In this document: piece by piece, positions 1 to 64,000 of the stretch
How positions within the stretch are numbered: the stretch's first letter is position 1
Layout: every line of letters starts with the position of its first letter
Assembly (NCBI RefSeq): GCF_003633775.1
Contig: NZ_RBIN01000005.1
Span: 248,001 to 312,000 of the forward strand
DNA length: 64,000 nucleotides
Direction of reading: 5' to 3'
Source: Kushneria sinocarnis
GTDB taxonomy: Bacteria; Pseudomonadota; Gammaproteobacteria; Pseudomonadales; Halomonadaceae
Notes under the pieces: generated by a model
What the model was told of the DNA's origin: nothing
Database searches by the model: none
What the model saw: the letters and a program-made list of their open reading frames with translations, nothing else
Position numbers and translations under genes: made by a program

Positions 1-78
1 GCGCTGGTCCTTGATGGGGGCGAGTGCAATGCTGGCGTTCACCCCCCGCATTCGCCCTTTTCCGACCAGGAGAGCCCC

Positions 79-777
79 ATGCAGACCCTGCGACCCGCTC
101 AGGAACGCGGCCACGCCGATCACGGCTGGCTCGAGAGCTATCACTCGTTTTCGTTTGCCGACTATCACGATCCCGACCACATGCAGTTCAGCGCCCTGCG
201 GGTCATCAACGAGGATCGGGTCGCCCCGGGCGGTGGCTTCGGGCTGCACGGCCATCGCGACATGGAGATCTTCTCCTATGTGCTCGCCGGCGAGCTCGCC
301 CATCGCGATACGCTGGGCAACGGCTCGGCAATCGGTCCGGGGCGGGTCCAGCTGATGACCACCGGCACCGGCGTTCAGCACAGCGAGTACAACCACTCCG
401 AGCGCGAGCCGGTGCACTTTCTGCAGATCTGGCTGCGGCCGCGTGAGCGCGGTCTGGCACCCCGCTACAGCGAGGCCGACTTCACGCCCGCCGACAAGCG
501 GGGCCGCCTCTGCCCGATCGTCTCTTCTGACGGCCGCGAGGGGTCGCTGATCCTGCAGCAGGATGCGGTGGTCTACGCCACCCTGCTCGATGGCGATGAG
601 CGCGTGACGCACGAGCTCGCCTCCGGCCGGCAGGCTTACGTGCACGTGATTCGCGGGCGGGTCAGCGTCAATGAGCAGCCACTCTCGGGTGGTGACGCCC
701 TGATGCTCAGCGATGAACCGGCTATCCGCCTGACAGCCGGCGAGGATGCCGAAGTGCTGCTATTCGATCTGCCCTGA
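79..777 (+). CDS. Pirin family protein (YhhW-like bicupin)
   Basis: The 232-residue protein is a two-cupin pirin. Metal ligands typical of YhhW/pirin are visible as His57 and His59 (HGHRDMEIFSYVL), His101 and Glu103 (GTGVQHSEYNHSE). Family members bind iron or another divalent metal. Some, such as E. coli YhhW, oxidise quercetin in vitro; the physiological substrate is unknown. The ATG at 79 is preceded by AGGAG at 68-72 with good spacing. Length matches the short YhhW class (about 230 residues). It stands alone, upstream of the rbsD-ribokinase pair, with no sign of co-function. Family assignment is firm; quercetinase activity is only inferred. Confidence 0.93.
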   Translation: MQTLRPAQERGHADHGWLESYHSFSFADYHDPDHMQFSALRVINEDRVAPGGGFGLHGHRDMEIFSYVLAGELAHRDTLGNGSAIGPGRVQLMTTGTGVQHSEYNHSEREPVHFLQIWLRPRERGLAPRYSEADFTPADKRGRLCPIVSSDGREGSLILQQDAVVYATLLDGDERVTHELASGRQAYVHVIRGRVSVNEQPLSGGDALMLSDEPAIRLTAGEDAEVLLFDLP

Positions 778-926
778 GCGGGCGATTCGACCAGGGGCGC
801 ACTCCGCGCGGCTCGTCACCCCCGGTGACGAGCTCCGGCTTGCCTCACTGAACCAAAGCGCAATCGCACCTGCCGGTTTTTGCCGTCATGCTGGCCCTTC
901 ATTTTTCCAGCTCCCGGAAGACGACC

Positions 927-1334
927 GTGAAGAAAGCCGGCCTGCTCAATGCCCCGCTGAACACCCTGATCGCCGAGCTCGGCCATACCGATGTGATCGC
1001 CATTGCCGATGCCGGGCTGCCGATCCCCGCTCATGTCCCCCGGATCGACCTGGCCATCACACCCGGCTTTCCCGACTTTCTCGGTGTGCTCGATGCCATG
1101 CTCGCCGAGCTCTGCATCGAGGGCGCCACCCTGGCCGAGGAGATCACCACCCGCAATGCCGGACTGGAACGGCAGCTCCGCCAGCGCCTGGACCGACTCA
1201 CGCCGGCCATCACCCCCGTTCACCTTGCGCACGAGCACTTCAAGGCTCGCCTGCAGGAAGTCCGCGGCGTGGTGCGTACCGGCGAATGTACGCCCTATGC
1301 CAATATCCTGTTGCACTGCGGCGTGCCCTTCTGA
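927..1334 (+). CDS. rbsD: D-ribose pyranase RbsD
   Basis: RbsD interconverts the pyranose and furanose forms of D-ribose so that ribokinase can use the sugar. The product begins MKKAGLLNAPLNTLIAELGH, with the catalytic His at position 20 as in E. coli RbsD, and ends NILLHCGVPF, the usual family C-terminus region. I chose the GTG at 927 (135 residues). It gives the canonical N-terminus and has GGAAG at 916-920 upstream; an in-frame ATG at 888 would add 13 residues unlike the family. It lies 61 bases before a ribokinase-family gene and is probably cotranscribed with it. No ribose ABC transporter (RbsACB) or RbsR is in the window. Confidence 0.93.
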   Translation: MKKAGLLNAPLNTLIAELGHTDVIAIADAGLPIPAHVPRIDLAITPGFPDFLGVLDAMLAELCIEGATLAEEITTRNAGLERQLRQRLDRLTPAITPVHLAHEHFKARLQEVRGVVRTGECTPYANILLHCGVPF

Positions 1335-1395
1335 AACATGCGCGGCTCCGGTAGCACCGCTCACCCTCATGCCCCGACAGCTTCCAGGTAATCCC

Positions 1396-2322
1396 ATGAC
1401 CACCCGCTTTCACCTGCACAACTACGGCTCGATCAACATCGATCATGTCTACCGCGTCCCCCACCTGGTGCGCCCCGGCGAGACGCTGGCCAGCCGGGAG
1501 TATCGCCCGGTACTGGGCGGCAAGGGCGCCAACCAGAGCCTGGCGATGGCGCGCGCCGGGGGTGATGTCACCCACTGGGGCCGGCTCGGCGAGAGTGACC
1601 GCTGGGCACTGGCGCCCCTGCGGGAAGCCGGCGTCAACGATGAGCAGCTCGAACTCATCGACGGCCCCAGCGGCCACACGGTCATCCAGGTCGATGATGA
1701 CGGCGAGAACGCCATCGTGCTGTTCGGCGGCGCCAATCAGGGCTTTGACGCCGACCGGCTGGATACGCTGTTCGCCACCACGAGCCCGGGCGACTGGCTG
1801 CTGTTGCAGAACGAGTGCAATGACACCGCCGCCGTGATCGAGCGCGCCCTCGAGGCCGACCTGCAGGTCGCCTTCAACCCCGCTCCCATGGTCGATGCCA
1901 TCCGCCAGCTGCCGCTGACCCGGCTGGCGCTGCTGTTTCTCAATCGCGGCGAAGCGGCCGCGCTGGCCGAGTGCGACGACAGCACCCCGACCGAAACCCT
2001 GATCCGGGCACTGACCGAGCGCTATCCCGGCCCGGATATCGTGCTTACGCTGGGCCGCGAAGGGGCGCACTTCCTGCCGGGCCGGACCGCCAGCGAGCTG
2101 CCCCGCTTCGAGCCCGCCCGCAGTGTCAGCGCGGTGGATACCACCGGCGCCGGCGATACCTTCATCGGCTACTTCCTGGCCGCCCTTCAGCACGGCCGTG
2201 CCATCACCGAGTGCCTGACCCGCGCCAGTGCCGCGGCTGCCCTCGGCGTCCAGCGCCCCGGCGCGGCCGACAGCATTCCGCTCAGGGAAGAGGTCGAACG
2301 CCTGTTGGCCGAATCGTCATGA
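1396..2322 (+). CDS. rbsK: Ribokinase (PfkB family)
   Basis: This 308-residue PfkB-family sugar kinase carries the substrate-binding GGKGANQ at about residues 41-47 and the ATP/anion-hole signature DTTGAGDTF near residue 250, which contains the catalytic Asp. Pairing with RbsD makes ribose the likely substrate (ribose to ribose 5-phosphate, cytoplasmic). The ATG at 1396 starts a protein of normal ribokinase length; the reading frame is open much further upstream, but that part overlaps rbsD in another frame and is not coding. Specificity for ribose rather than deoxyribose or another pentose rests on the neighbour. A GC-rich hairpin follows the stop. Confidence 0.9.
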   Translation: MTTRFHLHNYGSINIDHVYRVPHLVRPGETLASREYRPVLGGKGANQSLAMARAGGDVTHWGRLGESDRWALAPLREAGVNDEQLELIDGPSGHTVIQVDDDGENAIVLFGGANQGFDADRLDTLFATTSPGDWLLLQNECNDTAAVIERALEADLQVAFNPAPMVDAIRQLPLTRLALLFLNRGEAAALAECDDSTPTETLIRALTERYPGPDIVLTLGREGAHFLPGRTASELPRFEPARSVSAVDTTGAGDTFIGYFLAALQHGRAITECLTRASAAAALGVQRPGAADSIPLREEVERLLAESS

Positions 2323-2325
2323 AAA

Positions 2326-2347
2326 CGGCCGCCCCGAAGGGCGGCCG
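2326..2347. terminator. Hairpin between convergent rbsK and C69 peptidase genes
   Basis: A perfect 9-bp stem CGGCCGCCC/GGGCGGCCG with a CGAA tetraloop starts 4 bases after the ribokinase stop. It lies between two convergent genes. No T-run follows, so it may be a weak or bidirectional terminator. Confidence 0.55.
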
Positions 2348-2372
2348 CTCGCTCTGACAGGCACCGGGGGAG

Positions 2373-3902
2373 TTACTGAGCGTTCTTCGGCTGGTCGGGG
2401 TCGGCACCTGTCAGGCAGTTCACCGTCTCACCGCCCTGATCGTTGATCTGATCGCCACTCGGCCGGCGCTCGCCGCTCACCAGCCGGGTGTGGGCAGCCA
2501 GCCCATCGACCAGGGTGCGCCCGAGCTGCATGGCATCATTGGCCCGGGTGGTCGAATAGAAAGTCAGCAGCGATTCGGCGCGATCGCGCTTGCCCTGCTT
2601 GATCAGTGTGCGGGCCGAATCCTCTACCCAGCCGATATCGTTGAAGCTCTGCTGTTCGAAACCGCGCAGCATGTCCTGCACCATCGGCCGATAAATATCA
2701 GGCTTCTCGCACATGTAGTACATCACCTGCTTGAAGCGACGCCCGGCGAAATCGCTGGCTTCCTGAAGCGCGTAGTCGGGATTGAGAAAGTGCGAGCCTG
2801 CCCCCCTGGTGAGATAACGGTGCTGGGCAAAGGAGAGCGGCACCTGCTGTACCCCCAGCCACCAGGGAACATAGGGTGCGGCCACCGAGCCGGTGGGCGC
2901 CACCCAGATGCGCACCATGTCGGGATCGATGCCCTTTTCCAGTGTCACCACCTGACCGTAGCCGGCCTCGTCGTCGGAGATCCGATAGTCCCGGACCCGC
3001 TCGATCATGTCCTGCTCGCTGACCGGCGCCATCTCCCGGGTAGCCTCTTCCAGCTCGGCCTGGCTCATGTACTTGTAGCCACCGGTACGGGCCTGCGTAT
3101 CCTGGCGACCATAAACCCGAAAGACATTGAAGGGCTCACCGCTGTCAGGGTCGAACCAGCCCTTTTGCTCGGCAAACGAGATCAGGTTCTTCGATCCCAT
3201 GTAGTCGGGGTTATTCCGATAATCCTGTGGAAAATCCTGAATGTAGCCGGGATAGAGCACCCGCACGTCATCCGGCCCCAGTCGCTCGGCGGCCCACAGC
3301 CCCTGCCCGCCGGGGAACTCCCAGACCACCCAGGCTTCATCGGGGTCGGCGATCAGATGGGTATTGCCGCCATAGGTGGCATAACCATGCTTTGCAATCA
3401 GATCGCCGATCAGCTCGACGCCCTCCCGGGCGGTCTTCGCCCGCTCCAGCACCAGCCGCGCCAGGTCACTGTACTGCACGCCCCGCTGCGGCGTGGGCGT
3501 CATGTCGATCAGCTCCTTGCGCGCTGTCGCCCAGACATCGCGCACGGCCACTTGATGTTCGTTGACACCGCCATTGGTCAGCGGCGCCGGAAAGCCCTCG
3601 TAGTCCGAATAGGACATCGAGAGATAGCGATACGTATGACGCACCTCGGGAATCTCGATCAGCCGCCCGGGCATGGCCGCCGCCTCGGTCACGCCCACCT
3701 TGAGCGTTTCGTCGGGCTTGTGATCAGCGGCCGGCACGATCTCCAGCCAGTGGCTGGAGACTTCCTCGCCGGTACCGCCCACCAGCACGCCGCCGCTTTC
3801 GGTGAGATGCTTGCCTATATAGAAGGCATGGCTGGCCCAGCCCGACGGGCTGAGCGTCATCAGTGCGGCCGCCAGCGTCGCAATGATCGGTGATCGTGTC
3901 AT
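2373..3902 (-). CDS. Secreted C69-family dipeptidase-like protein with Ser in place of the N-terminal Cys
   Basis: This 509-residue protein resembles the C69/U34 dipeptidases, Ntn hydrolases that cleave dipeptides. Residues 1-23 look like a Sec signal peptide (hydrophobic stretch IIATLAAALMTL, cleavage after GWA). Cleavage would expose Ser24 (SHAFYIGKHLTESGG), aligned with the Cys nucleophile of lactobacillal C69 enzymes (CTTxLVGKxAxxDGS). Other family features are present, such as the YGGNTHLIADPDEAWVVWEFPG region. The protein is therefore predicted periplasmic with a Ser N-terminal nucleophile, which is unusual (see findings). The ATG at 3902 fits the signal peptide. It is monocistronic, flanked by a 127-base gap upstream. 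Activity is unproven. Confidence 0.82.
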   Translation of the reverse strand: MTRSPIIATLAAALMTLSPSGWASHAFYIGKHLTESGGVLVGGTGEEVSSHWLEIVPAADHKPDETLKVGVTEAAAMPGRLIEIPEVRHTYRYLSMSYSDYEGFPAPLTNGGVNEHQVAVRDVWATARKELIDMTPTPQRGVQYSDLARLVLERAKTAREGVELIGDLIAKHGYATYGGNTHLIADPDEAWVVWEFPGGQGLWAAERLGPDDVRVLYPGYIQDFPQDYRNNPDYMGSKNLISFAEQKGWFDPDSGEPFNVFRVYGRQDTQARTGGYKYMSQAELEEATREMAPVSEQDMIERVRDYRISDDEAGYGQVVTLEKGIDPDMVRIWVAPTGSVAAPYVPWWLGVQQVPLSFAQHRYLTRGAGSHFLNPDYALQEASDFAGRRFKQVMYYMCEKPDIYRPMVQDMLRGFEQQSFNDIGWVEDSARTLIKQGKRDRAESLLTFYSTTRANDAMQLGRTLVDGLAAHTRLVSGERRPSGDQINDQGGETVNCLTGADPDQPKNAQ

Positions 3903-4029
3903 GGGTTCCCCTGTTCTTGTGAAATCGGCAACCCGCTATCATAGACCATGATCACGATTTTTTATCCGAAAATGTCGATTCAATAACGGATCACACTGCG
4001 CCCTGCTCGCCGGCGCCTGTGCCCCGGGC

Positions 4030-5076
4030 TCACCCCGTCCCGGTCAGGGCCGCCACCAGCTCGGCCGCCGGCAGCGCCCGGGTCAGCGGGGCGCCCTGCC
4101 CCGCCCAGCAGGCATCGAACTCGTGACTGCCGGCGTCGCGGGCAGCGGCCGCCAGCGCCTTGCCGGCATGATAGGCACGCGGATAATCCGGTACCGGCGG
4201 GCGATCCGGTGTGTCCAGATCGCGCACGAAGCGGTTGACGATCGCCCGCGCCGGACGCCCGGAGATGGCGCTGGTCACCCGGGTCTCCAGGGCGCGCTCG
4301 CTGAGCAGCAGGGCGCGCTGGGCCTCGCCGGCCGACGATTCCGGACAGGCGATGAAGGCCGTGCCCAGCTGGGCAGCCCCGGCACCGGCGGCCAATACCC
4401 CCTCGATCGCGGCGCGATCCATGAGCCCGCCGGCGGCGATCACCGGGCAGGTGGTGCGTGCGGCAATCAGCCGGGTCAGGGCCAGGGTGCCGATCATGGC
4501 GTCGCCGCTGTCGGGATCGAATACCCCGCGGTGCCCGCCGGCCTCCGCCCCCTGGGCGATGATCACGTCAATGCCGGCGGCCTCGATGCGCTCGGCCTCC
4601 GCCGGCGTGGTGGCGCTCGCCATCAGCGTGATGCCGGCGCTTTTCAGTGCGCGAATGCGAGCGGCATCGGGAATGCCGAAATGAAAGCTGACCACCGCCG
4701 GACGGCGCTCGATCAGAAGGGTCAGCATCGCCTCATCGTCGATGAAGCTGGCATAGAGATTGTCGAACCGCTCGGGAGGCGCGGCTTCGAACTCGGCAAA
4801 CGCCGGTGCCAGATGCGCCTGCCAGGCCCTGTCGACATCACCCCGTTCACGCGGCGGTGCATGGCAGAAGACATTGACGTTGAAGGGTCGATCGGTCAGC
4901 GCCCGGGTAAGGGTAATCAGCTCACCGGCACGTCCGGCATCGACCGCACCCACGGCGATCGAGCCCAGCGCACCGGCGTTGCTGACCGCCGCCGCCAGTT
5001 CGGGGGTCGAAATGCCCGCCATCGGGGCCTGAACGAGCGGCAGGGTACAGGGCAGAAAATCGGGAGCGGGCAGCAT
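4030..5076 (-). CDS. Nitronate monooxygenase (2-nitropropane dioxygenase family)
   Basis: The 348-residue FMN-dependent TIM-barrel enzyme shows the family N-terminus [26 protein letters not shown], the FMN-binding/catalytic-His region [11 protein letters not shown] at about 175-185, and the glycine-rich [29 protein letters not shown] phosphate-binding segment in overlapping pieces. Family members oxidise propionate 3-nitronate and alkyl nitronates, and this length matches class I enzymes. It is divergent from aroQ with about 96 bases between the starts, which must hold both promoters. The family is clear; the native substrate is inferred. Confidence 0.88.
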
Positions 5077-5172
5077 GACAGCACTCCAGCGGATGAGTTA
5101 CGAACGGCTTCCACTACGCTCTACAGGATGCGACGATCAGCTGCTCTCTGCCATCCCCTGCTCGGAGTCGTC

Positions 5173-5598
5173 ATGAAACTGCTGGTGCTCAACGGTCCCA
5201 ACCTCAACCTGCTGGGTCAGCGCGAACCCGACATCTACGGTCACGAGACGCTGGCCGATATCGAAAACGGCCTGCGCCGGCAGGCGCTCGCGGCGGGCGT
5301 CGACATCGATTTCCTGCAGACCAATCATGAAGGCGAACTGATCGAGCGCATCCATGCTGCCCGTCAGGAGGCGGACGCCATCATCATCAATCCGGCGGCC
5401 TGGTCGCACACCTCGGTGGCACTGCTGGACGCGCTCAATGCCTTCGAAGGCCGGGTGGTGGAGGTGCATCTCTCCAACATCCACCAGCGCGAAGCCTTTC
5501 GCCACCACTCGTATGTGTCGGCCCGCGCCGACGGCGTCATCGCCGGGCTGGGCAGCTTCGGCTATCAGGCCGCGCTGGATTTCCTGCTGCGCTGCTAG
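5173..5598 (+). CDS. aroQ: 3-dehydroquinate dehydratase, type II
   Basis: AroQ removes water from 3-dehydroquinate to give 3-dehydroshikimate, step three of the shikimate pathway. The 141-residue protein starts [19 protein letters not shown] and has IYG with the catalytic Tyr, [31 protein letters not shown] and the GLGSFGY C-terminal motif, all type II hallmarks. The ATG at 5173 gives the canonical length; the longer open frame upstream is antisense to the nitronate monooxygenase gene. It is a single gene, followed by REP-like repeats. Confidence 0.96.
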
Positions 5599-5616
5599 CG
5601 GCGCGTGCCGCCCGAA

Positions 5617-5639
5617 TCGCGACTGAAGTCGCTCCTACA
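5617..5639. repeat. REP-like palindrome, copy 1
   Basis: The sequence TCGCGACTGAAGTCGCTCCT followed by ACA holds the palindrome GCGACT(GA)AGTCGC. It is the reverse complement of the common TGTAGGAGCGACTTCAGTCGCGA REP-like element of pseudomonads and relatives. It lies just after aroQ and pairs in opposite orientation with the copy at 5791-5820, as in bacterial REP doublets. Confidence 0.8.
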
Positions 5640-5732
5640 CGGGTGGGCCCGGCGGTCACAACCGCACCAGCCCCGGTTGCCGGCCTCCTCAACCAGGAGA
5701 TATCCACCCCGGCACCCGGCATCCAACGGTCC

Positions 5733-5759
5733 CTGCAGAAGCGGCGTCAGCCGCGAGGA
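5733..5759. repeat. REP-like palindrome, diverged copy 2
   Basis: CTGCAGAAGCGGCGTCAGCC followed by GCGAGGA is a variant of the same element with GCGGC-GTCA-GCCGC in the stem. It sits between copies 1 and 3 in the 251-base aroQ/MFS intergenic gap. Confidence 0.7.
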
Positions 5760-5790
5760 CCTGATGCCCCATCCCGCCAGCCCGCTATGG

Positions 5791-5820
5791 TTTTGCAGGA
5801 GCGACTTCAGTCGCGATAAC
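5791..5820. repeat. REP-like palindrome, copy 3
   Basis: TTTTGCAGGAGCGACTTCAG followed by TCGCGATAAC is a good match to the GTAGGAGCGACTTCAGTCGCGA type REP. It lies 30 bases past the stop of the MFS gene, in opposite orientation to copy 1. Such hairpins can stabilise transcript 3' ends. Confidence 0.8.
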
Positions 5821-5849
5821 CGGCAGCACGCTCACGGACAAGGGCGTTC

Positions 5850-7172
5850 CTACGCCCGCGTTTCACTGCGCCGGTTCATCCACACCGCACCCAGCACCGA
5901 CAGCGCGCAGCCCACCGCCAGATAGACCGCGACCGGCACCCAGCTGCCGCCGGCCAGGTCGACCAGCGCCGCCGCAATGAAGGGCGTGAAGCCGCCGCCG
6001 ACCACGCTGGCCACCTGATAGCCCACGCCGGCGCCGCTGTAGCGGTAGGCGGTGCCGAACAGCTCGGCGAAGATCGGCTGCTGCACGCAGACCACCATGT
6101 CGTGCGCCAGGTTGGCGAGAACGACCGCAAACAGCACGATCCACACCACCGAGCGCGCCTCCAGCGCGAGAAAGAAGGGGAACGCCGCCAGCACGCCGAT
6201 GCAGGCGCCGGTGAGATAGACCCGGCGCCGTCCGAAGCGATCCGCCAGCCATGCAAAGCAGGGAATCGTCACACAGCTGATCGCGCCCACCAGCAGGCCG
6301 ATGTTGAGAAAGAGCTCCCGCGACAGGCCGAGATTGACCGTCGAGTAGCTCAGCGCAAAGGTGGTGACGATATACATGGTGAACAGTTCCGCCAGCCGCA
6401 TGGCGATGATCACCACAAAGGCCTGGGGATGGCAGCGCAGCGCCTCGAACACCGGCGGTCGGGCCGGTTTCTCGCGCTGCCGGGCGGCCTCGACGAACTC
6501 CGGTGACTCCTCGAGCCGGGTACGGATCAGCAGCGCCAGGCCGACCAGCACCAAGCTGAACAGAAACGGCAGCCGCCAGCCCCAGCTTTCGAAGGCGGTC
6601 TCGCTGAGCAGGTGACTGAGCAGCGAGACACTGCCCGTGGCCAGAATCAGGCCCACGCCATAGCCCACCTGCACACCGCTGCTGTAGAAGGCCCGCCACC
6701 CCTCGGGCGCGCTCTCCACCGCCATCAGCGCGGCACCGCCCCACTCGCCGCCCACGGCAAAGCCCTGAATGGCCCTGAGCACCACCAGCGCCACGGGTGC
6801 CCACAGCCCGATCGAGGCATAGGTTGGCAACAGTCCGATCAGTGCCGTGGCCACGCCCATCATCATCACGGTGAGCAGCAGCATCCGCTTGCGCCCGAGC
6901 CGGTCACCGAAGTGACCGAATACCACGCCCCCCAGTGGCCGGAACAGAAAGCCCACGCCGAAGGTGGCCAGCGACGCCAGGGTGCCGGCTGCCGGGCTGA
7001 CATTGGGAAAGAACTGCGTGTGGAAGATCAGCGCGGCCACGATGCCGTAGAGCAGGAAATCATACCAGTCCACCACTGCCCCGATGAAACTGCCCAGCGC
7101 CGCACGGCGCGCCTGGCGGGCTGTCGACAGGCGCTGCTCCGCCCCGGCGGTCATTGCTGCATTCACGTTCAC
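5850..7172 (-). CDS. MFS permease, metabolite:H+ symporter (MHS) type
   Basis: This 440-residue, about 12-helix transporter has MHS-family signatures: a cytoplasmic loop GHFGDRLGRKRML between helices 2 and 3, RAIQGFAVGGEWGGAALMAVE, and RTRLEESPEF after helix 6. MHS proteins (ShiA, KgtP, ProP relatives) import organic acids or osmolytes with protons across the inner membrane. I chose the GTG at 7172, preceded by GAGAGG five bases upstream; the in-frame ATG at 7154 would also work. It follows the RutR-like regulator gene on the same strand after 148 bases and lies beside the purine genes, but the family is not a known purine permease. Substrate unknown. Confidence 0.88.
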   Translation of the reverse strand: MNVNAAMTAGAEQRLSTARQARRAALGSFIGAVVDWYDFLLYGIVAALIFHTQFFPNVSPAAGTLASLATFGVGFLFRPLGGVVFGHFGDRLGRKRMLLLTVMMMGVATALIGLLPTYASIGLWAPVALVVLRAIQGFAVGGEWGGAALMAVESAPEGWRAFYSSGVQVGYGVGLILATGSVSLLSHLLSETAFESWGWRLPFLFSLVLVGLALLIRTRLEESPEFVEAARQREKPARPPVFEALRCHPQAFVVIIAMRLAELFTMYIVTTFALSYSTVNLGLSRELFLNIGLLVGAISCVTIPCFAWLADRFGRRRVYLTGACIGVLAAFPFFLALEARSVVWIVLFAVVLANLAHDMVVCVQQPIFAELFGTAYRYSGAGVGYQVASVVGGGFTPFIAAALVDLAGGSWVPVAVYLAVGCALSVLGAVWMNRRSETRA

Positions 7173-7320
7173 GTCATCCTCTCGGCCGCTGCATCCCTGG
7201 CCCCGCGCTTGCGAGGATCGGCAACCATGCCATTGCCGCCGGGCGGCGTCCATTCGCGGGCCCTGCATCAGCCTTGTCGTGGTGCAGCAGCGCTCGCTTC
7301 TGCACTTCCCGAGTGCATTA

Positions 7321-8001
7321 TCAGGTGCCGGGCGTCTGCAGACCGCAGCCGCTGAGAATCATGTGGCAGAGGAAATCGGCGATGCGGCGATCATCGGCAT
7401 CGCTCAGCTGTTCACGGCCGGTCAGCGCCAGCACCTGGGCTTCATAATCGGCGTAGTGCTGGGTCGCCGACCAGATCAGAAAGATCAGCGCCCGCGGCTC
7501 GACCCGCACATCCAGCCGCCCTTCGCTCCTCCAGCGCTCGAAAATGGCCGCGCGGGTATCCACCCACTCGCGCAGCGGGCCGCGCAGATACGCCTGCAGC
7601 AGCGGCGCGCCCTGCAGGATCTCGCTGGCAAACAGCCGGGAAGCCTGCGGATGACGGCGCACCAGCGCCAGCTTGGCGTGAATGAAGCGCGTCAGCACGG
7701 TAGCGGGGTCATCCTCGACCGTGATCTCGTCGAGCAGGGCATTCCAGCGCGCCATGGTGCGCTCCAGCAGTGCCACGTAGAGCCCGCGCTTGCTGCCGAA
7801 GTAGTAGAGCAGGTTGGAACGGGGCAGTTCGGCGGCATCGGCGATCGCCTGCAGGCTGCCGCCGCGATAGCCGTGCGCGGCAAACACGCCCTCGGCGGCG
7901 GTCAGAATGTGCGCCTCGTTGCGCGCCCGAATGGCGCCGGCCGCCCCCTCTGCCGGTGTGACCGCATCGGCCCTGCCTGGTTCTCCGATGATATCACTCA
8001 T
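7321..8001 (-). CDS. TetR-family regulator, RutR-like
   Basis: The 226-residue protein has an N-terminal TetR helix-turn-helix (ILTAAEGVFAAHGYRGGSLQ, then IADAAELPRSNLLYYFGSKR) and a C-terminal domain strongly reminiscent of E. coli RutR (HPQASRLFASEILQGAPLL and IFLIWSATQHYADYEAQVLA). RutR senses uracil/thymine and controls pyrimidine and purine catabolism. The ATG at 8001 gives the right length. It is divergent from xdhA. The shared 169-base gap holds a palindrome matching the RutR operator, so it most likely represses or modulates xdhABC-guaD and itself. The ligand could be a pyrimidine or a purine. Confidence 0.88.
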   Translation of the reverse strand: MSDIIGEPGRADAVTPAEGAAGAIRARNEAHILTAAEGVFAAHGYRGGSLQAIADAAELPRSNLLYYFGSKRGLYVALLERTMARWNALLDEITVEDDPATVLTRFIHAKLALVRRHPQASRLFASEILQGAPLLQAYLRGPLREWVDTRAAIFERWRSEGRLDVRVEPRALIFLIWSATQHYADYEAQVLALTGREQLSDADDRRIADFLCHMILSGCGLQTPGT

Positions 8002-8105
8002 GCGTTTTCCATTGGCAAGACGAACAACCCTCGACGCAGCGCAGCATGCGCACTCTCGCGATACTGACGCAATCCGCGACCAGGGTCGAATCGCCGGGCT
8101 CCGGC

Positions 8106-8131
8106 ATTTCCTGAACAATTGGTCAGGAAAT
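8106..8131. promoter_or_regulatory. RutR-type operator in the regulator/xdhA divergent gap
   Basis: The 26-base near-perfect palindrome has 9-bp arms ATTTCCTGA (8106-8114) and TCAGGAAAT (8123-8131). Its core read on the minus strand is TGACCAATTGTTCA, one base off the E. coli RutR consensus TGACCANNTGGTCA. It lies 40 bases before the xdhA start and about 105 bases before the regulator start. Confidence 0.8.
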
Positions 8132-8170
8132 TGCATGATCAGGGGCAGCGAATCATCAGGAGGTCGAGTC

Positions 8171-9607
8171 ATGCTCACATTTACCCTCAACGGGCGGCCT
8201 TGCAGCTTCGATGCCGTCGCGCCGGAGACCACGGCACTGGCACTGCTGCGCGGTCGTGCCGGGGCCTGCGGCACCAAGGAGGGCTGCGCCTCCGGCGACT
8301 GCGGCGCCTGCACCATTGCCATCGGCACCCGCAATGACCGTGGTGGCCGGCACTATCACAGCGCCAACGCCTGCATCACGCCGGTCCATCAGCTCCAGGG
8401 GCAGGCCGTGGTCACGGTCGAAGGGCTGGCGCACGGCGACGGGCTCCACCCGGTGCAGCAGGCGATGGTCGATCAGCACGCCAGCCAGTGCGGCTTCTGC
8501 ACCCCGGGCATCGTGATGTCGCTGTTCTGTCTCGATCACGAACGCCGCCGCCGGGGGCTCGCCGGGCCGCCCGATGACGACGCCATCGAGGCCGCGCTGG
8601 GCGGCAACCTGTGTCGCTGCACCGGCTATCGGCCGATCCGCGACGCGGCGAAGAGGATGCACACCCTGCCGGCGGCCCAGCTCGCACCGGAGGAGGCATC
8701 GGGCGACCCGGCGCCCGAGACCGCAGCCGACAGCGCGGGGTTTCATCGCCCGGCCACCCGTGCCGATCTGATCGAGCGCCTGCGCCAGCATCCGCAGGCG
8801 CGGCTGATCGCCGGGGGCACCGATCTGATGCTGGCGCATACCCTGGCCCTGGAGCCGCTCGCGCCGCTGATCGATCTCTCCGCCATTCCCGAATTGCAGC
8901 ACATCGACGAGGATGAGGCCGGCTGGTGGATCGGCGCCGGCGTCACCTACAGCCGGCTCGAGCCCCTGCTGGCCGACACCCATCCGGCCTTCCTGCAGCT
9001 GCTCGAACGCCTCGGCTCGCGCCAGATTCGCAATCGCGCCACGCTCTCCGGCAATCTCGCCAACGCCTCGCCGATCGGCGATACCCCGCCGGTCCTGCTG
9101 GCCCTCGGCGCCCGGCTGCGCCTCAACGGGATTCACGGTGCGCGCGAACTGGCCATCGACGACTTCTTTACCGGCTATCGCCGGACGGCGCTGGCCCCCG
9201 GCGAATATCTCGAGGCCGTGCAGCTGCCGCGGCTGCAGGCGGGCCAGCGGCTGCTGGCCTGGAAGCTCAGCAAGCGCCGCGAGGATGACATTTCGGCCGT
9301 CATGCTGGCCCTGCGTACCACCGTGGATGACCGCGGTCGGCTCGTGAACGTGCGGGTGGCCTGTGGCGGCATGGCGGCCACGCCACAGCGCGCCCGCCGG
9401 GTGGAGCGCCAGCTCGAGGGCCGCGTATTCGAGGCCTCGACCCTGGCCCGGGCCCGGGCCGCGCTGGCGGAGGACTTCGCCCCGATCGACGACGTCCGTG
9501 CCAGCCGCGAGTATCGGCTGAACGCCGCCGCCGGCCTGCTGACGCGCGCCTTTCATCAGCTCAACACGCATCCCGCCGCCATCCCGATGACGCTGGAGGA
9601 GGTCTGA
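8171..9607 (+). CDS. xdhA: Xanthine dehydrogenase small subunit XdhA (2Fe-2S/FAD)
   Basis: The 478-residue subunit passes electrons from the molybdenum centre to NAD+. The N-terminal ferredoxin-like [2Fe-2S] domain has Cys39, Cys44, Cys47 and Cys68. The second cluster domain shows CGFCTPGIVMSLF and GNLCRCTGYRPI. The FAD domain from about residue 190 has LIAGGTDLM and RQIRNRATLSGNLANASPIG. The ATG at 8171 follows AGGAGGT (8158-8164); the open frame extends upstream but overlaps the regulator's promoter. First gene of xdhA-xdhB-xdhC-guaD, with two bases to xdhB. Probably controlled by the palindrome 40 bases upstream. Confidence 0.96.
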   Translation: MLTFTLNGRPCSFDAVAPETTALALLRGRAGACGTKEGCASGDCGACTIAIGTRNDRGGRHYHSANACITPVHQLQGQAVVTVEGLAHGDGLHPVQQAMVDQHASQCGFCTPGIVMSLFCLDHERRRRGLAGPPDDDAIEAALGGNLCRCTGYRPIRDAAKRMHTLPAAQLAPEEASGDPAPETAADSAGFHRPATRADLIERLRQHPQARLIAGGTDLMLAHTLALEPLAPLIDLSAIPELQHIDEDEAGWWIGAGVTYSRLEPLLADTHPAFLQLLERLGSRQIRNRATLSGNLANASPIGDTPPVLLALGARLRLNGIHGARELAIDDFFTGYRRTALAPGEYLEAVQLPRLQAGQRLLAWKLSKRREDDISAVMLALRTTVDDRGRLVNVRVACGGMAATPQRARRVERQLEGRVFEASTLARARAALAEDFAPIDDVRASREYRLNAAAGLLTRAFHQLNTHPAAIPMTLEEV

Positions 9608-9609
9608 CC

Positions 9610-12048
9610 ATGCGCAAGCTGATTCAACCCGGCACCTCGGCATCGACGGTAGCGCCGGGGCATGCGGCGCCGCACGACAGCGCCGTCGGCCATGTCACCG
9701 GTCGTGCGGCCTATATCGATGATCTGCCGGGGCCCGCCGACATGCTGCAGCTGGCCGTGGGGCTCTCACCGCATGCCCACGCCCGCATCACCCGGCTCGA
9801 TCTTGATGAGGTGCGCCGCCAACCCGGGGTGGTGGATGTCATCACCGCGGCCGATATCCCCGGAGTCAACGAGGTCGGCGCGGTCTATCCCGGCGATCCG
9901 CTGCTGGCCGAGGGCAAGGTGCGCTACGCCGGCCAGATGGTGTTTGCGGTGCTGGCCGATACCCTCGACAACGCCCGCCGCGCCGTGCCCCATGCCGCGA
10001 TCGATTATGCCCCGCTGGACGCCGCCCTCGATCCGGTGGCCTCGATTGCCGCCGGGCTGACCGTGCTGCCCGAACACGTCCACGAACGGCCGCTGCCTGC
10101 CCCGGCACTGGATCGCGGGGCGACGATGGCCAGCGACACCCAGACCAGCGGCAACGCTCCGGCAGCACTGGCCCATGCACCGCATGTGCTCGCCGGCGAG
10201 CAGGTCATCGGCGGTCAGGAGCACTTCTATCTCGAGGGGCAGATTGCCCAGGCCGAGGCACTCGATGACGACGGCCTGAGGATCCTGACCTCCAGTCAGC
10301 ACCCCAGCGAGGTGCAGAAGCTGGTCGCCGAGGTGCTGGGGGTGTCGCTCAATACCATCGTCGCCGAGGTGCGCCGGATGGGCGGCGGCTTCGGGGGCAA
10401 GGAGAGCCAGGCCGCCGCCCTGGGCGCGCTGGCCGCGCTGGCCGCGCAGCGCAGCGGCCGGGCGGTCCGCTTTCGCCTGCCACGGGCGGACGACATGCAG
10501 GCCACCGGCAAGCGCCACGGCTTTCACAACCGCTACCGGGTCGGGTTCGACGACAGCGGCCGGCTGACCGGCGCCGATATCGAGCTGATCGGCAACTGCG
10601 GCCATTCGCCGGATCTCTCCGAGGGCGTGGTCGATCGCGCCATGTTTCATGCCGACAACGCCTATTATCTCGGCGATGCCCGGGTCACCGGTCATCGGGC
10701 GATGACCCATACCGTCTCCAACACCGCCTTTCGCGGCTTCGGCGGCCCCCAGGGGATGATGCCGATCGAGGCGGCAATGGACGACATCGCCCGCCATCTC
10801 GGCCTCGATCCGCTCGATGTGCGCAAGCGCAATCTCTACGATCACGAGCGCTGCGAGACCCATTACGGCCAGACCGTCGACCAGCCGCTGATCGGTGAGC
10901 TGATCGAGACGCTGGAAGCCTCCAGCGATTATCGCGCCCGACGTCATGCGATCACGGCCTTCAACGCCACCAGCCCGGTGATCCGCAAGGGCCTGGCGCT
11001 GACGCCAGTCAAGTTCGGCATCTCCTTTACCGCGCAGCACCTCAACCAGGCCGGCGCGCTGCTGGCGATCTATACCGACGGCAGCGTGCTGATCAATCAT
11101 GGCGGCACCGAAATGGGCCAGGGGCTGCACACCAAGGTGTGCCAGGTAGTGGCGCGCGAACTGGGACTGCCCCTCGAGCGGGTACGCATCAGCGCCACCC
11201 GCACCGACAAGGTGCCCAACACCTCGCCGACCGCCGCCTCCTCGGGCGCCGATCTCAACGGCATGGCCGCACGCGAGGCCGCGATCACCCTGCGCGAGCG
11301 GCTCTGCGAATTCGCCGCCGGCTGGCTCGGAGTGCCGGGCGAGTCGCTCTCGCTCGCCGACGAGGCGCTGATCGCCGGTGAGCGGCGCATCGGCTGGCAC
11401 GAGCTGATCCAGCAGGCCTACATGGCGCGGGTGCCGCTCTCCGCCACCGGCTTCTACGCCACGCCGGAGATTCACTACGATCGCACCACCGGGCGCGGCC
11501 GGCCCTTCTACTATTACGCCTGGGGCGCGGCGGTCAGCGAAGTGCATGTCGATACGCTGACCGGCGAGTACCGGGTGGCGCGGGTGGACATCCTTCACGA
11601 CGTGGGCGACTCGCTCAACCCGGCGATCGACCGCGGTCAGGTCGAGGGCGGCTTCGTGCAGGGCATGGGCTGGCTGACCTCGGAAGAGCTGAAGTGGGAC
11701 GAGGCGGGCCATCTGCTGACCACGGGGCCGGCGACCTACAAGATTCCCACCTGCGGCGACGTGCCCCGCGACTTCCGGGTGCAGCTGCTGGAAGGTCATC
11801 CCAACTCGCAGGCGACCCTCTATCGCTCCAAGGCAGTGGGCGAGCCGCCGCTGATGCTGGCCATCTCGGTCTGGTCGGCACTGCGCGATGCCATCGCCAG
11901 CCTGGCTGACTACCGCATCAGCCCGCGGCTGGATACCCCGGCCACGCCGGAGCGGGTGCTCACCGCCTGCCGGGCACTGCACGAGGCCGAACCGTCCACC
12001 GCCCCCGAACCCGATGGGACCACCGCCGATGCGCCGCTGGCGAAGTGA
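9610..12048 (+). CDS. xdhB: Xanthine dehydrogenase molybdopterin-binding subunit XdhB
   Basis: This 812-residue molybdenum hydroxylase subunit oxidises hypoxanthine to xanthine and xanthine to urate. Visible molybdopterin/active-site motifs are MGGGFGGKESQ (about residue 257), AFRGFGGPQGM with the substrate-binding Arg (about 376), GTEMGQGLHTK, and KAVGEPPLMLAIS with the catalytic Glu near the C-terminus. Length matches XdhB of the XdhABC type (about 780-810). GGAGGAGG at the end of xdhA supplies its ribosome binding site. xdhC begins seven bases after its stop. Activity needs the XdhC maturation factor, which is frameshifted here. Confidence 0.96.
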   Translation: MRKLIQPGTSASTVAPGHAAPHDSAVGHVTGRAAYIDDLPGPADMLQLAVGLSPHAHARITRLDLDEVRRQPGVVDVITAADIPGVNEVGAVYPGDPLLAEGKVRYAGQMVFAVLADTLDNARRAVPHAAIDYAPLDAALDPVASIAAGLTVLPEHVHERPLPAPALDRGATMASDTQTSGNAPAALAHAPHVLAGEQVIGGQEHFYLEGQIAQAEALDDDGLRILTSSQHPSEVQKLVAEVLGVSLNTIVAEVRRMGGGFGGKESQAAALGALAALAAQRSGRAVRFRLPRADDMQATGKRHGFHNRYRVGFDDSGRLTGADIELIGNCGHSPDLSEGVVDRAMFHADNAYYLGDARVTGHRAMTHTVSNTAFRGFGGPQGMMPIEAAMDDIARHLGLDPLDVRKRNLYDHERCETHYGQTVDQPLIGELIETLEASSDYRARRHAITAFNATSPVIRKGLALTPVKFGISFTAQHLNQAGALLAIYTDGSVLINHGGTEMGQGLHTKVCQVVARELGLPLERVRISATRTDKVPNTSPTAASSGADLNGMAAREAAITLRERLCEFAAGWLGVPGESLSLADEALIAGERRIGWHELIQQAYMARVPLSATGFYATPEIHYDRTTGRGRPFYYYAWGAAVSEVHVDTLTGEYRVARVDILHDVGDSLNPAIDRGQVEGGFVQGMGWLTSEELKWDEAGHLLTTGPATYKIPTCGDVPRDFRVQLLEGHPNSQATLYRSKAVGEPPLMLAISVWSALRDAIASLADYRISPRLDTPATPERVLTACRALHEAEPSTAPEPDGTTADAPLAK

Positions 12049-12055
12049 GCCGAAC

Positions 12056-12924
12056 ATGACTGCACCACGCTGGTTCGAAGCGCTGGCCGACTGCCAGCGC
12101 CGCGGCATCGCCCACGCCTGCGCCCAGATCGTCACCAGTGCCGGCTCGACCCCGCGCGAGCCCGGCAGCCAGCTGGTGGTGACCGCAAACGACGCCTTCG
12201 ATACCCTCGGTGGCGGCCGCTTCGAACAGCAGGTCATCGACACCGCCCGGGCGGCGCTGGCACGCGGTGAGGCGGGCTGCCGGCTGGAGAGCTTCTCGCT
12301 GGGCGCCCGCTCGGGGCAGTGCTGTGGCGGCCACGTCGAGGTGCTGATCACCCTCTATCCGGCCCCCGGGATGCGGGTGGCGCTGTTCGGCGCCGGCCAC
12401 GTCGCCCGGGCGCTGGAGCCGCTGCTCGGCGGACTCGGCTGGCGCGTCGACTGGTTCGATACGCGCGCGCCCGAGACGCTGGGCACCATCGACACGGCCG
12501 CGACCACCTGCTGTCATTTCGGCGTCACCGCCGAGGCGCAGCTGAACCGGCTGGCGCCCGGCTGCCACTGCCTGGTGATGACCCACGATCACGCCCTCGA
12601 CGAGCAGCTGCTGGCGGCGCTGATCGCCCGGGGGACCAGGCCTCGCTGGGGCTGATCGGCTCGGCCAGCAAACGGGCCCGCTTCGAACGCCGACTGCGCG
12701 AGCGCGGGCTCGATCCGCAGGCCATCGCGGCGCTGCGCTGCCCGCTCGGCAACAGCGGCGGCGACAAGCGTCCGCAGGCGATCGCGATCGCCACGGCCGC
12801 CGAGCTACTGACGCTGGCCGGGGCCGCGGAGCCGCCGACCCTGCGCGGGCTCGACCGTCACGCGCTGGCGCGACTGAACACCGCGACCACCGCTTTCAAC
12901 CACGCACAACAGGAATCGACATGA
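12056..12924 (+). pseudogene. xdhC: xdhC, molybdenum cofactor insertion factor, frameshifted
   Basis: XdhC binds and sulfurates the molybdenum cofactor before insertion into XdhB. Frame one (12056-12655) encodes about 199 residues: STPREPGSQLVV, GQCCGGHVEVL, the Rossmann-like VALFGAGHVARALEPLL, and MTHDHALDEQLLAALIARG. It then runs into TRPRWG and a stop. The expected continuation DQASLGLIGSASKRARFERR and the C-terminal half lie in another frame ending at 12924. The break is at a G5 run (12630-12634), and adding one base restores a normal protein of about 289 residues. The second part overlaps guaD by ATGA, as in an intact operon. Sequencing error, true mutation or slippage are all possible. 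Confidence 0.88.
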
Positions 12925-14231
12925 CCCAGTGGCAGGCCCTGCGCGGCGAACTGCTCGGCTTCAACCGCGACCCCGGCGACGGTGAGACGCCCCGTGCCGG
13001 GGCCATCGCGCACTATCCCGACGGCGTGGTGCTGATCCGCGACGGCGTGATCGAGGCCGTCGATCACCACGCGGCACTGGCCCCGCGGCTCACCGATGAC
13101 GTGGCCGTGGCGCACTATCCGGATCAGCTGATCATGCCGGGATTCATCGACCCGCACCTGCACTTCAGTCAGCTCGACATCATCGCCTCGCACGGGCGGC
13201 AGCTGATCGACTGGCTCAACACCTACACCTTCCCGGAGGAGATCCGGCTCAACGACCGCGACTACGCCGAGGCCCTGGCGGACGGTTTCATCCGCCAGCT
13301 GCTGGCCCACGGCACCACCACCGCCCTGGCCTTCTGTACCAGCCATCCGAACTCGGTCAATGCGCTGTTCGAGCGCGCCGAGCGCGAACGCATGCGGCTG
13401 ATTGCCGGCAAGGTGATGATGGACCGCAACGCCCCGCAGGCGCTGTGCGACACGGTCGAAAGCAGCGTGCGCGACAGCCGCGCGCTGATGCAGCAGTGGC
13501 ACGGGCGCGGCCGGCTGGAGTACGCCGTGACGCCGCGCTTTGCACCGACCTCGACGCCGGAGCAGCTCGCCGCCGCCGGCCGGCTGTGGCAGGAGGACCC
13601 GGGCATGGTGATGCAGACCCACCTGTGCGAGAACCGCGCCGAAATCGACTGGGTCGCCGAACTCTATCCCGAAGCGAGCGACTATCTCGACGTCTATCAG
13701 CGCGCCGGGCTGCTGGGGCCGCGCAGCGTGTTCGCCCACGCCATTCACATCGATGACGACATGCGCGCCCGGCTGCGCGACGGCGGCGGCGCGATCGCCT
13801 TCTGCCCCGGCTCCAATACCTTTCTCGGCAGCGGCCTGTTCGACCGCCGCGCCGCGCAGGCGGCCGGCATCCCGGTGGGGCTGGCCACCGACATCGGCGC
13901 CGGCCCCGCGCTGTCGCAGCTGACAACGCTCTCGGACGCCTACAAGGTCTGTCAGCTCAAGGGGGACACGCTAACGCCCTGGCAGGCGTTCGATGCGCTT
14001 ACCCGCGGCAACGCCCGCATGCTGGGACTGGAGGACCGCATCGGCCGTCTGGCCCCCGGCATGGAGGCCGATCTGGTGGTGCTCGATCCTGCCTCGACGC
14101 CGCTCATGGCGCGCAAGCAGGCCCATCAGCCGACGCTGGGCGAGAAGCTCTTCAACCTGATGATGCTGGGGGATGATCGCACCATCGCCGCCACCTGGGT
14201 GCTGGGCCGGCTGGCACATGAGCGGGCGTGA
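12921..14231 (+). CDS. guaD: Guanine deaminase
   Basis: GuaD hydrolyses guanine to xanthine and ammonia, feeding XdhAB. The 436-residue amidohydrolase has the zinc motif GFIDPHLHFSQLD (His-X-His), the TTALAFCTSHP segment typical of guanine deaminases, THLCENRAEIDW, FAHAIHIDD and the metal-ligand Asp in LATDIGAGPAL. The protein has standard length. Its ATG overlaps the end of xdhC by four bases, indicating translational coupling. It ends the xdh operon and converges on hiuH across a REP-like palindrome. Confidence 0.96.
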   Translation: MTQWQALRGELLGFNRDPGDGETPRAGAIAHYPDGVVLIRDGVIEAVDHHAALAPRLTDDVAVAHYPDQLIMPGFIDPHLHFSQLDIIASHGRQLIDWLNTYTFPEEIRLNDRDYAEALADGFIRQLLAHGTTTALAFCTSHPNSVNALFERAERERMRLIAGKVMMDRNAPQALCDTVESSVRDSRALMQQWHGRGRLEYAVTPRFAPTSTPEQLAAAGRLWQEDPGMVMQTHLCENRAEIDWVAELYPEASDYLDVYQRAGLLGPRSVFAHAIHIDDDMRARLRDGGGAIAFCPGSNTFLGSGLFDRRAAQAAGIPVGLATDIGAGPALSQLTTLSDAYKVCQLKGDTLTPWQAFDALTRGNARMLGLEDRIGRLAPGMEADLVVLDPASTPLMARKQAHQPTLGEKLFNLMMLGDDRTIAATWVLGRLAHERA

Positions 14232-14260
14232 ACCATATGGCATTTCGCAACTGAAATACT

Positions 14261-14282
14261 GATCGCGACTGAAGTCGCGATC
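14261..14282. repeat. REP-like palindrome, copy 4
   Basis: GATCGCGACTGAAGTCGCGA followed by TC is a near-perfect 22-base palindrome containing the same GCGACT-GA-AGTCGC core as the copies near 5.6-5.8 kb. It lies between the convergent guaD and hiuH genes and could serve as a bidirectional transcript end. Confidence 0.75.
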
Positions 14283-14424
14283 ATCGAACACCGGGCGCCA
14301 TACCGCTCGTGGAAGTCGACGAGCGAAGGCCGGGCCGGGCAGAAGGGAAAAACCGAACGAAGCTGGCATGGCGTCAACGCGCGCCGGGCCTCCCTCTCAG
14401 GGCCCGGGCGCCCTTGCCTGCCGA

Positions 14425-14754
14425 TCAGCTGCCGCGATACACGCTGTACGCCCACGGCGTGATCAGCAGCGGCACATGATAGCGCTGCCCGTACGCCAGC
14501 GTGACCGTCACCGGCACCCGATCGAGGAACGGCGAATCGACGCCGCGGGCGAGGAAGTAGTCGCGCACGTGAAAGCGCAGGGTGTAGTGTCCGCCCTCGC
14601 CCGCCTCTAGCAGCGGCGCATCGAGCCGGCCATCCCGGTTGGTGACACCGTGGGCACAGGGGGTGGTCGCCTCGTGGGCAAACAGATCAATGTGCATGCC
14701 GGCCGCCGGCAGGCCGCCGTGCTGATCCAGCACATGGGTGGTCAGGGTCGTCAT
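14425..14754 (-). CDS. hiuH: 5-hydroxyisourate hydrolase (transthyretin-like)
   Basis: HiuH hydrolyses 5-hydroxyisourate, the product of urate oxidation, to OHCU. The 109-residue protein starts MTTLTTHVLDQHGGLPAAGM, has RYHVPLLITPWAYSVYRGS at its end, and so keeps the N-terminal His and C-terminal YRGS tetrapeptide that distinguish HIU hydrolases from transthyretin. I chose the ATG at 14754, the position where family proteins begin; the frame is open 13 codons further. It is divergent from uraD, the next pathway step, across 93 bases. Confidence 0.94.
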   Translation of the reverse strand: MTTLTTHVLDQHGGLPAAGMHIDLFAHEATTPCAHGVTNRDGRLDAPLLEAGEGGHYTLRFHVRDYFLARGVDSPFLDRVPVTVTLAYGQRYHVPLLITPWAYSVYRGS

Positions 14755-14847
14755 GGCGGATACATCACTCCTGTCGTTACACTGAAATGGCAAGTGCTGC
14801 CCCTACGGTGAGCCTTGCAGGATCAATCGCACAAGGGAAGCCCCGAT

Positions 14848-15351
14848 ATGCAGGCCACGCTGGACACGCTCAATCGATTGCCGCGGGAGCACTTCGTCTC
14901 CCTGCTCAACGGTCTCTACGAGCACTCGCCCTGGATCGTCGAAGCGGTCGCCGATCTGCGCCCCTTCACCAGCCGCGAGGCACTGATCGAGGCGACCCGG
15001 CAGCAGGTTCGGGAGGCGTCGCGCGAGGCGCAGCTGGCACTGGTGCGCGCCCATCCGGAGCTGGGCAGTCGCCAGCTCGAATCGCTGACCGCGCCCTCGC
15101 AGGATGAGCAGCGAAACGCCGGGCTGACCGAGGGCGGCGAGCCGCTCGAGCGGCTGCGCACGCTCAATGAGGCCTATCGCCAGCGTCACGGCTTCCCGTT
15201 CGTGGTCGCCGTGGCCGGCATGAGTCCGGAGACGATCCTCGCCACCCTCGAAGAACGGCTGCCGCGCGACAGCGATACCGAGCTGGCCGAAAGCCTCACC
15301 CAGATCAGTCGCATCGCCCGTCTGCGGCTGGACCGGCTGCTGAGCGAATGA
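14848..15351 (+). CDS. uraD: 2-oxo-4-hydroxy-4-carboxy-5-ureidoimidazoline decarboxylase
   Basis: UraD decarboxylates OHCU to S-allantoin, the last step of urate breakdown. The 167-residue protein begins MQATLDTLNRLPREHFV and holds RAHPELGS with the catalytic His, plus YRQRHGFPFVVAVAGMS, a conserved substrate-binding stretch. I prefer the ATG at 14848 with AGGGAAG upstream; an in-frame TTG at 14815 has no better signal. It is divergently paired with hiuH. No urate oxidase is adjacent. Confidence 0.94.
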   Translation: MQATLDTLNRLPREHFVSLLNGLYEHSPWIVEAVADLRPFTSREALIEATRQQVREASREAQLALVRAHPELGSRQLESLTAPSQDEQRNAGLTEGGEPLERLRTLNEAYRQRHGFPFVVAVAGMSPETILATLEERLPRDSDTELAESLTQISRIARLRLDRLLSE

Positions 15352-15382
15352 GCCCTCTGCGTTTCATCATCGGGAGCCCATC

Positions 15383-16042
15383 ATGAGCGACGCGCGTCTC
15401 TCCAGTCCGGCGGTGGCACGCAATCGCGAGCCGCTGCGCGAGGTGCTGGCCCGGGTGCTGCCGCAGCCGGGGCGGGTACTGGAAATCGCCAGCGGCAGCG
15501 GCGAGCACGCTTGTTATTTCAGCCGGCAGCTGCCGGGGCTCAGCTGGCAGCCCAGCGATCCCGATCCGCAGGCGCTGGCCTCGATCCGCGCCTGGCGCGA
15601 GACTGCGTGCCAGGCGTCACAACCGGGTGTGGATAACCCGAATGCCGTGGACAACCCGGCCGGCCGCCTGCTGGCACCGCTGCAGCTGGATGTCACCCGG
15701 CGCCCCTGGCCGGCCGCGGTGGGCGAGATCGATGCGCTGGTCTGCATCAACATGATTCACATCGCCCCCTGGGCGGCCGCGCAGGCCCTGTTCGCCGAGG
15801 CCGGCGAGCGCCTGCCGCAGCACGGGCCGCTGGTGCTCTACGGGCCCTTCCGGCGCCACGGCGCCCATACCGCGCCGAGCAATGACGCCTTCGATCGCAG
15901 CCTGCAGGCGCGCGATGCCCGCTGGGGCATCCGCGATCTGGAAAGCGAGGTGCTGGCGCTGGCCGAACAGCACGCTCTGAGGCTCGATGAGGTCATCACC
16001 ATGCCGGCCAACAACCTGAGCGTGATCCTGCGCCGGCGCTAG
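15383..16042 (+). CDS. DUF938 family SAM-dependent methyltransferase-like protein
   Basis: The 219-residue protein has the DUF938 start (ARNREPLREVLARVLPQPG) and a class I methyltransferase motif I, VLEIASGSGEHACYFSRQLP, followed by the acidic turn PSDPDP. Later segments CINMIHIAPW and LYGPFRRHGAHTAPSN are family signatures. The substrate is unknown; nothing nearby identifies it. It starts 31 bases after uraD, so it may ride on the same transcript. Its stop codon shares CTAG with the stop of the convergent porin gene, a four-base overlap. Confidence 0.88.
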   Translation: MSDARLSSPAVARNREPLREVLARVLPQPGRVLEIASGSGEHACYFSRQLPGLSWQPSDPDPQALASIRAWRETACQASQPGVDNPNAVDNPAGRLLAPLQLDVTRRPWPAAVGEIDALVCINMIHIAPWAAAQALFAEAGERLPQHGPLVLYGPFRRHGAHTAPSNDAFDRSLQARDARWGIRDLESEVLALAEQHALRLDEVITMPANNLSVILRRR

Positions 16043-17403
16043 AACTCGTACTGCAGCGCCACGCGATTCTGCCAGAAGTCGCGCGCCCGCGCGGGCGAGG
16101 TCTGCACGCCGGCATAATCCGCGATGCTGAAGCCCTCCAGCGCGCCCTGGAAGCTGTAAATCCCGAACAGCAGGTATTCGGACTGATTGAGGCTGGCCGC
16201 CCCGGCCTCGTCCTTCAGGTCCATGAAGGAGTAGCGCGCCCCGACCAGCAGCGCCTCGCTGGCGGCGCCGGTCACATCCAGCGAGTAGGCATTGCCCGCG
16301 CCGAGATCCTGGGTGCTGGTGAAGAACGGCTGGGCAAAGTAGGGGCCGGAGGATGAGTTGTGCGCATAGGGCGTCACCAGCGCACCGTTGAGGTAGTCCC
16401 CGGGGCTGCTGGCAATGTGATCCATGTTCAGCGTGGCCTCGAGCGAGTGGTAGCGCAGGCCGAGCTGCAACCCGTAGGTATGGTTGTCCACCTCGCCGGC
16501 CAGCGCCCTGCCGTCACTGGTGCCGCGAATGTACTGCACGCCCAGCAGCGGCTGCAGCGCACCTTGCGTGGCCGTCACATGGCCTTCGGCATAGCTGATC
16601 CTGACATAGTCGTCATAGCGCTCGTGCCACAGCTGTCCGCTCCACTTCTGTCCATCGGCGTACCAGGCATGGCCGGCGCCCACGGCCCACATGCCGTCGG
16701 TCTCCTCCTCCACGTCGGTATAGTTGGTGGTGCGGCTGAAGGTATCCGAGCCCCAGGACTTGTAGCGGTAGATGCGCGCGGCCTGCAGAAAGTCCTCGTC
16801 ATCGCCATAGTGCAGATTGAAGCCCTGATAGAGCATCGGCGTGACACGCCAGTCGTAGTCACTGGCAAAGGGCAGCTGCATGCGCTGGTTGCCGGCCGTC
16901 AGCCCGAAGTCGCCGTGCTGCCAGCTGACGTAGGCCTCGCCGATGTTGGTCTCGTCGGGTTCCAGCTCCGACACCGCATGGGCGTCATCGGGATGATCGA
17001 TACCGCGCTGCACGATGGCGCTGATCCCGAAGCGAAAGCCTTGCCAGCGGGCGCTTTCGAAGCCGAGGCTGCCGCCATAGCTGATGGTGTCCTGATTGTT
17101 GTCAGGCACGAAGTACGCATTGTGGGTGGAGTAATAGAGGGTACGCAGGCTGCCGTGAAATTCGCCGTAACGGAACATGTCCCCCGGCCCGTGACTCGCC
17201 GTTGGTCCGGCATCGGCGCGGGTGGCATCCGCCTGCCGGGCCTGCACGTTCTTCGCCGTGGGGGCATTGGGCGCATTGTCGGTGGTCTCGGTCGCTGGCG
17301 TGTCCTGCGCGCCTCGGGCGCTCCCGGAAGCGGTCAGTGTCGTGATCAGAAGCCCGGTCAGTGCGGCACCGGCAACCCTCTGCTGAAAGGTGGCAACCTT
17401 CAT
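16039..17403 (-). CDS. OprD-family outer membrane porin
   Basis: The 454-residue protein has a signal peptide (MKVATFQQRVAGAALTGLLI then a run to about residue 32), a Gln/Thr/Asp-rich linker, then alternating aromatic/polar beta-strands from GEFHGSLRTLYYSTHNAYF to the C-terminal strand NRVALQYEF. The terminal Phe is the outer-membrane assembly signal. The fold is like OprD/OpdX porins, which take up amino acids, peptides or aromatic acids. No linked catabolic gene gives the substrate, although the purine cluster is close. A roughly 298-base gap lies upstream. Confidence 0.85.
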   Translation of the reverse strand: MKVATFQQRVAGAALTGLLITTLTASGSARGAQDTPATETTDNAPNAPTAKNVQARQADATRADAGPTASHGPGDMFRYGEFHGSLRTLYYSTHNAYFVPDNNQDTISYGGSLGFESARWQGFRFGISAIVQRGIDHPDDAHAVSELEPDETNIGEAYVSWQHGDFGLTAGNQRMQLPFASDYDWRVTPMLYQGFNLHYGDDEDFLQAARIYRYKSWGSDTFSRTTNYTDVEEETDGMWAVGAGHAWYADGQKWSGQLWHERYDDYVRISYAEGHVTATQGALQPLLGVQYIRGTSDGRALAGEVDNHTYGLQLGLRYHSLEATLNMDHIASSPGDYLNGALVTPYAHNSSSGPYFAQPFFTSTQDLGAGNAYSLDVTGAASEALLVGARYSFMDLKDEAGAASLNQSEYLLFGIYSFQGALEGFSIADYAGVQTSPARARDFWQNRVALQYEF

Positions 17404-17701
17404 GCAATTCCCTGTTGTCCCGTTTTTTTACTGGCGGTGGAGGGTGCCTGCACCGTTCGGTCAGCGAAAGGCTGCTGGACACCGCCTGCCCGGCAAGCAC
17501 GATTCATGCCATGACCGCTGCACAGCACGGCCCGTCGGGGCCGGAGGACCGTCCCGCCGCCCCGGCGGCCACGCCGTCACGGTCGCCAGATCAGGGAGTT
17601 GCACCAGAATGAAACGGAAGAAACAGTTCATGCACCGATGAAACCCGTGTTTCATCGGTACGCCATGCCGGTCCGGCACTCGCCGAGGCCGCGCCCTCGG
17701 G
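17404..17701. other. Intergenic region between porin and phosphatase genes
   Basis: The 298-base stretch lies upstream of the porin and downstream of the App1-like gene, both on the minus strand. It should contain the porin promoter. The only clear element is the 11-bp hairpin at 17634-17659. No convincing open reading frame or RNA was found. Confidence 0.5.
17634..17659. terminator. Perfect 11-bp hairpin downstream of the App1-like gene
   Basis: ACCGATGAAAC and GTTTCATCGGT flank a CCGT loop, 43 bases past the phosphatase stop on the minus strand. No uninterrupted T-run follows, so termination is plausible but unproven. Confidence 0.5.
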
Positions 17702-18886
17702 TCAGTCCTCCGGGTGGCGCCGGCGCTGCTCCGCGCTGTCGGCCCGGGTCTGCCGGACGCACTCCGCCGACACCAGACCATGCCGATGGGCGTGCTCGGC
17801 CAGCGTCGCGCTGTCCTCGGCCAGGGTCAGGGTACAGTCGGAGCGGGCCACCTCGTCGGCCAGCTCGCGGATGGCATCACTGCGCCGACCGTCCCGGCTG
17901 ACATCGCGGATGTAGATGTTGCTGATCCGCCCCGGATAATCGCGCGCGATCTGGGCATAGACCTCCGGATCGTGCTGGCCGCTGTCACCGATCAGCACGA
18001 ACGGCATGTCGTCGTAGAGGGCAAGCATCTTCTCGATCAGCGTCTGCTTGTGATCCTCGGCCTTCTGCGGCAGCGGATGCTGCAGGGTCAGCCCCCACTC
18101 GCGCAGGAACAGGATCGGACCGACCGGGATGCGGTTGATCTGAAAGAAGGTCTCGAGCACCTCATAGATGCTCCAGGGGCCCCGGGAGACGTACAGCATC
18201 GGCCGCTGGCGCTGACCGTCGGCGCCCGCGAACAGGCCCTGGTAGAAGGTCGCCACGCCGGGAAAGGCCGTGCGCCGCTCGGCCTTCTCGAAGAACAGCC
18301 GATAGAACATGGTCAGCTTGTTGGCGACCCCGGTATGCATCACGGTATCGTCGATATCGCTGATCACCACCCGATCGACATCGGGCGGCGGCACATAGAT
18401 GTCGGCACTGGCGGTCGCCCCCGCGGTCGCACGGGCCCGTCGGCTGTCGGGATCGGCCGTGCCGGTCAGCAGCCGGAAGTCGGCCCGGTGCCAGATCCGG
18501 TCGCGCGACAGGGGCTCATCGAGGCGGATGTTGGCATGAAAGTAGCCGTAACGGTCAGTGGTCACCACGCGCCGGGTCTCATCCACCCGGATTTCGACCT
18601 CGACATCATGAATGCCCCAGCGGATGGTACGCCGTACCAGATCGACCAGGTCACTGGCCAGCGAATCCTGACGGGTGGGCAGGTTGAGGCCGGGCTGACG
18701 GAAGACCCGACCGATCAGAAAGACTTCGGTGCGCGACCCATAGCCGCGGTAGGAGTGAATGACGCGCCCGCCGTGGGCGCGTTCCGACTTCATCGGTCGC
18801 ACGGCCACCCTGAGCAGCCAGCGTAATCCACGCCTCACGGCACGCGCGGAGCGTCGCGACATGGTTTCGATTCCGGATAGCAGCAT
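17702..18886 (-). CDS. App1-like phosphatase (DUF2183)
   Basis: The 394-residue protein contains the HAD-type motif DRVVISDIDDTVMHTGV around residues 170-185, MLYVSRGPWSIYEVLETFF and FVLIGDSGQHDPEVYAQIA, the three blocks of the App1/DUF2183 phosphatidate-phosphatase family. The N-terminal half (VIHSYRGYGSRTEVFLIGRV) is the beta-rich part usual in bacterial members. In yeast App1 removes phosphate from phosphatidic acid; bacterial function is not established. Start may be the ATG at 18886 or at 18862. It is likely cytoplasmic or membrane-associated, given the basic N-terminus. Confidence 0.85.
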   Translation of the reverse strand: MLLSGIETMSRRSARAVRRGLRWLLRVAVRPMKSERAHGGRVIHSYRGYGSRTEVFLIGRVFRQPGLNLPTRQDSLASDLVDLVRRTIRWGIHDVEVEIRVDETRRVVTTDRYGYFHANIRLDEPLSRDRIWHRADFRLLTGTADPDSRRARATAGATASADIYVPPPDVDRVVISDIDDTVMHTGVANKLTMFYRLFFEKAERRTAFPGVATFYQGLFAGADGQRQRPMLYVSRGPWSIYEVLETFFQINRIPVGPILFLREWGLTLQHPLPQKAEDHKQTLIEKMLALYDDMPFVLIGDSGQHDPEVYAQIARDYPGRISNIYIRDVSRDGRRSDAIRELADEVARSDCTLTLAEDSATLAEHAHRHGLVSAECVRQTRADSAEQRRRHPED

Positions 18887-18978
18887 GCAGCCTGCGGGGA
18901 TTGGTCAGTAGACAACGAACTGAGCTTAACCGTAGTCGTTTGTCGCGCTGGCTGCATGCCCGAATCCCCCATCGGGGG

Positions 18979-20373
18979 TCAGCTGTTGCCGGAGGAGGCG
19001 TGGTTGCCGCCGCCACTGCGGCCACGTCCGCCACGCCGGCGACGCCGGGCCGGACGCTCGCCCTCGCGCCGGGGCTGCTCGCTGTTGCCCTGGCTGCGAT
19101 TGCCCTGCTGACGACCGCCCTGGTCGCCGGCGCGCTGCCGACGCTGACCACCGCCCGGCCGGTTTTTGCGCTGCTGACCGGGCGGGCCCGGGTCCTCGGT
19201 CTGACCGCCGGCGCTGGTCAGCTCTTCCTGTACCGCGCGGGCGTCGAAGTCCTCGCTCTCGTGCACCGGAACCGGCTTGCCGATCAGCCGCTCGATGCCC
19301 TTGAGCTGGTCGCGCTCGTCCGGCGCCACCAGCGACATCGCGCTGCCGCTGGCGCCGGCCCGGCCGGTGCGACCGATGCGGTGGACATAGTCCGCCGGCA
19401 CATTCGGCAGCTCGAAGTTGATGACGTGGGGCAGATGGGCGATATCGATACCGCGGGCCGCGACATCGGTCGCCACCAGGATGCGCACCTCGCCCGACTT
19501 GAAGCCGTTGAGCGCCGAGGTCCGGGCATTCTGGCTCTTGTTGCCGTGAATCGCCGCCGCGGTGATGCCGGCCTTCTGCAGGTTCTTCGTCACCCGGTTG
19601 GCCATGTGCTTGGTGGCCGTGAACACCAGCGCCTGCTCGAGCTGCTGCTGGCGGATCAGGTGCACCAGCAGCGCGGTCTTCGACGGCTTGTCGACCTTGT
19701 AGACCGACTGCTCGACCGTTTCGGCCGCCGTATTGCGCGGTGCCACATCGATGCTGACCGGCTCATGCAGCAGCTTGTCCGCCAGCTGGCGGATCTCGCT
19801 GGAGAAGGTGGCCGAGAACAAAAGGGTCTGGCGCTGCTGCGGCACCAGCTTCAGGATCTTGCGGATGTCATGGATGAAGCCCATGTCGAGCATGCGGTCG
19901 GCTTCATCGAGCACCAGCGTCTCGACCTGATCGAGCCGCACGGCCTTCTGGGAGACCAGATCCAGCAGCCGCCCCGGGCAGGCCACGAGGATATCCACGC
20001 CCTCGCGCAGGCGATTGATCTGCGGATTGATCTTGACCCCGCCATAGACCACGTCGCTCTCCAGCCGCGGCGACAGGGCCGCGCCGTATTTCTCGACGGA
20101 GTCATGCACCTGGGCGGCCAGCTCGCGGGTGGGCGTGAGGATCAGCGCCCGCACCGGGCGCCGGCCGTCAACCGGCTGGCGGGAGAGGCGCTGCAGGATC
20201 GGCAGGGTGAAACCGGCGGTCTTGCCGGTGCCGGTCTGGGCGGCAGCGAGGACATCGCGCCCCTCGAGACAGGCCGGAATGGCCTTCGCCTGAATGGGGG
20301 AAGGAGTATGGTAGCCGGCGGCCTCGACGGCACGCAGCAGCTCGGGCGCCAGCCCGAGTTCGGAAAAGGACAT
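18979..20373 (-). CDS. DEAD-box RNA helicase, RhlE-like
   Basis: The 464-residue helicase has a Q-motif start ([20 protein letters not shown]), motif [13 protein letters not shown], Ia PTRELA, motif [15 protein letters not shown], motif III SATFS and motif [12 protein letters not shown]. After residue about 370 comes a low-complexity tail rich in Arg, Gly and Gln ([13 protein letters not shown] near the end), as in RhlE-type helicases that act on ribosome assembly or RNA decay. The ATG at 20373 gives the usual N-terminus; an upstream in-frame ATG would add nine residues. Monocistronic. Confidence 0.9.
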
Positions 20374-20580
20374 CAGTGAGCTTCTCGCAGCAGCCGGCAA
20401 GCCGAACGGCGCCTCTTCGCCGGCGCCCAGCGGTCACGGACTGCATGGGGGATTCGAAGGACGGGCGCGTGCGCTGCGGCAACGACGTTCACTGCCTCGC
20501 ATCGCCCTGTGCGAAGAGGAGGCTAACATAGGGCATTCCGAGCGCGATTACCAGTGCTGCGCGATCATGCGGTGCCACTG

Positions 20581-20856
20581 TCAGCGCCAGATGACCTCCA
20601 GCCGCTCTTCGCCGGCCATGCGTTGCAGATGCTCGGCGACCACGTTCTGCATGCCTTCGAGCTCCTCCTCGCCGGCATGCACGGTAATCACCAGCTGTTC
20701 GGGATGGGCACTCATCGAGCACTGCGACTCGCCGAAATCGACGTGGCCGTGCGAGTCGTCATGCTCGACCTCGAAGCGATGTGACCAGTGCCTGCAGAGC
20801 CGGTTGATCAGACGACTGCCGGACTCGGTCGTCACGATGGCGGTAGCATCAGCCAT
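20581..20856 (-). CDS. DUF2218 domain protein
   Basis: The 91-residue protein (TTESGSRLINRLCRHWSHRF, then VDFGES and EGMQNVVAEHLQRMA) matches the DUF2218 family. Members in actinobacteria and proteobacteria often accompany iron or siderophore genes, but none are adjacent here. GGAGA precedes the ATG at 20856. It is cytoplasmic, with a conserved His/Cys near residues 21-27. Function unknown. Confidence 0.82.
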   Translation of the reverse strand: MADATAIVTTESGSRLINRLCRHWSHRFEVEHDDSHGHVDFGESQCSMSAHPEQLVITVHAGEEELEGMQNVVAEHLQRMAGEERLEVIWR

Positions 20857-20943
20857 GAAAATCTCCGGAAAGCGAAAGCGTGGAAATGGTCCTCGATTCT
20901 GCCGCGCTCATCGTGAAACGCAAGCCTCGGGATGGTTTCATCC

Positions 20944-22632
20944 TCAAGGGGCGGCATGATGCGCCCTTGTGGCCCGGTGCGAACGCAGCGCCCGCAGGCT
21001 GACACCCAGCAGCAACAGGCCGGCCACGATACCGCTCAGCCCGATCCACAGGTTGCGGGCCGGGGTGCGGAACGCCAGGGTCACCTCGTGATGACCGGCA
21101 TCGACCCGGAAGGTCATGAGCCCGGCCGGATTGCGCCCCGGTTCGGCTGCCCGGCCATCCACCTGCAGCGTCCAGTACGGAAAGTAGAAGTGGCGCAGGG
21201 TGACCGTGCAGGCGTCCGGCGCATCGACCACCAGCTGCTTGCGCGCGGCCTCCCAGCTATTGATGGCCACCCGGCAGTCGGCAGGCACGGCGGTTGCCCG
21301 CTGCGTCAGCTCCCGGGCCTGTCTGCTGACGCCCGCGTAGATGGGCGTGAAATCGGTGCCATCGTCAAATCGTGCCACCACCGCCGGCGACAGATACTCG
21401 AGCACCCCCGGATGATCGTCATGCAGCTCTGCAAGGCCTGCCGTGCGATGTACGAGGTAGTGCTCACCGCGGGCCTCGGCCTTGTAGCCGAGCACGCCGG
21501 CACCGGCAACGATGACCAGAAACAGCAGCGCCCAGCAGCCATATACCGGATAGCGCCACCGCCCCTGTGCCAGTACGGTCGCCATCAGGCAGAGCAGCAC
21601 GGCCAGGAACACATGAAACCTGGCATTGAAACCGATGATCCGGAACATCGGCACCCACTCCCAGATGAAGCGGGTGCCGGGCAGCTGCAGCAGAAAGAAG
21701 ATCGCCCCGGTGGTGATCATGATCTGCCACGCCACACTCTCCGCGATCCGGCGGCGCTCGCGCACCACGAAGTAGCCGCAGACGATCAGCCCGCCCGCCG
21801 TACAGCCGAACAGCAGCAGGTGAATCAGATCATCGGCACTGATGTTCGACAGCCACTCGAGCGAGAAGAGCAGCAAGGGGGTATAGCCGTAATAGAGATA
21901 ATCGGTCGAGGCAATATAGCCTGATGCCAGAAAGGCCGGCACCAGATACCACGACACCAGCAGAATCGCGATCAGCTGGGCCAGGCAGTACCATACCAGT
22001 GCTCCGGGAGCGCGCTGGCGCAGCGCTGTCACCACGGCCGTAACGCCCAGCAGGTAGGCACACGCAATCGACACGGGAACATCCGTCGCCCAGCCGGCCG
22101 CCAGCAGCCCTGCCAGACCGGCGAGCGCCCCCGGCGCCCTTTCCCTCATCAGCCGGATGAAGCAGTAGAGGGTCAGTGGCATCAGCCCGTTGAGCAGCAT
22201 GGAACCGGCTGCAAACCGGGTGAAGATCATGTAGAGCACATAGTAACTGCCCATGTACAACAGGGCAGCCAGCAGCCGCTGGCGGGGCGGTACGAAGATA
22301 CGGCTCAGCACATGCATCGAGCAGCCCGACAGCAGCAGGCAGCCCCAGGCAAACACGATGCCGATCAGACTGACCGGCAGTACGGCCCCGATCAGGCCGC
22401 CCAGCAGATGGGCCAGCGGCGGATAGAAGTAGAATCTCGGTGAGCCCAGCCCGTGATTGGCCCCTCCGTCCCAGCCCGGCAGCAGATCACCCTGGCGGAT
22501 GGCATCGGCATACCCCATCCAGGAGGCGTAGTGGAACCGGATGTCGCTGCCGTTGTAGCCGAACAGCACGAACATGCCAAGCGGCACCAGGGCAGCCAGA
22601 CTCAGGATGATGGCATCCCTTCGGATATTCAT
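20944..22632 (-). CDS. Polytopic membrane protein, PTPS-related/GT-C-like, paralogue 1
   Basis: The 562-residue protein has about 12 hydrophobic segments. After the first helix comes a periplasmic loop with DIRFHYASWMGYADAI, GANHGLGSPRFYFYPPL, the signature of the 6-pyruvoyl-tetrahydropterin-synthase-related membrane family, which resembles GT-C glycosyltransferases using polyprenyl-phosphate sugars. The acidic residue in this first loop is where GT-C catalytic Asp residues sit. Near the C-terminus a beta-rich segment (FPYWTLQVDGRAAEPGRNPA) resembles YfhO-type domains. Two paralogues follow upstream on the same strand. It is the most diverged of the three. Substrate unknown. Confidence 0.75.
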   Translation of the reverse strand: MNIRRDAIILSLAALVPLGMFVLFGYNGSDIRFHYASWMGYADAIRQGDLLPGWDGGANHGLGSPRFYFYPPLAHLLGGLIGAVLPVSLIGIVFAWGCLLLSGCSMHVLSRIFVPPRQRLLAALLYMGSYYVLYMIFTRFAAGSMLLNGLMPLTLYCFIRLMRERAPGALAGLAGLLAAGWATDVPVSIACAYLLGVTAVVTALRQRAPGALVWYCLAQLIAILLVSWYLVPAFLASGYIASTDYLYYGYTPLLLFSLEWLSNISADDLIHLLLFGCTAGGLIVCGYFVVRERRRIAESVAWQIMITTGAIFFLLQLPGTRFIWEWVPMFRIIGFNARFHVFLAVLLCLMATVLAQGRWRYPVYGCWALLFLVIVAGAGVLGYKAEARGEHYLVHRTAGLAELHDDHPGVLEYLSPAVVARFDDGTDFTPIYAGVSRQARELTQRATAVPADCRVAINSWEAARKQLVVDAPDACTVTLRHFYFPYWTLQVDGRAAEPGRNPAGLMTFRVDAGHHEVTLAFRTPARNLWIGLSGIVAGLLLLGVSLRALRSHRATRAHHAAP

Positions 22633-23088
22633 TGGCTGCCCCTTTTCCTGCAGCTGTCAAACGGGTTGAAACCGGCCGTCACCGAACGGCAGCCCTGCTG
22701 CATCTGCATTGCAGCCAGCCACCCGGCTCGGATACGGCCGAACGTATCTGAATCAACATGACAGGCATCACGGCCGAATTCACTCACGCCTCGCCTGCAG
22801 GCCGTGATCGGCACAATGCAAACTACCCGCTCGGCAATCGGAGCCTTTTCCGAATGACTGCTCGGACCGGCAGGAGCATGATCAGCATCATGCGCAGACC
22901 GGGCGGGGCGTCATTCGAAAGCATGGCGGCAACATGACAGGAGGCGCCGGCATCACACGTCCGGAAGAGGCCCGCTTCATGTCGGCCGGGACGGCACCGC
23001 ATTCGGCGCCACCCCGGCGATACGCCCGACCTTGCGACAGTGCGGATAATTGCCGGCATGGCTGGCTCGCGATCACCCCGGCAGGGGA
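22633..23088. other. 456-base gap between paralogues 1 and 2
   Basis: This is long for this compact genome. Short open frames exist (for example 22823-23059 on the minus strand) but lack recognisable domains or good ribosome binding sites. It probably carries a promoter for paralogue 1. No repeat or RNA was recognised. Confidence 0.4.
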
Positions 23089-24735
23089 TCAGGCCCGTGT
23101 GGAGCCCGGTGCCGGATCATACTGCGTCGAGACACTGCCAAGGCCCCGCCACGCACGCCGACGCCACGACAGCCAGCTCATGATCAGCAGCGTAGCCAGC
23201 GTGATCGCCCAGCCCGACAGCACCAGCGGCAGTGGACGCTCAAATTGCATGGCCAGCTTATGCTCGCCCGCGGGCACGGTAACGGTCAGCAGCCCCCTCT
23301 CGTCATGGCCATGCGACAGCGCCTGCCCATCCAGCCTGATCTGCCACCAGGGGAAGGCGTAGCGCGCCAGGGTATAGGTGCATGTATGACCGGACCGGGT
23401 AGCAACCGTCAGCGACTGCAACTGCGAGCCCTGCAGCGTCGCCTGGCAGCCTGTGGACGCGCTGATCGTGCTGTCGGGTCGCTCGGCCGGCCGGGCAACT
23501 ACCTGAGCATCAGTCGCCGGGTTGATGTATTCGGGATAGCCGGTAAAGCCCTGCTGATGACGTTTCAGTACCTGGGCGGTGGGCTGATAGTAATCCGGAT
23601 TGTCCGGTTGGCTTGCGGGCCCCTGGCCGGCAATGAAATAGAGGGCACAAAGGAAAAAAAGACCGTAGGCGAATATCACCAGGCCACGCAAAAGGCGCGC
23701 CCTTGAAACGGCAAAAGCCACCATCGGCAGGGCCAGCGAAACGAAAAAGAAAAACCGGAACCAGTAGCCTATCCGATCCGCCAGAGGCAGCGCATAAAAC
23801 AGTTCCAGCACGCCCGGCATCTGCAACAGCAGCGCCGAAACGCCCAGTACTGCCAGCACCTCACTGCGCTCATCCAGACGCTGCCGCCACCAGGTAAGTG
23901 CCAGCAGACAGACGCCCAGTGCCAGCAGTGAAATCAGCAGTACGGCCGAGCTTTTTCCGACCAGATCATTCACCTCGAGCAGCGAACGATGGGAAACACC
24001 CAGATTCGCTTCCGAAATCCAGGATCTGGCTGCCATCGCCGGCACCAGATACCAGGCCACCAGGGCAATCGAGGCCACATAAGCGAGCAGATAACGCCAG
24101 AGCAGCCGCGGAGAACGATCCTGCAGACAGCAGTAGAGCGTGACCATGCCCATCAGATAGGCCGAGGCGATGGCCAGCGGAATATCGGCCAGCCACATCC
24201 CGGCAGCTACCAGCGCCATGCCCGGCAAGCTGCCTGCCCGGCGCTCGCGCATGCGGATCAGTTGCAGCAGCAACAGGGGGAACAGGGCACAGGCCAGCAT
24301 ATCCGCCATGGCAAAGCGAATCAGCCCGGTATTGATCATGCCGAAACCGAAGGCCGCCAGCACCGCCACCAGGGCACGTTCCCGGCGTTCAAGACGACGA
24401 GGTGCCAGATACCAGCAGGTAATGCTGCACAGCAGGGTGAACAGCCAGATCATGCCCCCGCCGATCATGCGATCCGGCAGCAGCAGCGACAGCAGCCCGC
24501 CCGTCAGCAGCGAGAGCGGTGGATAAAAGACATGACGCGGTGAGCCCAGGCCATAATTGGCCTGCTCACTCCAGGCAGGATGCAGATTACCCTGCATTAA
24601 TGCCTGCCCATAATCCTGCCAGCTGGAGAAATGGAAGATGAAATCGTACTGCTCCCATGGGTAACCGAACAGCACTACGGGAATGACGGCAAGCAGTGCA
24701 AATCCGGCAAAACCGAACCATGGTCCCCTGAACAT
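23089..24735 (-). CDS. Polytopic membrane protein, PTPS-related/GT-C-like, paralogue 2
   Basis: The 548-residue membrane protein shares the first-loop signature YDFIFHFSSWQDYGQALMQG and ANYGLGSPRHVFYPPLSLL with its neighbours, and the C-terminal beta segment YAFPWWQIRLDGQALSHGHD followed by ERGLLTV and PAGEH. About 12 transmembrane helices are predicted by eye. It is closest to paralogue 3; their ends are nearly the same, pointing to local duplication. A role in transferring a sugar or other group on the periplasmic face is inferred from GT-C resemblance only. Confidence 0.75.
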   Translation of the reverse strand: MFRGPWFGFAGFALLAVIPVVLFGYPWEQYDFIFHFSSWQDYGQALMQGNLHPAWSEQANYGLGSPRHVFYPPLSLLTGGLLSLLLPDRMIGGGMIWLFTLLCSITCWYLAPRRLERRERALVAVLAAFGFGMINTGLIRFAMADMLACALFPLLLLQLIRMRERRAGSLPGMALVAAGMWLADIPLAIASAYLMGMVTLYCCLQDRSPRLLWRYLLAYVASIALVAWYLVPAMAARSWISEANLGVSHRSLLEVNDLVGKSSAVLLISLLALGVCLLALTWWRQRLDERSEVLAVLGVSALLLQMPGVLELFYALPLADRIGYWFRFFFFVSLALPMVAFAVSRARLLRGLVIFAYGLFFLCALYFIAGQGPASQPDNPDYYQPTAQVLKRHQQGFTGYPEYINPATDAQVVARPAERPDSTISASTGCQATLQGSQLQSLTVATRSGHTCTYTLARYAFPWWQIRLDGQALSHGHDERGLLTVTVPAGEHKLAMQFERPLPLVLSGWAITLATLLIMSWLSWRRRAWRGLGSVSTQYDPAPGSTRA

Positions 24736-25114
24736 TTCGCCCTCTTTGTTATCGATTCATGGAATGCGTTCGCGACCATTTCAGCAACGAATTCGCAATC
24801 AATGATATCGGCATGAGGGCGCTTTTATTCATGAAAATCGCAACAGCACAAGAAATCAGTCAACCTGCCTGGCCAACGAATTTTCTGCCTGATTGCTTGC
24901 CTGGCAAAAACGTACCAGAGCGTGATTTTCCGGTACCAGACGATGGCTGGATCATATTTCCCAGAGCCATGGCACCACCAAGCTGCTGCCATGAAAGATC
25001 GGCATCAGTGACCCTTTTACTGCATCGATCGAGGCGGGAAGCAGCCGGACCCCTGCCGGTGTCACGGGCAGGAAGTCCGGCAGCCATGCAGGCAGTTGCC
25101 GGGTCGGCGTCTTG
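24736..25114. other. 379-base, relatively AT-rich gap between paralogues 2 and 3
   Basis: By eye the region is clearly less GC-rich than its surroundings, mainly 24740-24980. It should hold the promoter of paralogue 2. At 25044-25081 an imperfect hairpin (GCCGGAC...GTCCGGC) lies downstream of paralogue 3. No gene was recognised. Confidence 0.45.
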
Positions 25115-26716
25115 TTAACGTGTCCGACGGGTTCGCCAGAGCACCACCCCGGCACCCAGCACGGTCACCAGGCTGATACCCCAGCCCAGCAGGGTGACGC
25201 CCAGCGGCCGCTCGACGCTGGCCGACAGCCGGTGCTCGCCGGGCGGGACCTCGACGGTCAGCAGGCCGCGCTCATCATGACCGTGGGCCACCGGCTGCCC
25301 GTCGATGCGCAGCTGCCACCACGGGAAGGCGTAGCGCGCCAGCGTATGGGTACAGGCCTGCTCGCCGTGCGTTGCCACCTGCAGCGTGGCGCGCTGCTGC
25401 CCGATCACCTCACCGGTGCAGCCCGCGGGCGCCGTCACGGTCCAGTCGGGACGCTGCGAGGGCTGACTGATGACCCGGGCGTCGGTGGCCGAATTGAGGT
25501 ATTCGGGGTAGCCGATGAAGCCCTCAGCGTGACGCTGCAGCACTTCCGCCGTGGGCGCATAGAGATCGGTATCGGCGCCCTCCTGATGGCTCAGCTGCAG
25601 GATCAGAAGCCCCACGCCGGCATAAAAGACGGCGTAGGCCAGCCCGATGAAGGCGTAGAGCCAGCGGCTGCGGAACAGGCAGAAGGCGACCACCGGCAGC
25701 GCCAGCGAGACGAAGAAATAGAAGCGGAACCAGAAGCCCACCATGGCCGTCATCGGCAGCTTGTCGAACAGCCACACCATGCCCGGCAGCTGCAGGGCAA
25801 TGGCCACGACCCCGGCCACGGCCACCGTTTCCAGTCGCTGATCCAGCTGGCGCCGCCGCAGGCTCAGTGCCAGCAGAAAGATGACCAGCGCCACGGCGGA
25901 GATCACCAGCGCCACCATGTTGCGTCCGATCAGCGACGGGATATCCAGCAGCGTCATGCTGGAAAAGCCTTCCGGACCCACCGCGGAGGGCGAGATATGC
26001 GACTCGGCCAGCATTGCCGGGATCAGATACCAGGCCACTGCCAGCACGGACAGCGCATAGCCGACCAGGTAGTGCAGCATCAGCTTCGGTGAGCCCTCGC
26101 GGAGGCAGCAGTAGAGCGCGACCGCACCCAGCAGATAGGCCGAGGCGATCGACATCGGCATGTTGGTCAGCCACATCAGCGCCGCAATCGCGGCAAAGCG
26201 GATCACGCTGAGCGGGCCGGGCGCGCTGCGCATGCCGATGAAGCAGGAGAGCAGCAGCGGAATCAGCGCACACGCCATCATCTCCGCCATGGCATAGCGC
26301 ACCAGTCCACTGTTGAGCATGCCGAAGCCGAGCGCCGGCAGCAGCGCCACGACCAGCCGCCGGCGATGATCCAGCGAGGCCGGCGTCAGTCGCCAGGTGG
26401 TCAGGGCACACAGCCAGGTCAGCAGCCAGATCATCGCCCCCGGCAACAGCGCAGGCGGCAGCAGCCACGACAGGAGCCCGCCGAGCATCATGGAGAGCGG
26501 CGGATAGAAGAGATAGCGGGGCTCGCCCAGCCCGAAGTTGGCCAGATCACTCCAGATCGGGAGAAGATTGCCATTTGCCATCGCCTGGCCATACTCCTGC
26601 CAGGCAGTGAAATGGAAGATGAAATCGTACTGCTTCCAGGAATAACCGAACAGCAGCAGGGGGATGACGGCGACAAGGGCGCCTGCGGCAAGCACGATGG
26701 CCGGCTGACGGTTCAT
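25115..26716 (-). CDS. Polytopic membrane protein, PTPS-related/GT-C-like, paralogue 3
   Basis: The 533-residue member of the tandem trio has KQYDFIFHFTAWQEYGQAMA and ANFGLGEPRYLFYPPLSMML in the first periplasmic loop and YAFPWWQLRIDGQPVAHGHD, ERGLLTV and PPGEHRL near the C-terminus. The ATG at 26716 (MNRQPAIVLAAG) with AGGAG upstream begins directly at the first helix, as in the other copies; the frame is open 37 codons further but without family similarity. Likely the first gene of the tandem array. Confidence 0.75.
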   Translation of the reverse strand: MNRQPAIVLAAGALVAVIPLLLFGYSWKQYDFIFHFTAWQEYGQAMANGNLLPIWSDLANFGLGEPRYLFYPPLSMMLGGLLSWLLPPALLPGAMIWLLTWLCALTTWRLTPASLDHRRRLVVALLPALGFGMLNSGLVRYAMAEMMACALIPLLLSCFIGMRSAPGPLSVIRFAAIAALMWLTNMPMSIASAYLLGAVALYCCLREGSPKLMLHYLVGYALSVLAVAWYLIPAMLAESHISPSAVGPEGFSSMTLLDIPSLIGRNMVALVISAVALVIFLLALSLRRRQLDQRLETVAVAGVVAIALQLPGMVWLFDKLPMTAMVGFWFRFYFFVSLALPVVAFCLFRSRWLYAFIGLAYAVFYAGVGLLILQLSHQEGADTDLYAPTAEVLQRHAEGFIGYPEYLNSATDARVISQPSQRPDWTVTAPAGCTGEVIGQQRATLQVATHGEQACTHTLARYAFPWWQLRIDGQPVAHGHDERGLLTVEVPPGEHRLSASVERPLGVTLLGWGISLVTVLGAGVVLWRTRRTR

Positions 26717-27009
26717 GACCGGAGGACTCCTGCGTAACGACCCGGGCATCAGGCCCGATGGATTATTGTTGTGATCCGGGGCCACGCAAGTGGCGGTCCC
26801 GGGGTACGACACAACGATGAGCATCACAGCCTATCAGCCAGACACTGTCATCCATGCATGAGGAAGCTGCATGACGCAATCGGCACAATATCGTCACTCC
26901 TCCTGCCCTCTCCCGCTGCCATGCCGCGCCGGAGAGTGACGACGCCCCTCGGGACGAGTGCCTTCACCCACCTTTCGCCATCAATATCGAGGTTGCCTTG
27001 CAGGACGCC

Positions 27010-28266
27010 ATGCCGAATCGTCGAAGGATCGCCACGCTCTCCCTGCTGGCGGCGCTGATCCTGTATCTCACCAGCCTCTGGCTGGAAGGGCGCTGGCCGG
27101 GCATGAGCTACCTGGCCGCCTTTGCCGAAGCGGCGATGATCGGCGGCATCGCCGACTGGTTTGCCGTCACTGCGCTGTTTCGCCATCCGCTGGGGCTGAA
27201 GATTCCGCACACCGCCATCATCCCGCGCAACCGCCAGCGCATCGGGCGCAGCCTCTCGGGATTCATTCGCGAGAACTTCCTCTCCGAGCGCTATGTGCGC
27301 GACTCGGTACGCCGCTTCGATCTCGCCGGGGCGCTGATCGACTGGCTCGACCGCCCCGATCGCCGCGCCCTGGTCAGTGCCAGCGTCGCCCGCTTTACCG
27401 TGGCCTCGCTGTCGGCGCTGCGCCAGGAGGCCGCCCGCGACTTCCTCACCCACACCCTGCGCTACCATCTGGGCCGGCTGGATACCGCCCGCATGCTCGG
27501 TGCCGGCCTGTCGGTGCTGGCGGCCGAGGGGCGCCATCAGGCGCTGCTCGATGATTCGCTGGCGAAGCTGTCGCGCTGGCTGGAAGACGAGGCGCACCAG
27601 GAGCAGGTCAAGACCTTCATCACCGATACCGTGTTCAAGCTGTTCAACCCGCGCATCATGGGGCGCGAGGTCAGCTTTCACCGGCTGGCCGGCTGGGTGG
27701 TCAACGAGCGCATCGTCGAGCAGAGCGCCCGGCTCATCAGCGAGGTCAGCGCCGACCCCGAGCACCCGCTGCGCCGCCACCTCGATGAGCAGTTCCAGGC
27801 CCTGATCGAGCGCACCCGCAGTGATCAGCGGCTGGCGCGCAAGCTTGACGGACTGCGCGACGAGCTGCTCGACAACGAGCGCCTCACCCGCTATCTGGGC
27901 GCGATCTGGGAGGACATGGTGGCCTGGCTCGAGCGCGATCTGGCCCGCGAGGACTCCGAGATGCGCGGCCACTTCGAGAACTTCCTGGTGCACTACACCC
28001 GCTCGCTGCGCCGGGACGAGGCCGCCCGGCGCTGGCTCAACGAGCAGGCCGAAACCGTGCTGCCGGCGCTGGTGGAGCGCAACGGCCCGCGCATCGATGC
28101 CTATATCCAGCGCTATCTCGACAGCCTCGACACCGCCGAGATCGTCGAACAGATCGAGAAGAACGTCGGCAACGATCTGCAGTACATCCGCATCAACGGC
28201 ACCCTGGTAGGCGGCCTGATCGGCCTGGCCATCCACGTGCTGACCCAGCTGCTGCCGTTCACCTGA
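27010..28266 (+). CDS. DUF445 family membrane-associated protein
   Basis: The 418-residue protein has an N-terminal hydrophobic helix (ATLSLLAALILYLTSLWL), the DUF445 hallmark GGIADWFAVTALFRHPLGLK and IPHTAIIPRNRQRIG, long amphipathic helical repeats rich in Arg and Glu, and a C-terminal helix (GTLVGGLIGLAIHVLTQLLP). E. coli YjiN is the model; function is unknown. The start may be the ATG at 27010 or an in-frame TTG at 26998. Its stop overlaps the stop of the convergent mmuM by eight bases. Divergent from paralogue 3. Confidence 0.85.
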   Translation: MPNRRRIATLSLLAALILYLTSLWLEGRWPGMSYLAAFAEAAMIGGIADWFAVTALFRHPLGLKIPHTAIIPRNRQRIGRSLSGFIRENFLSERYVRDSVRRFDLAGALIDWLDRPDRRALVSASVARFTVASLSALRQEAARDFLTHTLRYHLGRLDTARMLGAGLSVLAAEGRHQALLDDSLAKLSRWLEDEAHQEQVKTFITDTVFKLFNPRIMGREVSFHRLAGWVVNERIVEQSARLISEVSADPEHPLRRHLDEQFQALIERTRSDQRLARKLDGLRDELLDNERLTRYLGAIWEDMVAWLERDLAREDSEMRGHFENFLVHYTRSLRRDEAARRWLNEQAETVLPALVERNGPRIDAYIQRYLDSLDTAEIVEQIEKNVGNDLQYIRINGTLVGGLIGLAIHVLTQLLPFT

Positions 28267-29227
28267 GGCGTCGGCGCTGCGCGGCGATGGCGCGGATATC
28301 CTCGGGCGTGGTGCGACAGCAGCCACCGATGATCGCGGCTCCGGCAGCCTGCCACTGCCGGGCCAGCTCGCCAAAGGGCGACGTGCCGGCCGGTGGTGTC
28401 GCCTGCGGCTGCCAGCCACCCTGGTGCGGATCATAGTGCTCGCCGGCGTTGGGGTAGACGATCACCGGGCGATCGCTGACCGCACGGATTTCGCCGATGA
28501 GCTCGCCGACATGGTGCGGCGCGGTGCAGTTGACGCCGATCGCCACCACCTGCGGACACTCGGCAAGCAGCGCGGCACAGTCGCGGATCGGCGTGCCGTC
28601 ACTGATATGCCTCGCATCCCGGGTCGTGAAGCTCACCCAGGCGCGCGCGCCGGGAAACTCCGGCAGCAGCCGACTCAGCGCCCGCGCCTCGCCCAGCGAC
28701 GGCAGCGTCTCGATCGCCAGCAGATCAGGGCGTTCGCTCATGAGTGCCGCCAGCCGCGGCCGGTGAAAGGCCTGCAGGGTCCGCTCATCATCGGTGTAGT
28801 CGCCACGATACTCGGAGCCATCGGCCAGCGCGGCGCCATAGGGCCCCACCGAGGCCGCCACCAGCGGCCGGGGCCGGCAGTCATCGGCGTGCGCACGCCG
28901 GAAGTCATCGCGCGCCCGGCGGGCGAGTGCGACCGAGCGGCGGATCAATCGCAGCGCCTGCTGCTCGCTCACCCCATGACGGCGAAAGCCCTCCAGCGAG
29001 GCCTGATAGCTGGCGGTAATGGCACAGTCCGCGCCGGCCTCGAACCAGGCGCGGTGCACCCGGGTAATGGTCTCGGGCGCCTCGCGCAGCAGCCGGGCCG
29101 ACCACAGTGCGTCATTGAGTTCGAAACCGATGCGTTCGAGCTCGGTCGCCAGCGCGCCGTCGAGCACCATGAAGGTGAAGCGCTCGAGCACCGCATCCAG
29201 CGCGCTCGGCAGGGGGGATCGTGCCAT
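28259..29227 (-). CDS. mmuM: Homocysteine S-methyltransferase
   Basis: The 322-residue zinc enzyme transfers a methyl group from S-methylmethionine (or SAM) to homocysteine, producing methionine. Zinc-ligand motifs VNCTAPH (about residue 230) and IIGGCCRTTPEDIRAI near the C-terminus are intact, and the N-terminus VLDGALATELERIGFELND fits MmuM. GGGAGG precedes the ATG at 29227. No S-methylmethionine permease (MmuP) is adjacent; the neighbour across the divergent gap is a peptide transporter. Confidence 0.9.
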   Translation of the reverse strand: MARSPLPSALDAVLERFTFMVLDGALATELERIGFELNDALWSARLLREAPETITRVHRAWFEAGADCAITASYQASLEGFRRHGVSEQQALRLIRRSVALARRARDDFRRAHADDCRPRPLVAASVGPYGAALADGSEYRGDYTDDERTLQAFHRPRLAALMSERPDLLAIETLPSLGEARALSRLLPEFPGARAWVSFTTRDARHISDGTPIRDCAALLAECPQVVAIGVNCTAPHHVGELIGEIRAVSDRPVIVYPNAGEHYDPHQGGWQPQATPPAGTSPFGELARQWQAAGAAIIGGCCRTTPEDIRAIAAQRRRLR

Positions 29228-29455
29228 CTGTTGCGCCTCCCGATCGGCTGTACACTCAAGGTTCTCCCTGCCCACCAGAGTGCCACGCCCGCCACAAGGC
29301 GACCATGGTCCGGGTGGTGACGACCCCGTGACCTCCGGCAGGCTGGCGCGTTGTCACTCGGCTCGGGCATCATGCGCGCCCACGGCTCACAAGGCCAACG
29401 CAGCCGATGCTTCAGGCACCCCCTGACTGACTGGTACCACAAGGGCTACACGCTT

Positions 29456-31042
29456 ATGCACTCTCCCACCGACACCCCCGACTCCACCCGGGACCGGGGC
29501 TTTCTCGGGCACCCCCGCGCACTGGGGCCGCTGTTTTTCACCGAAATGTGGGAGCGCTTCTCCTACTACGGCATTCGCCCGCTGCTGGTGCTGTTCATGG
29601 CCGCCACCCTGCACGATGGCGGGCTGGGCTTTGCGCGCGATACCGCCTCGGCCATCGTCGGCATCTATGCCGGCGCCATCTATCTCTCTGCCCTGCCCGG
29701 CGGCTGGCTGGCCGACAACTGGCTGGGCCAGCGCCGCGCGGTGTGGTACGGCTCGATCCTGATCTCGCTGGGCCATCTGTCGATCGCCCTCTCCGCCGCC
29801 TGGGGGGCGACGATGTTCTTCATCGGGCTGCTGTTCATCGTGCTCGGCTCGGGGCTGTTCAAGACCTGCATGTCGGTGATGGTCGGCACCCTCTATGACG
29901 AGGGCGATGCGCGCCGCGACGGCGGCTTCGCCATCTTCTACATGGGCATCAACCTGGGGGCGCTGCTGGCGCCGCTGTTCACCGGCCTGCTGATGCGCCA
30001 GTACGGCTGGCACTGGGGCTTCGGCATCGGCGGACTGGGCATGCTGGTGGCACTGCTGATCTTCCGGCTGTGGGCCATTCCCGGCCTCCGGCGCGCCGAT
30101 GAAGTGCGCGGCCGCGCTGCCAGCTGGGACGCCCCCGCCGTTGCCCGGCGCGGCGTCGGCTACTGGGTCAGCGGGCTGGCGATTGCGCTGGCCGCCTTCG
30201 TGGCACTGGTCGCCATGGGCGCAATCAGTCTCGATCCGGTCGCCATCGCCGAGGCCATGACCAGCGTGATCATCGTCTGTGCGCTGGGCTATTTCGTCTA
30301 TCTGTTCGCCTTCAGCGGACTGGATCGCGAGGAGCGCATCCGGGTGGCGGTCTGTTTCGTGCTGATCATGGCGGCCGCCTGCTTCTGGGCCTCGTTCGAG
30401 CAACAGCCCACCTCCTATAACCTGTTCGCCCGCGACTATACCGACCGCACGCTGTTCGGCTGGGAGATGCCCACGGTCTGGTTCCAGTCCTTCAATCCGC
30501 TGTTCATCATCCTGTTCGGCCCGCTGTTCGGCTGGCTGTGGCCGGCGCTGGGACGACGCGGCCGGGAGCCCGGCAGCCCCGCCAAGTTCGTGATCGGCCT
30601 GCTGCTGGCCGCCGGCGGCTTCGGCCTGATGATGCTGGCCGCCGAACGGGTACTGAGCAGCGGTGGCGCGGTGAGTGCCGGCTGGATCACCCTCAGCCTG
30701 CTGCTGCTGACCCTCGGCGAGCTCTGTCTGAGTCCGGTGGGACTGTCGACCATGAGCGCCCTGGCACCGCGGCAGATGCGCGGTCAGGTGATGGGGCTGT
30801 GGTTCACCGCCTCGGCACTGGGCAATCTGGTCGCCGGACTGATCGGCGGGCACGTCAATGCCGATGAACTGGGCCAGCTGCCCGAGCTGTTCGGACGCTG
30901 CGCGGTGGCGCTTTTGATCTGTGCGCTGATCCTGACACTGCTGATCCGGCCGATCCGGCGTATGCTGAAGGGCAATCCGATCGTTGATCCGGCTGCCGTG
31001 CAGCACGGTGCAACCACCTCGTCATCGAACGCCCATCACTGA
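29456..31042 (+). CDS. POT/PTR family proton:oligopeptide symporter
   Basis: The 528-residue inner membrane transporter imports di- and tripeptides with protons. The PTR signature FFTEMWERFSYYGIRPLLVL gives the ExxERFxYY proton-coupling motif in helix 1, and FIVLGSGLFKTCMSVMVGTL carries the second PTR signature. About 14 helices are present, as in DtpA-like proteins. The ATG at 29456 gives the family N-terminus. A Xaa-Pro aminopeptidase gene follows after 19 bases, so peptides imported here could be cleaved by the next product. Confidence 0.93.
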   Translation: MHSPTDTPDSTRDRGFLGHPRALGPLFFTEMWERFSYYGIRPLLVLFMAATLHDGGLGFARDTASAIVGIYAGAIYLSALPGGWLADNWLGQRRAVWYGSILISLGHLSIALSAAWGATMFFIGLLFIVLGSGLFKTCMSVMVGTLYDEGDARRDGGFAIFYMGINLGALLAPLFTGLLMRQYGWHWGFGIGGLGMLVALLIFRLWAIPGLRRADEVRGRAASWDAPAVARRGVGYWVSGLAIALAAFVALVAMGAISLDPVAIAEAMTSVIIVCALGYFVYLFAFSGLDREERIRVAVCFVLIMAAACFWASFEQQPTSYNLFARDYTDRTLFGWEMPTVWFQSFNPLFIILFGPLFGWLWPALGRRGREPGSPAKFVIGLLLAAGGFGLMMLAAERVLSSGGAVSAGWITLSLLLLTLGELCLSPVGLSTMSALAPRQMRGQVMGLWFTASALGNLVAGLIGGHVNADELGQLPELFGRCAVALLICALILTLLIRPIRRMLKGNPIVDPAAVQHGATTSSSNAHH

Positions 31043-31061
31043 ACCACCGGAGCCGAGCGAC

Positions 31062-32882
31062 ATGCCCCAGACCGAGACGCCCGCGACCCCCGCCGAACGC
31101 CTCGCCGCCCTGCGCACCGCCATGCAGGCGCATGGCTTCGATGGCTGGTGGATCCCTTCCTCGGACCCCCATCTCTCGGAGTACCTGCCCGAGCACTGGC
31201 AGGGGCGCGCCTGGCTTTCCGGCTTCGACGGTTCGGTCGGCACCCTGGTGGTGACGCAACACGCCGCCGGCCTGTGGGTCGATAGTCGCTACTGGGTACA
31301 GGCCGAAGCGCAGCTGGCCGGCAGCGGCATTGAGCTGATGAAGCTGCAGCCCGGCCAGGCGCAGGCGCCGATCCGCTGGCTGGCCGGTGAACTGGCACGC
31401 GGCGCCACGGTCGGCTGCGACGCCGCCGTGGTCTCGCTGACCAGCGCCCGCCAGCTGGAGGCGACGCTGGGCGAGCACGGCATCACCCTGCGCACCGATC
31501 ACGACCTGCTCGACGAGATCTGGCCGGATCGTCCGGCGCTGCCGCAGGCGCCGGTCTACGCCCATCCCGAGGCGTACGTCGGTACCCGCCGGCGCGACCG
31601 GCTCGCCGCACTGCGCGAGGCGATGCGCGACCACGGTGCCGACTGGCACCTGCTCTCCACGCTCGATGACATCGCCTGGCTGACCAATCTGCGCGGTGCC
31701 GATGTCGACTACAACCCGGTGTTTCTCGCCCACATGGTGATCGGCCGCGACCGCGCCACCCTGTTCATCGCCCCCGGCAAGCTCGACGAGCCGCTGCGCC
31801 GGGCGCTGATCGACGATGGCATCGAGGTGGCCGACTATCAGGCGACGGGCGACTACATCGCCGCCCTGACACGCGATACCCGGGTGCTGTTCGACCCCGA
31901 CCGGGTCACCCTGGCGCTGACCCGGGCACTGCCCGACGGGGTGGCGCCGGTCGAGGCGTATCAGCCCACCAGCCTGGCCAAGGGGCGCAAGTCCGAGGCC
32001 GATCTCGAGCATGTGCGCCACTTCATGGCCCAGGACGGCGCGGCGCTGTGCGAGTTCTTCGCCTGGCTGGATGACGCCCTGGCACGGGGCGAGGCGCTGA
32101 CCGAGCTGACCATCGACGAGCGCCTGACCGCGGCCCGCGCAGCGCGCGAGGGCTTCGTCTCGCGCAGCTTTCCCACCATTGCCGGCTTCAACGCCAACGG
32201 GGCCCTGCCGCACTACCGCGCCACCGAGCAGACGCACTCGGCGATCACCGGCAACGGCCTGCTGCTGATCGACTCCGGCGCCCAGTACCTCGGCGGCACT
32301 ACCGACATCACCCGAGTGGTGCCGATCGGCGAGATCACCGCCGAGCAGCGTGCCGACTTCACCCGGGTGCTCAAGGGCACCATCGCGCTGTCGCGGGCGC
32401 ACTTCCCGCGCGGCATTCCCGCCCCGCAGCTCGATGCCATCGCCCGCGCGCCACTGTGGGCCGCCGGGCTGGATTACGGTCACGGCACCGGCCACGGCGT
32501 GGGCTACTTTCTCAATGTCCATGAAGGCCCCCAGGTGATCGCCTGGCAGGCGGCCAGCCGGGCCCAGACCGCGATGCAGCCGGGCATGATCACCTCGATC
32601 GAACCGGGGCTCTACCGGCCGGGCCAGTGGGGCATTCGCATCGAGAATCTGGTCGCCAACCGTCCGGCGGCAGCGAGCGAGTTCGGTGACTTCCTGCAGT
32701 TCGAGACGCTCACCCTCTGCCCGATCGATACCCGCTGTATCGAACGCTCGCTGCTCACCCGCGAGGAGATCGCCTGGCTGGACGACTACCACGCCACGGT
32801 CTGGGAGCGACTCTCACCGCTGCTGAGCGGCGCCGCCCGCGCCTGGCTGGAGGAGAGCACCCAGGCACTCGGCCGGGGCTGA
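31062..32882 (+). CDS. Xaa-Pro aminopeptidase (M24B)
   Basis: The 606-residue metallopeptidase removes N-terminal residues preceding proline. All five metal ligands of the pita-bread domain are visible: LLLIDSGAQYLGGTTDITRV (two Asp), HGTGHGVGYFLNVHEG (His), MITSIEPGLYRPG (Glu) and WGIRIENLV (Glu). Two creatinase-like domains precede the catalytic domain (GFDGWWIPSSDPHLSEYLPE is the start), as in the 600-residue eukaryote-like APP class. It is probably cotranscribed with the peptide symporter. Confidence 0.93.
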   Translation: MPQTETPATPAERLAALRTAMQAHGFDGWWIPSSDPHLSEYLPEHWQGRAWLSGFDGSVGTLVVTQHAAGLWVDSRYWVQAEAQLAGSGIELMKLQPGQAQAPIRWLAGELARGATVGCDAAVVSLTSARQLEATLGEHGITLRTDHDLLDEIWPDRPALPQAPVYAHPEAYVGTRRRDRLAALREAMRDHGADWHLLSTLDDIAWLTNLRGADVDYNPVFLAHMVIGRDRATLFIAPGKLDEPLRRALIDDGIEVADYQATGDYIAALTRDTRVLFDPDRVTLALTRALPDGVAPVEAYQPTSLAKGRKSEADLEHVRHFMAQDGAALCEFFAWLDDALARGEALTELTIDERLTAARAAREGFVSRSFPTIAGFNANGALPHYRATEQTHSAITGNGLLLIDSGAQYLGGTTDITRVVPIGEITAEQRADFTRVLKGTIALSRAHFPRGIPAPQLDAIARAPLWAAGLDYGHGTGHGVGYFLNVHEGPQVIAWQAASRAQTAMQPGMITSIEPGLYRPGQWGIRIENLVANRPAAASEFGDFLQFETLTLCPIDTRCIERSLLTREEIAWLDDYHATVWERLSPLLSGAARAWLEESTQALGRG

Positions 32883-32914
32883 TCGACCGGTGTCATGACC
32901 ATCACGGTTTTTCA

Positions 32915-32927
32915 TGAAATTCATTCA
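32915..32927. promoter_or_regulatory. MetR-type binding site
   Basis: TGAAATTCATTCA matches the E. coli MetR consensus TGAANNNNNTTCA exactly, and the arms extend to ATGAA/TTCAT. It lies 117 bases before the methionine synthase start. MetR activates methionine synthase genes with homocysteine, so the context fits. Confidence 0.65.
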
Positions 32928-33043
32928 TGTTGCGGCCGGCTGATCTTCACGGTGTCGATGACGTCGGAGACTTATCCTGAAGGCACTCATGGGAGCCGGC
33001 CGAGGGTCGGCACCCCGCTCACGCTTTCAACAGGCCATGACCC

Positions 33044-34228
33044 ATGCAATACAGCCACGACCGCATCCTGACCACCCATACCGGCAGCCTGCCGCGCCCC
33101 CGCTCGCTCTCCGAGCTGCTGGTCCGGCGCGAACAGCACAAACCGTTCGATCAGACGGCGCTTGCGCGCGAGATCGAGCAGGGGGTGGCTCAGGCGGTGC
33201 GGGATCAGCTCGATGCCGGACTGGATATCATCAACGACGGCGAGGCGCCGCGGGTCGGATTTTCCACCTACGTGATCGAGCGCATGACCGGCTTCGGCGG
33301 CGAACAGCGCCGCAAGCCGGCACTGGACATGCAGCGCTTCCCCGGTTATGCCGACCACATGGCCCGCCAGATCGGGGTCGCGGAGGATCTGGCACGGGTC
33401 TGGAATACTGCCGAGGCGCAGCGGGCGGTGCACTACGAGGATTCGCTGGCCGGTGTCTCCGCCGAGCTGGCCGCGTTCGACCATGGCCTGAAGCAGCAAC
33501 ACGCCCGGCCGACGGAAACCTTCATGACCGCGGCCTCACCGGGCGTGGTCACCACCACCATGCTGCGTGCTGCCGACAATCCGGATTACCCCACCGATCG
33601 CGACTATGTACTGGCGGTCGCCCGGGAGATGAAAAAGGAGTATGACGCCATCATTGCGGCGGGCCATCTGCTGCAGCTCGACGCGCCCGATCTGGCCATG
33701 GAGCGGGTGATCATGTTCGGTGACCAGCCGCTGGGGAGCTTTCTCGAACGGGTCGAACTGCATGTCGAGGCGATCAATCTGGCACTCGCCGACATTCCGC
33801 CGGAGAAGGTGCGCCTGCACGTCTGCTGGGGCAACTGGCAGGGGCCGCACCAGGATGATGTGCCGGTCGCCGAACTGCTGCCGCTGCTTTATCAGGCGCA
33901 AGTCGGGGCGCTCAGCATTCCGCTCGGCAACCCGCGTCACGAGCACGAGAGTGTCTCCTTTCGCACGCATCCACTGCCCGAGCACATGCTGCTGATTCCC
34001 GGCGTCATCGATGTCACCACCAACTATCTCGAACACCCCGAGGTGGTTGCCAATCGCCTCTGCGCCGCGGCCGACGCCGTCGGTGACCGCGAGCGGATCA
34101 TTGCCGGCACCGACTGCGGCTTCGGCACCTTTGCCAGTTACGAGTTCGTGGCCCCCGATGTCGCCTGGGCCAAGCTGGGCGCACTCAGCGAGGGTGCCGC
34201 GCTGGCCTCGCAACGGCTGTGGGGATGA
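33044..34228 (+). CDS. Cobalamin-independent methionine synthase II-type protein (MetE C-terminal domain only)
   Basis: The 394-residue protein corresponds to the catalytic C-terminal barrel of MetE; the N-terminal half of full-length MetE (about 750 residues) is absent. The start TTHTGSLPRP is characteristic of stand-alone members. Zinc-ligand regions RLHVCWGNWQG (His, Cys) and IIAGTDCGFGTFASY (Cys) are intact. Such proteins may methylate homocysteine using a methyl donor other than triglutamyl-folate; several short forms work with corrinoid proteins. A perfect MetR-type box lies upstream. The next gene, DUF427, is separated by a 15-bp hairpin. Confidence 0.88.
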   Translation: MQYSHDRILTTHTGSLPRPRSLSELLVRREQHKPFDQTALAREIEQGVAQAVRDQLDAGLDIINDGEAPRVGFSTYVIERMTGFGGEQRRKPALDMQRFPGYADHMARQIGVAEDLARVWNTAEAQRAVHYEDSLAGVSAELAAFDHGLKQQHARPTETFMTAASPGVVTTTMLRAADNPDYPTDRDYVLAVAREMKKEYDAIIAAGHLLQLDAPDLAMERVIMFGDQPLGSFLERVELHVEAINLALADIPPEKVRLHVCWGNWQGPHQDDVPVAELLPLLYQAQVGALSIPLGNPRHEHESVSFRTHPLPEHMLLIPGVIDVTTNYLEHPEVVANRLCAAADAVGDRERIIAGTDCGFGTFASYEFVAPDVAWAKLGALSEGAALASQRLWG

Positions 34229-34233
34229 ACGCT

Positions 34234-34272
34234 TGTGTCCTGCGAGCAGGGCCGCGATGCTCGCAGGACACA
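34234..34272. terminator. Perfect 15-bp inverted repeat after the methionine synthase gene
   Basis: TGTGTCCTGCGAGCA (34234-34248) and TGCTCGCAGGACACA (34258-34272) surround a nine-base loop, six bases past the stop. The stem is unusually long and perfect. No T-run follows, so it may be a rho-independent-like end, an mRNA stabiliser or a protein site. Confidence 0.55.
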
Positions 34273-34303
34273 CGTCTGCTGACACCAACCGGAGCATGGC
34301 AGC

Positions 34304-34648
34304 ATGATCCACAATCCCGAAGGACGTATCACGCTACACCCGCATAACCGACGCGTTCGCGTCTGGCTCGGTGAGGTGCTGCTCGCTGACAGCCGCCGCG
34401 CCATCGAACTGCGCGAGACGGACTATCCACCCCGGCAGTATCTACCGCGTGAAGACGTTGAACTCTCCCGCCTTTCGGGTTCGGCCACCGCCACCTTCTG
34501 CCCGTTCAAGGGCCACGCCCGCTATCTTGCCGATCACGAGGGCACGGATATCGCCTGGAGCTACGAGACGCCCTTTGCGTTCGTCGCTGATATCCGGGAG
34601 CGGCTGGCCTTCGCTGGTGAGCAGATCACGGTAACCATCGACGACTGA
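34304..34648 (+). CDS. DUF427 domain protein
   Basis: The 114-residue protein shows family landmarks: VRVWLGEVLLADSRRAIELR, YPPRQYLPREDVE, TFCPFKGHARYL and IAWSYETPF. DUF427 is a small beta-fold of unknown function, often next to glyoxalase or amidohydrolase genes. GGAG lies a few bases before the ATG at 34304. It converges on the sugar dehydrogenase gene, with seven bases between stops. Confidence 0.88.
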   Translation: MIHNPEGRITLHPHNRRVRVWLGEVLLADSRRAIELRETDYPPRQYLPREDVELSRLSGSATATFCPFKGHARYLADHEGTDIAWSYETPFAFVADIRERLAFAGEQITVTIDD

Positions 34649-34655
34649 GTCATGC

Positions 34656-35861
34656 TCAGGACGATTCGGGCGTGACCCGAATCAGCCGGCCATCGCGCTG
34701 GTCGGTCAGCACCCAGAGCGCGCCATCCGGCCCCCGGGCGACATCGCGAACCCGGCCGAGCTCCTCCAGCAGCCGCTCCTCACCGCTGACCCGTTCACCA
34801 TCGAGCGCCAGGCGCACCACGCCACCGGGGCTGAGCGAGGCGATCAGCAGATTGCCCTGCCACTTTGCAAAGCGATTGCCGGTATAGAAGGTCATGCCGC
34901 CGGGCGCGATCACCGGGTCCCAGTAGTAGATCGGCTGTTCCATCCCCTCGTGCTGCGTGATGCCCTCGCCGATCGGCGCACCGGAATAATCCTCGCCATA
35001 GGTAATCACCGGCCAGCCGTAGTTGTGCCCCGCTGCCGGCCGGTTGAGCTCATCGCCCCCACGCGGGCCATGCTCGATGGTCCAGAGCGCCCCGCTGTCG
35101 GGATGCAGCGCCGCCCCCTGGATGTTGCGATGACCGTAGGACCAGATCGTCGGGCGGGCATCGTCGCGACCAACAAAGGGGTTATCGTCGGGACTCGAGC
35201 CATCGCGATTGATGCGCACCACCTTGCCCAGTTCGCTCTCGAGCGACTGCGCCTGCTGACGCGGCTCGGGCAGCGAACGCTCGCCAAGGGTGATGAACAG
35301 ATGGCCCTCGCCGTCGGGGATGACCCGGGAACCGAAGTGCCTGGTGGAGTCCCAGTCGGGCTGCTGGCGAAAGATCGGCTGCACCTCGCTCAGCCGGCTG
35401 CCGTCGGCGGAGAGTGTGGCCCGTGCCACTGCCGTACCGTTCCTGCCATGCTCGCGCGGCTCGGCATAGCTCAGATAGAGCCGGCGGTTCTCGGCAAACC
35501 CGGGGTCGAGCGCGACATCGAGCAGTCCACCCTGGCCGCGCGCATCGACCTCGGGCACCCCCGCAATCGGCTCGGAGACGGTGCCATCGGCCGTGATCAG
35601 CCGCAGTCGACCCGGCCGTTCGGTCACCAGCATGCCGCCCTCGGGCAGAAACGCCATCCCCCAGGGGTGGACAAGGCCCTCGGCTACCACCTCGGTCTGC
35701 AGTTCGACCGCCGACTGCATGGCAGGCGCCCGGGTCTGACCGGGGAAGGCGGGCTGCTGATCGGGCGCATTGGGGGGCGGGGTCTCCACCGGCGCACCGC
35801 GGGCGGCAAAGGCAGGGGTCAGCAGCAGGCTCAGGGAAGCGGCAAGCAGGACAGCACGCAT
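34656..35861 (-). CDS. PQQ-dependent aldose dehydrogenase (YliI/Asd type), periplasmic
   Basis: The 401-residue protein begins with a signal peptide (MRAVLLAASLSLLLTPAFAA), a Pro-rich linker to about residue 50, then the six-bladed propeller of the GSDH family: VHPWGMAFLPEGGMLVTERP, the GSRVIPDGEGHLFITLGER segment and SYGHRNIQG, IEHGPRGGDELN. Family members such as E. coli YliI oxidise aldoses to lactones using PQQ and calcium in the periplasm. GAGGAG is well spaced before the ATG at 35861. No PQQ synthesis genes are in the window. Confidence 0.88.
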   Translation of the reverse strand: MRAVLLAASLSLLLTPAFAARGAPVETPPPNAPDQQPAFPGQTRAPAMQSAVELQTEVVAEGLVHPWGMAFLPEGGMLVTERPGRLRLITADGTVSEPIAGVPEVDARGQGGLLDVALDPGFAENRRLYLSYAEPREHGRNGTAVARATLSADGSRLSEVQPIFRQQPDWDSTRHFGSRVIPDGEGHLFITLGERSLPEPRQQAQSLESELGKVVRINRDGSSPDDNPFVGRDDARPTIWSYGHRNIQGAALHPDSGALWTIEHGPRGGDELNRPAAGHNYGWPVITYGEDYSGAPIGEGITQHEGMEQPIYYWDPVIAPGGMTFYTGNRFAKWQGNLLIASLSPGGVVRLALDGERVSGEERLLEELGRVRDVARGPDGALWVLTDQRDGRLIRVTPESS

Positions 35862-36027
35862 GGACAGGACTCCTCGAGGGATCGCGATACTCCCCACGCT
35901 AGCACCCTCCCTGCAGGTGCGGGTGGCATGCCAGGCCTGACTTCAGCTGTCGCTTATACCCCCTGTCAGGCCCGGAGTGCTGTTCTATGCTGAAAACAAT
36001 GTGACCGGAACTGGCGGGAGCTCGCCA

Positions 36028-39000
36028 ATGACGCACGAGGAGAATCGCAGCACGCAGAGTCTGTTTGATCCGCGTGCCGGCCATGCCCACTGCGGGGTGG
36101 GTACCGTGGTCAACCTGCGGGGCGAAAAGAGCCATGGCCTGATCGAGGACGCCCTGCGCGTCCTGCATAACCTGGACCATCGCGGCGCCCGTGGCGCCGA
36201 CGAAAGCACCGGTGACGGCGCCGGCATCCTGCTGCAGAAGCCCCACCGCTTCTTCGCGGCCACCATCGACGCGCTGCCGGAGGCAGACGGCTACGGCGTC
36301 GGTCAGCTGTTTCTGCCCCAGCATGACGAGCGCCGCGGGCAGCTGATCGAGCTGATCGAACGGGTCGCCGGGGAGGAGGGATTTCGCCTCCACCACTGGC
36401 GCCGGGTCCCCACCGCAGGCGAGCGCATCGGCCGAACGGCGCGCGCCGTTGAACCGGTAGTGATGCAGCTGTTCGCGGTGCCGGAATCGCCGCTGGCACC
36501 CGAGGCTCTCGATGTGGCGCTCTACGTGCTGCGCTGTCATATCCAGAACGAGGCCCGCGAGCGGGGACTGGAAGGCAGCGGTACCGAGCTTTTCTACATC
36601 TGCAGCCTCGACCGGCGCACCCTGGTCTACAAGGGCATGCTGACCTGCAGCCAGCTGGTCGAGTACTACCCCGATCTCTCCGATGAGCGCGTGGAGAGCG
36701 CGCTGGCACTGGTACACTCGCGCTTCTCCACCAATACGCTGGAGGCGTGGGATCTCGCCCATCCCTATCGCTGCGTGGTACACAACGGCGAGTTCAATAC
36801 CCTGCGCGGCAACATCAACTGGATGCGCGCCCGCGAGGGCTCGCTCGCCGGCGGGCGGCTGGAAGGCGCCATCGACCGCATCCTGCCGGTACTCGCCGAG
36901 GAGGGTCAGAGCGACTCCGCCGACTTCGATCACGTGCTGGAACTGCTGATGGTCGGCGGGCGCTCGATGCCCCATGCCCTGCGCATGCTGATTCCCGAGG
37001 CGTGGGAGCAGAACGCCGACATGGAACAGGCGCGGCGCGATTTCTACGACTACCACAGCTGTCTGATCGAACCCTGGGACGGTCCGGCGCTGGTGGTCGC
37101 CACCGATGGCGAGCGGGTCGGCGCCGTGCTCGACCGCAACGGCCTGCGTCCGTGCCGCTACAGCCTGACCGACGATCAGCTGATCATGGCCAGCGAGACC
37201 GGCACCCTGGAGACGCCGTTCGAGGAGATCCGCAGCCAGCACCGGCTGCGGCCGGGGCAGATGCTGCTGGCCGATACCGCCGCCGGGCGACTGGTGCCGG
37301 AAGCGGAGATCTTCGATCAGCTCACCCACGCCCGGCCGTGGGGCGAGTGGCTGGCACGCGAACGCCTGACGCTGGATGAGCTGGCCGCCGACACGGCGAC
37401 CGCATCGCCCGAGCCTCGCGAAGGCGAGGATGTCGGCACCCTGCAGTGCGCCTTCGGCTATACCCAGGAAGGGCTGCGGGTGCTGCTGGCGCCGATGGCC
37501 GACGAGGGCAAGGATCCGCTCGGCGCGATGGGCAACGACACCCCGGTGGCGGTGCTCTCTGCCCAGCGCAGGCCGCTGTACAACTACTTCATCCAGCAAT
37601 TTGCCCAGGTGACCAACCCGCCGCTGGACTATCTGCGCGAATCACTGGTGACCTCGCTGGGCGCACATCTGGGCGCCCAGCGCGACCTGCTGGAGCAGAC
37701 ACCCGAACACTGCCGACGCATCCGGCTCGCAGGGCCGATCCTCGATCATCGCGGCTGGCAGACACTGCGCCGGCTCGACCGACCCGGCCTGCAGGCCCGC
37801 CAGATCGACACCACCTATCCCCCCGGCAGCGGGCTGGAACAGGCGCTCGAACGCATTCGTGGCGAGGCCGAAGCCGCCATCGATGACGGCGTCAGCCTGG
37901 TGGTCCTCGATGATCGCAACGTGAATGCCGAGCGCGCGGCGGTCCCCTCACTGCTGCTCGCCGGCGCGCTGCACCATCGTCTTACCCGGGTCGGCAAGCG
38001 CAGTCGGGCCTCGCTGATCATGGCAACCGGCGAAGCCTTTGCGGTGCACCATATCGCCACCCTGGTCGGCTACGGCATCGATGCCCTTTATCCCTGGCTG
38101 GGCTACGAGAGCATCAGTGCGCTACGCGATGCCCGTTTCATCGAAGGCGACGATGCCACCCTCGAGCAGCGCTATCGCGAGGCGCTGGAGGATGGGCTGC
38201 TCAAGGTGATGTCGAAGATGGGCATTTCCACCCTGGAGGGTTACAAGGGCGCCCAGATCTTCGAGGCGATCGGTCTCGACCAGGCCTTTGTCGATGCCTG
38301 GTTCCCCGGTACCACCGCTCACATTCCGGGGGTGGGCCTGGCCACCATCGAGCACGAGTGCGAGGAGCAGCACGCCATCGCCTTCAGCGATCGCATCGCC
38401 GGCAACCTGCCGCTCCGCCAGGGGGGCGACTTCTACTGGCGGCGCGATGGTGAGCTGCACCAGTGGAATCCGAGCTCGATCGGCTTTCTCCAGCACGCCG
38501 CACGCGAAAACGACGCCGCCAGCTACCGGCGCTTCGCCGACACCATCAACGACCAGGCCTGGCAGCTGCAGACCCTGCGCGGGCTGCTCGATTTCGACAT
38601 CGACCCGGCGCGCTCGATTCCACTCGAGCAGGTAGAGCCGGTGGCGTCGATCCTGACGCGCTTCGCCACCGGCTCGATGTCGTTCGGTGCGCTGTCGCGC
38701 GAGGCGCACGAGGCGATGGCGATCGCCATGAACCGGATCGGCGGCAAGTCCGGCAGCGGCGAAGGCGGCGAGCAGGTGGAGCGCTTCGGCACCGAGGCCG
38801 AGAACTCGATGAAGCAGTGCGCCTCGGGGCGTTTCGGCGTCACCGCACAGTATCTGGCTTCAGCGCGCCAGATCGAGATCAAGATGGCCCAGGGTTCCAA
38901 ACCCGGTGAGGGTGGCGAACTGCCCGGCGGCAAGGTCGGCGAGGAGATCGCCGAGGTGCGCTTCACCGTCCCCGGCGTGGGGCTGATCTCGCCGCCGCCG

Positions 39001-40551
39001 CACCACGATATCTACTCGATCGAGGATCTCGCCCAGCTGATCCATGATCTCAAGTGCGCCAACCCCGAGGCCGAGATTCACGTCAAGCTGGTCTCGAAGG
39101 CCAACGTCGGCACCATCGCCGCCGGGGTGGCCAAGGGGCGCGCCGAAGCCATTCTGATCTCGGGCGACTCCGGCGGTACCGGGGCCTCGAAGAAGACCTC
39201 GATCAAGCACACCGGCACGCCATGGGAGCTGGGCCTGGCCGAAACCCACCAGGCGCTGATGGCCAACCGGCTGCGCTCGCGGATCAGGCTGCGCACCGAC
39301 GGCGGCATCAAGACCGGCCGTGACGTGGCGATTGCCGCCCTGCTGGGCGCCGAGGAGTTCGGTTTCGGCACCGCGCCGATGGTGGTAGTGGGCTGTCTGA
39401 TGCTGCGCAAGTGCCACTGCAATACCTGTTCGGTGGGCGTGGCGACCCAGGATCCGGAGCTGCGAGCCAGGTTTGCCGGTGCGCCGGAGCACATCATCAC
39501 CTATCTGCGCTTCGTCGCCGAGGAGCTGCGCGAGCTGATGGCCGAGCTGGGCTTCGCCACGGTGCACGAGATGATCGGTCGCTGCGATCGCCTGAAACAG
39601 CGCGACTTCCACCACCCGCGCGGGCTCAGCCCGGACCTGTCGGCCCTGCTGCACCGCGAACAGAGCGATGACACGCCCTATCACTGCCGCGAGCAGCATC
39701 ATCAGCTCGACGAGAAGCTCGACAATCAGCTGATCCAGCGGGCAGCGCCGGCGCTCGATTACGGCGAGGCGTTGCGTCTCAGCGCCCGGGTGGTCAATCG
39801 CGACCGCAGCGTGGGCACGCTGCTCTCCTCAACGGTGGTCCGGCGCCACCCCGACGGGCTGCCCGAGGACACCCTTCATGTTGATCTCACCGGCACCGCC
39901 GGGCAGAGCTTCGGTGCCTTTCTCGTTCGCGGCATCAGCCTGCATCTTGCCGGCGATGCCAACGACTATGTCGGCAAGGGACTCTCCGGCGGCCGATTGA
40001 GTGTGCGGGTACCGGCGGCGGGGTACAGCGCCGCGGGCAACGTCATCATCGGCAACGTGGCGCTGTTCGGCGCCACCAGTGGCCAGGCGTACTTCAACGG
40101 CATGGCCGGCGAGCGCTTCTGCGTACGCAACTCCGGCGCCCTCACGGTGGTCGAGGGTGTCGGCGATCACGGCTGCGAATACATGACCGGTGGCGTGGCG
40201 GTCATCCTGGGCGACTGCGGACGCAACTTCGGCGCCGGCATGAGCGGCGGCGAGGCCTATGTGTTCGACGAGCACGAGCGACTCGACGCTCATCTCAATC
40301 CGACCCTGGTCAGCGCCCACCCGCTGGAAGAGGAGCGCGATATCGCGCTGGTGCAGCGGCTGCTGCACAACCACCATGTCTACACCGGCAGTCAGCGCGC
40401 CCGGGCCCTGCTGGATGACTGGGACAATGCCCGGCACCGCTTTCGCAAGGTGGTGGCCGATGACTATGCCCAGGTGGTCGCCAACAACCTGCGCGACGGC
40501 CGCGACATCCGCACGGCACTACCGGCGCCTGCCCAAGAGGCTGCGGCATGA
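36028..40551 (+). CDS. gltB: Glutamate synthase (NADPH) large subunit
   Basis: GltB makes two glutamates from glutamine and 2-oxoglutarate. The 1507-residue protein has a 21-residue propeptide before the nucleophile Cys22 (HCGVGTVVNLRGEKSHG), the class II amidotransferase domain, a central domain, the FMN barrel with TGSMSFGALSREAHEAMAIA and GEGGEQVERF, the 3Fe-4S loop RKCHCNTCSVGVATQDPEL, and the glycine-rich C-terminal beta-helix (GKGLSGGRLSVRVP, GNVALFGATSGQAYF). I chose the ATG at 36028 with GGGAG upstream because it yields a normal short propeptide; an upstream ATG at 35977 adds 17 residues. gltD overlaps the stop by four bases. Confidence 0.96.
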   Translation: MTHEENRSTQSLFDPRAGHAHCGVGTVVNLRGEKSHGLIEDALRVLHNLDHRGARGADESTGDGAGILLQKPHRFFAATIDALPEADGYGVGQLFLPQHDERRGQLIELIERVAGEEGFRLHHWRRVPTAGERIGRTARAVEPVVMQLFAVPESPLAPEALDVALYVLRCHIQNEARERGLEGSGTELFYICSLDRRTLVYKGMLTCSQLVEYYPDLSDERVESALALVHSRFSTNTLEAWDLAHPYRCVVHNGEFNTLRGNINWMRAREGSLAGGRLEGAIDRILPVLAEEGQSDSADFDHVLELLMVGGRSMPHALRMLIPEAWEQNADMEQARRDFYDYHSCLIEPWDGPALVVATDGERVGAVLDRNGLRPCRYSLTDDQLIMASETGTLETPFEEIRSQHRLRPGQMLLADTAAGRLVPEAEIFDQLTHARPWGEWLARERLTLDELAADTATASPEPREGEDVGTLQCAFGYTQEGLRVLLAPMADEGKDPLGAMGNDTPVAVLSAQRRPLYNYFIQQFAQVTNPPLDYLRESLVTSLGAHLGAQRDLLEQTPEHCRRIRLAGPILDHRGWQTLRRLDRPGLQARQIDTTYPPGSGLEQALERIRGEAEAAIDDGVSLVVLDDRNVNAERAAVPSLLLAGALHHRLTRVGKRSRASLIMATGEAFAVHHIATLVGYGIDALYPWLGYESISALRDARFIEGDDATLEQRYREALEDGLLKVMSKMGISTLEGYKGAQIFEAIGLDQAFVDAWFPGTTAHIPGVGLATIEHECEEQHAIAFSDRIAGNLPLRQGGDFYWRRDGELHQWNPSSIGFLQHAARENDAASYRRFADTINDQAWQLQTLRGLLDFDIDPARSIPLEQVEPVASILTRFATGSMSFGALSREAHEAMAIAMNRIGGKSGSGEGGEQVERFGTEAENSMKQCASGRFGVTAQYLASARQIEIKMAQGSKPGEGGELPGGKVGEEIAEVRFTVPGVGLISPPPHHDIYSIEDLAQLIHDLKCANPEAEIHVKLVSKANVGTIAAGVAKGRAEAILISGDSGGTGASKKTSIKHTGTPWELGLAETHQALMANRLRSRIRLRTDGGIKTGRDVAIAALLGAEEFGFGTAPMVVVGCLMLRKCHCNTCSVGVATQDPELRARFAGAPEHIITYLRFVAEELRELMAELGFATVHEMIGRCDRLKQRDFHHPRGLSPDLSALLHREQSDDTPYHCREQHHQLDEKLDNQLIQRAAPALDYGEALRLSARVVNRDRSVGTLLSSTVVRRHPDGLPEDTLHVDLTGTAGQSFGAFLVRGISLHLAGDANDYVGKGLSGGRLSVRVPAAGYSAAGNVIIGNVALFGATSGQAYFNGMAGERFCVRNSGALTVVEGVGDHGCEYMTGGVAVILGDCGRNFGAGMSGGEAYVFDEHERLDAHLNPTLVSAHPLEEERDIALVQRLLHNHHVYTGSQRARALLDDWDNARHRFRKVVADDYAQVVANNLRDGRDIRTALPAPAQEAAA

Positions 40552-42038
40552 CCGAACGACACCCCAACGGCTTTCTGAAACACGAACGTCAGCCGATCGG
40601 CAAGCGTCCGCCCGACGAGCGGGTACAGGACTATCAGGAGATCTACGCACCGGTGTGGCAGGAGGATCAGCTGCGCGAGCAGGGCGAGCGCTGCATGGAC
40701 TGCGGGGTGCCGGCCTGCATGGGCGGCTGCCCGATCGGCAACCTGATCCCGGAATGGAACGATCTGGTTTATCGCGGGCTGTGGCGCGAGGCGCTGGATC
40801 GGCTGCACGCCACCAACAACTTTCCCGAATTTACCGGCTACACCTGCCCGGCGCCCTGCGAACCGGCCTGCACGCTGGCCTATAATGCCGACCCGGTGAC
40901 CATCAAGGATATCGAGCGCGCCATCGTCGACCGGGGCTGGGAGATGGGCTGGATCACGCCCCAGCCACCGACCCGACGCAGCGGCCGGAGCGTAGCCGTG
41001 ATCGGCAGCGGCCCGGCCGGGCTGGCCTGCGCCCAGCAGCTCAACCGGGCCGGTCATCGGGTCAGCGTCTTCGAGCGCAACGACGCCATCGGCGGGCTGA
41101 TGAGCCGCGGCATTCCCGATTTCAAGTTCGCCAAGTATCAGGTCGCCCGCCGGGTCGGCCAGCTCGAGGCCGAGGGCATCGAGTTTCACACCGGCGCCCG
41201 GATCGGCGTCGATCCCGATCTGGCCCGGCTCAACGAGCGCTTCGATGCCGTCTGCCTGGCGATCGGCGCGCTCGAGCACCGCAATGTCGAACTGCCCGGG
41301 CGCGAGCTGGCCGGCATCCACTTCGGCATGGACTACCTGACCGCCGAGAACCGCCGCCAGGCGGGCGGCCGCGGCTCGGATGACGACACCAACCACGCCC
41401 GCGATCGCCATGTGGTGGTACTCGGCGGCGGCGATACCGGGGCCGACTGCGTGGCTACCGCGCACCGCCAGGGCGCGGCCAGCGTGGTGCAGGTCAGCGT
41501 GCGCGCCCGGGCCCCCGGCGAGCGACCGGCGGACAACCCCTGGCCGCTGCAGCCGAAAACCTACAAGCGCACCTATGCCATCGACGAGGGCGGCGAAGAG
41601 GCCTTTTCGCTGGATGTGACCGCCTTTCTCGACGAGGACAATGATGGCCGGGTGGATGTCCTGCTGGCCGATCGGGTCGAGTGGACACTGGACGAGCACG
41701 GCCGGCGCGTCGATCGTACCGTCACCGAGGCCGGTGTCCGCCTCGCGGCAGACCTGGTGCTGATCGCGATCGGCTTTACCGGCCCGGAAGCGAACGATTT
41801 CGCTGCCAGCGGTCTGGCGCTGACCCGCCAGGGCACCTTCGTGACCGATGACACCATGATGACCTCACGGGAAGGCATCTTTGCCACCGGTGACGCCCGC
41901 CGCGGGCAGTCGCTGGTGGTCTGGGCGATCGGCGAGGGACGCGACGCCGCCCGCCATATCGACAGCTGGCTGACCGGCCGCCCCTCCCGCCTGCCGGCCA
42001 GTCTGCAGACCCACAACCCCCCTACCGAGGCGGGGTGA
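40548..42038 (+). CDS. gltD: Glutamate synthase small subunit
   Basis: GltD takes electrons from NADPH through FAD and two [4Fe-4S] clusters to GltB. The 496-residue protein has N-terminal cysteine clusters CMDCGVPACMGGCPIGN and CPAPCEPACT, the FAD-binding VAVIGSGPAGLACAQQL at about 146, the NADPH-binding VVVLGGGDTGADCVATAHR near 287, and the ATGDARRGQSLVVWAI terminal motif. Translational coupling with gltB is through an ATGA overlap. A hairpin follows. Confidence 0.96.
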   Translation: MTERHPNGFLKHERQPIGKRPPDERVQDYQEIYAPVWQEDQLREQGERCMDCGVPACMGGCPIGNLIPEWNDLVYRGLWREALDRLHATNNFPEFTGYTCPAPCEPACTLAYNADPVTIKDIERAIVDRGWEMGWITPQPPTRRSGRSVAVIGSGPAGLACAQQLNRAGHRVSVFERNDAIGGLMSRGIPDFKFAKYQVARRVGQLEAEGIEFHTGARIGVDPDLARLNERFDAVCLAIGALEHRNVELPGRELAGIHFGMDYLTAENRRQAGGRGSDDDTNHARDRHVVVLGGGDTGADCVATAHRQGAASVVQVSVRARAPGERPADNPWPLQPKTYKRTYAIDEGGEEAFSLDVTAFLDEDNDGRVDVLLADRVEWTLDEHGRRVDRTVTEAGVRLAADLVLIAIGFTGPEANDFAASGLALTRQGTFVTDDTMMTSREGIFATGDARRGQSLVVWAIGEGRDAARHIDSWLTGRPSRLPASLQTHNPPTEAG

Positions 42039-42043
42039 TCCCG

Positions 42044-42067
42044 GTCCCGGTGCCAAGGCACCGGGAC
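42044..42067 (+). terminator. Hairpin after gltD
   Basis: GTCCCGGTGCC and GGCACCGGGAC form an 11-bp palindrome around AA, five bases past the gltD stop. A short CTCTTGTG stretch follows; termination strength is uncertain. Confidence 0.6.
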
Positions 42068-42125
42068 GCTCTTGTGCCCCGCTCGACGGTGACCGACTCG
42101 CCCGGAAAATTTTTTGCCGGGCGCG

Positions 42126-42154
42126 CTTGAATCCGGTTTCCGCGACCCTATTTA
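42126..42154 (+). promoter_or_regulatory. Sigma-32 heat-shock promoter of the first hsp20 gene
   Basis: CTTGAA (42126-42131) and CCCTATTTA (42146-42154) are separated by 14 bases, close to the RpoH consensus CTTGAAA-N11-16-CCCCATNT. Transcription would start near 42160, leaving a leader of about 105 bases before the hsp20 ATG. Confidence 0.82.
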
Positions 42155-42235
42155 ACATAACGTCGCGGATGAAAGTGCCCGACCGGGACTTCGCCGGAGA
42201 CCGCCGAACGCCGCGTCAGCGGGTCGGCGCATGTA

Positions 42236-42262
42236 GAACTTCGCTGATATTTCGGGAGGTTT
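42236..42262 (+). promoter_or_regulatory. ROSE-like RNA thermometer hairpin masking the hsp20 ribosome binding site
   Basis: In the leader, AACTTCGC (42237-42244) can pair with GGGAGGTT (42254-42261), burying the Shine-Dalgarno GGGAGG. The pairing leaves a G opposite G at 42243/42255, and the anti-SD side contains TCGCT (42241-42245), matching the conserved UYGCU of ROSE thermometers. Those control hsp20/ibpA genes. The ATG is seven bases downstream. Confidence 0.72.
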
Positions 42263-42265
42263 ATC

Positions 42266-42802
42266 ATGTCCACCATGTCACTGAGCCCGCTCTTTCGTCG
42301 CAGCATCGGCTTCGACCGGCTCAACGATCTGTTCGAATATGCCATGCACAATGACGTGCCGAGCTACCCGCCCTACAACGTCGAAAAGCACGGCGACAAC
42401 GACTACCGCATCGTGATCGCCGCGGCCGGCTTCAGCGAGTCGGAGCTGGCCGTCGATGTCGAGAACCGCCTGCTGACCGTCAGCGGCGGCCGGGAGAATG
42501 ACGGCGCCGGCACCGAGGGGGTCAACGCCGGCGAACAGAGCCCGGTCACTTATCTGCATCGCGGCATCGCCAGGCGTGCGTTCCGGCTCTCGTTCCGCCT
42601 TGACGAGAACATCGATATCCGCGGCGCCCGCTTCGAGAACGGCCTGCTGATGATCGACCTGCTGCGGCTGGTGCCCGAGCAGCAGCGTGCTCGCCAGATT
42701 CCGATCAACGGTAGCGACACAGAGCAGCTCAGCGAGCGCTCGTCGGATTCGCTCGAGGTGCAGGGCAGTACCAGCCCCAGCGAGACGGCTGCCACTGCCT
42801 GA
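42266..42802 (+). CDS. Small heat-shock protein, Hsp20/IbpA family
   Basis: The 178-residue chaperone binds unfolding proteins. The N-terminus SLSPLFRRSIGFDRLNDLFE and PSYPPYNVEKHGDNDYRIVI match IbpA; the alpha-crystallin domain spans about 35-130 with FRLSFRLDENIDIRGARFEN and GLLMIDL. The usual IxI tail motif appears as IPI in QIPINGSD, followed by an extended Ser/Thr-rich C-terminus longer than in IbpA (about 140 residues). Expression should be heat-induced through the sigma-32 promoter and thermometer upstream. A strong terminator follows. Confidence 0.92.
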   Translation: MSTMSLSPLFRRSIGFDRLNDLFEYAMHNDVPSYPPYNVEKHGDNDYRIVIAAAGFSESELAVDVENRLLTVSGGRENDGAGTEGVNAGEQSPVTYLHRGIARRAFRLSFRLDENIDIRGARFENGLLMIDLLRLVPEQQRARQIPINGSDTEQLSERSSDSLEVQGSTSPSETAATA

Positions 42803-42886
42803 GGCGAACGGCACATGACCGGTGCCGGCAAGCGGGCCGGTCACTGCCGCTCTGCGACTGCAGCCGGGTAACATCGGCAGCAAGCG

Positions 42887-42915
42887 AGGCCCCGTCGGCA
42901 ACGGCGGGGCCTTTT
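42887..42915 (+). terminator. Rho-independent terminator of first hsp20 gene
   Basis: An 11-bp stem (AGGCCCCGTCG with CGGCGGGGCCT, one G-T pair) with GCAA loop runs into TTTT. It lies 84 bases past the stop and separates the two hsp20 genes into distinct transcripts. Confidence 0.88.
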
Positions 42916-43028
42916 GCATGCCCGATCCATCGACGGGCCCTTGCCGCCATGAACAGTGGATCATATGGCAAACAGGCTGTTATGCCAGACCAATCGACTG
43001 CGATAATCGCTGCAATATGGTTAAAAAC

Positions 43029-43057
43029 TTTCCATACCACGGCCCGGGCACTATACT
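43029..43057 (+). promoter_or_regulatory. Possible sigma-70 promoter of second hsp20 gene
   Basis: TTTCCA (43029-43034) and TATACT (43052-43057) are 17 bases apart. The -10 box is good and the -35 box moderate. It would give a leader of about 225 bases, which includes the hairpin at 43190-43213. No RpoH-type promoter was seen for this gene. Confidence 0.4.
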
Positions 43058-43189
43058 GGGGAAATATCAAGGGTAATCCCTGATCTGCCTGCCATTACCG
43101 TCAGCGCAGCGCAGTGCATCCCCGAACTGAGGTTGTGTGACGTCAGCGACAGGATCACCTCCGGCAACAGCGCAATACGCCACGGCAAG

Positions 43190-43213
43190 CGGATAACCGC
43201 CACGGGTTATCCG
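43190..43213 (+). other. Leader hairpin upstream of second hsp20 gene
   Basis: CGGATAACC and GGTTATCCG form a perfect 9-bp stem around a six-base loop, 79 bases before the start codon. It may be part of a structured leader or an operator; it does not cover the ribosome binding site. Confidence 0.5.
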
Positions 43214-43291
43214 GCGCGCTGCTGACCGATGCCGCACGGTCAAGCAGGCAATCGATGAACCGGACCCGCATTCCGACTCAAGAGGTCTCTC

Positions 43292-43810
43292 ATGGCATCG
43301 CTTGCTTTTACTCCATCGCTGTCCGAAAACGGTACTGCCACGCCCCTGCCTGACCCCATCGCTGCCGCCCGTCGCGGTGAGGCCCCGGGGCCGCTGCCCT
43401 GCGATATCGAGCAGGACAGCGACAACGACTACCGGCTGACCGTCCCCGCCACCGGACTGAGCGGCCGGGATCTGTCGATCCGGGTCGAGGAGCATGTGCT
43501 GACCATCAGCTCCCGGCCCGAGGATGACCGGCGCGACCGCTCGGCCATCCGGCTTTATCGCGGTATCGAGCGTCAGCCGTTCGAACTCGCCTTCCGGCTG
43601 GATGACCACATCAGCGTGCGCCGGGCACGACTGGCCAACGGTCTGCTGAGTCTCGAACTCCATCGCGGTGCCACCGAAGCGCCGCGCGAGCAGCGGGTCG
43701 TGGTCAACTCGGGCGCTGACACCACCGTACGTCAGCGTCTCTCGCGCATTCGTCCGCTGCGCGGCACCCGGCGCAGCCGCTTGGCCCATCTGGGTGCGAC
43801 CGACGAATAG
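43292..43810 (+). CDS. Divergent Hsp20 family protein
   Basis: The 172-residue protein shares the alpha-crystallin core with the preceding gene: DIEQDSDNDYRLTVPATGLS, LSIRVEEHVLTIS, LYRGIERQPFELAFRLDDHI and ANGLLSLEL. The N-terminal IbpA segment is replaced by a Pro/Ala-rich stretch, and the C-terminus is Arg-rich (RQRLSRIRPLRGTRRSRLAH) with no clear IxI motif. It is probably an old duplicate with altered oligomerisation. AGAGGT precedes the ATG. It has its own terminator and apparently its own promoter. Confidence 0.85.
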   Translation: MASLAFTPSLSENGTATPLPDPIAAARRGEAPGPLPCDIEQDSDNDYRLTVPATGLSGRDLSIRVEEHVLTISSRPEDDRRDRSAIRLYRGIERQPFELAFRLDDHISVRRARLANGLLSLELHRGATEAPREQRVVVNSGADTTVRQRLSRIRPLRGTRRSRLAHLGATDE

Positions 43811-43841
43811 GCTGTCGACTGGCCATGACGGTATCAGCAAG

Positions 43842-43870
43842 AGGCCCCGCCGGTTGGCGGGGCCTTTTTT
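43842..43870 (+). terminator. Rho-independent terminator of second hsp20 gene
   Basis: AGGCCCCGCC and GGCGGGGCCT form a perfect 10-bp stem with a GGTT loop, ending in TTTTTT. It lies between convergent genes and could also end the aldo/keto reductase transcript. Confidence 0.9.
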
Positions 43871-43897
43871 GAGGTCACTTCACCGGATCTTCACGCC

Positions 43898-45040
43898 TCA
43901 GCCCGGCGTGGGCGCTGACTCGTGGATCAGTCCTTCGCTTTTGAGGGTCTGCCAGAATTCGGCCGGGATATCGGCCTGCATCGACTGCTGATTCGCCCGC
44001 GCCTGGTCGGCATTGCGGGCCCCCGGAATGGTCGCCGCCACCACATCCGGCGCGGCGGTGAACTGCAGTGCGGCAGTGCGCAGATCGGTGCCGTGGTCGC
44101 GGGCAATCCGGCTCAGCCGATCCCGCTGCTGACGGTAGCCCTGGGGGATATCGGTGCTGTACATCCAGTGGTTGGTACCGGCGAGAAAGCCCGAGCCCAG
44201 CGGCGCGCCGATCACCAGGGGCACCCCGGCCTGGCGGGATTGCGGAAACAGCCGGTTCAGGGCGTCCTGATGATTGAGCAGGGTATATTGGGTGGCCTGC
44301 AGGATCACATCCGGATCGGCCTGTTCAATGGCCGCCAGCGAGGGCTCGATATCGTTGACGCCCATGCCCCAGCCACCGATGATGCCCTCCTCGCGCATGC
44401 GGGTCAGTTCCGGCATGGCGCCCTTGAGGGCCGTATCCAGATACTGTTTCCAGTCGTCACCCAGGTCCTTGTTACTGGGTGCCAGATCATGGATATAGAC
44501 CAGATCGATCTTGGGCACCCCGAGACGCTGCAGACTGTCCTCCACCGAGCGACGCACCCCTGCGGCGGTATAGTCGTAGCGGTAGTTGAAGTTGAGATTG
44601 CCCTTCCAGATGCCGACTTCATCCACCGAGGCATCGGGCATCAGCAGTCGACCCACCTTGGTCGACAGCACGTACTCCTCCAGCGGCTTGTCATCCAGAA
44701 AATGGCCCAGCCGCCGCTCCGAGAGCCCCAGCCCGTACCAGGGCGAGGTATCGAAGTAGCGCGTGCCCCCCTGCCAGGCCGCCACCAGCATGGCCTCGGC
44801 CTGATCATCGGGGGTGACCTCGAACATGTTGCCGAGCTGGGTGCCGCCCACGCCATACTGCCACTTCGGCGGAAAGCGCTTCATGGCCAGCGGCGGGTCG
44901 GCCGGCAGCGCCGGATTGCCGCTGCCGGGCGCCTGGCCGGCGGAGTGCTGGCCGTTGCCCGCGGCCAGCGCCTTCGAACCGACCGTGGTGGCGGCAGCCG
45001 TGATGGCTGCCCGAGTCAGGAATTCGCGACGGTTACTCAT
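43898..45040 (-). CDS. Tat-exported aldo/keto reductase
   Basis: The 380-residue protein opens with a twin-arginine signal, NRREFLTRAAITAAATTVGS followed by KALA, then an AKR barrel from about residue 55: GVGGTQLGNMFEVT, YFDTSPWYGLGLSERRLGHF with catalytic Asp and Tyr, the Lys in LSTKVGRLL, and YIHDLAPS with the His. It resembles D-threo-aldose 1-dehydrogenase/pyridoxal 4-dehydrogenase proteins, which are normally cytoplasmic. GGGAG precedes the ATG at 45040. Export would mean the enzyme folds with its NAD(P) cofactor in the cytoplasm before transport. Confidence 0.88.
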   Translation of the reverse strand: MSNRREFLTRAAITAAATTVGSKALAAGNGQHSAGQAPGSGNPALPADPPLAMKRFPPKWQYGVGGTQLGNMFEVTPDDQAEAMLVAAWQGGTRYFDTSPWYGLGLSERRLGHFLDDKPLEEYVLSTKVGRLLMPDASVDEVGIWKGNLNFNYRYDYTAAGVRRSVEDSLQRLGVPKIDLVYIHDLAPSNKDLGDDWKQYLDTALKGAMPELTRMREEGIIGGWGMGVNDIEPSLAAIEQADPDVILQATQYTLLNHQDALNRLFPQSRQAGVPLVIGAPLGSGFLAGTNHWMYSTDIPQGYRQQRDRLSRIARDHGTDLRTAALQFTAAPDVVAATIPGARNADQARANQQSMQADIPAEFWQTLKSEGLIHESAPTPG

Positions 45041-45283
45041 GCACTCTCCCTTGGCCGAGCTTGCAGGTACACCGCAGCGACTGCCGCCGAAGTCGCCCCC
45101 GACGGGCTCCATGGCGTCGCCTGCAGTGAGGATGCGAAGAATCAATCCCAGCCTGGCTGACCGGGCGTGGTCAGGCCAGCCGCCCTTCGCGCGGAGCGCA
45201 TATCGTGAAAGGCGGCTCGCCATGACGCGTCTGGTGGCATAAAGTAGTGCTCTTTCGTCACACCCTTGACCCAGAGTAGCCCG

Positions 45284-46678
45284 ATGGCCTCTTCCAAAGC
45301 CGCCCTTAGCGCGCCCTCGCCGGCCGATGAGCTGGATGATCGCACCCTGCTCGAGCGGGTACTGGCGATCCACGATCAGCGGCGGATTGCCGAGATACTC
45401 AACGAGGTCACCCCCGAACGCTGGTGCCGCGAGACCATCAACCGCTGGCTCCGCGGACGCGCCACGCCGCGGCTGTCACACGCCGAGCACCGCCGCCTGC
45501 AGCGTCTGCTGCCCACCCCGCCCACCACCACGCCGGCGTTTCGCTTCATCGACCTGTTCGCCGGTATCGGCGGTATCCGCCGCGGCTTCGATGCCATCGG
45601 CGGCGAGTGCGTGTTTACTTCCGAGCGCGATCGTTTTGCAGTGCGTACCTATCGCGCCAACCACTACTGCCACCCCGAGCGTCACCGCTTCAACCTCGAT
45701 ATCCGCGACATCACGCTCTCCGCCCGCGAGGAGATCGACGAAGACACCGCCTATCAGCACATCGATGATGCCATTCCCGACCACGAGGTGCTGCTGGCCG
45801 GCTTTCCCTGCCAGCCGTTCTCGCTGGCCGGGGTCTCGAAGAAGAACTCGCTGGGGCGCAAGCACGGCTTCGAATGCGATGCCCAGGGCACGCTGTTCTT
45901 CGATGTCGCCCGCATCATTGCCGCCAAGCGGCCGCCGGCGTTTGTGCTCGAGAACGTCAAGAATCTCAAGAGCCACGATGGCGGCAAGACCTTCCGGGTG
46001 ATCATCGAGGCGCTCGACGAGCTCGGCTATGAAGTGGCTGACGGCGAGGCGCCGAAGGGGCGCGATCCCAAGGTGATCGACGCCCGCCACTTCCTGCCCC
46101 AGCACCGCGAGCGCATCGTGCTGGTCGGCTTCCGGCGTGATCTGAACGTTCATCAGGGCTTCACCCTGCGCGATCTCGAACAGGTCATGCCCGAGCGGCG
46201 GCCGAGCTTCGGCGCGCTGCTCGATGCGCATGTCGATGAGCGCTACATCCTCTCGTCGAAGCTGTGGCGCTATCTCCATGACTACGCCCGCAAGCATCGC
46301 GAGAAGGGCAATGGCTTCGGCTTCGGCCTGACCGGCGCGCAGGACATCGCCCGCACCCTGTCGGCGCGCTATCACAAGGACGGCTCGGAGATCCTGGTCG
46401 ATCGCGGCCTCGACCCGGCGCAGGCATTCGACAGCCCGCACAATCAGGCCCACCGGCCGCGGCGGCTCACGCCCCGCGAGTGCGCCCGGCTGATGGGCTT
46501 CGACGGCCCCGGAGAGGCAAACTTCGTGATTCCGGTCTCCGATACCCAGGCCTATCGGCAGTTCGGCAACTCGGTGGCAGTGCCGGTATTCGAGGCCGTG
46601 GCGCGGCTGATGGCGCCGCGCCTGATGAGCGCGCTGGCCGGCCAGTCATGGCCACCGGCCGGTGGAATCGACAGCTGA
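45284..46678 (+). CDS. dcm: DNA (cytosine-5)-methyltransferase, Dcm-like
   Basis: The 464-residue C5-methylase has the ordered motifs I ([20 protein letters not shown]), IV ([15 protein letters not shown] with catalytic Cys), VI (VLENVKNL), VIII ([11 protein letters not shown]) and X ([12 protein letters not shown]). The N-terminal segment [20 protein letters not shown] is the extra helical domain found in E. coli Dcm, suggesting CCWGG specificity. No restriction enzyme or Vsr endonuclease is adjacent, so it is an orphan methylase. The ATG at 45284 is preferred over a TTG at 45266. It converges on the GntR gene. Confidence 0.88.
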
Positions 46679-46706
46679 CGGCTGGCCGGGCGCCGCGCAA
46701 CGCGCC

Positions 46707-47375
46707 CTATACCATGTCGCGCACCCGCTCCCAGGCATTGCCCAGATGCTCGCCGATGGCGGCAGTCAGGGCCTGGGCATCGCGGCGCTCCAGCGCCGTC
46801 ATCATGGCCTCGTGCTCGGCAATGGCGGCTGCCCAGAGTTCGGGGCCGTCATGGCCGATGAAGCGAATGCGCTTGAGCCGGGCCTGCAGCGAGGCGTGGG
46901 TCTGAATCAGCGGCTCGTTGTCGGACAGCGCCACGATGGCCGTGTGGATCTGCTGGTTGGTCTTGTAGTAGTCGAGCCGGTTGCCATCGCGATAGAAGGC
47001 CATCATGCGGTCGTGCAGCTCGCGCACCTCGGCAATGTCGTGCTCCCCGGCGCTCTCGCAGGCCAGCCGCGCTGCCAGCTCCTCCAGCGAGCGGATCAGC
47101 ACCAGCATGTCGTGCACGTCCTTCACCGAGAAATGCCTCACCCGGGCCCCGCGTTGCGGCACCAGCTCGACCAGCCCTTCGCTGGCCAGCGAACGCAGGG
47201 CTTCGCGCAGCGGTGTGCGCGATACACCCAGCGTCTCGCACAGCGGCGCTTCGAAGATACGCTCGCCCTGGGCCAGTTCGCCTTCGATGATCAGGTCACG
47301 CAACCGCCCGACGATGGCATCGTGAAGCGAATGACGCGAAATATGTGATGCCGCACCGTTGTGTTGCCGGGTCAT
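46707..47375 (-). CDS. GntR-family regulator (FadR/FCD subfamily)
   Basis: The 222-residue regulator has an N-terminal winged helix (LHDAIVGRLRDLIIEGELAQ, ETLGVSRTPLREALRSLASE, GLVELVPQRGARV) and an all-helical FCD ligand domain with metal-binding His/Asp residues (QIHTAIVALSDNEPL, AAIAEHEAMMTALERRDA). It is divergent from the pdxA-like gene and TctCBA transporter, and a 16-base perfect palindrome lies in the shared region, so it probably controls that operon in response to its substrate. Confidence 0.9.
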   Translation of the reverse strand: MTRQHNGAASHISRHSLHDAIVGRLRDLIIEGELAQGERIFEAPLCETLGVSRTPLREALRSLASEGLVELVPQRGARVRHFSVKDVHDMLVLIRSLEELAARLACESAGEHDIAEVRELHDRMMAFYRDGNRLDYYKTNQQIHTAIVALSDNEPLIQTHASLQARLKRIRFIGHDGPELWAAAIAEHEAMMTALERRDAQALTAAIGEHLGNAWERVRDMV

Positions 47376-47527
47376 GATGCTCCTCTGAATCCTGGCCGTG
47401 ACTGCCTACTGGGGCCGTCTCCACGCCATTGCACGCCGCTGCGCGGCCTGCTGCAAGTCCTGGCGTTTGTTCCTGCGTCTTCTGCCACCAAAGGCCAGGC
47501 CGGCAGGCGGACAAAGGCGACCAACGT

Positions 47528-47543
47528 ATAATGTATACATTAT
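47528..47543. promoter_or_regulatory. GntR operator palindrome
   Basis: ATAATGTATACATTAT is a perfect 16-base palindrome with the GTATAC centre common in FCD-type GntR operators. It overlaps a TATAAT sequence (47527-47532) and lies 65 bases before the pdxA-like start, so binding would block transcription. Confidence 0.78.
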
Positions 47544-47608
47544 GCATTCGGGCGCAGGCTGTTTTCCAGCGCAACCTTATTCCCCTGCTGCTTCGGAGAA
47601 CACCGTAC

Positions 47609-48652
47609 ATGTCCCAGCCCATGGCCCCCAACTCCCACCATGAACGCCCCCTGATCGCGCTGGCAATGGGCGATCCGGCCGGCATCAGTCCCGAGCTGAC
47701 CGCCCGGCTGGCTGCCGATCAAGCCGTCCACGACGCGACCCGAGTGGTCATCATCGGCGATCGTCGGATCTTCGATGAGGGCGCCCGCGCGGCCCGGCTC
47801 GCTCCCGAGCTGACACAGACCACCCTCTCGGCCCTGCGCAGCGGCAACGTCGAGAGCCCGGCCTTCATCGACCTCGGCCACCTGGCCTGCGAGGACATCG
47901 AGCGCGGCACTCCCTCGCTGGCCGGCGGTCGTTTCGCCTCCCGCAACTTCAATGAGGCACTGGCGCTGGCCGATGCGGGCCATGTCGAGGCGGTCTGTTT
48001 CACGCCCTTCAACAAGCAGGCGATGCGCTACGCCAATCCCGATTACGACGACGAGATCCGTTTCGTCGCGCGTGCCGTCGGCTTCGAGGGCAAGGCGCGG
48101 GAGTTCAATATCCTGGAAAACATCTGGAATGCCCGGGTGACCTCGCACATTCCACTCTCGCAGGTGGCCGCATCGCTGAGCGAGGCGAGCATCATCGAGG
48201 AGCTGGCGCTGACCCATCAGTGTCTGCAGCAGGCCGGTATCGACGCACCGCGCATCGCCGTTGCCGGGCTCAACCCCCACGCCGGCGACGGCGGCAACTT
48301 CGGCAGCGAGGAGGAAGAAATCATCGCCCCCGCCGTCGAGCGTGCCCGCGCTCGGGGCATCGAGGCGGTAGGCCCCTTCCCGGCCGATACCGTGTTTCTG
48401 CGCGCCACCCGCGAGGGGTATCACGCCGTGCTGACCATGTACCACGACCAGGGGCAGATCGCCATGAAACTGATGGGCTTCGACAGCGGCGTGACCATGC
48501 TGGGCGGCTTTCCCTTCCCGGTCTGTACTCCGGCCCACGGCACTGCCTACGACATCGCCGGGCGCGGCATTGCCGACATCGGCGCTTCGCGCCAGGCGCT
48601 GCTGCTGGCAGCCCGCATGAGCATGGCCGCCCGCCGCCAGACCACGGCCTGA
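47609..48652 (+). CDS. PdxA-like dehydrogenase of a TTT transporter operon
   Basis: The 347-residue NAD-dependent oxidative decarboxylase belongs to the PdxA fold (GDPAGISPELTARL). Metal ligands are kept as His180 (VTSHIPL), His224 (GLNPHAGDGG) and His279 (MYHDQGQ). However, residues that bind 4-phosphohydroxythreonine in E. coli PdxA differ: GHTE reads YDDE at 146-149, the Asn of GVNVT is Thr296, and the Arg of IRTS is Val305; only Lys287 remains. It is therefore unlikely to be the B6 biosynthesis enzyme. Relatives oxidise D-threonate/erythronate 4-phosphate or aromatic cis-diols (TphB). GGAGAA precedes the ATG at 47609. Confidence 0.85.
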   Translation: MSQPMAPNSHHERPLIALAMGDPAGISPELTARLAADQAVHDATRVVIIGDRRIFDEGARAARLAPELTQTTLSALRSGNVESPAFIDLGHLACEDIERGTPSLAGGRFASRNFNEALALADAGHVEAVCFTPFNKQAMRYANPDYDDEIRFVARAVGFEGKAREFNILENIWNARVTSHIPLSQVAASLSEASIIEELALTHQCLQQAGIDAPRIAVAGLNPHAGDGGNFGSEEEEIIAPAVERARARGIEAVGPFPADTVFLRATREGYHAVLTMYHDQGQIAMKLMGFDSGVTMLGGFPFPVCTPAHGTAYDIAGRGIADIGASRQALLLAARMSMAARRQTTA

Positions 48653-48696
48653 GCCCCTTCTACCGATTCCTCGGACATCCGATACCGGAGGCAACA

Positions 48697-49647
48697 ATGA
48701 AAACCCGCGTACTGACAGTCGGGCTGATCGCCCTGGGCATGACCGGCCTGGCCCAGGCCGCAGACTTTCCCGACGAGACTATCGAAGTGGTGACCCACTC
48801 CGGTGCCGGTGGCGGCACCGATCTGACCGCCCGCGCCATGATGCGCTCGGTGGAACCGGTGCTGGGCACCGACATGGTAGTGGTCAACAAGCCCGGTGGT
48901 GCCGGCGACGTGGCGCTGAACTATATCGACGAGCGCCCGGCGGATGGCTACACCCTGCTGACCTGGACCACCGGCCACGCGGTCCGCCAGGCGAAGGCCG
49001 GCGAGACCGAGGCGACCGGCCTGATCCCGATCGCACGCGCCACCAACGATCCCCAGGTGCTGATGACCCAGTGCGGCCAGTACGACGATGCCCGCGCCTT
49101 CATCGACGCCCAGAAGGAGGCGTCACTGCGCTACGGGGTCACCCACGTGGCCAACATCGACGACGTCTCGGCCTTCATGTTCGGCAAGGCGGCCGGCATC
49201 CAGCAGCCGGATATCGTCTCCTTCAAGGGCGGAGGCGACCTGCAGACCAACCTGATCGGCGGCAACATTGATGTCGCGGTGCTCAACTACGGCGAGGCGA
49301 CCTCGCAGATCAAGGCGGGCAAGATCTGCCCGATGGTGGTCATGGCCGACACGCCGCTGAGCGAGGCGCCGGATGTCGCTACCACCGATGAGCTGGGCAT
49401 CGATGCCGACTACGCCACGGTCCGCGGTTTCGCGGTGAAGGAAGGCACGCCGCCCGAGGTGGTCGAAAAGCTGCGCTCGGCCCTGATGGAAGGCATGCAG
49501 GATGAGCGGTTCGGCAAGTTCCTGAGCTCGACCATGGGGCTTGATCCGCAGGAGTCGGTCGCCGGCCACGAGACCTGGGGCGAGCAGATGGACAGCTCGG
49601 TCGCCAGGATGCATCAGGCCCTGACCGAACTCGGCTACATCCAGTAA
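48697..49647 (+). CDS. Tripartite tricarboxylate transporter substrate-binding protein (TctC/Bug)
   Basis: The 316-residue periplasmic binding protein starts with a Sec signal (MKTRVLTVGLIALGMTGLAQ, cleavage after AQA), then ETIEVVTHSGAGGGTDLTAR and VVVNKPGGAGDVALNYI, the Bug-family carboxylate-binding loops. GDLQTNLIGGNIDVAVLNYG is the second-domain signature. Such proteins bind small organic acids with high affinity and feed TctBA. It follows the pdxA-like gene by 44 bases with GGAGG before its ATG. The ligand is unknown. Confidence 0.92.
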   Translation: MKTRVLTVGLIALGMTGLAQAADFPDETIEVVTHSGAGGGTDLTARAMMRSVEPVLGTDMVVVNKPGGAGDVALNYIDERPADGYTLLTWTTGHAVRQAKAGETEATGLIPIARATNDPQVLMTQCGQYDDARAFIDAQKEASLRYGVTHVANIDDVSAFMFGKAAGIQQPDIVSFKGGGDLQTNLIGGNIDVAVLNYGEATSQIKAGKICPMVVMADTPLSEAPDVATTDELGIDADYATVRGFAVKEGTPPEVVEKLRSALMEGMQDERFGKFLSSTMGLDPQESVAGHETWGEQMDSSVARMHQALTELGYIQ

Positions 49648-49735
49648 AGCGTATCGGACGCCAACCACCGACGGCGGCCGGAGTACGGGCCGCCATCAGG
49701 CATCCGCCGGATGCCGGCAGAGCGAGGTTTCCCCC

Positions 49736-50209
49736 ATGCGAAACGCTCATACATTCCGCCTGGCAGTGCCCCTGCTGATCGCTGCGCTGCTGGCCGTGCT
49801 GGCTTTCATGCAGAGTTTCGGCTTCGACACCGTGCCCGCCATTCTGGCGAAGGGGCTGCAGCCCGCCACCTTCCCGCGACTGATTACCGGGCTGGTGCTG
49901 GTACTGGCAGTGATGGCCTTCATCCATGATCTGCGCCACCCACCCGAGTCGCCCACTGGACTGCCAAACGTCTTTTATCTGTCGGTACTGCTGCTGGCGA
50001 TCTTCGGTGCCCTGGTGGCCGCCGGTCTCTTTCTGCTGGCCCTGATGGCCGCCACCCTCGGTGCCTCGCTTTTGTGGGGCGAACGTCGCCCGCTGGTCCT
50101 GATCAGCCTGGCGCTTGCGCCGCTAATGGCCATCGTGCTGTTCGACATCGTCCTTGAAGTCAGGTTTCCGCGCAGTCCGCTGCTGAACCTTTATTATCGG
50201 TGGAGCTGA
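49736..50209 (+). CDS. Tripartite tricarboxylate transporter small permease (TctB)
   Basis: The 157-residue protein has four hydrophobic helices (LAVPLLIAALLAVLAFMQSF; RLITGLVLVLAVMAFIHDLR; FYLSVLLLAIFGALVAAGLF; LISLALAPLMAIVLFDIVLE), the TctB layout. It precedes the large permease by four bases. Sequence conservation in this family is low; the assignment rests on topology and position. Confidence 0.88.
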   Translation: MRNAHTFRLAVPLLIAALLAVLAFMQSFGFDTVPAILAKGLQPATFPRLITGLVLVLAVMAFIHDLRHPPESPTGLPNVFYLSVLLLAIFGALVAAGLFLLALMAATLGASLLWGERRPLVLISLALAPLMAIVLFDIVLEVRFPRSPLLNLYYRWS

Positions 50210-50213
50210 CACC

Positions 50214-51734
50214 ATGAGCGATCTTCTCCTTTCGGGTCTCTCCGCACTCAGCGATCCCGACCTGCTGCTGCTGATCGTGATCACCACCCTGGCCGGCACC
50301 GTGATCGGGGTCCTACCGGGACTCAGCGGCACCACCGGCGCCGCGCTGGCGCTGCCCTTCACGCTGACCATGGACCCCATCTCGGCAGTCGTGGTGCTGG
50401 CCACCATCTACGGCTCTTCCACCTTCGCCGGCTGCATCACGGCCATCCTGATCAACACGCCGGGCACCTCCGCTTCGGCCACCACCTGCCTGGACGGCTA
50501 CCCGCTGGCCCGAAATGGCGAGGCCGGCCGGGCGATCGGCGTGGCCACCCTCTCCTCCTGCTTCGGCGGCGTGATCAGCGTCATCTTCCTGCTGTTCGCC
50601 GCCCCGCTGCTGGCAGGGATCGCCTATCAGTTCGGCCCGCCGGAGTACTTTGCGCTGGCAGTCTTCGGCCTGTCGATGCTCGCCACCATCGGCGGCGGCT
50701 CGGCGGCCAAGAACCTGATTGCCGGCTGCTTTGGCGTGCTGCTCTCCACCGTGGGCGTCCACATGATGACCGGCGTCGAGCGCTATACCTTCGGCAGCGG
50801 AGCCCTATACGACGGGATCGGCTTCGTGCCGGTGATGATCGGCCTGTTCGGCATCGCCGAATTCCTGCGCCAGTCCACCGAGCTGGGGCTCAAGCGTAAC
50901 GTCATCGGCATGCGCGCCACCCGCCTGCCGTCGTGGGCGGACCTCCGGCGCATCCGCAATACCGTGCTGCGCTCCACCGGCATCGGCACCTTTGTCGGCG
51001 TGCTGCCGGCCGAGGGCGCCACCATCGCCTCGATGATCAGCTACAACGAGGCGCGGCGCCATTCGAGCAACAAGCAAAACTTCGGCAAGGGCGAAATCGA
51101 GGGGGTAGCCGCCTCGGAAGCGGCCAACAACTCGGCGGTCGGGGGCTCGCTGGTGCCGACCCTGGCACTCGGCATCCCCGGCAGCCCCACCGCCGCCATC
51201 ATTCTGGCCGGTCTGCTCGCCCAGGGCGTGCAGCCGGGGCCGACGCTTTTCAACGAGCAGGGCAATCTGCTCAGCGCACTCTTTGCCGCGCTGCTGGTCG
51301 CCAATTTCCTGTTCATCCTCGTGGGTCTGGGCGGCGCCAGGTTCTATGCCCGCATCACCCAGGTGCCGGTCCCCATCCTGTGGCCGCTGGTGTTCATGTT
51401 TTCGATCATCGGCGCCTACGCCATTCGCCAGTCGGTGTTCGATATCTACGTGACCCTGGCCTTCGGCCTGATCGGCTTTCTGATGCAGCGCTACGGCTTC
51501 TCGGTGGTTTCGCTGGCGATCGGTCTGGTACTGGGGGTCATGGTCGAGCAGCGGCTCGGCCAGAGCGTGGCGATGTTCAATGGCGACTGGTGGCTGATGT
51601 TCACCCGCCCCATTGCGCTGGCGTTCTTCATTCTGACCTTCCTGAGCCTGGCAGGACCGCTTCTCGCTGCCTGGCGGCACCGGCTGAAGCGCTCATCCCG
51701 CCACCACCGGCACGAGCGCGAGGCGAGCTCCTGA
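50214..51734 (+). CDS. Tripartite tricarboxylate transporter large permease (TctA)
   Basis: The 506-residue, about 12-helix permease carries both TctA glycine-rich signatures: TVIGVLPGLSGTTGAALALP near the start, with IYGSSTFAGCITAILINTPG, and in the second half GTFVGVLPAEGATIASMISY with GIPGSPTAAIILAGLLAQGV. It translocates the substrate delivered by TctC using an ion gradient. It is the last gene of the pdxA-tctCBA operon; a 10-bp hairpin follows. Confidence 0.95.
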   Translation: MSDLLLSGLSALSDPDLLLLIVITTLAGTVIGVLPGLSGTTGAALALPFTLTMDPISAVVVLATIYGSSTFAGCITAILINTPGTSASATTCLDGYPLARNGEAGRAIGVATLSSCFGGVISVIFLLFAAPLLAGIAYQFGPPEYFALAVFGLSMLATIGGGSAAKNLIAGCFGVLLSTVGVHMMTGVERYTFGSGALYDGIGFVPVMIGLFGIAEFLRQSTELGLKRNVIGMRATRLPSWADLRRIRNTVLRSTGIGTFVGVLPAEGATIASMISYNEARRHSSNKQNFGKGEIEGVAASEAANNSAVGGSLVPTLALGIPGSPTAAIILAGLLAQGVQPGPTLFNEQGNLLSALFAALLVANFLFILVGLGGARFYARITQVPVPILWPLVFMFSIIGAYAIRQSVFDIYVTLAFGLIGFLMQRYGFSVVSLAIGLVLGVMVEQRLGQSVAMFNGDWWLMFTRPIALAFFILTFLSLAGPLLAAWRHRLKRSSRHHRHEREASS

Positions 51735-51758
51735 GCGCCGACCCGCCCTGCCTGCCCC

Positions 51759-51782
51759 GTGCCCCGGCCCTCGCCGGGGCAC
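51759..51782. terminator. Hairpin between convergent tctA and LysE genes
   Basis: GTGCCCCGGC and GCCGGGGCAC form a perfect 10-bp stem with a CCTC loop, 24 bases past the tctA stop. No T-run follows. Confidence 0.55.
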
Positions 51783-51842
51783 AACGCCTCGCGGCCGAAG
51801 CCGGAGGCGCGGTATATCGCATCAAGGCCGTAACCGCCCGGC

Positions 51843-52466
51843 TCAGGTGCGATAGCTGGCCAAAAGCCCTGCGACAAGAATGAAAAGTCCACCGAACAGC
51901 CGGTTGAGCAGCCTCTGCTGGCGCGGCGAGCGCAGCCAGCCGGCGATCACGGTGGCCAGCCCGGCGAAACCGCACATGACCAGGATATCGACACCGATCA
52001 TGATCACGCCCATCACGGTAAACTGCAGGGGCCGTGGCAGGTTCGGGTCGAGAAACTGGGGCAGCAGGGCGATCAGGAAGATGGTTGCCTTGGGGTTGGT
52101 GACATTGACCAGCACGCTGGTGGCAAAGCGCCTCAAGGCCGGTTCGTCGGCTCCGGCCATCCCGCTCTCGTCGGGCGAGACCGTCCGCTCGCGCCACTTG
52201 GCCACGCCCAGATGAAGCAGATAGACCACCCCGCCCCATTTGATCAGCGCGAACGCCAGCTCCGAGGAGGCGAGCAGCGTCCCCAGCCCCACCCCCACCA
52301 CCAGCAGCTGGATCCCCAGCCCGGCCTGCAGCCCGAGAATCGCCGGCAGCGTCCGCTTCAGGCCGTAGCGCAGCCCGTTGGACATGGTATTGATCGCCCC
52401 TGCCCCGGGGGTAATGCTGATCAGCAGTGTGGCGGCCAGAAAGGCCCAGAAGAGTTCCGGTGACAT
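51843..52466 (-). CDS. LysE/RhtB family exporter
   Basis: The 207-residue protein has six predicted helices and the family start MSPELFWAFLAATLLISITP, GAGAINTMSNGLRYGLKRTL. Another conserved part is VNVTNPKATIFLIALLPQFL. Relatives (RhtB, RhtC, LeuE) export amino acids such as homoserine or leucine. I chose the ATG at 52466 because it begins at the first helix; the frame is open 30 codons upstream with no hydrophobic or conserved content. It stands alone. Confidence 0.9.
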   Translation of the reverse strand: MSPELFWAFLAATLLISITPGAGAINTMSNGLRYGLKRTLPAILGLQAGLGIQLLVVGVGLGTLLASSELAFALIKWGGVVYLLHLGVAKWRERTVSPDESGMAGADEPALRRFATSVLVNVTNPKATIFLIALLPQFLDPNLPRPLQFTVMGVIMIGVDILVMCGFAGLATVIAGWLRSPRQQRLLNRLFGGLFILVAGLLASYRT

Positions 52467-52642
52467 GGTGGCGTGACTCGGACCGGGAGAGAGGGAAGGC
52501 CCATCATACGCCCGGCACCGTGGCGGTGGAATGACAGGGCAGCCGATTGCTCCCACAGGCGCCGGGCCCTGGCACTGCGCGAAGCTCCGCGCCGGCGGCG
52601 ATCAGCGTCATTGCATCGCCACACGCCGATGATGCCGCCCCC

Positions 52643-54481
52643 TCAGTGCTGACCATCCTCGATCGGACAACCCGACAGTGCATTGGCCGCACAGATGAGC
52701 GCCAGGTGGCTGAGTCCCTGGGGGACATTGCCGAGATGCTCGCCGGTACCGGGGTCGATCATCTCGGTCATCAGACCGAGATTGGCCTGGGTCGCCTCCA
52801 GCGCCCGGCGCATCACGGCATTGGCTTCTTCGTGCTCGCCTAGGGCTGCCAGCGCCTCCACCAGCCAGAAGGAGCAGGCCACGAAGGCGCCTTCCTCCTC
52901 CTGGGCGCCCGAATAGCGGTACAACAGCGCGCCCCGCCCGAGCTCCTCGCGAATCGCCCGGTAGGTGGAAAGCATCCGCTCGCGGTTCTCCTCACGACCG
53001 AAGCGATGGGTCAGGAACATCGCGGCATCCAGCCCCTCGGTCTCGCTGTGGAAGGTGTAGGCCTGGCGGGCCTCGGACCAGCAGTGCTCGTTGATCCAGT
53101 CGCGGATGCGATCGCGCTCGCGGCGCCAGCGCTCCTGCCAGGTCGGCTCGATATGACCGGCCTCGGCCAGGCGCACGGCATGGGTCAGGGCCAGCCAGCA
53201 GGCCATCTTCGAGTGCGTATAGTGGCGCTGCTCCGGCAGCTCCCAGATGCCGGCATCCCGAATGCGCCAGCGATCGGCGCACTGATTGGCGAGCTCGCCG
53301 AGCAGGCGTGCCGTCTGACCGTCGATGACATGGCCCGCCTCGATGAAGAGCGTCGCGGTCGCCAGCATGTCACCATACATGCTCAGCTGTACCTGGTCTT
53401 TGGCATCGTTGCCGATGCGTACCGGCTGCGAGCCCCGGTAGCCGCTCAGCGGCGGATAGTGCTCGGCGGGCACCAGATCGCCGTTGAGCCGGTAGCAGGC
53501 CCGCATTTCCGGGCCGTGATGGCGAATGGTCGCGGTCAGCCAGGAGAAGGCCGCCTGGGACTCCTCCGGCGCGCCGGCCTGCACGAAGGCCTTGATCACC
53601 AGACAGGCGTCGCGCACCCAGGCATAGCGGTAGTCGTAGTTCTTCTCGCCGCCGATGCGCTCCGGCAGGGAGGTGGTCGCCGCCGCGGCAATCGCCCCGC
53701 TCGGCGAGTGCAGCAGGAACTTGAGCGCCAGCGCCGAACGGATCACCCAGGCGTTGTATTCGCCGTCGAAATGCAGCTTGTCGACCCAGTCTCGCCAGGC
53801 AAAGTCGCTGACATCGATGCGACCATCGATGCGCTCGATCGGCGGCACTGCCAGCGGCTCGTTCTCGGTGGCCAGTACCGCCACCAGCGAGCGCGACCCC
53901 GGTGTGGTGCAGAGCTGCGCGGTAACTCCGCGATCCCCGCACTCGTGCAGCGTGACATCCCCGGAGTAGCGAAACATCGCCATCAGCTTGCCGATGTTGT
54001 AGACATCGCCCACCGGGTTGGCCTGCAGCCAGGGGCTGACCGTTTCGGCGCGCGTGCCCGGGCAGAAGCGGATGTCGAATTCAACGCTGCCTGCCAGCCC
54101 CTCCACCCGGCGGGCCAGCTCGCACCAGGGCAGACGCCCGGCGGTATTGCTGTTGATCGATTCGGTGACCCGGGCACTGCCACCGGCGGTGGTGAACACC
54201 GTCTCCAGCACATTGCTGTTCTCCCGGTAGCGCCGTTCGACCCGGCAGGGCTCGCGCGGCGACAGCGCAAAGAAGCCCCCGTGCTCGGCAGCAATGAGGC
54301 GATCGAACAGGGGCGGGGCTTCCATGTCGGGCGCGCACCACCAGTCGATGGCACCATCCAGTGCAATCAGTGCCACCGTGCGTCCCTCGCCGATGGCGGC
54401 ATACTCGGCCAGCGGGGCCTGGCCCGCTTCGCGCGTCGGTACGAGACCGCTACCGTTTTCCGTCATTGCACATTCCGTCAT
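52643..54481 (-). CDS. Glycoside hydrolase family 15 protein (glucoamylase/trehalase-like)
   Basis: The 612-residue protein has the bacterial GH15 layout: an N-terminal beta domain (LAEYAAIGEGRTVALIALDG, AIDWWCAPDMEAPPLFDRLI) and a C-terminal (alpha/alpha)6 barrel with GEKNYDYRYAWVRDACLVIK, GIWELPEQRHYTHSKMACWL holding the catalytic Glu, and GAFVACSFWLVEALAALGEH. No signal peptide is visible, so it acts in the cytoplasm. Homologues hydrolyse alpha-glucans or trehalose. Trehalose is a likely substrate in a halophile, but this is inference. Start at 54481, with a second in-frame ATG five codons on. Confidence 0.92.
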   Translation of the reverse strand: MTECAMTENGSGLVPTREAGQAPLAEYAAIGEGRTVALIALDGAIDWWCAPDMEAPPLFDRLIAAEHGGFFALSPREPCRVERRYRENSNVLETVFTTAGGSARVTESINSNTAGRLPWCELARRVEGLAGSVEFDIRFCPGTRAETVSPWLQANPVGDVYNIGKLMAMFRYSGDVTLHECGDRGVTAQLCTTPGSRSLVAVLATENEPLAVPPIERIDGRIDVSDFAWRDWVDKLHFDGEYNAWVIRSALALKFLLHSPSGAIAAAATTSLPERIGGEKNYDYRYAWVRDACLVIKAFVQAGAPEESQAAFSWLTATIRHHGPEMRACYRLNGDLVPAEHYPPLSGYRGSQPVRIGNDAKDQVQLSMYGDMLATATLFIEAGHVIDGQTARLLGELANQCADRWRIRDAGIWELPEQRHYTHSKMACWLALTHAVRLAEAGHIEPTWQERWRRERDRIRDWINEHCWSEARQAYTFHSETEGLDAAMFLTHRFGREENRERMLSTYRAIREELGRGALLYRYSGAQEEEGAFVACSFWLVEALAALGEHEEANAVMRRALEATQANLGLMTEMIDPGTGEHLGNVPQGLSHLALICAANALSGCPIEDGQH

Positions 54482-54587
54482 TGCACAACGTTCCCTGTCG
54501 TGATGCTTTCCTCCGAGGGTAGTCTGTACCAGGACAAAAGTTGAACACCGATTGCCTCGGTGGCCGGGTCACGCCTTTCAGACATGC

Positions 54588-54619
54588 AAAAACGCCCGCC
54601 CGGGGGTACCGGGCGGGCG
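54588..54619 (-). terminator. Rho-independent terminator of the AraD1-dehydrogenase gene
   Basis: On the minus strand CGCCCGCCCGG and CCGGGCGGGCG form a perfect 11-bp stem with a five-base loop, followed by TTTTT. It lies 40 bases past the gene's stop. Confidence 0.9.
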
Positions 54620-54658
54620 CTACCGTGACCCTCTTTCGGATCACCCCGGCGCGGGACG

Positions 54659-57280
54659 TCAGCCCTCGCGCCGGCCGTCGACCAGCCGGTTGAGCCCCAG
54701 CGGGTTGGCTTCGCGCGTCGCCTCCGGACGCAGCGCATCCGGCAGGTTCTGATAGCAGACCGGGCGCAGGAAGCGATGGATCGCCGCGGTGCCTACCGAG
54801 GTGGTACGGCTGTCCGAAGTGCTGGGATAGGGACCGCCATGCACCATGGCATCGCAGACCTCGACCCCGGTCGGCCAGCCGTTGGCAAGAATGCGACCCG
54901 CCTTGCGCTCGAGGATCGACAGCAGCCGGCGCGCCTGATCAAGGTCGGCGTCCTCCATCTGCAGGCTAGCGGTCAGCTGCCCCTCCAGCTTCTCGGCGAC
55001 CTGCACCATTTCGGAGGTGTCGCGGCACTCGATGATCAGCGAGGTCGCGCCGAACACCTCCTCCTGCAGGCTCTGATCGGCCAGCAGCTCCTGCGCCGTG
55101 GTCAGAAAGAGCGCCGGCTGGCAGGTGTGCGGCCCGCCGCCCTGCGGGCCACGCGCAATCTCGCGCACCCCGGCATGTCCGGCCAGCCGGGACTGGCTCT
55201 GCCCGTAGGCCTCATGAATGCCCGGAGTCAGCATGGCCTGGGCGGTGGTCGCCTTCAGCGCCTCACCGGCGCTCTCCACGAAGCGATCCAGTGCCGCGCC
55301 CTGCTCGGCGATCAGCAGACCGGGATTGGTACAGAACTGGCCGGCACCGAGATTGAGCGAGTTGACGAACGCCCGGCCCAGCTCCTCGCCCTGCGTTTCC
55401 AGCGCCTGCGGCAGGGCAAACACCGGGTTGATGCTGCTCATCTCGGCGTAGAACGGAATCGGCTCGTCGCGCTGCTGGGCAATCTGCCACAGCGCATGAC
55501 CGCCCTTGCGCGAGCCGGTGAAGCCGGCGGCCTTGATGCGCGGATCGGCGACCAGCGCCTGACCGACTTCGAAGCCCGAGTCATACAGCAGCGAGAAGAC
55601 GCCCTCGGGCAGGCCGCACTTGCCGACGGCACGCTGCAGGGCCCGGCCGACCAGCTCACAGGTGCCGGGATGGGCCGGATGTGCCTTGACCACCACCGGA
55701 CAGCCGGCGGCCAGCGCCGATGCGGTATCCCCGCCGGCCACCGAGAAGGCGAGCGGGAAGTTGCTGGCGCCGAAGACCGCCACCGGGCCCAGCGCAATGT
55801 GGCGCTGACGATGGTCGAGCCGCGGCATCGGCGAACGCTCGGGCAGCGCCGGGTCGACCCGGACATCGAGCCACTCGCCGGCGCGCACCACCCGCGCAAA
55901 CATGCGCAGCTGGTTGCAGGTGCGCCCGCGCTCGCCGGTAATGCGGCCCTCGGCCAGTCCGGACTCGGCCACGGCGCGCTCGATCAGTTCATCACCGAGG
56001 GCCTCGATCTCATCGGCACAGCTCTCCAGGAAGCGGGCACGCTCCTCGAGCCCGGTTTCGCGATAGCGGTCGAATGCCTCCCAGGCCAGCCGACAGGCCC
56101 GATCGACATCCTCCCGGGTGCCGCCCGGCCAGTCCGGCTTGAGCTGCTCGCCGGTGGCGGGGTTGACCGCCGCAATGGATGCCTGGCTGCCACGAACGGC
56201 CTGCTGACCGATGAGTTGGGTACCTTCCAGTGCCATGACGCCTCCTGCCTGTGGCGCCCGCTCATGCGCATCACTGCCATGACGGGCACTCAGTGAGTGT
56301 ATGTGGAGCAAGGGCGGCTCCCGGACGAAGGCCAGCGGATTGCGCAGCATTCGCCCCAGAGCCGGCAGTTCGATTTCGAAACGATCGCCATCCCGGGTCT
56401 CGATGCCCTCGGCAAAGCTCAGCGTCGCCGTGCCGAAGAAATGCAGGTTGAGGTCACCGGGGCGGCGGAACAGCACGTACTTGAAATGGTGGTACTCGAG
56501 ATTGGCGAGGCTGTGCGACATGTTGGCCTCGCCGGTCGCGAACGGCCGCTCCCACAGGGTGCGGCCGTCACGCACGATCCGGCTGGTACCGGTGAGACTG
56601 GCAGGCAGCTCGCCGATGAAGAGCTCGGGACCGAAACTGCAGTGGCGCAGCTTGGAGTGCGCCAGCCAGAGCTGGTTGTGGCGCTCGGTCACGTGATCGG
56701 AGCACTCGTTGCCGATGGCGTAGCCGATCCGCCAGGGTCGGCCCCGGTCATCATTGAGATAGACGCCGACCAGCTCGGGCTCCTCGCCGGCATCCCGGGC
56801 GAAGCTCGGCACCGGAATGGGCTGCTCGGGCGCGATGACGCAGCGGCTATCGCCCTTGTAGAACCACTCCGGTTGCACGCCGACGGCACCCGGCTCCGGC
56901 TTGCCGCCCTCGATGCCCATCCGGAACATGCGCATCGAATCGGTGAGATTCGCCTCATCGGCCGCCGCGCCGCCGTGCATCGCCGCACGGGTATCGACGC
57001 TGCCCGGATGGGTCAGACCGGTGCCGCTCACCAGGCAGTGGGCCGGATCGGGATGAGTGATCGGCGGCAGCAGTTCACCGGCTGCCACCAGGGTGTCGTA
57101 GTCAAGCGTCTCGTCGCCGAGCAGCCCCTCGATCACGCTCGCCAGCGACTGGCCGGTTGCAATCGCCTGACGGGCCAGCGCCAGGGTGCCGCCCGCAAGT
57201 TCGATCGGGCGGACCTGCGCTGCGCTTTCCACCAGTGCCGCCTTCGGGCCGTGAACGCTCTGGTACTGGATCAGTCTCAT
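54659..57280 (-). CDS. Fused AraD1/GguC-family protein and 2,5-dioxovalerate (2-ketoglutarate semialdehyde) dehydrogenase
   Basis: One 873-residue frame joins two enzymes usually encoded by adjacent genes. Residues 1 to about 332 are an AraD1/GguC-type fumarylacetoacetate-hydrolase-fold protein (MRLIQYQSVHGPKAALVESA; LVSGTGLTHPGSVDTRAAMH; GVQPEWFYKGD), probably a 2-keto-3-deoxy-sugar-acid dehydratase. Residues 349-873 form a complete 525-residue aldehyde dehydrogenase of the KGSADH class: VAVFGASNFPLAFSVAGGDT, FTGSRKGGHALW, the catalytic Glu in YAEMSSINPVF and Cys in GAGQFCTNPG. It would finish sugar-acid breakdown to 2-oxoglutarate. The joint contains AGGAGG and ATG in correct register, so the dehydrogenase may also be translated alone. 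Confidence 0.88.
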   Translation of the reverse strand: MRLIQYQSVHGPKAALVESAAQVRPIELAGGTLALARQAIATGQSLASVIEGLLGDETLDYDTLVAAGELLPPITHPDPAHCLVSGTGLTHPGSVDTRAAMHGGAAADEANLTDSMRMFRMGIEGGKPEPGAVGVQPEWFYKGDSRCVIAPEQPIPVPSFARDAGEEPELVGVYLNDDRGRPWRIGYAIGNECSDHVTERHNQLWLAHSKLRHCSFGPELFIGELPASLTGTSRIVRDGRTLWERPFATGEANMSHSLANLEYHHFKYVLFRRPGDLNLHFFGTATLSFAEGIETRDGDRFEIELPALGRMLRNPLAFVREPPLLHIHSLSARHGSDAHERAPQAGGVMALEGTQLIGQQAVRGSQASIAAVNPATGEQLKPDWPGGTREDVDRACRLAWEAFDRYRETGLEERARFLESCADEIEALGDELIERAVAESGLAEGRITGERGRTCNQLRMFARVVRAGEWLDVRVDPALPERSPMPRLDHRQRHIALGPVAVFGASNFPLAFSVAGGDTASALAAGCPVVVKAHPAHPGTCELVGRALQRAVGKCGLPEGVFSLLYDSGFEVGQALVADPRIKAAGFTGSRKGGHALWQIAQQRDEPIPFYAEMSSINPVFALPQALETQGEELGRAFVNSLNLGAGQFCTNPGLLIAEQGAALDRFVESAGEALKATTAQAMLTPGIHEAYGQSQSRLAGHAGVREIARGPQGGGPHTCQPALFLTTAQELLADQSLQEEVFGATSLIIECRDTSEMVQVAEKLEGQLTASLQMEDADLDQARRLLSILERKAGRILANGWPTGVEVCDAMVHGGPYPSTSDSRTTSVGTAAIHRFLRPVCYQNLPDALRPEATREANPLGLNRLVDGRREG
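56234..56251 (-). promoter_or_regulatory. Internal ribosome binding site and start codon for the dehydrogenase half
   Basis: On the minus strand AGGAGG (56242-56247) is followed by CGTC and ATG (56236-56234). Starting there gives MALEGTQLIGQQAVRGSQAS and 525 residues, the normal length of stand-alone KGSADH enzymes. Confidence 0.7.
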
Positions 57281-57584
57281 GCACTTCTCCGTGATGCTCG
57301 CTCCCGGCAGCGGCCGTCACCATGCGCGGCCATCACCGGGGTCGCGGCAGCGGTCAGTTGTCATACAACATCGCCGACAGCTCTCCAGCATAGTAGAACT
57401 CTGCCAGCTGGCGGCGATTGAAAGGTCGAAAATCGACCATGGTCGAAGTCCCGGTCGCCGCCGTCGTGCGGTGTGACCCGCGCCGGCCCCTGGCTGACCG
57501 CAACGAAAATGCTCCGGCCGGCAGTACCGGGAGTTCGGTACCGCACGGCCGGAGCAGCAGCGTCGCCGGGCTCGGCGTGGCGGG
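57281..57584. other. 304-base gap between gntP-like and AraD1 genes
   Basis: Both flanking genes are on the minus strand. The gap holds the gntP terminator at 57506-57555 and must then carry a separate promoter for the AraD1-dehydrogenase gene. No open reading frame was recognised. Confidence 0.5.
57506..57555 (-). terminator. Rho-independent terminator of the gntP-like gene
   Basis: A large hairpin: outer arms GCTCCGGCCG (57511-57520) and CGGCCGGAGC (57546-57555), inner arms GTACCG and CGGTAC. On the minus strand it is followed by ATTTTCGTT. It lies 30 bases past the permease stop. Confidence 0.8.
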
Positions 57585-58988
57585 TCAGGTGATCAGCAGG
57601 AAGAGCCCCCAGACCAGCCCGAAGGCCATCAGCGAAATGCCGGTCGAGACCACCGTCCAGGTCTTGAGCATGGTCTGGGTACTGACCCCCAGAAAACGCC
57701 CCACCAGCCAGAAGCCGGAGTCGTTGACGTGCGAGTAGCCGATGGCGCCGGCCACGATCGCCACCGTGATGCAGGCCGCCGGGAAGCCGGCCAGCTCGGG
57801 CGCAGCCAGTACCGCCGGTGCCATGATGCTGGCCGCCGTGGTGCCGGCCACCGTGGCCGAGCCCTGGGCCACGCGGATGACCGCGGCAATCACGTAGCCG
57901 GCCACGATCAGCGGCATGCCCAGCGACTGCAGGCTGCCGGCCAGCGCCTCGCCGATGCCGCTGGCCTTGAGCACGCCACCGAACATGCCGCCGGCCCCGG
58001 TGATCAGGATGATGCTGCAGACCGGTGCCACCGCCTGTTCGACGATATCGTTGATGGCATCCATGGCCTCCTCGCGCTGGCGTCGCAGCACCAGCAGCCA
58101 CATCGCCACACAGGTGCTGATCAGCAGCGCAATCGGGGTTTCGCCGATCAGCAGCAGCGTGTTCAGCAGGGTATTGCCCTCGGGCAGGGTGCCGCTGGAG
58201 ATCAGCGTCGAGATGCCGGTGTTCATGAAGATCAGCGCCAGCGGCATCAGCAGCACCAGCATCACCACCCCGAAGGGCGGCAGCTCGCTGGTCTCGTCGG
58301 CCTGGCTGTCGCCCATCATGTCGGGCACCGGCTGGAACGGCATGCGCCCGGCGCGGGCCACCGAGAGCCGATAGCCCATGACATACCAGGTCGGAATGGC
58401 GGCCAGCAGTGCCACCAGCAGCACCTGACCCACATCGGCATGCAGGAACACGGCCGCCGCCACCGGGCCGGGATGGGGCGGCATCAGCGCATGCATCACC
58501 AGAAAGGCACCGGCAGCAGGCAGCCCGTAGAGCAGCAGCGAGCCCTTCAGCTCGCGGGCAATCGAGTAGATGATCGGCAGCATCACCACGAAGGCGGCAT
58601 CGAGAAAGATCGGAAAGCCGAACAGCAGGCAGGCAATCGACAGCCCCAGCGGCGCCCGCTCACGGCCGAACAGGCGGATCAGCGTATCGGCCAGCACCCG
58701 GGCACCACCGGAGACCGCCACGATGCGGCCGAGCACGGCCCCGAAGCCGATCAGCAGCGCGACATTGCCCAGCGTATCGCCGAAGCCCGACAGCAGGGTC
58801 GGCATCAGGTCGGAGACGCCGATACCGGTGGCCAGCGCCGTGGCAATACTGACGATGACCAGCGAGAAAAAGGGATGCAGCCGGATCCGGATGATCAACA
58901 GCAGCAGTACCGCGATGGCAACGGCCGCGACGGCCAGCAGGCCGAGCGTCGACATTCCGGAAGCGGCTGCGTCCTGAGCCCCTTGCAT
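57585..58988 (-). CDS. Gluconate:H+ symporter family permease (GntP)
   Basis: The 467-residue inner membrane permease has about 12-14 helices and GntP signatures: GFGDTLGNVALLIGFGAVLG, FGFPIFLDAAFVVMLPIIYS, MHALMPPHPGPVAAA, and IGYSHVNDSGFWLVGRFLGV near the C-terminus. Family members import gluconate or other sugar acids with protons. GGAGG lies seven bases before the ATG at 58988. Its neighbours (isomerase, hydroxyacid dehydrogenase, AraD1-KGSADH) suggest a hexonate or pentonate rather than gluconate itself. Confidence 0.93.
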   Translation of the reverse strand: MQGAQDAAASGMSTLGLLAVAAVAIAVLLLLIIRIRLHPFFSLVIVSIATALATGIGVSDLMPTLLSGFGDTLGNVALLIGFGAVLGRIVAVSGGARVLADTLIRLFGRERAPLGLSIACLLFGFPIFLDAAFVVMLPIIYSIARELKGSLLLYGLPAAGAFLVMHALMPPHPGPVAAAVFLHADVGQVLLVALLAAIPTWYVMGYRLSVARAGRMPFQPVPDMMGDSQADETSELPPFGVVMLVLLMPLALIFMNTGISTLISSGTLPEGNTLLNTLLLIGETPIALLISTCVAMWLLVLRRQREEAMDAINDIVEQAVAPVCSIILITGAGGMFGGVLKASGIGEALAGSLQSLGMPLIVAGYVIAAVIRVAQGSATVAGTTAASIMAPAVLAAPELAGFPAACITVAIVAGAIGYSHVNDSGFWLVGRFLGVSTQTMLKTWTVVSTGISLMAFGLVWGLFLLIT

Positions 58989-59215
58989 AATCAGCCTCCA
59001 TGGAGGGCCGCCACCGCAGCCACGGTGGCTCTACCAGTAATGAAATCGGCCAGGCGCCTTTTGACCACCGCCCGGGCGATGGCCACGAAGGCGCCTGATG
59101 AATGACACGCCTCGCCCTGGCGAAAAACGCACCCTCCACGCAGCCGCCGGTGAGGGCGCAGGCGGACAGGCCTCGGCCGGGGCCGGCGCCGCAGTGCCGG
59201 TCCCGGATCGGGGCT

Positions 59216-60166
59216 TCAGGAGAGCGGCGGCGGGCCGAGCTCCTCGAGCAGCTTCTGCAGCTTCACGTAGGCCCGGTTGCGATAGGCAATCAGCTCCGGG
59301 ATACGCTCGGCCGGCACATCGGTGAAGCCACCACCGCTCTTGGTGCCCAGCTTGCCCTGATCGATCAGGTCACTGAGCACCTGTGGTGTGGCAAAGCGCT
59401 CGGGGAAGTCCTTCTGCAGCGACTGATAGCAGAAGTTGTAGACATCCAGCCCGGCCATGTCGGCGATCGCGAAGGGGCCGAAGAACGGCAGGCGGAAGCC
59501 GAAGGTGGTGCGCACCAGGGTATCGATGTCCTCGGCGCTGGCCACCCCTTCCTCGAGCAGCTGGGTCGCCTCGTGGAACAGCGCATACTGCAGGCGGTTG
59601 AGCACGAAACCGGTCACGTCACTGACGGTGGCGGTCTCCTTGCCGGTCTCGTGCACGATGGCACAGGCGGCATCCACCACGTCGGAGCGGGTCCCGGCGT
59701 GCGGGATGATCTCCACCCCCGGCACGAAGGGCGACGGGTTGGAGAAGTGCACGCCCAGAAAGCGGCCCGGCTCGGTCACGGCCTCGGCGAGCGAGGCGAT
59801 CGAGATGGTGGACGTGTTCGAGCCGATGATGGCATCCGTCGGTGCGGCCGAGCAGATCCGGCGCAGGGTCTCGTGCTTGATGTCGAGCTTTTCGGGAACC
59901 GCTTCCTCGATGAAGTCGGTGCCCTCGACCGCCGCCTCGATGGATTCGGCCGCGGTGACATTGCGCTCGATGCGCTCGACCGCATCGGCCGGAAACAGCT
60001 CATCGGCGACGTACTGGCGGGCCTCTTCGATCAGCCGCTGGCGGTTCTTCTCGGTGACCTCGAACGAAACGTCGCTGATGCGCACCTCGGCACCGGCCAG
60101 CGCCATCACCTGAGCAATGCCGCCACCCATGTAGCCGGAACCGACGATAGCTACCTTGCGTGTCAT
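59216..60166 (-). CDS. 3-hydroxyacyl-CoA dehydrogenase-fold hydroxyacid dehydrogenase
   Basis: The 316-residue NAD enzyme has the Rossmann start VAIVGSGYMGGGIAQVMALA, the catalytic Ser/Asn region IIGSNTSTISIASLAEA with the His of GVHFSNPSPFVPGVEI, and a C-terminal helical domain (DVTGFVLNRLQYALFHEATQ; GKLGTKSGGGF). Size and context fit the lambda-crystallin/L-gulonate 3-dehydrogenase-like group better than fatty acid oxidation, because sugar-acid genes surround it and no thiolase or enoyl-CoA hydratase is nearby. It follows the isomerase gene by 49 bases. Confidence 0.85.
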   Translation of the reverse strand: MTRKVAIVGSGYMGGGIAQVMALAGAEVRISDVSFEVTEKNRQRLIEEARQYVADELFPADAVERIERNVTAAESIEAAVEGTDFIEEAVPEKLDIKHETLRRICSAAPTDAIIGSNTSTISIASLAEAVTEPGRFLGVHFSNPSPFVPGVEIIPHAGTRSDVVDAACAIVHETGKETATVSDVTGFVLNRLQYALFHEATQLLEEGVASAEDIDTLVRTTFGFRLPFFGPFAIADMAGLDVYNFCYQSLQKDFPERFATPQVLSDLIDQGKLGTKSGGGFTDVPAERIPELIAYRNRAYVKLQKLLEELGPPPLS

Positions 60167-60215
60167 GAAGTGATCTCCATGGTGTTGAAAGCGAAAAAGT
60201 GTTGAAACCGCCGAC

Positions 60216-61193
60216 TCAGCGCTTGCCGCCCTGGCGGACCCGGCTCTGACCGAGCTCGTAGTCGGTGCTGCGCGGCAGCACCTGTTCGCGCAGGTAACGC
60301 TGGTTGGTGTTCGAAACGCTCAGACCGTCACCGCCGTAGTGTTCGGTGCAGATGACGCCCTGGAAGCCGTGGGCCAGCGCGATTTCGAACGCCTTGCGAT
60401 AGCTGATCAGACCGAACTCCAGCGGTGCCGGCATGGCGATGTACTGATCGCGCGCCACGTCCTCGTCACGGCTGTAGTTCTTGACGTGCCAGTAGTTGGC
60501 GTACGGCAGGGTCTTTTCCAGCATCTGCTGCCAGGGCTCGATCGGGCGATGCAGGCGGATCAGGTTGCCGATATCGGGATTGAGGCCGACGTTCGGCAGG
60601 CCGATGTCCTCGACCAGTGCCACGGCGGAATCGGCGGTACCCAGATAGGTGTCCTCGTACATCTCCAGCGACATCAGCAGGCCCAGCTCCTCGGCGCGCC
60701 GGCCCAGCTCCTGCAGCCGCTTCACCGCCAGATTCCAGGTATCGCGATCGCCGGTCGGGTCCTTGTGGCCCTCGACGGTCCAGAACCACAGCTGCTTCTG
60801 CTGCTCGGGCGTCAGTGCCTGGTGCAGGCCGACGGACACCACCTCGCAGCCCAGCTCGGCGGCGGCTTCCAGCGTACGGTGGCTGTAGGCCAGGTTGTCC
60901 TCGCCGTGCTCGGTATCGATCACGCTGCGCCGGATTGCCGACAGCGAGGGCATGCCGAGGCCGGCGTCATGGGCGGTGCGCTTGAACTCATCCAGCCGCG
61001 CTGCCGACAGGTCACCGGGCTTCACCCAGCCATCGGTGAGATCGACATCGCGAAAGCCGGCCTCGCGGACTTCGGTGAAGACGCCATGCCAGTGGGCAGC
61101 ATCGGCATCGTTGACATGCCGACCCCGGGAATCGGTGGCGGAAAACTGCAGCAGGGCGGCCGCAATCGGCCATTCTTCAGCGCTATAGGGCAT
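60216..61193 (-). CDS. Sugar phosphate isomerase/epimerase family protein (xylose isomerase-like barrel)
   Basis: The 325-residue TIM barrel shows the AP2Ec-family metal-ligand strands: LLMSLEMYEDTYLGT (Glu), VGLNPDIGNLIRLH (Asp), YWHVKNYSRD (His) and VICTEHYGGDG (Glu). It should isomerise or epimerise a keto sugar or sugar acid. It is the first gene of the sugar-acid cluster, with AAGGAG before the ATG at 61193, and is divergent from the LysR regulator. The substrate is not identifiable from sequence. Confidence 0.88.
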   Translation of the reverse strand: MPYSAEEWPIAAALLQFSATDSRGRHVNDADAAHWHGVFTEVREAGFRDVDLTDGWVKPGDLSAARLDEFKRTAHDAGLGMPSLSAIRRSVIDTEHGEDNLAYSHRTLEAAAELGCEVVSVGLHQALTPEQQKQLWFWTVEGHKDPTGDRDTWNLAVKRLQELGRRAEELGLLMSLEMYEDTYLGTADSAVALVEDIGLPNVGLNPDIGNLIRLHRPIEPWQQMLEKTLPYANYWHVKNYSRDEDVARDQYIAMPAPLEFGLISYRKAFEIALAHGFQGVICTEHYGGDGLSVSNTNQRYLREQVLPRSTDYELGQSRVRQGGKR

Positions 61194-61373
61194 GGCAGGT
61201 CTCCTTTCGGGTCATCGGAAGCGATGGCAGGGCAAGACGGCAGCGCCCACCGCCGGGGCCGGCGGCATGCCGGCGTCTGCAGCGGGCGCTGCCGAACATG
61301 TTGCTCGGTACGTGATCGAAGGCACGATAGCGCCGAGCGGAAATAACCATCCAATGCTGATACCGCTACCATC

Positions 61374-61393
61374 TGATAACCTTTTGGTTATCA
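61374..61393. promoter_or_regulatory. LysR-type operator palindrome
   Basis: TGATAACC (61374-61381) and GGTTATCA (61386-61393) form perfect 8-bp arms around TTTT in the divergent isomerase/LysR gap. A related half-site AATAACCA occurs at 61342-61349. Being 22 bases before the regulator start, it should also autoregulate lysR. Confidence 0.75.
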
Positions 61394-61415
61394 TGGACCA
61401 CCCGGATCGCATCTC

Positions 61416-62363
61416 ATGGGCACTCTGCCGAAGGACTGGTTTTCCCGCGTTCGACTAAAGTTACGCCACCTCGAGCTGTTCGTGGCGCTTGATGAACAGC
61501 GCAACCTGCACCGCGCCGCTGCCCAGCTGGAGATCAGTCAGCCGGCGGCCTCGAAGCTGCTGGGCGAACTGGAGAGCCGGCTGGGGACGCCGCTGTTCGA
61601 ACGGCACAGCCGCGGGCTGACCCCCAACTGGTATGGCGAGCTGATGGTACGACGGGCGCGCTCGGTGCTGGACGAGCTCGGCCAGGCCGGTGAGGAGTTC
61701 AACGCCCTGCAGAGCGGCCATACCGGGCTGGTGCGCGTGGGCACGGTGATGGCGGCGGCCGTGCCGCTACTGACCCGCGCCGTCGAGAGGCTGCACAGCG
61801 AGCGGCCGGGGCTGCATGTCAGCATCAACGTCGAGGTGAGCCGGCAGCTGGTCCAGGGCCTGCTCGATGGCCGGTACGACTTCGTGCTCTCGCGCATTCC
61901 GGCCGGCTTTTCCGGCGAGCACTTCGTGTTCGAGGAGATCGGCGAGGAAGAAATCTGCTTCGTCTGCAGCGTTCGCCATCCGCTGGCCCGGTCAACCGCG
62001 CCGGATCTGGCGACTCTCAGCCAGTGGCCGTGGGCCCTGCAGCCGCGCGGCAGCCTGATGCGCCAGCGGGTCGAGGAGCTGATGCACCGGGAGCAGCTCG
62101 AGCTGCCCTGCTGGGTGGTGGATACGCCGGATCCGATGGTGTCGCTGGCGCTGGTCGACAACTCGGAGTTCATCACCGTCGCCACCCGCGATGTCACCGA
62201 ACGGCTGTTCGATCCGGCACGCTTTCATATCCTGCCCTACCCGCAGCGTCTCGGCATTCAGCCCTACGGCCTGGTCAGCCTGCGCCATCAGCGCCTCTCG
62301 CCGGGCACCGGGGCGCTGATGTCCACCCTGCGCGAGCTGATGCGCGAGCCGCCTGCTCCCTGA
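61416..62363 (+). CDS. LysR-family regulator of the sugar-acid cluster
   Basis: The 315-residue regulator has an N-terminal winged helix (LRHLELFVALDEQRNLHRAA, AQLEISQPAASKLLGELESR) and a C-terminal periplasmic-binding-like effector domain (VRVGTVMAAAVPLLTRAVER onward). The sequence type resembles GbpR, which controls sugar-binding-protein and GguC genes in agrobacteria, fitting the AraD1/GguC gene nearby. It is divergent from the isomerase gene and probably controls that operon through the palindrome at 61374-61393. Confidence 0.9.
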   Translation: MGTLPKDWFSRVRLKLRHLELFVALDEQRNLHRAAAQLEISQPAASKLLGELESRLGTPLFERHSRGLTPNWYGELMVRRARSVLDELGQAGEEFNALQSGHTGLVRVGTVMAAAVPLLTRAVERLHSERPGLHVSINVEVSRQLVQGLLDGRYDFVLSRIPAGFSGEHFVFEEIGEEEICFVCSVRHPLARSTAPDLATLSQWPWALQPRGSLMRQRVEELMHREQLELPCWVVDTPDPMVSLALVDNSEFITVATRDVTERLFDPARFHILPYPQRLGIQPYGLVSLRHQRLSPGTGALMSTLRELMREPPAP

Positions 62364-62452
62364 CCGGCCGCGGCCGGCGCCGGGGCAGGAGTGTGCGCGT
62401 TCGCCTGTGCCCCTTGCCGAGCGCCGCCCGACATGCGATACCTGAACCTGAT

Positions 62453-62465
62453 TGAGTCTCATTAC
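62453..62465. promoter_or_regulatory. Possible Fur site upstream of the AraC-family gene
   Basis: ATTGAGTCTCATT is a nearly symmetrical 13-mer with the TCTCATT half typical of Fur boxes, about 27 bases before the start codon. It is weaker than the site at 63495-63510. Confidence 0.45.
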
Positions 62466-62491
62466 CACCCGAGCGCCGGAGCCGCCGTCGC

Positions 62492-63442
62492 ATGAATTCA
62501 TCCGCTATACCCGATCCGCCGCCCGTGCGGGCCCATACCTCCCGTGAGCTGAAGGCGCTGGGGCAGCGCTACGGGATCGACTATCACTTCCCCCGCTCGG
62601 ACGCCGCCGCACCGACCGCAACCGTGCTGCGCGGCCGGGTGCAGGAACTGGCCCCCGCCCCCGGCATGCAGCTGGTGACCTCCGATATCGAGGTGCTCAA
62701 GCGCTACGACTCCTGCTCCCGGGCGCCCACGCCGCTGTCGATCATCGTCATGCTGGCGGGTGAAGCCGAAGTCGGTCTGGCGGAGCAGCGCCTCACCCTG
62801 CGCCCCGGCATGGCGCTCAGCGTCCGGCTGGATCAGCAGGACGGGCTGGCCGCGGTCCAGGCCGCCGGCCAGCGCATTCGCGCCCTGACCCTGAGCCTCG
62901 ACGAGACCCGGCTGGCGGAGTTCACCGGCGAAACCGCCGACGCTCACGGCTCCTGCATGCACGCCTGGCATCTGCCCGGCACCCTGCAGAGTGCCCTCGA
63001 AGAGGCGATTGCCGCGCCGCTGGCGGGAACGGCACAGCGGCTGCAGCTGCAGGGGCTGAGCCTGCAGCTGCTCGCCCACGGTCTGGCCGGTGCCGATCGG
63101 CAGGCGACCACCGCCCCGACGCCGGGCGAGCGGCAGCGGCTGGAACGGGTACGCGAGACCCTGCGCAGCGATCCGGCCCGCGAGTACCGGCTGGAGCACC
63201 TGGCGCAGCTCGCCGCGATGAGTCCGGCCAGCCTGCGTCGCAAGTACCGCGCCACCTTCGGTCGCAGCGTCTTCGATGAGCTGCGTCACTTCCAGCTCGC
63301 CCTCGGCCGCGATCATCTCGCCCGGGGCCTGAGCGTGCAGCAGGCCGCCCACTTCTGCGGCTATCGCCACGCCGGCAACTTTGCCACCGCCTTTCGTCGT
63401 CACTACGGCATTCCGCCCGGCAGGCTGGTGCGACGCAACTGA
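62492..63442 (+). CDS. AraC-family regulator, PchR-like
   Basis: The 316-residue protein has a C-terminal double helix-turn-helix: YRLEHLAQLAAMSPASLRRK, YRATFGRSVFDELRHFQLAL, then LSVQQAAHFCGYRHAGNFAT with AFRRHYGIPPGRL. The N-terminal ligand domain with an acidic, Leu-rich middle resembles PchR, which activates pyochelin receptor genes when the ferric siderophore is bound. It lies 98 bases upstream of a TonB-dependent siderophore receptor, the usual PchR arrangement. It probably activates that receptor. Confidence 0.86.
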   Translation: MNSSAIPDPPPVRAHTSRELKALGQRYGIDYHFPRSDAAAPTATVLRGRVQELAPAPGMQLVTSDIEVLKRYDSCSRAPTPLSIIVMLAGEAEVGLAEQRLTLRPGMALSVRLDQQDGLAAVQAAGQRIRALTLSLDETRLAEFTGETADAHGSCMHAWHLPGTLQSALEEAIAAPLAGTAQRLQLQGLSLQLLAHGLAGADRQATTAPTPGERQRLERVRETLRSDPAREYRLEHLAQLAAMSPASLRRKYRATFGRSVFDELRHFQLALGRDHLARGLSVQQAAHFCGYRHAGNFATAFRRHYGIPPGRLVRRN

Positions 63443-63494
63443 GCACCCGGCAAAAAAACCTGAGCATTGCGCATGATCATGCCGGCCCTTCAAA

Positions 63495-63510
63495 GAGAAT
63501 AATTCTCATT
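63495..63510. promoter_or_regulatory. Fur box upstream of the siderophore receptor
   Basis: GAGAATAATTCTCATT contains the perfect palindrome GAGAAT-A-ATTCTC and resembles the GATAATGATAATCATTATC Fur consensus. It lies 30 bases before the receptor ATG, where iron-loaded Fur would block transcription. Confidence 0.72.
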
Positions 63511-63540
63511 ACATAACGACAGGCGCAAGGATCAGGGAAC

Positions 63541-64000
63541 ATGTCACGCCCATATGACCGCTATCGCGACCGGCTTTGCCGTTACGCCATTCGCCAACCG
63601 CTGCTCTGCGGCGCCCTGCTGTCCGGTGCGCTGCCGATGGCGGTCACCCACGCCGAGGAGCCCGGCACCCAGTCGCAGGTGGTGGTCTCCGCCGCGTCAC
63701 TGGCGGATGTGACCGGCCCCACCGAAGGCTATCGGGTCTCGGGCAGTGATGCCGCCACCAAAACCGCCACGCCGCTGATCGAGACGGCCCGTTCGGTCGA
63801 CGTGATCACCCGGGCGCAGCTGGATGATCAGAACGCGCAGAGCATGAACGACGCCCTGCTCTATACGCCCGGCGCCTTTACCGGCCTGGCCGGTGCCTCC
63901 AAACGCTCCGACGTGGTGGCGCTGCGGGGCTTTCATGGCGGCGATGTTTCCAACACCTTCCTCGACGGCATGCGGCTGCAGAGCGATCCGGGTGCCTATT
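63541..64000 (+). CDS. TonB-dependent siderophore receptor (partial, cut by window end)
   Basis: The first 153 codons encode an outer membrane receptor of the ferric-siderophore class. After an extended N-terminal signal region (RQPLLCGALLSGALPMAVTH, cleavage near AHAEE-like residues about 39) comes the plug domain: KTATPLIETARSVDVITRAQ, LDDQNAQSMNDALLYTPGAF and the FHGGDVSNTFLDGMRL segment. This order matches FhuA/FpvA/FoxA-type plugs. The gene continues beyond 64000. A Fur box and a PchR-like regulator lie directly upstream, indicating iron-limited, siderophore-induced expression. Confidence 0.9.
   Translation, partial: MSRPYDRYRDRLCRYAIRQPLLCGALLSGALPMAVTHAEEPGTQSQVVVSAASLADVTGPTEGYRVSGSDAATKTATPLIETARSVDVITRAQLDDQNAQSMNDALLYTPGAFTGLAGASKRSDVVALRGFHGGDVSNTFLDGMRLQSDPGAY

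Follow-up and report, generated by a model that had tools for sequence, protein, structure and literature searches.

Relatives of PdxA and tetronate pathways

Enzymes of the PdxA family have their active site at the dimer interface, and PdxA, PdxA2, and TphB decarboxylate. PdxA2 is said, in work attributed to Zhang et al. 2016, to be a D-threonate 4-phosphate dehydrogenase that operates with a DUF1537 kinase. TphB (terephthalate 1,2-cis-dihydrodiol dehydrogenase, PDB 4aty) is a PdxA relative with an unphosphorylated substrate, which we take to be linked to TTT. In the Otn/Ltn tetronate routes (LtnD, OtnI, OtnK, and OtnC), oxidation by another dehydrogenase family precedes the kinase, and decarboxylation follows. 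LerK presumably belongs to the DHA-kinase family. According to excerpts of PMC10733421, LerK, LerI, and DerI are erythrulose enzymes, LerI being a TpiA homolog.

The operon described here lies in a window (the whole stretch of DNA analyzed) of 64,000 nucleotides from Kushneria sinocarnis. Its PdxA-like protein resembles PdxA2 in belonging to the PdxA family, in keeping the metal ligands and the Lys/Asp residues, and in being encoded by a catabolic gene that adjoins an acid importer. Unlike PdxA2, it has D-E-I, T, and V in place of G-H-T, N, and R and falls in a separate clade; DUF1537 is not an obligatory partner, and the kinase would act after the dehydrogenase, not before it. The same positions are changed in TphB, although to other residues (Y, P, A, and F), and the substrate of the window protein, like that of TphB, is presumably unphosphorylated.

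Organization and regulation of the operon

The original prediction described a GntR-PdxA-like-TctCBA operon. All of these genes are present, but the gene encoding the GntR/FCD-family transcriptional regulator (46707..47375, minus strand; Pfam PF00392 and PF07729) lies just outside the predicted operon start at 47376 and is divergent, which places it outside the pdxA-tctCBA transcript. On the plus strand, the PdxA-like ORF extends from an ATG at 47609, a start codon that we chose, to 48652 (347 aa) and is followed by the genes for the TctC periplasmic solute-binding protein (48697..49647; PF03401), the TctB small membrane subunit (49736..50209; PF07331, 32.8 versus a cut-off of 29.1), and the TctA large membrane subunit (50214..51734; PF01970, 490.5 bits). 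The coordinates of neighboring genes differ, in order, by 45, 89, and 5. With TctC, TctB, and TctA all found together by Pfam, the importer is a tripartite tricarboxylate transporter.

A GntR protein with at least 40% identity was encoded within 8 kb of the subgroup-A PdxA gene (see below) at 91 of 98 loci. A 16-bp perfect palindrome, ATAATGTATACATTAT, at 47528..47543 is probably the operator to which, we infer, GntR binds. Each of the 18 Halomonadaceae relatives that were fetched has an upstream match to 14–16 of the 16 bases, and matches at 14 or more bases occurred in 3 of 505 random control windows, which may include the site itself. No second copy with two or fewer mismatches was found across the genome of the window organism, and a search for a GntR site common to the kinase and isomerase genes discussed below found none.

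Loss of the phosphate-site residues and phylogenetic placement

The PdxA-like protein clearly belongs to the PdxA family (PF04166, 288.6 bits versus a cut-off of 27). As predicted, His180, His224, His279, and Lys287 are kept, aligning in MAFFT with H166, H211, H266, and K274 of E. coli PdxA; D260 is also kept. The predicted changes of Asn283 to Thr (T296) and of Arg292 to Val (V305) also appeared in the alignment, whereas the Asp-Asp pair proposed as the counterpart of His136-Thr137 was one place off. Asp147-Asp148 align with Thr134-Gly135 in both phmmer and MAFFT, and G135-H136-T137 correspond to D148-E149-I150. Residues H136, T137, N283, and R292, which we take to be the substrate-site list of true PdxA and PdxA2, are therefore represented by E149, I150, T296, and V305. 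A further change is that of Asp296 to Ala309.

These features are shared by the 122 aligned clade rows, a few of which represent one genome fetched twice. The metal ligands H166, H211, and H266 are all kept in 122/122 rows, and Asp at 135 occurs together with Thr at 283 in every row (99/99 in subgroup A). Glu occupies position 136 in 121 rows and Asp in the remaining one, and no row has Arg at 292; G-H-T, N, and R are present in all six reference PdxA/PdxA2 rows. The changes are not due to chance, and the alignment indicates that the phosphate-site residues are lost throughout the clade.

In NCBIfam scans, the window protein scored 257.7 bits against TIGR00557 (the true PdxA equivalog), under the cut-off of 290.35, whereas the true PdxA and the DUF1537-adjacent copy of the same genome scored 393.7 and 370.2, respectively. 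Against NF002891 (PdxA2; cut-off 583), it scored 195.4 bits, and the DUF1537-adjacent copy likewise missed the cut-off, at 341.5. In phylogenetic trees, the window protein was placed in a third catabolic clade of the PdxA family, as a member of subgroup A. AU tests rejected the grouping of subgroup A with true PdxA or PdxA2 (p = 0.00013 to 0.0012; for PdxA2, 0.0012 and 0.00024), so the protein falls outside both, in line with the original prediction.

Gene neighborhoods across bacteria

The gntR|pdxA-tctCBA unit recurs in Halomonadaceae, Rhizobiaceae, and others. In tblastn counts at 98 loci of subgroup-A PdxA relatives, an isomerase family was encoded at 35 and a DHA-kinase-family gene (DhaK) at 28. 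In Rhizobiaceae, the isomerase follows tctA, in the order gntR|pdxA-tctCBA-isomerase-DHA kinase family, and the gene system is present in S. meliloti. Paracoccus sp. TOH carries isomerase-DhaK-pdxA-tctCBA-DRL-OtnK-aldolase in a single run. In an Accumulibacter MAG, DhaK, a TPI-like gene, and DerI (barely above the NCBIfam cut-off, at 241.9 versus 240) adjoin the PdxA-like operon. At 30 of the 98 loci, no gene with any of the catabolic labels searched for accompanied the regulator and transporter.

The window itself encodes a member of the isomerase family, a sugar isomerase/epimerase-like TIM barrel (60216..61193, minus strand; 55% identity to the S. meliloti gene), which heads another operon that includes another dehydrogenase. 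It is a PF01261 protein of a family related to structure 5tnv, and its E, D, H, and E motifs, which for this fold we take to bind metal, are conserved in 6/6 aligned sequences. No NCBIfam model reached its cut-off for this family. The isomerase is not LerI, which PMC10733421, in the excerpts available, gives as a TpiA homolog. In the NCBIfam scan in which the RpiB-like protein of the genome scored 176.6 with the DerI model (cut-off 240) and higher as RpiB, no LerI model matched.

Of 201 Halomonadaceae genomes surveyed, 19 contain the PdxA-like gene and 182 do not. The isomerase family was found in 19/19 of the former and 2/182 of the latter, and the DHA-family kinase in 19/19 (one match being partial, at a contig edge) and 31/182, respectively, both comparisons being uncorrected for kinship. 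In eight Salinicola-group genomes, the PdxA-like gene and the isomerase form one operon; in K. sinocarnis, both the isomerase and the kinase are encoded outside pdxA-tctCBA, in other operons. The isomerase at 60216–61193 is probably a pathway partner of the PdxA-like enzyme. The kinase adjoins RpiB-like, TPI-like, and tkt genes in 18/18 examined Halomonadaceae with the PdxA-like gene. DhaK with this setting is also found in Halomonadaceae genomes without the PdxA-like gene, showing that it has wider roles.

No DUF1537 gene occurs in the window, as originally noted; the two of this genome are on contigs C1 and C8. With an OtnK seed and the whole fetched stretch, DUF1537 was detected at 7 of the 98 related loci, six of them with an OtnC-type gene (an earlier count with the own-genome seed within 8 kb gave 5/98; the larger is used here), so DUF1537 is not a consistent partner of this subgroup. 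Two typed DUF1537 proteins from such loci were 3-oxo-tetronate kinases, above the cut-off, and these kinases act following an oxidation. Near the PdxA-like gene of Phyllobacterium sophorae, 3-oxo-tetronate kinase, 2-oxo-tetronate isomerase, L-threonate dehydrogenase, and 3-oxo-tetronate 4-phosphate decarboxylase were all identified above NCBIfam cut-offs. A few loci thus resemble the Otn/Ltn routes in their neighboring gene set; in the window operon, no LtnD, OtnI, OtnK, or OtnC gene was found.

Proposed pathway and alternatives

The original prediction left the imported hydroxyacid with no assigned pathway, and the recurring neighbors now point to a concrete candidate, from aldonate to ketose to kinase. 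The window protein is predicted to be a non-phosphorylated aldonate 3-dehydrogenase (decarboxylating). We see about an even chance that the locus is a GntR-controlled unit for the uptake and oxidation of a plain sugar acid, most likely a C5 aldonate, with the ketose phosphorylated last. TctCBA would import the unphosphorylated sugar acid, and the PdxA-like enzyme, with NAD and a metal ion, would oxidize its C3 hydroxyl and release CO2, like PdxA. The acidic D148-E149 and T296/V305 take the places of the residues that hold the phosphate (H-T, N, and R). Oxidation would yield a ketose for a DHA-kinase-family enzyme to phosphorylate, so that the dehydrogenase would act before the kinase, opposite to the order in the DUF1537-PdxA2 route. 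A C5 aldonate yielding erythrulose would be the likeliest acid; the TIM-barrel isomerase may epimerize or isomerize the ketose, and the kinase and its RpiB-like and TPI-like neighbors may carry it to erythrose 4-phosphate.

Such a route would be made of known kinds of parts, and the neighbors in other bacteria suggest oxidation before any kinase. The probable downstream part, in which RpiB-like and TPI-like genes accompany the DHA-kinase-family gene, may correspond to the LerK-LerI-DerI route, which, as far as the excerpts of PMC10733421 go, is known to start from erythritol or threitol, unlike the proposed sugar-acid entry. The original prediction involved no kinase, which holds only for the local operon; with a DHA-kinase-family gene at 28/98 loci and in the genomes of 19/19 Halomonadaceae that carry the PdxA-like gene, later phosphorylation of the ketose is the better reading. 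An unphosphorylated substrate is favored by the TphB-type proteins, whose own substrate is unphosphorylated and which are altered at the same positions. The six loci with OtnK and OtnC point to C4 acids. More tentatively, this may be a new PdxA branch that converts free pentonates directly to erythrulose by oxidative decarboxylation, which would open a route from aldonates to erythrose 4-phosphate with the kinase last, and the linked DXR-like (DRL) proteins may be tetronate dehydrogenases feeding OtnK/OtnC.

A C4 substrate for this chemistry (a tetronate, for example one of the stereoisomers of threonate or erythronate), giving dihydroxyacetone and then DHAP via DHA kinase, is possible but doubtful. 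Dihydroxyacetone is the namesake substrate of the kinase family, and the P. sophorae tetronate enzyme set and the OtnK homologs at 7/98 loci (six with OtnC) are consistent with C4 acids. However, dihydroxyacetone has no stereocenter and should make an epimerase superfluous, whereas all 19 Halomonadaceae with the PdxA-like gene have the isomerase, and the RpiB-like and TPI-like neighbors of the kinase better fit a tetrulose phosphate. It is rather improbable that the enzyme only dehydrogenates, leaving a 3-keto acid to be taken over by the TIM-barrel isomerase or by OtnK and OtnC. OtnK and OtnC are indeed neighbors at some loci, and the isomerase, heading its operon with another dehydrogenase, may act on a keto acid, but the PdxA relatives that share the metal site decarboxylate, and the substrates of DHA-family kinases are ketoses.

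The likeness to TphB held in part. The shared changed positions and an AU test that did not reject a deeper union of subgroups A and B with TphB (p = 0.41) would suit a TphB-like enzyme that dehydrogenates a cis-diol acid, either aromatic or cyclic, but subgroup A joined with TphB alone was rejected (p = 0.0005), and the fetched annotated subgroup-A neighborhoods list no ring-hydroxylating dioxygenase, making this very unlikely. Such a dioxygenase is listed beside two dioxygenase-linked PdxA relatives. An ordinary PdxA or PdxA2 that tolerates the changes and acts on a 4-phosphorylated substrate is scarcely credible: the best PDB sequence matches include the PdxA2 structures 2hi1 and 6e85, but the phosphate site is changed clade-wide, the AU tests argue against it, and a true PdxA and a PdxA-family gene adjacent to DUF1537 are encoded at other places in the genome.

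Implications and annotation

If the aldonate pathway proposed above is correct, it would add a third substrate class to the well-known vitamin-B6 enzyme family, provide a testable function for the importer and for the isomerase family, and link DXR-like oxidoreductases to tetronate genes. S. meliloti, which carries the system, permits direct testing. DXR was not adopted as the identity of the DRL proteins; excerpts of PMC3847144 describe DLO1 and DLO2 as uncharacterized clades and report that a DXR mutant was not complemented by any of four proteins from them. An apionate route was set aside, with only a weak OiaK match in the NCBIfam scans run. Our literature search, which included excerpts of PMC7954711 (which cites Zhang et al. 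2016), PMC6225978, and PMC12928451, showed no publication on the third catabolic PdxA clade among the papers listed. The fetched plasmid records, where annotated, name subgroup-A genes 4-hydroxythreonine-4-phosphate dehydrogenase; because the residues contradict this activity, many database names for such genes are probably wrong.

PdxA-like operon and its place in the PdxA family

The operon lies on contig 5 of the 3.5-Mb genome and consists of a PdxA-family gene (ATG at 47609, end at 48652) and tctC, tctB, and tctA (48697–51734). A GntR/FCD regulator gene on the minus strand (46707–47375) is adjoined by a C5-cytosine DNA methylase gene (45266–46678, plus strand). Three PdxA-family genes are present in this genome. 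With 393.7 bits, the true PdxA exceeded the equivalog cut-off of 290.35; a copy immediately downstream of a DUF1537 (OtnK-type kinase family) gene also exceeded that cut-off (370.2 bits) and was under that of D-threonate 4-phosphate dehydrogenase (341.5 versus 583); and the window copy, with 257.7 bits, was under the equivalog cut-off.

In two phylogenetic trees, one of 70 rows (including about one-third of the subgroup A rows) and one of 30 selected rows, subgroup A, which includes the window protein, its sister subgroup B, and a few outliers formed a clade split from PdxA, PdxA2, and TphB, with support of 100/99 and 100/100. AU tests of groups named only after the first tree had been seen rejected the union of A with PdxA2 (p = 0.0012), with a group made up of 4jqp and the DUF1537-adjacent copies from the own genus (p = 0.00024), with true PdxA (p = 0.00013), and with TphB alone (p = 0.00054). 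The union of A, B, and TphB, the last with long branches, was not rejected (p = 0.41). The separation from PdxA and PdxA2 in the original prediction is thus borne out, and the clade is a putative third catabolic branch within the PdxA family, one that has no name in the libraries searched.

The window protein keeps the metal ligands and the equivalents of E. coli D247 and K274, and its changed positions are those that bind the substrate in PdxA. In an alignment of 130 rows, a few of which represent one genome under two locus numbers, all 122 clade rows had Asp at position 135 and Thr at 283, position 136 was Glu in 121 and Asp in one, and none had Arg at 292. The six PdxA/PdxA2 reference rows had G-H-T, N, and R, and the TphB-like row, to which 4aty aligned likewise, had Y, P, A, and F; the letters of a second dioxygenase-linked protein (L168) differed from these. 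The predicted loss of phosphosubstrate residues therefore extends across the clade. The residues matching H136-T137 are indeed altered, but their alignment was off by one place, and MAFFT and phmmer agree on E149-I150. Because two acidic residues stand where the phosphate pocket was, a phosphorylated substrate seems disfavored, and the non-phosphorylated substrate proposed originally appears to be right.

Distribution and gene neighborhoods

Subgroup A was found in 19 of the 201 Halomonadaceae genomes, the own genome included, with 67–100% identity; subgroup B was separate from it (41–46% identity). The locus of the same-genus genome G036 was 81% identical, and the Salinicola loci were 73–74% identical. 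Further loci were the best 80 of 587 confirmed, so the neighbor counts, made on a non-redundant set of 98 A loci, several of them truncated at contig ends, describe close relatives only. GntR genes occurred in 91 loci, TTT (tctCBA importer) genes in 90, TRAP genes in four, and a gene for a DXR-like protein (DRL) in 30. The isomerase (a TIM-barrel sugar isomerase/epimerase-like family) occurred in 27, plus eight with a 53%-identical Salinicola form. In 30 loci, the regulator and transporter were the only labels found of those sought. The absence of a kinase in the original prediction is an incomplete picture, given that DUF1537 occurred in seven of the 98 loci with an OtnK seed (five with the first seed) and a DHA-kinase-family gene (DhaK) in 28. 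Six of the seven DUF1537 loci contained OtnC, five had OtnK, OtnI, and OtnC, and the seventh, in Mesorhizobium waimense (L093), also had DhaK. DRL and DhaK occurred together in none of the 98 loci, and both were found on two further Paracoccus plasmids.

The order gntR|pdxA-tctCBA-isomerase-DHA kinase family was seen in S. meliloti pSymB (where TctB is unannotated in the record), Shinella, and Pararhizobium, and pdxA-tctCBA-DRL-isomerase in Salinicola. In Kushneria pakistanensis (L038/L078), the same regulator and PdxA-like gene are followed by TRAP transporter genes, in the place that tctCBA occupies in the other fetched members of the genus.

Co-occurrence and regulation

At E up to 1e-60, the isomerase family was present in 21 of the 201 Halomonadaceae: all 19 with the PdxA-like gene, G097, and G017 (a 44% form). 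The co-occurrence gave a Fisher p of 1e-24, uncorrected for phylogeny. Both genes lie within one operon in the eight genomes of genus g4; by match coordinates they are ~9 kb apart in seven same-genus genomes, and they are far apart in G090 and the two g16 genomes. The window isomerase (60216–61193) belongs to a probable second sugar-acid operon (54659–61193, minus strand) that also encodes a 3-hydroxyacyl-CoA-dehydrogenase-like protein, a GntP-type permease, and an 873-aa fusion of AraD1/GguC-family and aldehyde dehydrogenase domains (54659–57280, minus strand; AraD1/GguC 489 bits versus a cut-off of 340), beside a LysR gene (61416–62363, plus strand). G090 (L184) also has segments homologous to both fusion parts, and their order is the same.

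DhaK, at E up to 1e-100, was present in 50 of the 201 genomes, including all 19 with the PdxA-like gene (partial match in G130; p = 1.5e-13), and accompanied RpiB-like, TPI-like, and transketolase (tkt) genes in all 18 examined (G130 excluded). Because the same set also occurs in PdxA-like-free genomes (G097, G095, and G043 of five examined; tkt was absent from the stretch viewed in G017 and a TPI match from G088), it is wider than the proposed pathway. Of the two TIM proteins in the own genome, the kinase-adjacent one scores lower (197 versus 296 bits). In an Accumulibacter MAG, DhaK, a TPI-like gene, and DerI (241.9, just over the cut-off of 240) adjoin the PdxA-like operon; PMC10733421 describes LerK, LerI, and DerI as erythrulose enzymes.

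A 16-bp palindrome at 47528–47543 was matched at 14–16 of 16 bases upstream in all 18 fetched Halomonadaceae relatives, versus 3 of 505 random control windows reaching at least 14. A variant common to many Rhizobiaceae matches at 11 bases, a level reached by 18 of 505 controls, so its support is the repeated sequence, not the score. The genome contains one copy at up to two mismatches; control by the GntR protein is therefore probably confined to this operon, and this site would not co-regulate the operons of the kinase and the isomerase, an argument against one tight pathway in the window organism.

Proposed pathway

These observations are consistent with a plausible kinase-last route for this PdxA branch, in which an unphosphorylated aldonate would be imported and oxidized at C3 with loss of CO2, and the resulting ketose would then be isomerized and phosphorylated. 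A ketose product with a stereocenter would explain the isomerase and so favors a C5 acid. We give this reading, with C5 as its likeliest form, about an even chance. The same route with a C4 acid fits the tetronate gene sets of some loci but accounts less well for the isomerase, and we consider it rather unlikely. Such sets include OtnK, OtnI, LtnD, and OtnC near the operon in Phyllobacterium sophorae, all above their own NCBIfam cut-offs, OtnK of Brucella endophytica, also above its cut-off, and OtnK and OtnC homologues in three Microvirga loci (tblastn matches, not NCBIfam-typed). As oxidation of dehydroascorbate and diketogulonate yields threonate and 2-oxo-threo-pentonate, according to PMC6225978, acids of both lengths are available in plant environments; any connection with the operon is speculative.

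DRL loci and subgroup B

Paracoccus sp. TOH carries a single run, isomerase-DhaK-pdxA-tctCBA-DRL-OtnK-aldolase, whose PdxA-like protein shares 51% identity with that of the window (residues D-E-I, T, and I). Palleronia (L211) has DRL-tctCBA-OtnK-aldolase, with the PdxA gene absent from the locus listing, and on a Comamonadaceae plasmid DRL adjoins an OtnK-type kinase and an aldolase. These gene sets suggest that DRL acts as dehydrogenase in a separate tetronate branch and that PdxA-isomerase-DhaK makes up a second one, with the importer common to both.

DRL genes recurred in the vicinity of genes for an OtnK-type kinase and an OtnC-type aldolase (L103, L138, L147, L153, L211, L212, and L214), a functional lead for proteins that plasmid records label FlgA, SAF-domain, or homoserine dehydrogenase. 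At ~493 kb on contig C1 of the own genome (L165:6596–12143), a GntR gene is divergent from a DRL gene followed by tctCBA, the Palleronia layout, in which OtnK and aldolase come next. Many Halomonadaceae loci of subgroup B (L054–L072), which has the same D-E and T signature as A, contain TRAP genes, an enolase-superfamily (MR_MLE) protein, and AraD1.
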